Shown here piece by piece: positions 1 to 34,850 of a stretch of 34,850 bases of DNA. This DNA is from a bacterium (GTDB lineage: Bacteria > Patescibacteriota > Minisyncoccia > UBA6257 > Colwellbacteraceae): assembly GCA_029548485.1 (NCBI GenBank), contig JAKPNH010000003.1:1-34850 (forward strand). The letters run 5' to 3'. The notes beneath the pieces were generated by a model, which was given only the letters and a program-made list of their open reading frames with translations, was not told the DNA's origin and searched no databases. Position 1 is the first letter of the stretch. Every line of letters starts with the position of its first letter. A program made the position numbers and the translations under genes.

Positions 1-650
1 TGAACAGAATCACGCTCACGCTCTACGGCTCCAAGCCGGAAATCCACAACGCCGTTTCGAGAACCCCGGATTCTTTCGATCAAACCGTTTCCGGAATAAA
101 GAATATCCTCGCCAAGGAAAAGATCGCCTTGAGCGTCAATACGGTCGTCTGCCGTCTCAATTGCCAGGATCTTTTGGAAACGGGCAAGTTTATCGCCGCA
201 TTGGGCGTGAAAGTCTGGGGCGTGCTCGATCTCATACCTTTCGGAAACGCGGAGCGATTCTACGACATTCTGGCCGTCGACATCGAGACCCTTTCGTCGA
301 GCGTGCGCCGATTGCGAGAAATCGCCGAGGATTTCGACCAGATAGAGTTTTTCGATTTTCCGGTTTGCGTTTTGGGAAAGGAGCTTACCGCGAACCAGCG
401 TATCACCGTATTCGACGCCCAAGGCCGAATGGACGAATTCAAGCAAGTCGGATATAACCCGCGGCGATTCGAGAGCAAGAACGATTTTTGCGAAGACGTC
501 CACAAGTCGAGGATCTCTGTTTGTAAGAATTGCGCAATGAACAGGCGGTGCGCCGGAATCTGGAAGCCGTATCCGAATATTTTCGGCAAGAGCCCGGTCG
601 AAAAAGCCGTCAAAAATTGCGCCGTCGATTTTTTAAACCCCGAAAAATGA
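1..650 (+). CDS. radical SAM protein (C-terminal part, cut by window edge)
   Basis: The reading frame is open from base 3, so this is the C-terminal 215 residues of a longer protein and the N-terminal CxxxCxxC half lies outside the window. The visible part begins in the middle of the radical SAM barrel, with the stretch LTLYGSKPEIH and a following SFDQTV segment that align with the other radical SAM proteins downstream. Near the C-terminus it has the motif FPVC and then CKNCAMNRRCAG (about bases 522-557), the arrangement expected for an auxiliary iron-sulfur cluster in SPASM/twitch-type enzymes. The stop codon overlaps the start of the next gene (ATGA at 647-650), so the two are translationally coupled. 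A TTG at 129 is not a credible start because the domain continues upstream. Substrate unknown. Confidence 0.85.
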   Translation, partial: NRITLTLYGSKPEIHNAVSRTPDSFDQTVSGIKNILAKEKIALSVNTVVCRLNCQDLLETGKFIAALGVKVWGVLDLIPFGNAERFYDILAVDIETLSSSVRRLREIAEDFDQIEFFDFPVCVLGKELTANQRITVFDAQGRMDEFKQVGYNPRRFESKNDFCEDVHKSRISVCKNCAMNRRCAGIWKPYPNIFGKSPVEKAVKNCAVDFLNPEK

Positions 651-1864
651 AAAACGACGCTCGCCAAAAAATAAAAAAAGTGATTGCTGGAAAAACGCGG
701 GAGTTTTTCGACCGCAAGGCCGATTCCGCGCCGAAAATCCTTTATGTCAACTTGGGCGCCGAGTGCAACCAAAACTGCAATTTCTGTTTGATCAAAGGAA
801 ACGAACATAAGTTTCCTTTGATGGACATTCGTGAAGCCAAAAGGGTGATCAGAGACTTTTTGGGCGCCGGAGGCGAAGATATCATGTTCACCGGAGGAGA
901 ACCGACATTGCGCCGCGATTTGCCGGAAATCGTGGATTATACCGAAAAGCAGAAGAATCTAAACACCATTTCTATCATTACGAACGCGGTCAGGATGGCC
1001 GACAAGTATTACGCCGGCAAAATCTTCGAAGCGGATAAAAAACATAAATTGGGATTCAGTGTTTCTTTGCATTCCGACGATCAGAGAATTTCCGAAAAAA
1101 TAACGGCTTCCAAAGGAACGTTCAAGAAAACCGTCGAAGGAATGCAAAATATCGTCAAGAACGGACGGAGGATGTCGGTTTATCACGCGATCACCAATGA
1201 AAATTTCCGTCATCTGCCGAGATTCTGCGCATTTCTAAAGAAAGATTTTCCCGAAATCCGCAGCATCACTTTAGCTTATCCTTTTCCTCAGGGGAATGCA
1301 CTTTTGAACAAATGGATTTACGTACCTTTTAGCTCTTTAAAACCCTCCCTGATAGAAGCTTTATCTTTTTTGGACGAGAATGGATACGATACGAATATCG
1401 CTGCCTGCGGCCAATTTCCTTTATGCGTTATTCCGGGATTCGAAGAAAAAGTCCTTCAGTCTTTGGCTTTTGGAGAAGAGAGAATTTCCGGCGTAGTTGG
1501 TCAGGATGTTTTTCACGAGTTCGAGTGGGGATCGAAAGCGGCGGTTGATTTTTACAAAAACAAGCATTCCAATTGCCGGAAATGCATCCTTTCCAATTAT
1601 TGCCAGGGATTCTGGAAAGAATACATCGAGCTCTTCGATTTCGACGGACTGAAGCCGGTGACTGTCGTGAGTTTTATGGGAAACAAATTCAAGGTTCGAT
1701 TACGGAGCACGTCTGATGTCGAAGATGCGGCATCAAGGTTGGCAGAGGGGAAATTAAATGCGATTATATTGTCGGATTACGAGGATGAATATCTTAAAGA
1801 TTTAATCCGTTTATTGAAAGAAAAAAATGCTTTAGCGACAATAATCAAAAGTAAAAATCTTTAA
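647..1864 (+). CDS. radical SAM/SPASM-like protein with C-terminal extension
   Basis: This 405-aa protein has the radical SAM cluster motif CNQNCNFC (Cys40, Cys44, Cys47) and the SAM-binding GGEP motif at residues 83-86. The auxiliary-cluster signature is FPLC (Cys260) plus Cys310, Cys313 and Cys319 in CRKCILSNYCQG. After this signature it carries about 65 more residues, rich in alternating hydrophobic and charged positions, that the neighbouring paralogs lack. The start was placed at ATG 647, which overlaps the upstream stop, and not at an upstream in-frame ATG at 530 that would bury 39 residues inside the previous gene. The reaction is unknown. The family uses S-adenosylmethionine cleavage to make a 5'-deoxyadenosyl radical, often to modify peptides. 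Confidence 0.88.
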   Translation: MKNDARQKIKKVIAGKTREFFDRKADSAPKILYVNLGAECNQNCNFCLIKGNEHKFPLMDIREAKRVIRDFLGAGGEDIMFTGGEPTLRRDLPEIVDYTEKQKNLNTISIITNAVRMADKYYAGKIFEADKKHKLGFSVSLHSDDQRISEKITASKGTFKKTVEGMQNIVKNGRRMSVYHAITNENFRHLPRFCAFLKKDFPEIRSITLAYPFPQGNALLNKWIYVPFSSLKPSLIEALSFLDENGYDTNIAACGQFPLCVIPGFEEKVLQSLAFGEERISGVVGQDVFHEFEWGSKAAVDFYKNKHSNCRKCILSNYCQGFWKEYIELFDFDGLKPVTVVSFMGNKFKVRLRSTSDVEDAASRLAEGKLNAIILSDYEDEYLKDLIRLLKEKNALATIIKSKNL

Positions 1865-1865
1865 A

Positions 1866-2831
1866 ATGGCCGAACTCCATACCTATCTGCAAGTCAATTC
1901 CAGATGCAACCAGAAATGCGTTTTTTGCAACCGGCCTCCGGTCGGTTTCGAGTCGGATGATTATTCCCTGGAAAAGATAGATCAGAAATTCGGCGAATTG
2001 AAAAAAGAAGGCCAGACCGAACGCATAATCCTTACCGGAGGCGAGCCGACGCTCCATCCACAGCTGAACGACATCATTCTTTCCGGAAAGAAAAGAGGAT
2101 TCGTGATCGAAGTCCAGACGAACGGCACTTTGTTCGGCGCTAAAGAGCTAGAAAAATGGAAGAAGTCCGGACTCGATATCATCAATTTCGCTTTTCACAG
2201 CCACAAGGAAAAAACAAGCAACGAGCTTCGGGGAATCGGTTACGGATTCCAGAAAATCATCGATAACATCAAATACGCGAGCCAACTGGGATTCGAACTG
2301 CACCTGATCCACGTCATCAATTCGGTTAATTATAAAGATCTTCCGGGGTGGATCGATTTCGTTAAAAAAATGGGCTTGAAAAGATTTTACGTAAATTTGA
2401 GCATCGTCGTTCCCGACGGCTGGGCTTGGGAGAACCAGTGGATCATCCCGAGAATGGCCGATATCGGCCCGTATCTCCGCGAAGCCTGCCGCAAATGCGA
2501 AGAATACGGAATCAATTTCGATATTTCCGAAATCGTGCCTTTGTGCCACGTCAAGGGCTTCGAGATCCATGCTGTTTCGACGAACTTCAAATTCACCGGA
2601 TTGAAAATAGCCGACGATTATTATGTCGGTCGGCGCATACTCGATTTCGAAAAGCCGAATCGTACGGTGGCCAACAAAGCTCCGCAATGCGCCAAATGCT
2701 CGATGAACGAAATCTGCGGAGGATTTTATCCGCGCCTCAAAACGCTCTACGGAGTTTCCGATTTTAAGCCGCGCCGCGATGACCCTCGGAAGATCATCGA
2801 CAAGATCCGTCCCAAAAAGAATAATGGTTAA
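1866..2831 (+). CDS. radical SAM/SPASM-like protein
   Basis: This is a 321-aa paralog of its neighbours. The cluster motif CNQKCVFC lies at residues 14-21, the TGGEPT motif at about 57-62, and the C-terminal auxiliary-cluster signature is VPLC (Cys227) with Cys275, Cys278 and Cys284 in CAKCSMNEICGG. It begins one base after the stop of the upstream gene and its end overlaps the next gene by 8 bases, consistent with one operon. The central region (residues about 110-130) aligns with the HGH/GSF stretch of the paralogs but is more diverged. Function and substrate are not recognisable; a peptide-modifying or cofactor-building role is possible by family only. Confidence 0.88.
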   Translation: MAELHTYLQVNSRCNQKCVFCNRPPVGFESDDYSLEKIDQKFGELKKEGQTERIILTGGEPTLHPQLNDIILSGKKRGFVIEVQTNGTLFGAKELEKWKKSGLDIINFAFHSHKEKTSNELRGIGYGFQKIIDNIKYASQLGFELHLIHVINSVNYKDLPGWIDFVKKMGLKRFYVNLSIVVPDGWAWENQWIIPRMADIGPYLREACRKCEEYGINFDISEIVPLCHVKGFEIHAVSTNFKFTGLKIADDYYVGRRILDFEKPNRTVANKAPQCAKCSMNEICGGFYPRLKTLYGVSDFKPRRDDPRKIIDKIRPKKNNG

Positions 2832-3720
2832 GCGTTCGAAAAATCGAACACGGTGGGCCGATCAAGGACACGATTACGTAAGCCCATATATTTACATCGG
2901 CTATGACTGTAACAACAATTGCTCTTTTTGCAGCGAATCCGACGAGTATTTAGAGAACCTCCAAAAAAAAGACTTCAAACAGCTTAAAACGGAAATAAAA
3001 AAAATCAGGGAAAATTACGATTTCATAAGTCTCATGGGCAGGGAACCCACTTTGCGGCCGGATTTTTTCGATTTACTCGCTTTCGCGAAAACGCTGGATT
3101 TTCGGCAGACGAGCGTCGCCACGAACGGCCGGCTGCTGGCCTATCCGGAGTTTGTCAAAAAAATGCTCGGTTGCGGTGTGAATCAAGTGGGCATTTCTTT
3201 CAACAGTTCGGACGAAAAAATCCACGATTCGATGACGGCTTGCCCCGGAAGCTTCGAACAGACGATTAAGGGAATCAAGAATCTGACGGCTCTGAAAAAG
3301 CCTGGGTTGAGTATTCTCGTCAACGTGCCGCTGACCCAAAAGAATTACGAGACGCTTGAGCCAACCCTCGACTTGTTGATCCGTTTGGGAGTCAAAGAAA
3401 TCAATATCCTCTGGGTGGCGCCGCTTAGCCGGCGTTCCCGCACCAGAGACATCGTTTGCCACATGCCGACGCTAAGCCGCCACGTCGCCAAAACATTGAA
3501 AAAAGAAAAATACCAAAAATCGGGAGTCAAGTTCCTGCTCGTCGAGTTCTTGCCTTGCAGCCTCCCGAAAGATTTCCGGGATTTGTTTTTTCCTTGCCTC
3601 GAAAAAAACTCCAACAAGACGCGTATCGATCTGTGCCCTGAATGCCCTTACAAGTTTTCTTGCGACGGAGTGCTCCGGGATTATCTCGAGCTATACGGGC
3701 AGGAAGGATTGAAATTATGA
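2824..3720 (+). CDS. radical SAM/SPASM-like protein, GREP variant
   Basis: This 298-aa protein has the cluster motif CNNNCSFC (Cys29, Cys33, Cys36). The usual GGEP motif is changed to GREP (residues 72-75), so an arginine replaces the second glycine. The C-terminal signature is FLPC (Cys245) plus Cys271, Cys274 and Cys280 in CPECPYKFSCDG. The start at ATG 2824 overlaps the end of the upstream gene by 8 bases; an alternative ATG at 2779 would add 15 residues unlike any paralog. The stop overlaps the next start (ATGA, 3717-3720). The paralog block TNGRLLAY corresponds to TNGRMFSY in the gene at 5497. Substrate unknown. Confidence 0.87.
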   Translation: MVKRSKNRTRWADQGHDYVSPYIYIGYDCNNNCSFCSESDEYLENLQKKDFKQLKTEIKKIRENYDFISLMGREPTLRPDFFDLLAFAKTLDFRQTSVATNGRLLAYPEFVKKMLGCGVNQVGISFNSSDEKIHDSMTACPGSFEQTIKGIKNLTALKKPGLSILVNVPLTQKNYETLEPTLDLLIRLGVKEINILWVAPLSRRSRTRDIVCHMPTLSRHVAKTLKKEKYQKSGVKFLLVEFLPCSLPKDFRDLFFPCLEKNSNKTRIDLCPECPYKFSCDGVLRDYLELYGQEGLKL

Positions 3721-5513
3721 ATAAATCCGCGGCCGCCACGCTCAAAGACTACCAAGGCTTCCTGAAAAATTATCCGGTGGATTATTTCACGAGCGACTTG
3801 GTGTCCATCATCAATCCTCCGGAAGAAAAGCCGCTTTCGGAAATAAAGAAGCTTTGGGAAGATTTCCTTCCGACGAGGAAAAAAGGCCAGACCTTGAATT
3901 TTTATATCCACGTTCCTTTTTGCAAGAAAAGGTGTGATTATTGCTGCTGCCATTCGAAAGCGCTCGAGAAAACGGACGACATCGGCGCCTACGTCAAAAA
4001 TCTCGTCGAATATTCCCGTTATTTCAAAAAAGTTTTTGAAGGCGTCAGTTTCACCAACCTCTACATCGGAGGGGGAACGCCCAGCGTCTTGAGCGAAGCG
4101 CAGCTCGATTATCTTTTAAAGAACCTTTTCGCCGACTTCTCTTTCGACAATGACGGAGAAAAAACCTGCGAAATGCATCCGTCGAGCGCCGACTTGTCGA
4201 AGTTGGCTGTTTTAAGGAAATACGGATTCAACCGGGTCAGTTTCGGAGTCCAATCTTTGGACTCGGCGGTGCTCCGTAAAAACAACCGCGGCTATCAGAC
4301 TTTGGAAAAAGTGCGTTCGGCGATCTGGAACGCGCGGCAGCTCGGATTCTTGAAAGTCAACGCGGATCTGATCCTGGGCCTTTACGGAGACAGCCAGGCG
4401 GCTTTCGTGCGGAGTTTTTCGAAGCTCATGGAAATCAACCCTTATTCCATTTTTATTTATCCGTTGAAAATCGTGCCTACCTACATCAAAAAAGACAGCT
4501 ACCGGGGCAATTTCGAGCGCCATTACCAATCGACGGTTGATTTCTTCAAAAAACTCCAGCGCTTGGCCGAGAAAGAAGGCTATAGCGCTCCGTACGATCC
4601 GGATGTATTTTTGCCGATGAACGATGCGAGCGCCTGGGCCTTCGAGAAAATAGGAGAGGAAACCGGCCTTAAAAAATCTTACCGAGCGAAAGATTACCGG
4701 AAAATATTGGGTGTTTTCGGATTGGGCCGGTTCAGCATGTCGACCATCCCGTCCCAAATATCCTATCAGATGATGGCTCCCATCGACCGAAAACCGGCGG
4801 AATACTCTTGTTCCGCGAGAACTTATTCTCCGAAAATGGAAATGGCCGAAAGAGTGGTCTCTTCGTTGTGCTACAACCATTATGTCGATTGCCTCCGATT
4901 CCGAGAGGATTTCAAGAAAGATTTTTTCGAGGTTTTCGATAGCGCTTTGGATAACCTCGAAGCTTTGAAGGCGGTGGAAATAAAAAACGACCGCGTTTAT
5001 CTTTTGACCAGGAATCCGCGAAAAAAAGCGGCTTACATGATGTTTTTCTGCGACCCCGATGAAAACGTCTTACGCCGCATCGGGGAGCGACGCAACTTGG
5101 CGTCGGAAGAAGAATGGGGCAAAGAACGCGGCATTGGCTGGTTGAGGAGGCCGCGGCCCGGCAAACGGGAACTCAAAAACCAAGCCACCTTGAAATCCAG
5201 ACTGGACAGGTTGTGCGTTCCTTTCGAAGGCAAAACCGCGATCATCGACGGAAAAGCAACGGGCGTCGGAAAAAGATCTTTACGGGTTTTATCGAAGGAC
5301 GGAAAGAACTTCGAGTTTCTTTTGACTCCGCAGACGGCGATCACGGAAATGTTTTTCGACGACAAAGAGGAGTCTTACGAGAAATCGGCGACGCTCAAAG
5401 AAATCAGAAAAGGCGATCCGGTATCGGTGACGGCCGTCTTGGGAAACAAACCGCAAGCGCTTATCGTGAGAAAAATAACCGTAGTCAATTGGATCGATGG
5501 CAAAGAAAGATAA
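3717..5513 (+). CDS. HemN/HemW-family radical SAM protein with C-terminal DUF5666-like domain
   Basis: This 598-aa protein is the odd member of the cluster. It has the HemN/HemW signature YIHVPFC, followed by cysteines 69, 73 and 76 for the radical SAM cluster and Cys78 in the HemN-like fourth position (an extra Cys77 makes CCC). GGGTP is at 118-122 and SFGVQSLD follows. About residues 499-598 form an extra domain with the pattern GK-x-IDG, a T-A-I strand, a K-x-GDPVSV turn and a final strand, which resembles the small beta-rich DUF5666 fold; this domain call is by eye. Nothing else for haem synthesis is visible, so coproporphyrinogen oxidation is unlikely; other HemN-like enzymes perform methylation or cyclisation. 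Start ATG 3717 overlaps the upstream stop. An ATG-free upstream extension to 3642 was rejected. Confidence 0.85.
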   Translation: MNKSAAATLKDYQGFLKNYPVDYFTSDLVSIINPPEEKPLSEIKKLWEDFLPTRKKGQTLNFYIHVPFCKKRCDYCCCHSKALEKTDDIGAYVKNLVEYSRYFKKVFEGVSFTNLYIGGGTPSVLSEAQLDYLLKNLFADFSFDNDGEKTCEMHPSSADLSKLAVLRKYGFNRVSFGVQSLDSAVLRKNNRGYQTLEKVRSAIWNARQLGFLKVNADLILGLYGDSQAAFVRSFSKLMEINPYSIFIYPLKIVPTYIKKDSYRGNFERHYQSTVDFFKKLQRLAEKEGYSAPYDPDVFLPMNDASAWAFEKIGEETGLKKSYRAKDYRKILGVFGLGRFSMSTIPSQISYQMMAPIDRKPAEYSCSARTYSPKMEMAERVVSSLCYNHYVDCLRFREDFKKDFFEVFDSALDNLEALKAVEIKNDRVYLLTRNPRKKAAYMMFFCDPDENVLRRIGERRNLASEEEWGKERGIGWLRRPRPGKRELKNQATLKSRLDRLCVPFEGKTAIIDGKATGVGKRSLRVLSKDGKNFEFLLTPQTAITEMFFDDKEESYEKSATLKEIRKGDPVSVTAVLGNKPQALIVRKITVVNWIDGKER

Positions 5514-6474
5514 AATTTCCAAAAGCGTCATCTTCACGGGATACGAATGCAACAACCATTGCCGTTTTTGCATGGAGCAAGACAAAAGGAATCTTCCGAT
5601 AAGAACCGCGGTTGAGGTCAAAAAAGAAATCGCCGCGGCCAAGAAAAGGGGATCGACCTATCTCGAGCTTATCGGAGGCGAAACGACCATCAGGCCGGAT
5701 TTTACCGATATCGTCGGATTCGCCAAAAAAGTCGGATTCAAAACCATCATGATCGCCACGAACGGCCGGATGTTTTCCTATGAACCGGTCGCCGAAAGCC
5801 TAATCGAGGCCGGCATCAACAGCGTTGTTTTTTCCATCCACGGGCACACGGCGAAGATCCACGATTATTTGACCCAAGTTCCCGGAAGTTTCGATCAGCT
5901 CCGAAAAGGATTGACGAATATCCGTTCGATCATCAAGCGGAAAAACTTAAAAATGCATCTCGGTTCAAACACCACCGTCGTCAAGCAGAATTTCCGTTAT
6001 CTGCCGCAAATCGGGAAATTTATTTTGGATCAGGGGATCAAAGATTCCGAATTCATCTTCGTCGACTGCAACGAAGGCGGGGCCAGGCGTTATTTCGAGG
6101 CACTGGTTCCGAAAATCTCCGAAGCGGCGCCGCATATCCGGAAATGCCTGGATATCGGCAATAAAGCCGGAGCCGTCCATTGGGACATAAGATACGTGCC
6201 GCTTTGTCATTTTCCCGATCATCTGGACCGGATCAGCGAACTCCACGAAATTAATATATTCAACACGGAACATATCGCCCAGGATTTCGTCGATTTCGAC
6301 GCCCTGGAATCGCGGAAAAAATGGGCCCGCAAGAAAACTTTGCGCTGTAAAGGCTGCGCATTGTATAATTCCTGCGAAGGCATTTGGGTGGAATATCTGA
6401 AGCGCTACGGCGACGAAGAACTGTCGCCGATAAAGCATATCAGCCCCCGTCAAAAGAAGATGCTTTTTCCTTGA
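5497..6474 (+). CDS. radical SAM/SPASM-like protein, GGET variant
   Basis: This 325-aa protein has the cluster motif CNNHCRFC (Cys18, Cys22, Cys25). The SAM-binding motif is GGET (residues 60-63) in place of GGEP. It carries the paralog motifs TNGRMFSYE (about 88-96) and IHGHTAKIHD (114-123), which match the gene at 6705 closely. The C-terminal signature is VPLC (Cys237) with Cys284, Cys287 and Cys293 in CKGCALYNSCEG. Its start overlaps the end of the HemN-like gene by 17 bases. It is followed by a 20-base gap and the small protein gene. Function unknown; the strong similarity to the 6705 protein suggests a duplication within the operon. Confidence 0.88.
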   Translation: MAKKDKISKSVIFTGYECNNHCRFCMEQDKRNLPIRTAVEVKKEIAAAKKRGSTYLELIGGETTIRPDFTDIVGFAKKVGFKTIMIATNGRMFSYEPVAESLIEAGINSVVFSIHGHTAKIHDYLTQVPGSFDQLRKGLTNIRSIIKRKNLKMHLGSNTTVVKQNFRYLPQIGKFILDQGIKDSEFIFVDCNEGGARRYFEALVPKISEAAPHIRKCLDIGNKAGAVHWDIRYVPLCHFPDHLDRISELHEINIFNTEHIAQDFVDFDALESRKKWARKKTLRCKGCALYNSCEGIWVEYLKRYGDEELSPIKHISPRQKKMLFP

Positions 6475-6494
6475 ATTAAAATAAAATCAACACC

Positions 6495-6695
6495 ATGGCC
6501 AAAAAAGAAGAGAAAACTTATATCGTCACCTATAAAAGCGAAGAACATTTCGAAGTGGTAGGGTGGGTCTGGGCGAGCAACATGCTCGAAGCCAAACGTA
6601 AAGCCAAAACCGAGCTTGCGGAGCAGGCCCGTCGCTACGACGTCAAACTGGCGGAAATAGCCGAATACAAGGACGCATCGGAGATAGGCTTTTAA
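6495..6695 (+). CDS. 66-aa small protein inside the radical SAM operon (candidate substrate or partner)
   Basis: This is a small protein of unknown function with no cysteine, no signal peptide and no membrane segment. The predicted layout is strand-strand (TYIVTYK, HFEVVGWVWASN), then a long charged helix (LEAKRKAKTELAEQARRY), then a short strand and the C-terminal ending EIGF. It lies 20 bases after one radical SAM gene and 9 bases before the next, so it is in the same operon. It could be a modified substrate (it has several Tyr, Trp, Phe, His, Lys and Glu side chains), a carrier, or a small folded accessory. It does not look like a PqqD-type peptide-recognition domain. No Shine-Dalgarno site is evident; a TAAAAT lies 7 bases upstream of the ATG. 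Confidence 0.75.
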   Translation: MAKKEEKTYIVTYKSEEHFEVVGWVWASNMLEAKRKAKTELAEQARRYDVKLAEIAEYKDASEIGF

Positions 6696-6704
6696 TCCAT
6701 TTTT

Positions 6705-7643
6705 ATGGAATTTTGCGTCACCAATCTGTGCAATAACCGATGCATTATGTGCACCAATTCGGCCGAGTTCAGCGACCCCAAAAACAACAAAGGATACGAA
6801 TTCGACGAACTGATCGAGAGGATCGGACAGCGCGCCGAGCATCTTCTGAAAACCAAGGAGCCGATCAATATCACCGGCGGCGAGCCGACCATCGTTCCGC
6901 ATTTCGTCAAGCTTCTGAACTGGCTGCGGAAGAACTTTCCCCGGAACGAGATCGTCTGCGTTTCCAACGGCCGGATGTTTTCCTACGAGGATTTCGCCAA
7001 GCAAGTCTTGCGCGTCGACAATCTCAAGTTGGAAATCGCTTTCCACGGCCACACACCGCGGCTCTACGACGAAATCTCCGGGGTAAAAGGCGGCTTTCCC
7101 CAGACGCTCCAGGGAATAAAAAACATCTTGCGGTTCCGCAACGACAGTCACCTCATAGAAACGAGAACGGTTATCATCAGGCAAAACCACAAAAGACTCG
7201 ACGATATCCTCGGATTCGTCCACGAGAATTTCAAAGGATTGGACACGGTCGTGCTGATTTTCCACGAACTGGAAGGCCAATGCGGAGACCATCTGGGCGG
7301 AGTGGCGGTCTCTTACAAAGACATCGAGAAAGAAGTGGTCCGCAATATCGAAAAATGGTCTAAAAAAATCGACGATTTGAGGCTTTATCATTTTCCTTTA
7401 TGCGTTTTGCCGTCCGGTCTTTGGCCGCATACCTGGCGGACTCTGCCGGCCAGAGAAGTCTCTTTTCCGGATAATTGTGCCAAATGCCTTTATCGGAAAT
7501 ATTGCATGGGCGTGCACAACGAGTACCGCCGTCTTGTCGGAGACGAAGAGTTCAAGCCCGTCGACTCGAAGATCCTCTTGAAAACGAGCCGGGGACAGGA
7601 ATTCATTTACCATCCGATCGTCGCCATCGGCGACCAGCCATGA
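6705..7643 (+). CDS. radical SAM/SPASM-like protein
   Basis: This 312-aa protein begins almost directly at the cluster motif, with CNNRCIMC at residues 9-16 (Cys9, Cys13, Cys16), and an in-frame stop just upstream excludes a longer start. The motif TGGEPT is at about 57-62, followed by SNGRMFSYE and FHGHTPRLYD, closely matching the gene at 5497. The C-terminal signature is FPLC (Cys233) with Cys258, Cys261 and Cys267 in CAKCLYRKYCMG. Its stop overlaps the start of the A24 peptidase gene (ATGA at 7640-7643), which ties the peptidase to the radical SAM operon. Substrate unknown. Confidence 0.88.
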   Translation: MEFCVTNLCNNRCIMCTNSAEFSDPKNNKGYEFDELIERIGQRAEHLLKTKEPINITGGEPTIVPHFVKLLNWLRKNFPRNEIVCVSNGRMFSYEDFAKQVLRVDNLKLEIAFHGHTPRLYDEISGVKGGFPQTLQGIKNILRFRNDSHLIETRTVIIRQNHKRLDDILGFVHENFKGLDTVVLIFHELEGQCGDHLGGVAVSYKDIEKEVVRNIEKWSKKIDDLRLYHFPLCVLPSGLWPHTWRTLPAREVSFPDNCAKCLYRKYCMGVHNEYRRLVGDEEFKPVDSKILLKTSRGQEFIYHPIVAIGDQP

Positions 7644-8788
7644 TCGATTTCATTTTTCTCGCGCCGATGTTCGTGATCGGGATTATCGCGATTTATACGG
7701 ACATCAAGCGCAACAAAATACCGAATCAGCTCATCGTTTCCGGGTTTATTTGCGCCATTACCCTTTACACCTTTGTTTTCATTTACGACCGCTTTTTCAT
7801 CGGTCTTCAAACAAACCTCGATTATATGATCGAAGTTTTATTGAATACCGCGTCGGCGATGGTCGCGGGATACGTCATTTGGGATCTGAGGCTTTGGTCT
7901 CCGGGCGACGCCAAACTGTTCATGGTCTACGCCGCCCTCCTGCCCCTCAAGTTTTATTCTTCGAGCTTTATCAAGTTTTTCCCGTCCATCAATCTTCTGA
8001 TCAACCTTTTCGTTCCGCTCGTGATCACGATCGTCTTGAAAGCGGGCTTCGTCTACGCCGGAGATTTTTTGGCGAGAAGAAAGATGAAACCGATCGTCGA
8101 AACCGCGGCCTCCAAAGAAGAAAAAAAACAAACCCGCATTTTCCGGTTGAAAAACCTCGGCTATTCCTTGGCGATGTTCTTCACCGTGTTCGTTTTCTTC
8201 CAGATCGTTTCCAGGATGTTTAGCGGAACGATTCTGGCTTCGCTTTTCGGGCACCCGCTTTTCGCTTTTTGTTTCATGATAATCGTATCCGGAAGGCTGA
8301 TGAATCTTTTGAACAAGAACAAATGGTCGAAAAGGCTGGCCATTCTCATCCCCGCGTCCTACCTGATTTACCACGTTTTAATCGGACAATGGCAGTCTGT
8401 TTTGGGCTCGGCGCGCATGGTCGTCATCATGTGGTTCATTTTCAATGTTTTCAAGCAGGCCATTGCTTTTTACGTGCAAACGAGGGAAATTTCGGTTGTT
8501 CCGTTGAATTGCCTGAAAAAGGGAGACATGCCTTGCCCGTCGGCCGAGGTCATCATCAAGTCCAAATTGTCGGTCGTCGGCCGAGTCGACGATCTCGGTT
8601 CGTGGGGCCCGGAAGGATTGAGCCTGGAACAAGTGGCTTTGATATCCTCCATTCCCGCGGAAGAGCAAAAAGCCGATGTCGAGATCTATAAGACATTCTC
8701 CTTCGCCCCTTATATGCTTTTTTCCGCTGTCCTATGCATACTGACGCGAAGTTCTTTGGTGGCGCTTTTGGTCAATTGGATCGGTTAA
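7640..8788 (+). CDS. A24-family (prepilin/preflagellin-type) membrane aspartic peptidase
   Basis: This 382-aa polytopic membrane protein has roughly ten hydrophobic segments. The first catalytic aspartate is Asp21 in YTDIKRNKIPNQL and the second is Asp90 in WSPGDAK, which corresponds to the GxGD motif of type IV prepilin and archaeal preflagellin peptidases. It lacks the bacterial N-terminal cysteine-rich methylase domain. A soluble segment around residues 280-350, containing PLNCLKKGDMPCP, is reminiscent of the archaeal A24 C-terminal domains (by eye). The enzyme would cut after a positively charged leader at the inner membrane face. The start at ATG 7640 overlaps the stop of the preceding radical SAM gene, so it belongs to that operon. 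No pilin gene is present in this window, so the substrate is open. Confidence 0.8.
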   Translation: MIDFIFLAPMFVIGIIAIYTDIKRNKIPNQLIVSGFICAITLYTFVFIYDRFFIGLQTNLDYMIEVLLNTASAMVAGYVIWDLRLWSPGDAKLFMVYAALLPLKFYSSSFIKFFPSINLLINLFVPLVITIVLKAGFVYAGDFLARRKMKPIVETAASKEEKKQTRIFRLKNLGYSLAMFFTVFVFFQIVSRMFSGTILASLFGHPLFAFCFMIIVSGRLMNLLNKNKWSKRLAILIPASYLIYHVLIGQWQSVLGSARMVVIMWFIFNVFKQAIAFYVQTREISVVPLNCLKKGDMPCPSAEVIIKSKLSVVGRVDDLGSWGPEGLSLEQVALISSIPAEEQKADVEIYKTFSFAPYMLFSAVLCILTRSSLVALLVNWIG

Positions 8789-8800
8789 TTTTGTTATAAT
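8768..8800 (+). promoter_or_regulatory. putative promoter before the membrane-anchored gene at 8833
   Basis: A perfect TATAAT lies at 8795-8800, seven bases after the A24 peptidase stop codon. The -35 region is poor (a TTGGTC at 8768 is 21 bases away). It probably marks a new transcription unit and hence the right boundary of the radical SAM operon. Confidence 0.5.
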
Positions 8801-8832
8801 GTCAATGAGCGCCTAAAACAAATTTTAACCAC

Positions 8833-9315
8833 ATGAGAAGAAACATCATTATAATATTGTCCGTCGTATTGTTGGTGGCGGCCGGAGTCGCCTTTTATTT
8901 CTTTGGCGGCCGTTCGAGAGAAACCGAAACTTTGCCGCCGAGCGTCTCGGTTTGGAAAGGCAAACAATTGGTGGCCGATTATTTCGAGTTCCTGATCGAG
9001 GGAGCGATCCAAAACATATCCGCGGAAACGTCTCCGGCCACGATCACCATCGCCGTCAAATTGCCGAGCATTTTCGTGGATCCGGACGCGGAGACGGCCG
9101 ACGTCGTCTGCGAACTCAAAGAGGATGCGGAAATCGTCTTTTACGATTTATCCACGAGAGAGGAAACTTCGGTAACGCTGGCGGATTTGAATGTTTTGAA
9201 CCAAGTGGTGGCCGAACTCGACGGAATCACCAATGTCTCGGTTTTGGACGGGGAACGATGCGTCATCCGCAAGATAAGGAGGATCCTCTCTTTTCCGGGT
9301 TCTCCGGCCGAGTAG
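8833..9315 (+). CDS. membrane-anchored protein of unknown function
   Basis: This is a 160-aa protein with one N-terminal membrane anchor (about residues 4-24, IIIILSVVLLVAAGVAFYFF) followed by a soluble, probably extracytoplasmic domain. The soluble part is predicted beta-rich and contains two cysteines. It has a T-x-A-DL segment followed by short strands, vaguely like DUF5666-type domains, but this is weak. It is preceded by its own TATAAT box and followed 36 bases later by the oxidoreductase genes. Function cannot be assigned. Confidence 0.7.
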   Translation: MRRNIIIILSVVLLVAAGVAFYFFGGRSRETETLPPSVSVWKGKQLVADYFEFLIEGAIQNISAETSPATITIAVKLPSIFVDPDAETADVVCELKEDAEIVFYDLSTREETSVTLADLNVLNQVVAELDGITNVSVLDGERCVIRKIRRILSFPGSPAE

Positions 9316-9351
9316 ACCGAATCTGATATTTCTGTTAGCTTAAAGATCATA

Positions 9352-10992
9352 ATGAAGCGGTCCATTTTGATCGGCGGCGAAGCCGGCAGGGGAGTCGACA
9401 GGACAGCGGCTTTGATCGCCGAGATTTTTTCCGATTGCGGATATTTCTGCTTTGTCTATCGAGATTACGGCTCTTTTATCAAGGGCGGGCACAATTTCAG
9501 TGTCGTCACTATTTCTTCGGAACCGGTTTTTTCCCACGAAGACGAATTCGATCTCATCATCGCCCTCGATAATTCCGCTTTGGAAAAGCACGTCGAATCG
9601 CTAAAGCCATCAGGCAAGGTTTTTTTGAACAGCGACGAAAAACAATCGGCCGAAAACGTCATTTCTGTCGCGGCCGACGGATTCGCCGCCGATAAGAAAG
9701 TCGGCCGCTCTTTCGGGAACAATATTTTCATCGGCGCGGTTTTAGGCTGTTTCGGCTTGGACTGGCGTCGCGGTTTCAAGGCGATTGGCGGCAGATTTTC
9801 CGCGGGCGACGCGGCCGTGGTCAAAGAAGCTTTGCGTTTAGGCCACGAAACTTGGCGAGGAGAGAGTTTCGGGTTCGAACCGAAGTCCCAAAAGCTCAAG
9901 ATATCGACCGGAAACCAGGCGGCGGCAAAAGCCTGCGTCGAAGCCGGACTCGATCTCTGTTTCGCTTATCCGATCACTCCGGCGACCGGATTTGTCGACG
10001 CCCTAAGCCAAAGCGGAAAAGTGACGGTTCATCAGCCGGAAGACGAGATAGCGGCCGTAAACCAAACCTTGGGAGCGGTTTTTTCCGGCGCCATGGCGGC
10101 CACGGCCACTTCCGGAGAAGGAGCCGCTCTGATGGCCGAATCTTTTAGCTTGGCGGCCATGGCCGAGATTCCTTTTGTTCTTTACTGGGCTTCGAGGCTT
10201 GGACCTTCGACCGGAGTCCCTACCTATTCCGGCCAGGGAGACCTGAAATTCGCCCTGAATATCGGGCACGGAGAGTTCCCGCGGGTGGTGGTGGCGCCCG
10301 GAGACGCCAACGAATCTTATTCGCGAACAATGGAAGCTTTTTATTTCGCCTACAAATATCGTTTACCGGTCGTTATATTGACCGACAAGAATTTGGCGGA
10401 AAGCTACTACAATTTCGAAGCTCTGCCTTCGCTCCTCCGGCCGGGAAAATTCCTAGTCAAACCGAAAGCAGGATACAAAAGCTACGCTTTTACCGAGAAC
10501 GGAATCAGCCCGCGCCTCGCGCCGGGGCAAGGCCCGATTGTCCGGGCCACGAGCTACGAACACGACGAATGCGGGCTAACCGTCGAAGATCCGGAAACGA
10601 TCGAGGCGATGAGCGAAAAGCGCTGGAGAAAGGCGAAATTCTTGGAAAAGGAAATCGCGAAATTGCATCCTTGCCGTCTTTACGGCAAGGGGAAAAATCT
10701 GATTGTCGGCTGGGGATCGACCAAGGGCGCGGTCATAGACGCCCTCAAACGATTACCCGGATATTCTTTTCTCCAGATTTCTTATGTCGCGCCGTTTCCG
10801 GCGAGAGAAGTAGAGAAAATCATTAGTAAGGCGAAAAGGACTATCCTTTTGGAAAACAACTCGACCGGACTCCTCGGCCGGATCATCAGGGAGGAGACCG
10901 GCATCGAAATCAAAGAAAAATTACTGAAAAATAACGGCCGGCCGTTCACCGCCGAAGAAATAGCCAAGCGATTGCAAAACCGCTATGCATAA
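9352..10992 (+). CDS. korA: 2-oxoacid:ferredoxin oxidoreductase, fused gamma-alpha subunit
   Basis: This 546-aa protein combines two subunits. The first about 175 residues form the gamma domain (GGEAGRGVDRTA, then YGSFIKGGHN). Residues from about 183 onward form the alpha subunit, with GNQAAAKACVEAG, AYPITPATGF and later GWGSTKGA. The complex oxidatively decarboxylates a 2-oxoacid to acyl-CoA, CO2 and reduced ferredoxin in the cytoplasm. Which 2-oxoacid is used cannot be told from sequence alone. The gene overlaps the beta-subunit gene by 8 bases, so the subunits are co-translated. Gene symbol is by family and not by proven substrate. Confidence 0.85.
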   Translation: MKRSILIGGEAGRGVDRTAALIAEIFSDCGYFCFVYRDYGSFIKGGHNFSVVTISSEPVFSHEDEFDLIIALDNSALEKHVESLKPSGKVFLNSDEKQSAENVISVAADGFAADKKVGRSFGNNIFIGAVLGCFGLDWRRGFKAIGGRFSAGDAAVVKEALRLGHETWRGESFGFEPKSQKLKISTGNQAAAKACVEAGLDLCFAYPITPATGFVDALSQSGKVTVHQPEDEIAAVNQTLGAVFSGAMAATATSGEGAALMAESFSLAAMAEIPFVLYWASRLGPSTGVPTYSGQGDLKFALNIGHGEFPRVVVAPGDANESYSRTMEAFYFAYKYRLPVVILTDKNLAESYYNFEALPSLLRPGKFLVKPKAGYKSYAFTENGISPRLAPGQGPIVRATSYEHDECGLTVEDPETIEAMSEKRWRKAKFLEKEIAKLHPCRLYGKGKNLIVGWGSTKGAVIDALKRLPGYSFLQISYVAPFPAREVEKIISKAKRTILLENNSTGLLGRIIREETGIEIKEKLLKNNGRPFTAEEIAKRLQNRYA

Positions 10993-11743
10993 GAAAAAAG
11001 ACTTGGAGACAAAAATGCCGATCACCTGGTGTCCGGGATGCCCGAACAACGTTATCCTTTACGTCTTGAAATCCGTCCTCAAAGAACTGGTCGACGCGAA
11101 AAAGATCAGGAAGCAGGATATAGTCGTCGTCACCGATATCGGCTGCGCCGGGAAAATATACGACTACCTGGAGGTGAACGCTTTTTACGGATTGCACGGC
11201 CGGGCCATACCGATCGCCACGGGCATCAAGATGGGAAATCCGGGATTGACGGTCATCGCCGTCGCCGGAGACGGCGGAACCTACGGCGAAGGATTGAACC
11301 ATTTGGTTTCGAGCAGCCGGTTGAATCCGGATATCACCGTCATCGTCATCAATAACGGCGTTCTCGCTTTAACCAAAGGCCAACCGACGTCGACCCACCC
11401 GTCGATCGGAGGGGAGCCGATCTTCGATCCCGTTCCTTTGGCTTTGGCAAGCCAGGCGTCTTTTGTCAGCCGGGAAACGGCTTTCGATCTTCGAGACCTC
11501 CAATCGACCGTCAAAGCGGCCATAATGCACAAAGGATTCTCTTTGGTCGACATATTCGAGCCGTGCTTGTCTTATAATAATGACGGCGAACGGATGAAGC
11601 GCGATACGGAAAGAGTCTGCGGAAAAGACATCCAATCCGATTTTGAGGAGAGTTTGAGACCAAAGATCCGAACGGGCGTTTTCCGGAAAATGTCCCGGCC
11701 GACCCTGGAACAAAAACTGCGCCTCTCGAAGAAAAAATCATGA
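10985..11743 (+). CDS. korB: 2-oxoacid:ferredoxin oxidoreductase, beta subunit
   Basis: This 252-aa protein is the thiamine-diphosphate-binding beta subunit. It has WCPGCPNN near the N-terminus, TDIGCAG, the ThDP-binding stretch AGDGGTYGEG followed by VINNG, and IFEPCLSYNND. The four cysteines in those blocks are the expected ligands for the beta-subunit [4Fe-4S] cluster. The usual YGMTGGQ-type sequence reads LALTKGQ here. The start ATG 10985 overlaps the end of the alpha gene, and the stop overlaps the ferredoxin start (ATGA at 11740-11743). Together the three genes form a complete small oxidoreductase. Confidence 0.87.
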   Translation: MHKKKDLETKMPITWCPGCPNNVILYVLKSVLKELVDAKKIRKQDIVVVTDIGCAGKIYDYLEVNAFYGLHGRAIPIATGIKMGNPGLTVIAVAGDGGTYGEGLNHLVSSSRLNPDITVIVINNGVLALTKGQPTSTHPSIGGEPIFDPVPLALASQASFVSRETAFDLRDLQSTVKAAIMHKGFSLVDIFEPCLSYNNDGERMKRDTERVCGKDIQSDFEESLRPKIRTGVFRKMSRPTLEQKLRLSKKKS

Positions 11744-11970
11744 AAAAAATAATCTTGGATTACAAAAAATGCGCTCGTTGCGGACTCTGCGCCAACGTCT
11801 GCCCGGAGGTTTTCGGCTGGGACTCGAAATCATCCGAGCCGTTCTTGAAGAACGGAAGTAAAAAAGAACGGGGAACGGCCTCGGCGGAAACCGACGAGCC
11901 CTGCGCCGAGGAAGCGGCCAGGCTTTGCCCGGTCGCCGCCATCGAAATCGTAAACCCGAAGAAAAAATAA
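11740..11970 (+). CDS. single-cluster ferredoxin, oxidoreductase partner
   Basis: This 76-aa ferredoxin has CARCGLCANVCPEVF at residues 11-25 and LCPVAAIEI near the end. Cysteines 11, 14, 17 and 63 fit the ligand pattern of single [4Fe-4S] ferredoxins of the Pyrococcus type. Cysteines 21 and 55 sit where that family has its disulfide. A basic, Lys-rich segment lies between the two halves. It overlaps the beta-subunit gene and is likely the electron acceptor or a delta subunit. Reduced ferredoxin of this type is a plausible donor for radical SAM clusters encoded upstream. Confidence 0.88.
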   Translation: MKKIILDYKKCARCGLCANVCPEVFGWDSKSSEPFLKNGSKKERGTASAETDEPCAEEAARLCPVAAIEIVNPKKK

Positions 11971-11971
11971 T

Positions 11972-11999
11972 TTGACCTTTTTCCTGGAAGATTTAAAAT
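11972..11999 (+). promoter_or_regulatory. putative sigma-70-type promoter
   Basis: TTGACC at 11972-11977 and TAAAAT at 11994-11999 are separated by 16 bases, immediately after the ferredoxin stop. It would drive the gene starting at 12058 with a leader of about 50 bases. Confidence 0.5.
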
Positions 12000-12057
12000 T
12001 ACAAAAGAGTCGATATTAAAAACCAAAATAGTCGGATCGATAAATTTTAAAAAAATA

Positions 12058-12474
12058 ATGAGAGGCCGTTCCAATAAAAAAATGCAAAAAGCAACCAAGT
12101 GCATCTGCGGAATCATCGTCTTTGTCGTCTTCGTCTGCCTAGGGTTATGGGCGTGGCCGATGACGTCGTGGGCCGATTATTACGCCGTCGCCGTGGAGAC
12201 CGGAGACATTTACTTCGGCAAGCTTGGCCGTTTCCCGAATCTTCAACTGAGAGACGTTTGGTTCCTGCAGCAAACCGGAGACGAGGAAAATCCGTACAGC
12301 CTGGTGAAATTCACGGATTTGCGCTGGGCGCCGGAAGACAAGATCGAATTGAATTATGATCGCGTCGTTTGGATAGTCAGATTGAGCGAAGCCGGCCAGG
12401 TCGCGACTTTCCTGAAAAACCCGGCTTTGCGGCAGTCGAACCCCGTATCGCAGCCGCCGACGGGAACGCCGTAA
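12058..12474 (+). CDS. small exported or membrane-anchored protein, CPR type
   Basis: This 138-aa protein has a basic N-terminus and a hydrophobic segment (CICGIIVFVVFVCLGLWAW) that could be an anchor or signal peptide. A compact domain with YYAVAVETGDIYFGKLGRF and LRDVWFLQ follows. Short proteins of this YYAV-TGD-YFGKL type are common and unnamed in CPR genomes (recalled from experience, not searched). The tail is Pro/Thr-rich. An internal ATG at 12082 is an alternative start that would remove eight basic residues. It is a single-gene unit with a promoter upstream and a hairpin terminator downstream. Function unknown. Confidence 0.75.
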   Translation: MRGRSNKKMQKATKCICGIIVFVVFVCLGLWAWPMTSWADYYAVAVETGDIYFGKLGRFPNLQLRDVWFLQQTGDEENPYSLVKFTDLRWAPEDKIELNYDRVVWIVRLSEAGQVATFLKNPALRQSNPVSQPPTGTP

Positions 12475-12488
12475 CCGCTTCGATAAAG

Positions 12489-12514
12489 ATCCTCCGCAAC
12501 GGCGGGGGATTTTT
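12489..12514 (+). terminator. intrinsic terminator
   Basis: A nine-pair stem (12489-12497 with 12502-12510, one G-T pair) with a four-base loop is followed by a T-run. It lies 15 bases after the stop of the preceding gene. Confidence 0.8.
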
Positions 12515-12540
12515 GAAGCGCGGCCGGGCTGTTGTATAAT
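12513..12540 (+). promoter_or_regulatory. promoter giving a leaderless transcript
   Basis: TTGAAG at 12513-12518 and a perfect TATAAT at 12535-12540 are 16 bases apart. The ATG at 12548 lies only 7 bases after the -10 box, so transcription would start at or next to the start codon. Confidence 0.65.
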
Positions 12541-12547
12541 AAAAGCA

Positions 12548-13219
12548 ATGGCACTTTTAGCTTTATTGCCGATGGCCGCGCTTATCTTCGGATTGTCCTT
12601 GATTTTCTCCTTGCTTCTTTTCCCGTTGTTCCGCTTGCTTTTCCACCGGCTTTTCGTGGAAAACCACGAGCTCGAGATCATAGAAATCTTTCCGGACAAA
12701 GACGAGAAGGCCGTGGCCAAGCTTATCGACAAAATCGATTTCAAAGCGGCCATCGAAATCTCGGTCCGCCATCTGGGCAAAGACGTCGAATACTACATGG
12801 TTGTCCCGAGGGTTTTCCTGGAGCGGGCCAAAAAGTTCGTCAAAGAAGTCTTGCCGAACGCGAGATTCAAAAAGACGGAAGATTATCCGCTTTTCAATTA
12901 TTCGGGCGTCACCTTGGCCAAGGCGGTGGTCGCCGAATCCGAAAACCAGGTCCGCGACATCGATTTCGGAAAGATCGACTTTTCCAAAGTGAACGAAGTC
13001 GGCGAAGGAGCGGTGGTCCAGGTCGTCCACACTCCCCGGGTGCCGGGAGTGAATTTCGAAATCAGGATCTTGTCCTCGGCTCCGAGCGAGTATCAGGCGA
13101 GGGAAATCATGGACGCGATCGCCGATTCCGGATTCAAGGGAATAAAAGTCAGGGAGCCGAAAGACAAAGTGAAGTTTATCCACACGATAAATTTCCGGGA
13201 GCACAGCTTTGGGTTATAA
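12548..13219 (+). CDS. membrane-anchored protein resembling the N-terminal region of CPR conjugation-type ATPase partners
   Basis: This 223-aa protein starts with a long hydrophobic stretch (residues 1-33, one or two membrane segments). A soluble alpha/beta domain follows, with VEYYMVVPRVFLERAKKF and a VLPNARFKKTEDY segment. That pattern resembles the domain preceding VirD4/HerA-like ATPases in CPR genomes (DUF8128-like); this is a by-eye judgement and no ATPase is present here. The start sits 7 bases downstream of a TATAAT, with no room for a Shine-Dalgarno site. The stop codon lies inside the -10 box of the next promoter. Function unknown. Confidence 0.65.
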   Translation: MALLALLPMAALIFGLSLIFSLLLFPLFRLLFHRLFVENHELEIIEIFPDKDEKAVAKLIDKIDFKAAIEISVRHLGKDVEYYMVVPRVFLERAKKFVKEVLPNARFKKTEDYPLFNYSGVTLAKAVVAESENQVRDIDFGKIDFSKVNEVGEGAVVQVVHTPRVPGVNFEIRILSSAPSEYQAREIMDAIADSGFKGIKVREPKDKVKFIHTINFREHSFGL

Positions 13220-13220
13220 T
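13192..13220 (+). promoter_or_regulatory. promoter of the murB leader
   Basis: TTTCCG at 13192-13197 and a perfect TATAAT at 13215-13220 have a 17-base spacer. The -10 box contains the stop codon of the upstream gene. The predicted transcription start near 13227 falls exactly at the first base of the leader stem described next. Confidence 0.65.
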
Positions 13221-13226
13221 TGATTC

Positions 13227-13310
13227 GAGCGGCAGGACGAGCACTCGCTAAACACAAATAGTCTTTACACGAGGTCACCACTGCCGCTCTTTTCGTACAC
13301 GGAGCGTTTT
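13227..13310 (+). ncRNA. candidate structured leader RNA or attenuator upstream of murB
   Basis: A perfect nine-base inverted repeat, GAGCGGCAG (13227-13235) and CTGCCGCTC (13281-13289), encloses about 45 bases with further pairing (GAC with GTC, CTCG with CGAG) and is followed by TTTT. The last bases of the right arm (CGCTC) can pair instead with GAGCG at 13302-13306, which is followed by a second T-run. The two hairpins exclude each other, as in an antiterminator/terminator pair. It could be a murB attenuator, an unknown riboswitch or an independent small RNA. No known RNA family was recognised. Confidence 0.45.
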
Positions 13311-13344
13311 GACTTTTGCGCCGAATAACCGGAGACTATAGACG

Positions 13345-14295
13345 ATGATCATCCAGGAAAACATTCTTCTAAAAAACCACACGAGTTACAAGATCGGCGG
13401 CCCGGCCAGATATTTTATAGAAGCGAAAAGCGTCGCCGAAGTCCAGGAAGCGCTCGAATTTTGGAAAGAAAAAGGAATTGCGCTTTTTGTCTTGGCCGGC
13501 GGAAACAACATTCTCTTCTCCGACGGCGGCTTCGCCGGTTTGGTCTTGAAAATCTCATTGGATTCTGTGAGGCTGTCCGGAGAAGAAATTATAGTCGAAG
13601 CCGGAGCGAAACTTAGCGATGTCGTCGAACTGGCGGCAAAAAACGGCTTAAAAGGAATAGAGTGGGCCGGAGGCTTGCCGGGAACGATCGGCGGCGCGGT
13701 TTTCGGCAACGCCGGCGCCTTCGGCGGAGAGATGAAGGACATAGTGGTCGAAGTGAAAAGCCTCGATATCAGAAATCCGGAAAAAATCGTCTCAAGGGGC
13801 AACAAAGAGTGCGGTTTCGGCTACCGCACGAGCGCTTTCAAGCAAATCAGGAACGAGATTATCCTGGAAATCAAGCTTCGGCTTCAGCAAGGAGACTCCG
13901 AAGAAATAGAAAAAGCCATCAAAGAGCATATCCGCTATCGGATCGAGAGGCAGCCGCTCGAATATCCTTCCGCAGGGAGCACGTTCAAGAACGTCGACGT
14001 CAATCTCGTAAGCGAAGAGCAGAAAAAACAATGGAGCGCGGTCTTGAAAACCGATCCCTTTCCGCTCGTGCCCGTGGCCCATCTTTTTTCCGAGGCCGGG
14101 CTTAAAGGAAAAAAGGTCGGTGGAGCGATGATTTCCGAAAAACATCCGAATTTTTTCATCAATACGGGCGGAGCGACCGCGAGCGACGTGCTCGATCTGA
14201 TTTCGTCGGCCAAGAAAACGATCAAAGAAAGATTCGGAATAGAATTGGAAGAAGAAGTGCAGATAATCGGCGAGAACGGAGGGATAAAATTCTAA
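13345..14295 (+). CDS. murB: UDP-N-acetylenolpyruvoylglucosamine reductase MurB
   Basis: This 316-aa FAD enzyme reduces UDP-GlcNAc-enolpyruvate to UDP-N-acetylmuramate in peptidoglycan precursor synthesis in the cytoplasm. It starts with the typical KNHTSYKIGGPA and has the FAD-binding LAGGNNILFSDGGF and EWAGGLPGTIGGAVFGNAGA blocks. The proton-donor loop is PSAGSTFKN, and EEVQIIGE lies at the C-terminus with the catalytic glutamate region. The serine-type loop and length fit the type II (Gram-positive-like) MurB group. A GGAG lies about 14 bases before the ATG. It is preceded by the structured leader and has no other cell-wall gene adjacent. Confidence 0.95.
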   Translation: MIIQENILLKNHTSYKIGGPARYFIEAKSVAEVQEALEFWKEKGIALFVLAGGNNILFSDGGFAGLVLKISLDSVRLSGEEIIVEAGAKLSDVVELAAKNGLKGIEWAGGLPGTIGGAVFGNAGAFGGEMKDIVVEVKSLDIRNPEKIVSRGNKECGFGYRTSAFKQIRNEIILEIKLRLQQGDSEEIEKAIKEHIRYRIERQPLEYPSAGSTFKNVDVNLVSEEQKKQWSAVLKTDPFPLVPVAHLFSEAGLKGKKVGGAMISEKHPNFFINTGGATASDVLDLISSAKKTIKERFGIELEEEVQIIGENGGIKF

Positions 14296-14485
14296 CGATG
14301 CATATTTTTTGGGCGCGGGAACCGAGGATTCTTTCGTAAGAAAACAAAAATTTTTCCGGAACAAGAAATTTTTGAGTTATCCACATGTTTTTTAAATATC
14401 ATTTGTTCTAAAATTATATCGAAGGTTGATGAAATTGGTTGGTCGACAATTTTTTATCAACTTGTCGTGAATAAAAAAATCTGAA
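14296..14485 (+). other. AT-rich spacer with a perfect DnaA box
   Basis: This gene-free stretch is much richer in A and T than its surroundings. It holds TTATCCACA at 14377-14385, a perfect match to the DnaA-box consensus, next to an AT-rich run, and an eight-base inverted repeat of A/T around a TTCCGGAA palindrome at about 14348-14373. Only one DnaA box was found, so it is not called an origin. It may hold the promoter of the lysine-rich peptide. Confidence 0.5.
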
Positions 14486-14575
14486 ATGGCTAAAAAAGCT
14501 AAGAAGGCCAAAAAAGCGAAGAAGATGACTAAGAAGGCCAAGAAGACAACCAAAAAGACTAAGAAGAGAAAGTAG
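14486..14575 (+). CDS. 29-aa lysine-rich basic peptide (histone-H1-tail-like)
   Basis: This is a 29-codon frame with start ATG and stop TAG, made almost wholly of Ala-Lys-Lys and Thr-Lys-Lys repeats (first residues MAKKAKKAKKAKKM). No acidic or aromatic residue is present. It is followed 12 bases later by a strong terminator, which supports it as an expressed unit. Such low-complexity basic tails are known in histone H1-like bacterial proteins and bind DNA or RNA by charge. It could be a nucleoid-compacting peptide. Alternative readings are a ribosomal-protein-like peptide or a non-coding transcript, but the clean frame and terminator favour a gene. Confidence 0.65.
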   Translation: MAKKAKKAKKAKKMTKKAKKTTKKTKKRK

Positions 14576-14587
14576 TCTTCTGAAAAA

Positions 14588-14627
14588 ATCTCCTTCTTCC
14601 GTTCGCGGGAGGAGGAGATTTTTATTT
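14588..14627 (+). terminator. strong intrinsic terminator
   Basis: A thirteen-pair stem (14588-14600 with 14607-14619, two G-T pairs) with a six-base loop is followed by a T-rich run. It ends the transcript of the lysine-rich peptide gene. Confidence 0.9.
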
Positions 14628-14659
14628 TAGGCGGGTTTTTTCGCCGTTTCGGGCGCCCG

Positions 14660-14689
14660 TTGGCCGAGTTTCCCTGACCTTGATATAAT
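14660..14689 (+). promoter_or_regulatory. promoter of the hpf-secA unit
   Basis: TTGGCC at 14660-14665 and a perfect TATAAT at 14684-14689 are 18 bases apart. The ATG of hpf follows 32 bases after the -10 box. Confidence 0.65.
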
Positions 14690-14721
14690 GTGGTCTGAAG
14701 GTCGCAAGCTTCTTTATATAT

Positions 14722-15036
14722 ATGAATATCAACCTTAAAGCGTCCGGTTTCAAGCTCACCCCGGCAATCCGGGAAAACGTGTCCGCCAAGCTGAAATCCG
14801 TCGAGAAACTGATCTCCAAATTTGACGAAAACGGCGAAATCGAATTAGATTTCGAGGTCTCGAAAACCACCCGTCACCATCAGAAAGGCAATGTTTTCCG
14901 GGCGGAAGCGAACCTCAACCTTCCGAAGAAGCTCATCAGGGCCGAAGCGGTGGAAGAGGATTTGACGGCGGCAATAGACAAGGTCAAAAGCATCCTTTCT
15001 CTGGCGGTTAAAAAATACAAAGAACTAAGCAGTTGA
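14722..15036 (+). CDS. hpf: short ribosome hibernation promoting factor
   Basis: This 104-aa protein matches the HPF/RaiA (YfiA) family: an initial strand (MNINLKASGFKLTPAIRENV), the FEVSKTTRHHQKGNVFRAE strand pair and a final helix with LTAAIDKVKSIL. It binds the 30S decoding region and dimerises or silences ribosomes in stationary phase or stress. It is the short form without the C-terminal dimerisation domain. Its stop overlaps the secA start (TGATG at 15034-15038). In Bacillus, hpf (yvyD) also sits directly before secA. Confidence 0.9.
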   Translation: MNINLKASGFKLTPAIRENVSAKLKSVEKLISKFDENGEIELDFEVSKTTRHHQKGNVFRAEANLNLPKKLIRAEAVEEDLTAAIDKVKSILSLAVKKYKELSS

Positions 15037-17450
15037 TGTTTTTCAAATTTTTGTCAGGCGCCCGCGGCCGCGACCCGAAACGCATGATCGCGGAAATCAA
15101 CGGCGCCGAAGAAAACGTGGCGTCTTTGAGCGACGACGGAATAAAAGAAAAAAGCCTCGCTCTCCGCGAGAGGATCGTCAAAGGAGAAAGCCCGGACGCG
15201 ATTGTCCCGGAGGCTTTCGCTTTGGCGCGAGAGGCGGCCAGGCGCACTTTGGGGCAAAGGCCGTTCGACACGCAGATGCTGGGAGGGCTCCATCTCCATT
15301 ACGGCAAAATCATAGAGATGTTGACCGGCGAGGGAAAGACTTTGGCGGCGGTGGCGCCGGCTTATCTGAACGCCCTTTCTGGCAAAGGAGTCCACGTCAT
15401 CACGGTCAACGATTATCTCGCCAAAAGAGACGCGGTTTGGATGGGCCAGATCTATTACGCTTTGGGTTTGCAAACGGCCTGCATCGTCCACGACAGCGCT
15501 TTTTTATACGATCCGTCTTTCGTACCGAGCCACGCCGCCGAATCCGTGGACGAGGAACGCGATATCAAAGGAAGCTTTTTGATCCAAGACAAATACCTGC
15601 GGCCGATCAGCCGGAAAGAAGCCTATCTGGCCGACGTCACCTACGGCACCAACGCCGAATTCGGATTCGACTATTTGAGGGACAACTTGGCCTACGACGC
15701 TTCAAGCCAAGTCCAGCGTCCTCATTATTTCGCCATCATCGACGAAGTGGACAGCATCCTTATAGACGAAGCGCGGACGCCTCTCATCATCGCCGCTCCA
15801 GACCAGTCTTCGAGCGATTATTACCGCATTTTCTCGAAAGCGGTGAAACAGCTCGTTGAAGGGGAAGATTATACGGCCGACGACAAGACCAAGTCGGTCG
15901 AGATCACGGACCAGGGCATCGACAAAGTGGAAAAGCTCGTGGGCGTCCACGACCTTTACGAACCGCAGAATTTCAGGTTGGTCCATTACCTCGAAGCCTG
16001 CCTTAAGGCCCAAAGGCATTTTCTGCTCGACCGGGATTACGTCGTCCGTGACGGCGAAGTGGTCATCGTCGACCAATTCACCGGACGGCTGATGTTCGGC
16101 CGCCGGTATTCGGCCGGACTCCATCAGGCGCTCGAAGCGAAAGAAGGCTTGAAAGTGGCCGACGAGTCCAAAACCTACGCCCAGATCACCATCCAGAATT
16201 ATTTCCGGCTGTACCAGAAGATTTCCGGAATGACCGGAACGGCCCAGACTTCGGCCGAGGAGTTCTTCAAAGTTTACAAGCTGGAAACGGTGAGTATTCC
16301 GACGAATAAACCTATGATCCGCAAGGATCTGCCGGATTTGATTTACAAGACCAAGGAAGCCAAATACCGGGCGATCGTCGAAGACATAGAAGCGCGCCGA
16401 GAGAAAGGCCAGCCGGTTTTGATCGGCACCATTTCCATCGAAAAGAACGAGGAGTTCTCGAGGTATCTAAAGAAGGCCGGAATCGGGCACGAGATATTGA
16501 ACGCCAAAAACAACGAACGGGAAGGCGCGATCATCGCCCAGGCCGGCAAACCCGGAGCGGTTACCCTAGCCACCAACATGGCCGGCCGGGGAGTGGATAT
16601 CGTCTTGGGAGGCAACCCGCCGGATAAAGAAGCGGCCGAGAAAGTGAGACAGGCCGGCGGACTCCACGTCATCGGCACCGAACGCCACGAAGCCCGGCGC
16701 ATCGACAACCAATTGCGCGGCCGGAGCGGCCGGCAGGGAGATCCCGGATCTTCGAGATTCTTCCTCTCTTTGGAAGACGATTTGATGCGCATTTTCGGAG
16801 GAGACCGTTTGAAATCGATGATGCAGACATTGAGAATACCCGAAGACCAGCCGATCGAAGCCGGGCTTGTTTCCAAAGCCATCGCCGAAGCCCAGAGCAA
16901 GGTTGAGGGATTCAATTTCGACATCAGAAAGAATCTGCTCGATTACGACGACGTCTTGAACAAGCAAAGGACCAATATCTATAGCCGTCGGCAAGAGATT
17001 CTCGAATCGGACGACGAAGGCACGAGAAAATTGATCGCTTCGGCTTTCTCCGAAGCCGGCGCGGAATTGCCTCCGGATTTCGAAAACCAGCTCCGATCTT
17101 TGGACCATCTCAGGGAAATCCGCCGGGTGATCCTCATGATCCTCGATATGTTCTGGATGAATCATCTCGAAGACATAGAATCTTTGATCGAATCCGTCCG
17201 TATCCGCGCCTACGGCCAGCGCGACCCTCTGGTCGAATACAGGAGAGACAGCCATATGATGTTTAACGCCATGGTCCGCAATTTCAACCGATGGATCTCG
17301 GACAATATTTTAAAGATCAAATTCGAGGAGGCGCCGCTAACGGAGACGGCTTCTGCTAAACCGGTCCGATTCCCCGGCAAAAAAATCGGCCGGAACGATC
17401 CTTGCCCCTGTAAGTCCGGGAAAAAATTCAAGCATTGTTGCGGAAAATAA
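15036..17450 (+). CDS. secA: preprotein translocase ATPase SecA
   Basis: This 804-aa ATPase drives protein export through SecYEG. It shows the Walker A region MLTGEGKT, TVNDYLAKRD, the DEAD-type IIDEVDSILIDEARTPLI, the preprotein-binding TGRLMFGRRYSAGLHQAL, TNMAGRGVDI and QLRGRSGRQGDPGSSRFFLS. It ends with the zinc-binding DPCPCKSGKKFKHCC motif used for SecB or ribosome contact. The ATG at 15036 overlaps the hpf stop; a TTG one codon earlier is possible. The length is a little below the usual 830-900 residues, with a short linker before the zinc motif. Confidence 0.97.
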   Translation: MFFKFLSGARGRDPKRMIAEINGAEENVASLSDDGIKEKSLALRERIVKGESPDAIVPEAFALAREAARRTLGQRPFDTQMLGGLHLHYGKIIEMLTGEGKTLAAVAPAYLNALSGKGVHVITVNDYLAKRDAVWMGQIYYALGLQTACIVHDSAFLYDPSFVPSHAAESVDEERDIKGSFLIQDKYLRPISRKEAYLADVTYGTNAEFGFDYLRDNLAYDASSQVQRPHYFAIIDEVDSILIDEARTPLIIAAPDQSSSDYYRIFSKAVKQLVEGEDYTADDKTKSVEITDQGIDKVEKLVGVHDLYEPQNFRLVHYLEACLKAQRHFLLDRDYVVRDGEVVIVDQFTGRLMFGRRYSAGLHQALEAKEGLKVADESKTYAQITIQNYFRLYQKISGMTGTAQTSAEEFFKVYKLETVSIPTNKPMIRKDLPDLIYKTKEAKYRAIVEDIEARREKGQPVLIGTISIEKNEEFSRYLKKAGIGHEILNAKNNEREGAIIAQAGKPGAVTLATNMAGRGVDIVLGGNPPDKEAAEKVRQAGGLHVIGTERHEARRIDNQLRGRSGRQGDPGSSRFFLSLEDDLMRIFGGDRLKSMMQTLRIPEDQPIEAGLVSKAIAEAQSKVEGFNFDIRKNLLDYDDVLNKQRTNIYSRRQEILESDDEGTRKLIASAFSEAGAELPPDFENQLRSLDHLREIRRVILMILDMFWMNHLEDIESLIESVRIRAYGQRDPLVEYRRDSHMMFNAMVRNFNRWISDNILKIKFEEAPLTETASAKPVRFPGKKIGRNDPCPCKSGKKFKHCCGK

Positions 17451-17467
17451 AAGATCAAAAAAGTAGC

Positions 17468-17770
17468 ATGAAATACGACAAATTGGTGCGGGATAAGATC
17501 CCGGAAATCATCGAAAGCAAAGGCGGCAAAGCAATAATCCATATTGCCGACGACAAAGAATATTGGATTAAGCTCAAAGAAAAACTGCTCGAGGAAATAA
17601 AGGAGTTTTCCGAAAACGAATCGATCGAAGAACTGGCCGATATCCAAGAGGTCCTGAACGCCATTCGCGATTACAAAGGTTTTCCCGAAAGCGAGCTCGA
17701 AGAAGCGAAGCGCGCCAAAGCAGAAAAACGGGGAGCGTTCAAGAAAAGGATCATCCTCGAAGAATCTTGA
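17468..17770 (+). CDS. MazG-like nucleotide pyrophosphohydrolase
   Basis: This 100-aa protein begins with KYDKLVRDKIPEIIESKG, the signature of small phosphoribosyl-ATP pyrophosphohydrolase-like (COG4997-type) proteins. It has the metal-binding pattern KLLEEIKEF then EELADIQEVL, where the Glu and Asp residues would bind Mg2+. It likely hydrolyses a nucleoside triphosphate to the monophosphate plus pyrophosphate; the natural substrate is unknown. An upstream in-frame start at 17435 lies inside secA and was rejected. Its stop overlaps a TTG of the NUDIX gene, suggesting the two nucleotide-cleaning enzymes are co-transcribed. Confidence 0.85.
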   Translation: MKYDKLVRDKIPEIIESKGGKAIIHIADDKEYWIKLKEKLLEEIKEFSENESIEELADIQEVLNAIRDYKGFPESELEEAKRAKAEKRGAFKKRIILEES

Positions 17771-17778
17771 CCGGCGCC

Positions 17779-18201
17779 ATGGAAAAAAGGGGAAAGAAAG
17801 AGTTTTACGCCGGAGGGTTTTTCTACGATCCCCGGACAAAATCCGTTTTGCTTCACAAGCGGAGCCCGGACGCGGAATTCAATCCGGATAAGTGGGCTTT
17901 TTTCGGCGGACTAAGCGAGAACGAAGAAACGCCGATCGAGACCTGGAAAAGGGAAATAAAAGAGGAGCTCGATGTCGATCTTCCCGAAAACCGGATAAAG
18001 CCATTGAGGGATTATTATAATGAAGACCGGCAACAACACCGTTACATATTTTTCGCCGAAAGCGACCTCCCGAAATCGGAGATGACGCTCGGCGAAGGAG
18101 CGGATTTCGATTGGATACCGCTCGACGAGGTTTTCGGTTATGATTTAACCGCGAAGACCGCCGAGGATTTGAGGTTTTTCATCGAGAACTTCCTCGGATA
18201 A
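17779..18201 (+). CDS. NUDIX hydrolase
   Basis: This protein of about 140 aa has a complete NUDIX box, GGLSENEETPIETWKREIKE then ELDVDL (about residues 40-65), which matches G-x5-E-x7-R-E-x2-E-E. Such enzymes cleave nucleoside diphosphates linked to another group, often in nucleotide-pool cleaning; the substrate cannot be read from sequence. ATG 17779 was chosen; a TTG at 17767 that overlaps the upstream stop would add four residues. It follows the MazG-like gene directly. Confidence 0.88.
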   Translation: MEKRGKKEFYAGGFFYDPRTKSVLLHKRSPDAEFNPDKWAFFGGLSENEETPIETWKREIKEELDVDLPENRIKPLRDYYNEDRQQHRYIFFAESDLPKSEMTLGEGADFDWIPLDEVFGYDLTAKTAEDLRFFIENFLG

Positions 18202-18205
18202 ACCA

Positions 18206-20158
18206 ATGGACAATAATTTCAAAAAACCGGCCGTTGTCAAAGACGTCAAGAATCCCGGAGGGGAATTCGAAGAAAAGACCTTCGACGGCCTTTTCAAGGG
18301 CCGCGGAGTTTCGTCTTTTTCCAGAAAACGAGGCGGGATTCCTCCGAAAATCATATTTTCGGGGATCTTTTTCCTGATCGCGGCCTTGGGAATCGGATCG
18401 TTCTTGCATTATCGGAGCGAGACCATGAAATCCGTGGCCGATCTCCAGAAGAGTTTCATGAAAATCGCGGGGATCCTCGACCAGTCGAACATCGGCAGCC
18501 GGAGCGTTTCTTCCGGAGCCGAACCGCTCGACTGGACTTTATCGGAAAACCCTTTGATTTTCCCCGGAATCGATTCTCTCGGCGAGGGCCAGCGCTTTCC
18601 CGAGTATCTCGTCGCTTTCAATAAAGACATCGACGCCGCGGAAACGGAAATAAGCGATTTGCGCCAAAACGGCCTCGAATGGCTTTTCGAAGACGGAGAA
18701 GCGCTCATGCGAAGCCTCGACCGGCTGGAAAACACCATCGTCTCGATCAACAATAAAGCGGCCGCGTTGCGGAACATCGTTTCCAAGCTGGGTTTTGCCG
18801 GAAGGATTTCGCCGGTTTATCTTAATCTCCAAGCCGGGCTTTATACCGTCAAAGACGGGATTTCCGGGCTCAAGGAAACCCTTTCCGGAAACGGGCACCT
18901 TATTTTTCTTTTCGAGAACGTTTCCGAGATCAGGCCCGCCGGAGGCTTCAACGGCAGCTACGCCGACGTGGCGATCAAAAACGGGGAAATAGAAAACCTG
19001 GAGGTGAACGATATTTTTTATCCGGACCAGCATTTCGAGGAAAAGATCGTTCCGCCGAAGCCTTTGCAGGTGATCGCCAAAGACTGGGGAGCCAGGGACG
19101 CCAACTGGTTCTTCGACTTCCCGTCGTCCGCCGAAAAAACGATTTCTTTTTTGAGCGGATCTTCGGTTTATAAGGACGAAGGAGTGGAATTCACCGGCGT
19201 CGTCGCCATAAACAGCCGGGCGGTCGAGCGGATTTTGGAAATCTGCGGCCCGATCGAGCTTCCGGAGTACAAGCTCGTTTTGACCAAGGACAATTTCCTG
19301 AACGAAATCCAGGAAGAAGTTTCCCTTAATTCCGCTTCCAAAGGATCGGCCCGCAAACAGATTCTGAAAGTTCTCGCCCCGAAGATCCTGGAGAAAATAA
19401 GGCAATTCGACGACGCCGAAAAAGAAAAGCTTTTCGCTTCCGTCATCGAATCGTTGAACCGGAAAGACGTCCGCGTTTATTTCAAGAACAAGAAGCTCGC
19501 CGCCGCGGCCGAGGTCTTGAGCATTACCGGATCGGTTTACAAGTTTTCCGAAGGGGATTACGCCGATTATCTGGCGGTCGCAAACGCCAACATTAATGGC
19601 GGAAAAACGGACATTTTCATGAACCAGGAGATTTCCTTGAAAAGCGAGCTTTCGGCCGACGGCACGATCAAGAACAATCTGGAGATCACGAGGACCCATA
19701 CCGGGCAAAACGAGAAATTGAGTTTTTACAAGGCGACCAACCAGGATTATATCCAGATTCTTGCTCCGAGAGACGCCAAAGCCTTGAAAGTCTCCGGAAA
19801 CACGACGCGGACAGTGAGCTCCAAGGTGGATTACGTAAAGTCCGGTTATGCCAAAGACCCGGACGTCGAGATTTTCGAATCCGGATTCCAATCAGGCAAA
19901 AAAATACTGGGATATTGGCTGGACGTCAAACCCGGAAAAACCGGGAAATTGAGCGTCTCCTACGAACAGCCGTCGATGGTGAGGCCGCATTTCCGCTTTG
20001 TCTACGAAAAGCAATCCGGAGTCGAGTCGGCCTTGAAATATGAAGTTTCGGCTCCTCCGGGATATGTTTTCAAAGAAACCGGAGGCTCTGTTTTCGCCTA
20101 CGAATCCGCTGATCCGCCGAAGCGCCTGATCATCGATCTGAACCTGGAACACATATGA
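18206..20158 (+). CDS. DUF4012 domain membrane protein
   Basis: This 650-aa protein has a soluble N-terminus, a single membrane segment (about residues 49-67, IIFSGIFFLIAALGIGSFLH) and a large extracytoplasmic part. It carries the DUF4012 hallmark NVSEIRPAGGFNGSY at about 240-255. DUF4012 is common in CPR, actinobacterial and chloroflexi surface proteins and its function is unknown. An envelope role is likely from its topology. The stop overlaps the lepA start (ATGATG at 20155-20160), so it is co-transcribed with lepA. The start lies 4 bases after the NUDIX stop. Confidence 0.88.
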   Translation: MDNNFKKPAVVKDVKNPGGEFEEKTFDGLFKGRGVSSFSRKRGGIPPKIIFSGIFFLIAALGIGSFLHYRSETMKSVADLQKSFMKIAGILDQSNIGSRSVSSGAEPLDWTLSENPLIFPGIDSLGEGQRFPEYLVAFNKDIDAAETEISDLRQNGLEWLFEDGEALMRSLDRLENTIVSINNKAAALRNIVSKLGFAGRISPVYLNLQAGLYTVKDGISGLKETLSGNGHLIFLFENVSEIRPAGGFNGSYADVAIKNGEIENLEVNDIFYPDQHFEEKIVPPKPLQVIAKDWGARDANWFFDFPSSAEKTISFLSGSSVYKDEGVEFTGVVAINSRAVERILEICGPIELPEYKLVLTKDNFLNEIQEEVSLNSASKGSARKQILKVLAPKILEKIRQFDDAEKEKLFASVIESLNRKDVRVYFKNKKLAAAAEVLSITGSVYKFSEGDYADYLAVANANINGGKTDIFMNQEISLKSELSADGTIKNNLEITRTHTGQNEKLSFYKATNQDYIQILAPRDAKALKVSGNTTRTVSSKVDYVKSGYAKDPDVEIFESGFQSGKKILGYWLDVKPGKTGKLSVSYEQPSMVRPHFRFVYEKQSGVESALKYEVSAPPGYVFKETGGSVFAYESADPPKRLIIDLNLEHI

Positions 20159-21912
20159 TGGAAAACATCCGCAATTTCGTCATTATCGCCCATATCGACC
20201 ACGGCAAATCGACTTTGGCCGACCGCATGCTCGAGATCACCGGAGCCGTTCCCGAAAGGCTGATGCGTCCCCAGTATCTGGATCAGATGGATCTGGAAAG
20301 GGAACGGGGCATCACCATCAAAATGACGCCGGTCAGAATGGCTTATCGGCCGAAAGAAGGGAAAGAATATGTTTTAAACCTGATCGACACGCCCGGGCAC
20401 AGCGATTTCGGCTACGAAGTGTCCCGCGCCCTGAAAGCGGTCGAAGGCGCGGTGCTTTTGGTCGACGCCACCCAGGGCGTCCAGGCGCAAACCTTGGCCA
20501 ATTTCGAGACGGCCCGCAAAGCCGGACTCAAGATCATCGGCTGCCTTAACAAGATCGATCTGAATCCGCCGGATTTGGATAAAAAAATAAAAGAGCTGGC
20601 CGGCCTTTTGAACGAACCTCCGGAAATGATCTACCGCGTTTCCGGCAAAACCGGGGAAGGTGTGGCTGGTTTGCTCGAAGGCATAGTGAGAGAAGTGCCG
20701 GCTCCGAAACCCGGCCGCGACAAGCAGGCTTTGATTTTCGATTCGGTCTACAACGACCACAAAGGAATCATCGCCTATGTCCGGGTTTTTTCCGGCGAGT
20801 TCAACCCCAAAGAAGAAACGCGCCTGGTGGCCGCCGACAGGAAATTCAACATCAAAGAAGTCGGGATTTTCTCTCCGGAATTCAAACCCGTCGGAAAGCT
20901 TCTCCCTGGAGAGATCGGCTACATCGCGACCGGCATCAAAGACCCGGGAGTGCTCCGGATCGGCGACACCATCGGTTCGCGGCCGCTCGAAGGCTACAAT
21001 CCTCCGAAACCCGTTGTTTTCGTGTCTTTGTATCCGGACGAGGGGAACAAATACGACGACTTGAAAGCCGCCTTGAACAAATTGCGATTGGTCGATTCTT
21101 CGATCTCGGTCGAGCCAGATTACAGCGAAATCCTGGGCCGGGGATTCAAGGCCGGATTTTTGGGAAGGCTGCATTTCGAGATCGCGACCGAACGGCTGAA
21201 CCGCGAGTTCGATTTGCCGGTCATCGCCAGTTTTCCTTCGGTGGCTTACCGCGTCAAAACCAAATCCGGAATAAAATCCGTGGAAAGCCCGAAAGACTTC
21301 CCGGACGACAACCTCGGAGCCGAAGAGCCGGTGGTTGATTTGAAAATAATCGTCCCCCGGGTTTATCTCGGCCGGGTCTTGGGGCTGAAAGACGTTTTCC
21401 GGATGGAGATTATGGAAACCGAGGTGATAGACGACCGGATCGTCATCTCCGCGAAAATGCCCTTGTCCGAGCTTATTTCCGATTTCGACGACCGCTTAAA
21501 ATCGGTATCTTTGGGATACGCCTCTTTCAGTTACGAGATTTCCGGCTGGCAAGAAGCCAAGGTGGCCAAAATGCAGATTTTGGTGGCGAACGAGATCGTC
21601 CCGGGACTCACGAGAATCGTCTACAAGGACGAGCTCGACCACGTGGCGAGGGCCACGGTCGAAGAATTGAAGAATCTTCTTCCGAAACAACTTTTTGTCC
21701 AGCCGATCCAGGCGGCCGTGGCCGGAAAAATCGTGGCGCGCGAAACCATTCCGGCCTTGCAAAAAAAGCTCGGTTATTTCGGAAAGACCGGCGGAGACCG
21801 TAGCCGCAAGATGAAGCTTTGGAAAAAGCAGCAAGCCGGCAAAAAGAGGCTCCAGGCGTCGGGCCGGGTAACCATCTCGCCGGAGATTTTCAAGGAATTG
21901 TTGAAAAAATAA
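20158..21912 (+). CDS. lepA: elongation factor 4 (LepA) GTPase
   Basis: This 584-aa translational GTPase acts on the ribosome, back-translocating or assisting initiation and assembly. G1 is IAHIDHGKS (residues 10-18), followed by ERERGITIKM, DTPGHSDF and NKIDL. The LepA-specific C-terminal domain ends with GDRSRKMKLWKKQQAGKKR. Two consecutive ATGs (20155 and 20158) are both usable; the second is chosen. The upstream stop overlaps the start. Confidence 0.96.
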   Translation: MENIRNFVIIAHIDHGKSTLADRMLEITGAVPERLMRPQYLDQMDLERERGITIKMTPVRMAYRPKEGKEYVLNLIDTPGHSDFGYEVSRALKAVEGAVLLVDATQGVQAQTLANFETARKAGLKIIGCLNKIDLNPPDLDKKIKELAGLLNEPPEMIYRVSGKTGEGVAGLLEGIVREVPAPKPGRDKQALIFDSVYNDHKGIIAYVRVFSGEFNPKEETRLVAADRKFNIKEVGIFSPEFKPVGKLLPGEIGYIATGIKDPGVLRIGDTIGSRPLEGYNPPKPVVFVSLYPDEGNKYDDLKAALNKLRLVDSSISVEPDYSEILGRGFKAGFLGRLHFEIATERLNREFDLPVIASFPSVAYRVKTKSGIKSVESPKDFPDDNLGAEEPVVDLKIIVPRVYLGRVLGLKDVFRMEIMETEVIDDRIVISAKMPLSELISDFDDRLKSVSLGYASFSYEISGWQEAKVAKMQILVANEIVPGLTRIVYKDELDHVARATVEELKNLLPKQLFVQPIQAAVAGKIVARETIPALQKKLGYFGKTGGDRSRKMKLWKKQQAGKKRLQASGRVTISPEIFKELLKK

Positions 21913-21935
21913 TTCTCGGTTAAAATACGATCGAG

Positions 21936-22211
21936 ATGTGGAAAATCGCGATCACCGTGCTTTTGGCCGCGCTTATTTTCGCCGCCGGCTTCGAACTCTA
22001 TGGCATTTACCAGGCCTATATTGGAGTCAAAAGCAATTACACCGAGCTCAGAACTAAAGCCGAAGCGCTCCGGGAAGAAAACGAAGAATTGGAGGCGGAA
22101 GTGAGCTATTTGAGCATTCCGGAAAATCTTCTGAAAGCTTTGCGCGAAAGGTTCAACTACAAGTTCCCCGGAGAAAAATCCATCATCGTCGTTCCCAAAC
22201 AAGGGGAATAA
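21936..22211 (+). CDS. FtsB/DivIC-like septum formation protein
   Basis: This 91-aa protein has one N-terminal membrane segment (about residues 4-25) followed by a coiled coil with KAEALREENEELEAEV and a short C-terminal region. This is the architecture of FtsB/DivIC division proteins, which bridge FtsL and FtsQ. The family is highly diverged, so identity rests on topology and the coiled-coil pattern. A TAAAAT lies 9 bases upstream of the ATG. Its stop codon directly abuts the tRNA-Gly gene. Confidence 0.7.
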   Translation: MWKIAITVLLAALIFAAGFELYGIYQAYIGVKSNYTELRTKAEALREENEELEAEVSYLSIPENLLKALRERFNYKFPGEKSIIVVPKQGE

Positions 22212-22282
22212 GCGGGATTAGTATAGTGGCAATATACGACCTTCCCAAGGTTGAGACGCGGGTTCGATTCCCGTATCCCGCT
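22212..22282 (+). tRNA. tRNA-Gly (anticodon CCC)
   Basis: A complete cloverleaf can be drawn: acceptor GCGGGAT with ATCCCGC, D arm, anticodon stem CGACC with GGTTG around the loop TTCCCAA (anticodon CCC), and T arm with TTCGATT. The discriminator is T and CCA is not encoded. The gene starts at the base after the stop codon of the upstream coding sequence, so the two are probably co-transcribed and separated by RNase P. Confidence 0.95.
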
Positions 22283-22316
22283 CAGAAACGCCCTAAAGTT
22301 AACCACAGCCGCCTCT

Positions 22317-22347
22317 TGTTTGCCCGGTTTGCCCCCGGGTGTATAAT
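22317..22347 (+). promoter_or_regulatory. promoter of pyrG
   Basis: TTGTTT at 22317-22322 and a perfect TATAAT at 22342-22347 are separated by 19 bases. The spacer contains the inverted repeat CCCGG...CCGGG. The pyrG ATG lies 39 bases further on. Confidence 0.55.
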
Positions 22348-22386
22348 GGAGAAAGTTTTACATATCCGAGAAATCAGCGACGAATA

Positions 22387-24051
22387 ATGAAGCCCAAATC
22401 CCGAACGAAAAAGAACAAAACCAGGTTCGTTTTTGTCACCGGAGGAGTCATCTCCGGCATCGGGAAAGGCATCGTCGCTTCGAGCCTCGGCCGGCTTTTG
22501 ATTTCCTGCGGCTACTCCATCCGGCAAATAAAAATAGATCCGTATCTCAATGAAGACGCCGGCACCATGAATCCTTTCCAGCACGGAGAGGTTTTCGTGA
22601 CCGACGACGGCGCCGAAACCGATCTCGACCTCGGCCATTACGAGAGGTTCACCTCGGTGCCCTTGACCAAGAAATCCAATTTCACGAGCGGTTCGGTTTT
22701 CCGGTCCGTGCTCGACAAGGAAAGGAACGGCTCGTTCCTCGGTAAGACGATCCAGTTCGTTCCCCATATCACCGACGAGATCCAGCGCCGCATCCTCGAA
22801 ATGGCGGAGACGGAAAATCCGGATTTCCTCATCGTCGAAATCGGCGGCACCATGGGCGCGGACATCGAAATCCAGCCGTTCGCCGAAGCCATGCGGCAGA
22901 TGGCTTTGAAATTCAAAACGGAGAACCGCTTCGCCAACATCCACGTGGTCAAAATCGATTACGTTTTCCCCTCGGACGAAGCGAAAACCAAACCGATCCA
23001 GCATTCGGTGCGGGCGATGCTGTCTTTGGGATTGCAGCCGGACATGCTCGTCGTGCGCGCCAAGCGTCCGGTCGAAGAAGACAATCTCCAGAAGATTTCT
23101 CTTTTCTGCAGCATTCCCCGGAGCCGGGTGGTGGAAGCGCTCGACGCCGTCAACATCTACGAGATTCCGCTGGCTTTGGAAAAGAAAGGCCTTTTGAAAG
23201 CGACCCTCGACATTTTCGGGATCAAGAACAAGAAATGCGGTTTGGATCGGTGGAAAAAGCAGTATAAACGGATGCTCTCTAAAAAAAGAGTGGTCATCGG
23301 CCTGGTCGGCAAATACCACAATCATCCGGACGCCTATATTTCGGTGAACGAAGCCCTGCGCCACGCCGGAGCCGCGAACAGCGTTTCCGTGAAGATCGTT
23401 CCCATTGATTCCGAGAAACCGGACATGATGGAGAAGTTGAAGAAGGTTTCGGGAATCGTCGTTCCCGGAGGATACGGCTACCGCGGAGTTCCGGGAATAA
23501 TCAAAGCCATCGAATTCGCCCGGAAAAACAAAGTGCCCTTCTTGGGGCTTTGCTACGGGCTCCAGATCGCCGTCGTCGAGTGGTGCCAGAACGTGCTCGG
23601 ATGGAAAGACGCGGCGAGCTCCGAATTCGGCCTAAAAACCGATCATCCGGTGATCGATATCCTGGATTCCCAAAAGGATTTGAAGAAACTGGGCGGCACC
23701 CAGAGATTGGGCAGCTATCCGGCGGAAATCAAAAAAGGAACTTTGCTTTGGAAAATATACTTGCCCTGGCACAAGGGCAAGGGAGCGATCGAAGAAAGAC
23801 ACAGGCACCGCTTCGAGGTGAACCCGGCTTATCACCAAGAGATCGAAGGGAAAGGAATGGTTTTTAGCGGCGTGTCGCCGAGCAAAGAACTCGTGGAATT
23901 CATCGAGCTTCCGGAAAAAACGCATCCGTTTTTCGTGGCCACCCAAGCCCACCCGGAATTCAAAAGCCGGTTCATGGAGCCGCATCCGCTTTTCGCGGCT
24001 TTTGTCGCCGCCGCGGGAAAACGGCAAAAAAAGAGAACGAGAAAACAATAA
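22387..24051 (+). CDS. pyrG: CTP synthase
   Basis: This 554-aa enzyme makes CTP from UTP, ATP and glutamine. The synthetase domain starts at about residue 15 with FVFVTGGVISGIGKGI and contains KIDPYLNEDAGTMNPFQHGE and IEIGGTMGADIE. The glutamine amidotransferase domain contains VPGGYGYRG, the nucleophile-cysteine loop FLGLCYGLQIAVVEW (CYG where CLG is usual) and QAHPEF with the catalytic His-Glu. ATG 22387 was chosen because the longer in-frame start at 22339 lies over the -10 box. The length is close to the E. coli enzyme (545 aa). It ends with a basic tail. Confidence 0.97.
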   Translation: MKPKSRTKKNKTRFVFVTGGVISGIGKGIVASSLGRLLISCGYSIRQIKIDPYLNEDAGTMNPFQHGEVFVTDDGAETDLDLGHYERFTSVPLTKKSNFTSGSVFRSVLDKERNGSFLGKTIQFVPHITDEIQRRILEMAETENPDFLIVEIGGTMGADIEIQPFAEAMRQMALKFKTENRFANIHVVKIDYVFPSDEAKTKPIQHSVRAMLSLGLQPDMLVVRAKRPVEEDNLQKISLFCSIPRSRVVEALDAVNIYEIPLALEKKGLLKATLDIFGIKNKKCGLDRWKKQYKRMLSKKRVVIGLVGKYHNHPDAYISVNEALRHAGAANSVSVKIVPIDSEKPDMMEKLKKVSGIVVPGGYGYRGVPGIIKAIEFARKNKVPFLGLCYGLQIAVVEWCQNVLGWKDAASSEFGLKTDHPVIDILDSQKDLKKLGGTQRLGSYPAEIKKGTLLWKIYLPWHKGKGAIEERHRHRFEVNPAYHQEIEGKGMVFSGVSPSKELVEFIELPEKTHPFFVATQAHPEFKSRFMEPHPLFAAFVAAAGKRQKKRTRKQ

Positions 24052-24057
24052 GAAACA

Positions 24058-24087
24058 CCCCGCTTTAGAAGCGGGGATTTAATTTTT
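24058..24087 (+). terminator. intrinsic terminator of pyrG
   Basis: CCCCGCTT (24058-24065) pairs with AGCGGGG (24070-24076), followed by ATTTAATTTTT. It overlaps the 3' end of the convergent ABC permease gene and may serve both strands weakly. Confidence 0.8.
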
Positions 24088-24852
24088 CGGCTTGAGGATC
24101 AGCCCGGCGAAGAAAATCAAACTGGCGATGATGACGATGATCGGTCCGGGCCCGGCCGATAGATCCATTTTGGAAGCGACGAGAAGCCCGGAAAAAGTGG
24201 AGACAACGGAGATGGCTGCGGCCGCGGAAAGCATTGTTTTCAGGCTGCGGCTGATGTATTTGGCCGCCGCCGCCGGAACAATGACGAGCGATCCCATGAG
24301 AAGCGCTCCGGAATAACGCAAGCCCAGGATGACCGTCAGCCCGAAGAACAATATGAAATAAAGGTTCAGTTTTTTGACGTCGATGTTCGAGGTGGCGGCC
24401 AGATCCTGGGAAATGAGGGAAATCACCAGTTTTTCCTTGTTTTTTAGGATAAAAGCGATGACGCCGAGACTGATCAAAGCCGCGATCGCGAATTCCGCGG
24501 AATCGATTTTTTGGAATCCGCCGAAAAGCGCTTCGATCAGGTGCTCTTCCGGAGTGATCAGGCTTCCGATGGCCAAACTGGCCGAAAAAATGACTCCGAT
24601 GATGGCTTCGGAAGAAATCTTGGTTTTGTTCTCGACGAGCCAGATCAATACGGCTCCTATCAAAAGCGCTGCCGCTCCGCCCACGAGCGGATTTATCCCG
24701 AAAAGAATGGCCAGCCCCAAGCCGGGCAAAGCGATGTGGCCGAAGGCGTCCGAGGCCAGGGTCATTTTCTTCATCAAGGCGAAGCAGCCGATAAGCCCGG
24801 CGGCCGCGGCGATGATCGTCGAAAGAATGAGATAATTAATGTCGATGTTCAT
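24079..24852 (-). CDS. zinc/manganese-type ABC transporter permease (ZnuB/MntB family)
   Basis: This 257-aa membrane protein has about seven to eight hydrophobic segments of the ABC-3 (ZnuB/TroC) family, with the typical region around ALPGLGLAILFGI and the repeated Gly/Ala-rich helices. It forms the channel for Zn2+ or Mn2+ uptake. The start at 24852 (MNIDINYLIL) overlaps the end of the ATPase gene by 17 bases; a longer in-frame start at 24930 would extend inside that gene. The metal specificity cannot be told. No solute-binding protein gene is next to it. Confidence 0.88.
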   Translation of the reverse strand: MNIDINYLILSTIIAAAAGLIGCFALMKKMTLASDAFGHIALPGLGLAILFGINPLVGGAAALLIGAVLIWLVENKTKISSEAIIGVIFSASLAIGSLITPEEHLIEALFGGFQKIDSAEFAIAALISLGVIAFILKNKEKLVISLISQDLAATSNIDVKKLNLYFILFFGLTVILGLRYSGALLMGSLVIVPAAAAKYISRSLKTMLSAAAAISVVSTFSGLLVASKMDLSAGPGPIIVIIASLIFFAGLILKPKN

Positions 24853-25540
24853 CGTGGATGTAATATTTTTGCGGCGACCCGTAGAGTTCTTCGAGGGCTT
24901 TGGGCTCGAGCACTTTCCGCGGTTCGCCAAAGCACATTTTTTCGCGGTTCAGGCACAAAACCTCGTCGGCGTATTCGTAGACAAGGGTCAAATCGTGGGA
25001 AATGAGAAGCACGGTTAAATTCTTTTCTTTTTTCAGACGGTTGATCAATTCGTAGATTTTGTTCTGGCCCGGAGCGTCCACGCCGGCGGTCGGTTCGTCG
25101 AACAAAAGCACATCCGGATCGCCGATCAAGGCGAAAGCGATGAGCGTCCGCTGGAACTGACCGCCGGAGAGATTGCCGACCGGCTGTTTGGAGTCGGCCA
25201 AAGAAAGATCAACCAATTCGATGGCTTCTTCGACTTCTTTCGATCCGAGGCCCATGGTTTTGGCCTTGGAATACAAAAGCTCGAAAGCCGTCACCGGCAG
25301 ATCCCTTTCCAAATCGAGCTTCTGGGGGATGTAGCCGATTTTGACTCCCGGCTTCCATTTGACTTCGCCGGAATGGGCTTCGGCTCCGATCAAAGCCTTG
25401 AAAAGCAGCGTTTTTCCGGCGCCGTTCGGGCCGATGACCGCCAAGCTGCTTCCTTCTTTGACGGAAAAGCTCAAACCCGAAAGGATCTTTATTCTACCGA
25501 AGGAAATCGAGAGGTTGTTTACTTCGAGAATGTCAGCCAT
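24836..25540 (-). CDS. zinc/manganese-type ABC transporter ATPase (ZnuC family)
   Basis: This 234-aa ABC ATPase has Walker A GPNGAGKT (about residues 37-44), the signature LSGGQFQRTLIAFALIGDP, Walker B VLLFDEPTAGVD and the H-loop LLISHDLTLV. The C-terminus ends with the His-rich HDEHRH, which may bind metal. It overlaps the permease gene and lies first in this minus-strand operon, divergent from tRNA-Thr and prfB. Confidence 0.92.
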   Translation of the reverse strand: MADILEVNNLSISFGRIKILSGLSFSVKEGSSLAVIGPNGAGKTLLFKALIGAEAHSGEVKWKPGVKIGYIPQKLDLERDLPVTAFELLYSKAKTMGLGSKEVEEAIELVDLSLADSKQPVGNLSGGQFQRTLIAFALIGDPDVLLFDEPTAGVDAPGQNKIYELINRLKKEKNLTVLLISHDLTLVYEYADEVLCLNREKMCFGEPRKVLEPKALEELYGSPQKYYIHDEHRH

Positions 25541-25552
25541 TGATGATATAAT
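25523..25552 (+). promoter_or_regulatory. divergent promoter region for the tRNA-Thr-prfB-ftsEX unit and the ABC operon
   Basis: A perfect TATAAT is at 25547-25552 with a weak TTCGAG 18 bases upstream, 40 bases before tRNA-Thr. The same few dozen bases must also hold the minus-strand promoter of the ABC genes, where a TTATAT lies close to the ATPase ATG. Confidence 0.5.
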
Positions 25553-25591
25553 GCGTTTATATTACCCTATATTGGCATTAAAGAAAATCAG

Positions 25592-25663
25592 GCCGGAGTA
25601 GCTCAGTGGCAGAGCGGCCGTCTCGTAAACGGCAGGTCGTGAGTCCGATTCTCACCTTCGGCT
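25592..25663 (+). tRNA. tRNA-Thr (anticodon CGU)
   Basis: Acceptor GCCGGAG pairs with CTTCGGC (one G-T), the D arm is GCTC...GAGC, and the anticodon stem GCCGT with ACGGC encloses the loop CTCGTAA (anticodon CGT in DNA). The T loop is TCCGATT. The discriminator is T and no CCA is encoded. The prfB start is 17 bases downstream. Confidence 0.93.
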
Positions 25664-25679
25664 CAAAACAATCATATTT

Positions 25680-26405
25680 ATGGATTCATCGCCAAACCAA
25701 ACAATCACCGTATCCATTCTTCCCGGAGTGGGCGGAGACGACGCCAAAGACTGGGCGCGGATGCTTACGAGAATGTACCAGGGCTACGCCAAAAGGCGCG
25801 GCTGGAAATGGCGCGAGATTCACGACAACGTCATCGAAATCGAAGGCTCGGGAGCGTACGATACTTTAAAAAACGAATCCGGCGTCCATCGGCTGGTGCG
25901 GATTTCTCCTTACGACGCCAAAAAGTTAAGGCACACTTCCTTCGCTTTGGTGGAAGTTTTGCCCGAACTCAAGAAATTCGAAGCGGACAAGATCCGGATT
26001 CCGGAGAGCGACCTAAAAACCGAATTCTTCCGCTCGTCCGGCCCCGGAGGACAAAACGTCAACAAGGTGGAAACCGCGGTCCGGCTGGTCCATCTGCCGA
26101 CCGGGCTCGTGGCCGCGTCCCAGGCCGAACGCTCCCAAATCCAAAATAAGGAACGGGCTTTGATCCTTTTGAAATCAAAACTGGCCAAATTAATGGAAAA
26201 CCGCCGGGAAACGACCCTCGACAACTTGAGGGTGAAAGTCCAACCCGAATGGAGCAGGCAGATCAGATCGTACACCCTGCATCCCTATAAACTGGTCAAA
26301 GACCACAGGACCAAGGCCGAGTCAAGACGGGCGGAAGAGGTTCTTGACGGCAACCTTGATGTATTCGTCGAAGCCGAGTTAAAATTAGACCAAACCCAAA
26401 AGTGA
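25680..26405 (+). CDS. prfB: peptide chain release factor 2 lacking domain 1
   Basis: This 241-aa protein has the RF2 block GVGGDDAKDWARML (residues 16-29), the RF2-type stop-codon recognition triplet SPY (76-78; SPF in E. coli) within GVHRLVRISPYDAKK, and the catalytic GGQ at 123-125 in RSSGPGGQNVNKVE. It lacks the roughly 125-residue N-terminal domain 1 of standard RF2 (365 aa in E. coli), which contacts RF3 and the GTPase centre. The tRNA gene ends 16 bases upstream, so a missed N-terminal exon or the usual programmed +1 frameshift is not possible here. The stop overlaps the GTG start of ftsE. It resembles RF2 more than RF-H. Confidence 0.88.
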   Translation: MDSSPNQTITVSILPGVGGDDAKDWARMLTRMYQGYAKRRGWKWREIHDNVIEIEGSGAYDTLKNESGVHRLVRISPYDAKKLRHTSFALVEVLPELKKFEADKIRIPESDLKTEFFRSSGPGGQNVNKVETAVRLVHLPTGLVAASQAERSQIQNKERALILLKSKLAKLMENRRETTLDNLRVKVQPEWSRQIRSYTLHPYKLVKDHRTKAESRRAEEVLDGNLDVFVEAELKLDQTQK

Positions 26406-27082
26406 TTACATTCAGCAATGTTTCGAAGACCTATAACAACCACGAGGTCTTAAGAGATATCAGTTTCAAGATAGAGCCTAAGGAATTCGTTTCTTTGGTC
26501 GGACGCTCCGGAGCCGGAAAATCGACCCTGGTCAGGCTTTTGATAGGCGAAGACAAGCCGACCAAGGGCCGGATCGTTTTCGGGCCGTACGAGATCAACA
26601 AGCTCCAAGGCCACGAGCTGCCGGAAGTGAGGCGGCGCATGGGCATCATTTTTCAGGATTTCAAACTTCTGCCCAAGAAAACCGCCTACGAGAACGTGGT
26701 TTTCGCCATGGAGGTGGCCGGCCGTTCCGAGGAAGACATCGACGAGGCCGCTCCCCAGTCCCTGGAGCTCGTCGGACTCGGCAAGAAAATGCGGAATTAC
26801 GTCCACGAGCTTTCCGGAGGAGAGCGCCAGCGGGTGGCGATCGCGAGAGCCATGGTCAACCAGCCGGACGTCATCATCGCCGACGAGCCGACCGGAAACC
26901 TCGATCCGGTGAACACCTGGGGCATCATCAACCTGCTTTTGAAGATCAACGAGCTCGGCACGACCGTGGTCCTCGCCACCCACAACAAGGATATCGTGAA
27001 CCAGCTCGAACACCGGGTCATCAGCCTCGACGACGGCATGGTCATCCGCGACGAAGACAAAGGAAAATACATACTGACTTAA
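26402..27082 (+). CDS. ftsE: cell division ABC ATPase FtsE
   Basis: This 226-aa ATPase has Walker A GRSGAGKS (residues 34-41), the Q loop GIIFQDFKLLPKKTAYENV, the signature ELSGGERQRVAIARAMVNQP and Walker B VIIADEPTGNLDP. With FtsX it forms a membrane complex that controls peptidoglycan hydrolases during division. GTG 26402 is the start; it overlaps the prfB stop (GTGA). The following ftsX gene supports the FtsE assignment over other ABC ATPases. Confidence 0.93.
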   Translation: MITFSNVSKTYNNHEVLRDISFKIEPKEFVSLVGRSGAGKSTLVRLLIGEDKPTKGRIVFGPYEINKLQGHELPEVRRRMGIIFQDFKLLPKKTAYENVVFAMEVAGRSEEDIDEAAPQSLELVGLGKKMRNYVHELSGGERQRVAIARAMVNQPDVIIADEPTGNLDPVNTWGIINLLLKINELGTTVVLATHNKDIVNQLEHRVISLDDGMVIRDEDKGKYILT

Positions 27083-27100
27083 TTTCTTTTCCAATTGAAA

Positions 27101-28009
27101 ATGTTTACCACTTTAGCTCGGATCATCAAATACGGATTCCAGAACTTCTGGAGAAACGGCCTGGTGTCTTTCGCCACCATCCTCGTGCTTTTACTCGCGG
27201 TGATCGTTTTCCAGGGAATGATGCTTTTCGGGGAGATCGGCCGGCAGGCGATCAACGCCGTCCAGGACAAGATCGACATCAGCGTCTATTTCGTGTCGAA
27301 CGCTCCGGAAGACGAGATCCTGAAGCTGAAAGAAGCCCTACTCACTCTGTCCGAGGTTAAATCCGTGGACTACATTTCCAAAGAAGAGGCCCTTGAGCTT
27401 TTCAGGGAGAGGCACGCCGACGATCCGACCATTTCCCAGGCGATCGAAGAACTCGAAGAAAATCCTCTGCGCGCCTCTTTGAACATCAAAGCCCAGGATC
27501 CGAACCAGTACTCCTTGATCGCCGGTTTTCTCGAAGGCGACGCTTCGCAGAACATCATCCAGGAAGTAAGCTACAGCCAGAACCAGGTGGTCATCGACAG
27601 ATTGGCCAAAGTTTTGAGCCTTAGCCGGCGGATAGGCGTCTTGCTCACTTTGGTCTGCGCCACCGTTGCCATCATCATTTCCTTCAACACCATTTTGCTC
27701 GCCATTTATTCGAACAAGGAAGAGATTGCCATCATGCGGCTCGTCGGCGCTTCGAACGCCTTTATCCGGGGGCCGTACATCATCGTCGGAATCGTTTACG
27801 GCATCATCGCCGTTCTCGCGGCCATGATTATCATGGCGCCATTTATCTACGCGGCTTCGCCTTACATTTCCGTTTTCATCACCGACATGAATCTTTGGGG
27901 ATTTTTCCTCGGATCGTTCTTCAAGTTCTTGGGATACAATTTGCTTTTCGGAGTCGGCATCGGCGTCATCTCGAGCGTCATCGTCATCCGGAAATACCTC
28001 GAGATCTAA
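27101..28009 (+). CDS. ftsX: cell division protein FtsX
   Basis: This 302-aa protein has an N-terminal membrane segment (about residues 20-42), a large external domain with VDYISKEEALELFRERH, then three more membrane segments, the FtsX topology. It transmits FtsE ATPase activity to external cell-wall hydrolase activators. ATG 27101 is 18 bases after the ftsE stop; a TTG six bases earlier is a poorer start. Confidence 0.92.
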   Translation: MFTTLARIIKYGFQNFWRNGLVSFATILVLLLAVIVFQGMMLFGEIGRQAINAVQDKIDISVYFVSNAPEDEILKLKEALLTLSEVKSVDYISKEEALELFRERHADDPTISQAIEELEENPLRASLNIKAQDPNQYSLIAGFLEGDASQNIIQEVSYSQNQVVIDRLAKVLSLSRRIGVLLTLVCATVAIIISFNTILLAIYSNKEEIAIMRLVGASNAFIRGPYIIVGIVYGIIAVLAAMIIMAPFIYAASPYISVFITDMNLWGFFLGSFFKFLGYNLLFGVGIGVISSVIVIRKYLEI

Positions 28010-28080
28010 GGGCTGTGGATAAATCAGGGCTTGCGGGTTTCCTTTGTTTTGCGGGTTTGTTATAATGAATAAAGGAATAC

Positions 28081-28112
28081 AAAAAATCGCCTTGTGAGGA
28101 GGCGGTTTTTTT
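28081..28112 (+). terminator. intrinsic terminator after ftsX (or leader attenuator)
   Basis: CGCCT (28088-28092) pairs with AGGCG (28100-28104), extended by A-T pairs, and is followed by seven T. It lies about 20 bases after a TATAAT and may end the ftsEX transcript or a short leader transcript. Confidence 0.75.
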
Positions 28113-28144
28113 ATGAACTTCTTCCCGAAACCAATGGCCGCGGT

Positions 28145-28174
28145 TTGCTTTTCTCCTAAAAACATCGTATTCTT
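28145..28174 (+). promoter_or_regulatory. possible typA promoter
   Basis: TTGCTT at 28145-28150 and TATTCT at 28169-28174 are 18 bases apart. A transcript from here would begin just before the second hairpin. Confidence 0.35.
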
Positions 28175-28182
28175 CCATAGTT

Positions 28183-28219
28183 AAAAAAGGCCACTGACCG
28201 ACCAAAAGAGGCCTTTTTT
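28183..28219 (+). terminator. terminator-like hairpin just upstream of typA
   Basis: AAAAAAGGCC (28183-28192) pairs perfectly with GGCCTTTTTT (28210-28219) around a 17-base loop. It ends 13 bases before the typA ATG, so any transcript reaching typA from upstream must read through it. Confidence 0.7.
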
Positions 28220-28232
28220 ATTATTTTCAAAC

Positions 28233-30050
<1,818 letters not shown>

Positions 30051-30079
30051 GCCGGTTTCTCTCCGGGCCCAAACCGAGG

Positions 30080-30085
30080 TATATT
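30080..30085 (+). promoter_or_regulatory. putative -10 box giving a leaderless helicase transcript
   Basis: TATATT lies exactly 7 bases before the ATG at 30093, the same distance as for the gene at 12548. The -35 region is weak (TTTCTC-like). No Shine-Dalgarno site is present. Confidence 0.4.
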
Positions 30086-30092
30086 AAAGCTA

Positions 30093-33059
30093 ATGGACAG
30101 CTTTGAACTGGCTTACAAACGCCTCAATTTGGCCCAAAAACAGGCCGTGGACGCGATCGAAGGCCCAGTAATGGTAATAGCCGGTCCGGGCACGGGAAAG
30201 ACCCAGATTTTGACTTTGAGAATAGCCAATATTTTGCGTCGGACCGACACCGAGCCGGAAAATATACTCGCCCTCACCTTTACCGAGGCCGGCGTGGCTT
30301 CGATGCGCAAGCGCCTCATCGAATTCATCGGCTCTCCGGCCTACGGGGTTTCCATCAGCACTTTCCACGGATTCTGCAACGACATCATCAAGAATTATCC
30401 GGAAGAATTCCCGATGATCATCGGTTCGGAGAATATCAGCGAGGTCGACCAGATAAGGATCGTCGAGGATCTGATCGAGAATCTGCCCTTGAAAGAACTG
30501 AAGCCTTTCGGCGACGTCTTCTATTATCTCCGGCCGATCTTGAGGGCTTTGAACGATTTGAAGCGCGAAGGCGTTTCCGTGGAAAAGTTCAAGGAAGCGG
30601 TTGAAGACGAAGCCGCGGCTTTCGAGAAAATCGACGACTTGATCTACGAAAAAGGACCGCACAAGGGAAAGATGAGGGGCAAATACCAGGATCTTCTCCG
30701 GCGGATGAACAAGAACAAAGACCTGGCCTTTTTCTACCAAAAATACGAAGAGCGCCTCCGCAAAGAAAAGCTTTACGATTACAGCGACATGATCATGGAA
30801 GTCCTGCGGACGCTCGAAGAAAACGGCGATCTTTTGCTTCGGCTCCAGGAAGAATACCAGTATGTTCTGGTCGACGAGCACCAGGACACCAACAACAGCC
30901 AGAACCGGATCTTGGAAATGCTCTGCGGTTTCCACGAGAACCCGAACATCTTCGTCGTCGGGGACGAAAAGCAGGCCATCTTCCGGTTCCAGGGAGCGAG
31001 CATCGAGAATTTCCTTTATTTCAAATCTTTGTATCCCGAAGCCGAATTGATCGCCCTCGAGGAGAATTACCGTTCAACGCAGTCGATCTTGGAAAGCGCC
31101 GAAAGCCTGATCCACGGAGAAAAGCCCTTGAAAGCCCAGGCCGATTATCCGGAAAAGAAAATCGGCCTCCTCGAATTTTCCAAGCCGGAAACGGAAAACC
31201 GGTTCGTGGCCGAAGAAATAAAGAAGAAAATAGAGAACGGACACGCTCCGAACGAAATCGCCGTTCTCTACCGGGAAAACAAAGACGCCTTTCCGGTGGC
31301 CGAGGCTTTGGATAAAATCGGCGTTCCCTACATCATCGAATCCGACCAAGACGTCCTGTCCGATCTGAATATCCAAAAAATCGTCCTCTTGCTCCAGGCG
31401 ATCGATTGCTTCGGCGACCAAGGAAAGTTCCTCGAGGCGATGCACATCGATTTCTTGGGCATTCCTCCGATCGACATCTACAAAATCGTGGAATACGCCA
31501 ATCGGAACAAAGTGTCGGTTTTCGACGTGAGCCGCGATGCGGAAACCATGAAGTCGATCGGCTTGTCCGCGCCGGAAAAGTCGCTCGAATTTTTCGGGAA
31601 AATGTCCCGCTGGCTCATATTGAGCCGCAACAAAACCCTGACCGAGTTTTTCGAGATCGTCGTCAGGGAATCGGGATTCTTGGCATCCGCGCTCCAAGGA
31701 GAAAACGTCATCGAGGAGATGGACAAGATTTCCGGGCTATTCCGGGAAATGAAAGATTTCTTGGAAAAGCACAAATCCGCCAAGCTTAAAGATTTCCTCG
31801 AATATTTGGAAATGCTCGCCGAGCACAACGTGCTCCTGAAAAAAGGCAATATGTCGAGGCTCGCCAAGAGAGTGAGGCTGATGACTGCCCACAAATCGAA
31901 AGGCCAGGAATTCGACTGCGTTTACATCGTGAACGCCAGAAACAACCATTGGGGAAACAAGCGCCAGCCGAACTACCTTCCTTTGCCTCCGAAGATCTTT
32001 TCCCTTTTGGACCGGAATCCGGGAGAAGCGAACGGCCTCGACGACGAACGCCGGCTTTTTTACGTGGCTTTGACCCGGGCGAGGAAAGAGGTGGCCATTT
32101 CTTATTCGAATACCGCTCCGGACGGCCGGGAGCAGCTTCCTTCGCAATTCATTTCGGAGATCGACCCGAAACTCACCGAAAAAATCGACGTCAAGGATTA
32201 CGAAGAGAAGTTCGACAGCCACCGCGAAATGATTTTCCAGGAATCGTCGCGCCCGAAGGTGAGCGTCAAAGACAAGGATTTCATCCGGGAACTCTTTTTG
32301 AGGAACGGCCTTTCCGTCACCGCTTTGAACAATTACTTGTCCTGCCCTTGGCAGTATTTTTACACCAACCTTTTCCGGATCCCCAAAGCCAAGACCAAAC
32401 ACCAGATGTACGGCACGGCCGTCCACGGCGCGCTCCGGGACTTTTTCGGAGCTTTGCGCGAAGGCCCGGTGGACAAGGATTTCTTCATCGAAAGGTTCGT
32501 CTACCATCTGAAAAAAGAGCCTTTGTCGGAAAACGATTTCGAGGCCTCTTTGGAAAAAGGCAAGAAAGCCCTGGCCGGTTATTTCGACCAATACGACGGC
32601 TCCTGGCCGAGGAATTCGCTTTTGGAATTCAATATCAAAGGCGTCGAGATCGATAAAGACGTCAAAATCAACGGCAAAATAGACCGGATGGATATTTTGG
32701 GTTCCGGAGTCGTTGTCGTCGATTTCAAGACCGGCCGCCCGAAATCCCGGAAGCATATCGAAGGCGGCACCAAGGATTCCAAAGGCGACATCAAGCGCCA
32801 GCTCGTTTTCTACAAACTGCTTTTGGATGGATTCAAAGACGCGAAATACCGGATGGAATACGCCGAAGTCGATTTCGTCGAACCGGACCAGAAGGGGAAT
32901 TATCATCGGGAAAGATTCGAGATCGCGGACGAAGAAGCCGACGCCTTGAAAGAGCTGGCCGTAAGAACCGGCCGGGAAATACTGGAACTCGATTTCTGGG
33001 ACAAAAGATGCGGGGAAAAAGACTGCCCTTATTGCGGCTTGAGGGAAATGATGTCTTAG
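30093..33059 (+). CDS. UvrD/PcrA-type helicase fused to a RecB-like nuclease with an iron-sulfur staple
   Basis: This 988-aa protein has the superfamily 1 helicase motifs. These are the Q motif region LNLAQKQAV, Walker A AGPGTGKT (residues 30-37), motif II VDEHQDTN, motif III region GDEKQAIFRFQGA, motif V TAHKSKGQEFD and motif VI RRLFYVALTRARKE. The C-terminal about 250 residues hold a PD-(D/E)XK nuclease core with GKIDRMD and VVDFKTGR. A cysteine in YLSCPWQYFY and three in CGEKDCPYC near the C-terminus match the AddB/Cas4-type [4Fe-4S] arrangement. It could act in double-strand-break resection or general repair as a one-polypeptide helicase-nuclease. The 3' end overlaps the convergent amidase gene by 4 bases. 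Confidence 0.92.
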   Translation: MDSFELAYKRLNLAQKQAVDAIEGPVMVIAGPGTGKTQILTLRIANILRRTDTEPENILALTFTEAGVASMRKRLIEFIGSPAYGVSISTFHGFCNDIIKNYPEEFPMIIGSENISEVDQIRIVEDLIENLPLKELKPFGDVFYYLRPILRALNDLKREGVSVEKFKEAVEDEAAAFEKIDDLIYEKGPHKGKMRGKYQDLLRRMNKNKDLAFFYQKYEERLRKEKLYDYSDMIMEVLRTLEENGDLLLRLQEEYQYVLVDEHQDTNNSQNRILEMLCGFHENPNIFVVGDEKQAIFRFQGASIENFLYFKSLYPEAELIALEENYRSTQSILESAESLIHGEKPLKAQADYPEKKIGLLEFSKPETENRFVAEEIKKKIENGHAPNEIAVLYRENKDAFPVAEALDKIGVPYIIESDQDVLSDLNIQKIVLLLQAIDCFGDQGKFLEAMHIDFLGIPPIDIYKIVEYANRNKVSVFDVSRDAETMKSIGLSAPEKSLEFFGKMSRWLILSRNKTLTEFFEIVVRESGFLASALQGENVIEEMDKISGLFREMKDFLEKHKSAKLKDFLEYLEMLAEHNVLLKKGNMSRLAKRVRLMTAHKSKGQEFDCVYIVNARNNHWGNKRQPNYLPLPPKIFSLLDRNPGEANGLDDERRLFYVALTRARKEVAISYSNTAPDGREQLPSQFISEIDPKLTEKIDVKDYEEKFDSHREMIFQESSRPKVSVKDKDFIRELFLRNGLSVTALNNYLSCPWQYFYTNLFRIPKAKTKHQMYGTAVHGALRDFFGALREGPVDKDFFIERFVYHLKKEPLSENDFEASLEKGKKALAGYFDQYDGSWPRNSLLEFNIKGVEIDKDVKINGKIDRMDILGSGVVVVDFKTGRPKSRKHIEGGTKDSKGDIKRQLVFYKLLLDGFKDAKYRMEYAEVDFVEPDQKGNYHRERFEIADEEADALKELAVRTGREILELDFWDKRCGEKDCPYCGLREMMS

Positions 33060-33691
33060 CGGCCGCTTTCGAAATAAAGCAAATAATTCAGCTTTTCCCA
33101 CTCGAAATTCCAGGGATCGGTCTTGTCGATGGTGGTGATCTCGTCGTGGCCGACGATGTGCTCGATCGGGTATTTCTTGCCGAGATCCTTGATCAGCCCG
33201 GCCAGGGAATCGTACTGGTCCCTCGTCATGTAAGTGTCCGGTTTGTTCACGAGTTCGATGCCGATGGAAAAATCGTTGACGTTTTTCCGGCCGTCCGGCA
33301 TTTGGGCGCGTCCGGCGTGGTCGGCGACATTCTCTACCGGAGAAAGTTCGTGGATTTGCCCTTTCCGGTCGATCAAGAAATGGGGCGCCACTTCGTAGTA
33401 TTTGTATTGCCTGATGATCCCTTCGACGTCGAAGGGATCGCGCCCCCAGGCGTTGTACGAGGTGTGGATGACGATCGTGTCGATTCGCCGGGGCGATTCG
33501 AGGGCCGTATTGCCCCAGGCGAGCAGCCGGCGGTTGATTTCCGGAGCGTTTTTGTCTTTTTCCGTCGTGATGAGCTTCGGATTGATGAGGAATACGGCCG
33601 TCGCCGCCAAAACCGCGGCCAAGAATTTTATTTTATCCGTTTTGCCGAATTTCACTTTTCCATTATAACTTTTATGTTCGGCCATTGACAT
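33056..33691 (-). CDS. N-acetylmuramoyl-L-alanine amidase (Amidase_2/PGRP family), membrane-anchored
   Basis: This 211-aa protein has one N-terminal membrane segment (about residues 22-38) and a peptidoglycan amidase domain. Zinc ligands are recognisable in IDTIVIHTS (His) and in IVGHDEITTIDKTDP (His and Asp); APHFLIDRKGQIHEL and DFSIGIELVN fit the fold. It would cut the amide bond between N-acetylmuramic acid and L-alanine outside the membrane. Two starts are possible, at 33691 and 33685. It converges with the helicase gene. Confidence 0.9.
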   Translation of the reverse strand: MSMAEHKSYNGKVKFGKTDKIKFLAAVLAATAVFLINPKLITTEKDKNAPEINRRLLAWGNTALESPRRIDTIVIHTSYNAWGRDPFDVEGIIRQYKYYEVAPHFLIDRKGQIHELSPVENVADHAGRAQMPDGRKNVNDFSIGIELVNKPDTYMTRDQYDSLAGLIKDLGKKYPIEHIVGHDEITTIDKTDPWNFEWEKLNYLLYFESGR

Positions 33692-33731
33692 CGGCTTTTC
33701 GGGATATTATTTTTAACGGGTTCTTTCATAC

Positions 33732-33740
33732 GGAAGGAGG
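33732..33740 (+). promoter_or_regulatory. strong Shine-Dalgarno site
   Basis: GGAAGGAGG lies 8 bases before the ATG at 33749. It is the best ribosome binding site in the window and fixes that start. Confidence 0.75.
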
Positions 33741-33748
33741 TCGGATCG

Positions 33749-34045
33749 ATGGAAATCGGTTCTTTCGCCATCATCGTTTCTCCGGAGAGCGTCGTCCGAT
33801 TCGACGCCGAACTCGGAGAATATCTGTCGTCGCTTTTCCGGAGATTCGTGAATTCCTGCGAAAACCCGATCCCGCTTTGGAGCGCCACCATGCCGCGATC
33901 GCTTTCCGGCCGGCAGGCGAGAGTCTGCGTCGATTGTCTCAAAAGAGAAATACTAATTACGGACGACGATCGAACGCACAACGAGTTCATGAACCGCCGT
34001 GCTCCTTCGGTCTTTGATTGGAAAGAGTTTAAGATTCCCCGCTGA
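33749..34045 (+). CDS. small protein of unknown function
   Basis: This 98-aa soluble protein has no signal peptide or membrane segment. It begins MEIGSFAIIVSPESVV and has a Cys-x2-Cys pair (VCVDC, about residues 59-63) and an Asp/Glu-rich middle. It is preceded by a strong Shine-Dalgarno site and followed by a terminator hairpin, so it is a single-gene unit divergent from the amidase. I do not recognise the family. Confidence 0.7.
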   Translation: MEIGSFAIIVSPESVVRFDAELGEYLSSLFRRFVNSCENPIPLWSATMPRSLSGRQARVCVDCLKREILITDDDRTHNEFMNRRAPSVFDWKEFKIPR

Positions 34046-34066
34046 TTTCAGGCGGGGAGCTTTTTT
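34036..34066 (+). terminator. intrinsic terminator of the 98-aa protein gene
   Basis: TCCCCGC (34036-34042) pairs with GCGGGGA (34052-34058) around a short loop, followed by GC and six T. The stem begins inside the last codons of the gene. Confidence 0.8.
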
Positions 34067-34850
34067 ATTTTTTCAGCCCCAAAGCTTCGATGATTTTTCC
34101 CATCAGATTCTCGAGATCGATCATTGGTATCTGCGGAGGCCTTTGTTCCTCTATTCCGGCTCCGAAAACCCGGACCGTGGCTTGTTTTTGGTCCGAATCG
34201 ACGTAGCAGGAAGAATCGATGTTGTCTTCGTTCCGGCATCTTAAAGAATAGATGGTGGTTTGTAGGGGAGCGACATCAAGAGAATCGAAAGGATCCAAGC
34301 CGTTGTAGGTTCTTCCGTCTCCGGACAAGGTGCAGGCCACCGAGGCGAAACTCGGATTGGGGAGGGTCGAGGTCCAGCGGAGGCTGGAATACTTCCTTAG
34401 CCCTATTTCTCCGGAAGAATAGAGGATATCCATCGGATTGGCAGTGAAGGAAGTTTCCGGTTTTCCGACGACGCGGATGGTCACGCTGTCGGATTGCCTG
34501 GAAGTGCCGTGTCCGGAATCGCATTCTTCCACTGTTACTGGGCAGGTTTGGCAGACCCTGTTTTCTCCTTCGCCGACGCAATTACATTCTTCTTGTCTGG
34601 TTTCCTCCCAACAGCACCTGTAAGAAGCTCTGGTGCAGGAAATACCGTATTCGGTGGTTCTCGTCGGAGAAACCGTGGTACTTCCGGTCAAAGTGGTCGG
34701 AGTAGGCATGTTGCAGGCTGTACAGGAGAAATTGTTGTTGGTGGGTTCTTCGCCCTCGCCGCAACTGTCTCCAACATCGATTTCCCAAGAAAGATTTGAT
34801 TGGTAATTCGCAGATCTTACGGGAACGCATTGCGGATCGGCTTCGAGGTC
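34065..34850 (-). CDS. C-terminal part of a large cysteine-rich secreted protein (cut by window edge)
   Basis: The frame is open to the right edge, so only the last 261 codons are visible. The translated part is rich in Cys, Thr and Ser, with several closely spaced cysteines (CCWEE, CNC, CQTCPV, EECDSG) and short repeats of the T-x-T-V-R-V type that suggest beta-sandwich domains: SVTIRVVGKPETSF and then ATVRVFGAGIE. This is typical of a large extracytoplasmic adhesion or surface protein with disulfide-stabilised domains. The C-terminus is helical (MIDLENLMGKIIEALGLKK). No motif for anchoring is seen in the visible part. Function unknown. Confidence 0.7.
   Translation of the reverse strand, partial: DLEADPQCVPVRSANYQSNLSWEIDVGDSCGEGEEPTNNNFSCTACNMPTPTTLTGSTTVSPTRTTEYGISCTRASYRCCWEETRQEECNCVGEGENRVCQTCPVTVEECDSGHGTSRQSDSVTIRVVGKPETSFTANPMDILYSSGEIGLRKYSSLRWTSTLPNPSFASVACTLSGDGRTYNGLDPFDSLDVAPLQTTIYSLRCRNEDNIDSSCYVDSDQKQATVRVFGAGIEEQRPPQIPMIDLENLMGKIIEALGLKK

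Follow-up and report, generated by a model that had tools for sequence, protein, structure and literature searches.

An expanded His-Xaa-Ser gene cluster with ten radical SAM genes and an A24-type peptidase gene in a Patescibacteria genome

The window analyzed here, a stretch of 34,850 nucleotides, is contig C9 of a Patescibacteria genome (G000; 541 kb in 11 contigs, estimated to be 97% complete). Nine genes follow each other on its plus strand, beginning with g1, a HxsC-like Twitch radical SAM (rSAM) gene that is cut at its 5' end by the window edge and retains the C-terminal 215 aa (3-650). It is followed by g2 (HxsC-like Twitch rSAM, 405 aa, 647-1864), g3 (Twitch rSAM, 321 aa, 1866-2831), g4 (HxsC4-like Twitch rSAM, 298 aa, 2824-3720), g5 (HemN-like rSAM, 598 aa, 3717-5513), g6 (HxsC4-like Twitch rSAM, 325 aa, 5497-6474), g7 (a 66-aa protein, 6495-6695), g8 (rSAM, the closest HxsC relative of the set, 6705-7643) and g9 (a dedicated A24-type peptidase, 382 aa, 7640-8788). 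The Radical_SAM family PF04055 is passed by g2 to g6 and by g8, and g1 matches it through its N-terminal 98 aa, which were located at the end of the neighboring contig C8 (L015 17017-17310). The positions and strand of the nine genes agreed with the initial annotation, confirming a tight operon across 1-8788. In order from g1 to g9, the junctions measure -4, +1, -8, -4, -17, +20, +9 and -4 bases; the earlier statement that no gap exceeds 20 bases therefore holds, whereas the four overlaps counted at that time are in fact five, three of them exact ATGA overlaps.

Further members had been suspected past the left edge, and contig C8 supplied seven additional genes together with the start of g1. 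This contig ends with a same-strand run encoding HxsD (190 aa), a HxsD-like protein (75 aa), the rSAM HxsB (489 aa), an HxsA4 precursor (257 aa, with 56 His-x-Ser motifs), a SPASM-type rSAM (564 aa, L015 13386-15080), the rSAM R313 (313 aa), a DUF483-like protein (336 aa) and the first 98 codons of g1. The gap between the two contigs was placed at approximately 18 bp by alignment to the congener G021, in which HxsA to g9 lie on one contig and DNA identity around the gap is approximately 87%; in G022, the region from HxsD to g9 is unbroken and lacks g5. The operon in the window forms the 3' portion of a larger cluster, which recurs in another genus and in another family of the order. Synteny that includes the small protein, proposed earlier as support for a system, was found again in other Patescibacteria families.

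The SPASM-type rSAM has as its G022 counterpart a 656-aa protein (L043 5353-7323, reverse strand numbering) with 28% identity, and the flanking genes in G022 are 63-80% identical; a gene exchange is possible at this position. Directly 5' of hxsD, a 448-aa fibre-like repeat protein is encoded (L015 8975-10321), and G022 and G091 have homologues at the corresponding position. In the loci L073, L074, L077, L082 and L084 of Patescibacteria class members, type IV pilus genes (PilB/PilT/pilin/PilD-like) were seen 5' of hxsD.

Ten rSAM genes are contained in the cluster of about 16 kb (~15.8 kb), representing 10 of the 14 rSAM domain hits of the entire genome (binomial, 4e-13). The cluster occupies about 3% of the genome and has a lower G+C (0.47-0.48 vs. 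0.52). On its 3' side, the window carries genes for a 2-oxoacid:ferredoxin oxidoreductase (alpha and beta) and a ferredoxin at 9352-11970; oxidoreductase and ferredoxin genes also lie 3' of the G022 cluster, and in G021 the alpha gene runs up to the contig end. These products could be an electron source for the rSAM enzymes. Between g9 and the oxidoreductase, a 160-aa protein with an N-terminal membrane helix (8833-9315) belongs to no family and is conserved in G021 (84%) and G022 (40%).

Comparative genomics led to the proposal of the His-Xaa-Ser (HXS) system, whose canonical form, reportedly set out by Haft and Basu in 2011, is HxsA-HxsB-HxsC-HxsD; to our knowledge, no HXS product has been characterized. 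In the cluster, curated cut-offs were passed by HxsB (TIGR03978, 490.9 bits vs. 370), HxsD (TIGR03976, 62.1 vs. 50), the HxsD-like protein (NF038315, 51.5 vs. 41) and HxsA4 (NF038313, 88.4 vs. 55). For HxsC (TIGR03977), no cluster gene reached the cut-off of 267.9, the best being g8 with 165.4 bits. HxsC4 (NF038332) has a cut-off of 500 bits, and membership of R313 (153) and g6 (168) was rejected on these scores, which together with those of their relatives span 128-185. HxsC or HxsC4 is, below the cut-offs, among the best families for g1, g2, g4, g6, g8 and R313; family profile scores place g3 as a weaker HxsC relative and g5 as HemN-like. Judged by these profiles, the cluster is an expanded HXS system in which diverged paralogs replace canonical HxsC, and it was filed as a variant rather than a canonical member because the HxsC cut-off is not reached and diverged homologues stand in its place.

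For comparison, a canonical locus on an Aeromonas plasmid has the four genes hxsD-hxsB-hxsC-hxsA, and a Nostoc locus is similar with hxsA2; the HxsA proteins of both start with a plain short signal peptide. The canonical form also occurs in the Patescibacteria class member G865, with an HxsC of 362 bits and a canonical-type HxsA. HxsD, HxsB, an HxS-repeat HxsA and HxsC-related rSAMs in one operon are common to the canonical and expanded forms, whereas the cluster described here has ten rSAMs, two HxsD-type proteins, g7, the DUF483-like protein, an A24 peptidase and another HxsA leader in place of a four-gene locus. With the NCBIfam models for HxsA4 and HxsD-like proteins passed, the precursor type is already catalogued, but R313, g6 and their relatives fall far below the HxsC4 model. 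New in this study are the mostly separate rSAM orthogroups, the 66-aa gene before an HxsC-like rSAM, and the dedicated A24-type protease. Literature searches returned no paper on HXS in CPR, on HxsA-D chemistry or on the expanded cluster as a system, and none combining a prepilin peptidase, radical SAM and a leader peptide. The expanded cluster is therefore catalogued in part by NCBI models and undescribed as a system within the literature searched. The initial annotation, which recognized no described system, was incomplete in that the genes on contig C8 place the cluster in a described kind, and its own caveat that the set might be a known pathway under another name proved partly justified by the HXS match.

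Among themselves, the rSAM paralogs of the cluster are 20-35% identical. All ten contain CxxxCxxC (that of g1 being on contig C8), and the Twitch/SPASM auxiliary cysteines PxC (PC in g4) and CX2CX5C are present in R313, g1-g4, g6 and g8 and missing from g5. In a tree of 243 HxsC-like rSAMs, the orthogroups contain nearly one member per locus (R313, 57 loci; g8, 36; g3, 22; g6, 16; g1, 16 with a weak support of 0.45; g4, 5; g2, 4). Several span phyla and DPANN archaea, with that of g6 extending to Elusimicrobiota at approximately 50% identity, and conservation is narrow for g2, g4 and g5; members of the g3 orthogroup lie directly 5' of the A24 gene in some loci. The tandem layout and the shared HxsC/HxsC4 affinity of several rSAMs might suggest that the extra genes are redundant products of recent tandem duplication with no roles of their own, yet this is very improbable given the low mutual identity, the separate orthogroups common to other families and phyla, and the retention of CxxxCxxC throughout and of the auxiliary cysteines in the Twitch types, and recent tandem duplication was rejected by the tree. 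The earlier view that the genes form a genuine, conserved system of several different radical enzymes is upheld by these separate orthogroups and by recurrence in relatives. In relatives, the fusions R313-g1, g2-DUF483 (G020), SPASM-R313-HemN and g8-HemN occur, suggesting that the products work together; in G774, HemN-like domains are fused to relatives of R313 and g8. The HemN-like group includes class C-type methyltransferases, and g5 could be such an enzyme; it is dispensable, being missing from G022.

The small protein g7 lies directly 5' of g8 in several families and has a predicted beta-beta-alpha-beta fold (pLDDT 92) for which a fold search gave no significant match. Its predicted model contains no winged helix as would be expected of a PqqD-like RiPP recognition element. 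As a modified precursor, g7 was rejected, having no repeat, leader or core and being conserved as a folded domain; the precursor is most probably the HxS-repeat protein encoded upstream. A fold search with the DUF483-like protein gave nothing significant, its predicted model having a pLDDT of only 74.

HxsA4, which is very probably the substrate of the cluster enzymes, has a basic leader that ends in SGEEGK, followed by a hydrophobic segment, a signal-peptidase-like AxA site and the His-x-Ser array. The leader of the cluster HxsA proteins, KK.(I/L)K.FLxSEE(G/A)K(I/M/V), is conserved across phyla and in archaea. It is followed by the hydrophobic segment, by an AxA-like site in nearly all precursors, in many by H(S/T)NYF or HxSxFxN..GxGQH, and then by the HxS array; the C-terminal end is often GGWC or GxW. 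Many precursors of relatives are short (76-98 aa, 4-10 HxS motifs), and arrays in the genus of the window have about 50 motifs. Clusters with g2 and g4 and a visible precursor (G000, G020-G022, G091; few and related) contain HxSxFxN..GxGQH, so that further enzymes may act on other precursor elements such as this one, the link to g1-g4 coming from one lineage. Additional domains were also observed on HxsA proteins: those of L053, L075 and L088 have in common a C-terminal domain of about 300 aa starting with CPF(I/V)xxWNGKxxxxxNNIL, for which a Pfam search with the L088 domain found no family, and that of L098 (Woesearchaeota) is fused to a Peptidase_S74 intramolecular chaperone domain (8.7e-18).

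The peptidase g9 passes Peptidase_A24 (PF01478, 28.9 bits vs. a cut-off of 26.5), and the catalytic D21 and G89-D90 are invariant in 34/34 homologues, most of which are encoded immediately 3' of a gene resembling g8 or g3, commonly with a 4-base overlap. A second A24 gene in the genome belongs to a different family. Within the order, HxsB scores above the cut-off in 4 of 244 genomes, with a fifth (G021) truncated at a contig end. The g9-type A24 was found in six of the 244, namely these five HxsB genomes (hypergeometric 9e-10, kinship not corrected for) and G198. The G198 contig, which its coordinates identify as L090, contains other genes of the cluster and breaks off ahead of HxsB. More broadly, 36 of 38 genomes with the K.FLxSEE(G/A)K leader encode a g9-type A24, although the 36 are not phylogenetically independent; it was not detectable in two SEEG genomes (G776 and G852), the clusters of which both run off contig ends. 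Neither of the two genomes with another HxsA leader, a Myxococcales genome (L112) and G865 with its canonical HxsA, has one. As a prediction check, the genomes of L095, L113, L123 and L163, in which a SEEG leader is present and the A24 gene is missing from the fetched locus, all carry the A24 gene elsewhere; these four are among the 36.

At the position just before the proposed cut stands G or A, the residues that A24 enzymes prefer there. The first five or so residues after SEEG are polar or charged, and the Glu+5 of prepilins is missing; SEEG is therefore not a textbook A24 site. With the A24 prepilin and preflagellin peptidases, g9 has in common the catalytic Asp pair (D21, and D90 in GDAK), the membrane protein character and G/A at the proposed -1 position; it differs in its extra C-terminal region and in having as its putative substrate a peptide-modification precursor. 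We know of no A24-type leader peptidase in any RiPP-like pathway. From this association and these residues, cleavage of the HxsA leader by g9 is given a little better than an even chance. Alternatively, SEE(G/A)K could be a docking site for HxsB/HxsD or the HxsC-like enzymes, with signal peptidase I alone cutting after AxA and g9 acting on another protein (e.g., a pilin-like partner) or anchoring the enzymes at the membrane. The polar residues, rather than a hydrophobic stretch, directly after the motif, the AxA-like site of nearly all precursors and the pilin genes adjoining some clusters would fit such a docking role. Nevertheless, docking is considered rather unlikely because the leader type and the g9-type A24 co-occur across phyla, because the Myxococcales locus keeps HxsB, HxsD and R313 though both motif and peptidase are missing, and because the proposed cut follows G or A and the catalytic Asp residues are invariant.

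Combining gene content, homology, synteny, orthogroups, fusions and the association of leader type with peptidase, an expanded HXS system in which rSAMs modify the HxsA4 array, g9 cuts the leader and the array is exported is, as a whole, likely. In the cytosol, the array would undergo several separate modification steps, carried out by HxsB, the HxsC-like Twitch enzymes (R313, g1-g4, g6 and g8), the 564-aa SPASM-type enzyme and the HemN-like g5, with the HxsD proteins, g7 and the DUF483-like protein as putative substrate or scaffold partners. The likeliest basic reaction would be a C-C crosslink that joins the His imidazole to the beta-carbon of the Ser at i+2, giving a three-residue cyclophane. 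The enzyme g9 would then remove the leader at the SEE(G/A)-K bond at the cytosolic membrane face, and the rigidified array would be exported and either displayed or released.

The precedent for such a crosslink comes from the triceptide enzymes HaaB, which forms a C2(His)-Cbeta(Ala) link, and MscB, which forms a C4(Phe)-Cbeta(Ser) link, both from i to i+2 (PMC11002830), making a His-to-Ser link the simplest guess. Triceptide systems (HaaB, MscB, XncB, OscB) join an aromatic residue i to the Cbeta of i+2, a pattern that fits His-x-Ser, and use a SPASM rSAM maturase, but their precursors, leaders and enzymes belong to other families. Cyclophane chemistry on His-x-Ser, with which the motif is compatible, is accordingly proposed by analogy as a tentative idea, more doubtful than probable.

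The S74 fusion of the archaeal HxsA, the large C-terminal domains in three Patescibacteria HxsA proteins and the fibre-like and pilus neighbors suggest Sec-like export and display, and surface display of the array is rated as an even call. Instead of a surface polymer, the product could be a diffusible RiPP (a signal, a bacteriocin or a metal-binding peptide) or a cofactor derived from a peptide, as the short precursors of many relatives, their GGWC/GxW ends resembling those of small RiPPs and the kinship of several rSAMs with RiPP or cofactor maturases may suggest; His-rich arrays can also bind metals. With arrays of about 50 motifs in the genus of the window, large C-terminal or S74 chaperone domains on some HxsA proteins and no dedicated peptide exporter recognized in the G000 cluster, a diffusible product seems unlikely. 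For the surface-displayed array, use of such stiff structures by host-dependent bacteria and archaea at their surface is speculation.

HxsB above the cut-off was detected in 19 of 384 genomes of the class sample and 3 of 380 of the phylum sample, and scanning genomes with R313 yielded at least 403 relatives. The best 80 of these R313 loci belong to Patescibacteria, many Elusimicrobiota, Omnitrophota, Myxococcota, Spirochaetes, Deltaproteobacteria, Schekmanbacteria and DPANN archaea, the last including a complete chromosome (CP058998), while some short metagenome contigs are possibly misbinned. Each of these 80 loci contains 0-14 genes that match the rSAMs used as reference, and HxsB/HxsD and HxS arrays are often present as well; many have no HxS array in the fetched stretch, and the Elusimicrobiota and archaeal loci vary widely. 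In the Elusimicrobiota loci L144, L142, L130 and L108, 12-14 rSAM-like genes were seen in about 20 kb, some without an HxS array in the fetched stretch. Horizontal spread of the cluster is suggested by its sparse occurrence in the order, its presence in both bacteria and archaea and its lower G+C. There may exist a class of secreted or surface His-x-Ser array proteins that spans several phyla and both domains and is modified by up to ten or more rSAMs and matured by an A24 leader peptidase, though this broad reading falls somewhat short of an even chance.

The recurrence of cluster parts in Patescibacteria, Elusimicrobiota, Omnitrophota and DPANN archaea provides a handle on HXS, as does a precursor leader that is nearly constant across domains and a leader type that predicts one peptidase. 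The expanded cluster opens tests of the bond formed by HXS enzymes, of the number of radical steps per repeat, and of prepilin-type peptidases in peptide-modification pathways. Relatives of HxsB were also present on 411 plasmid records, 317 of them from Klebsiella, and 327 of the 411 are predicted to be conjugative.
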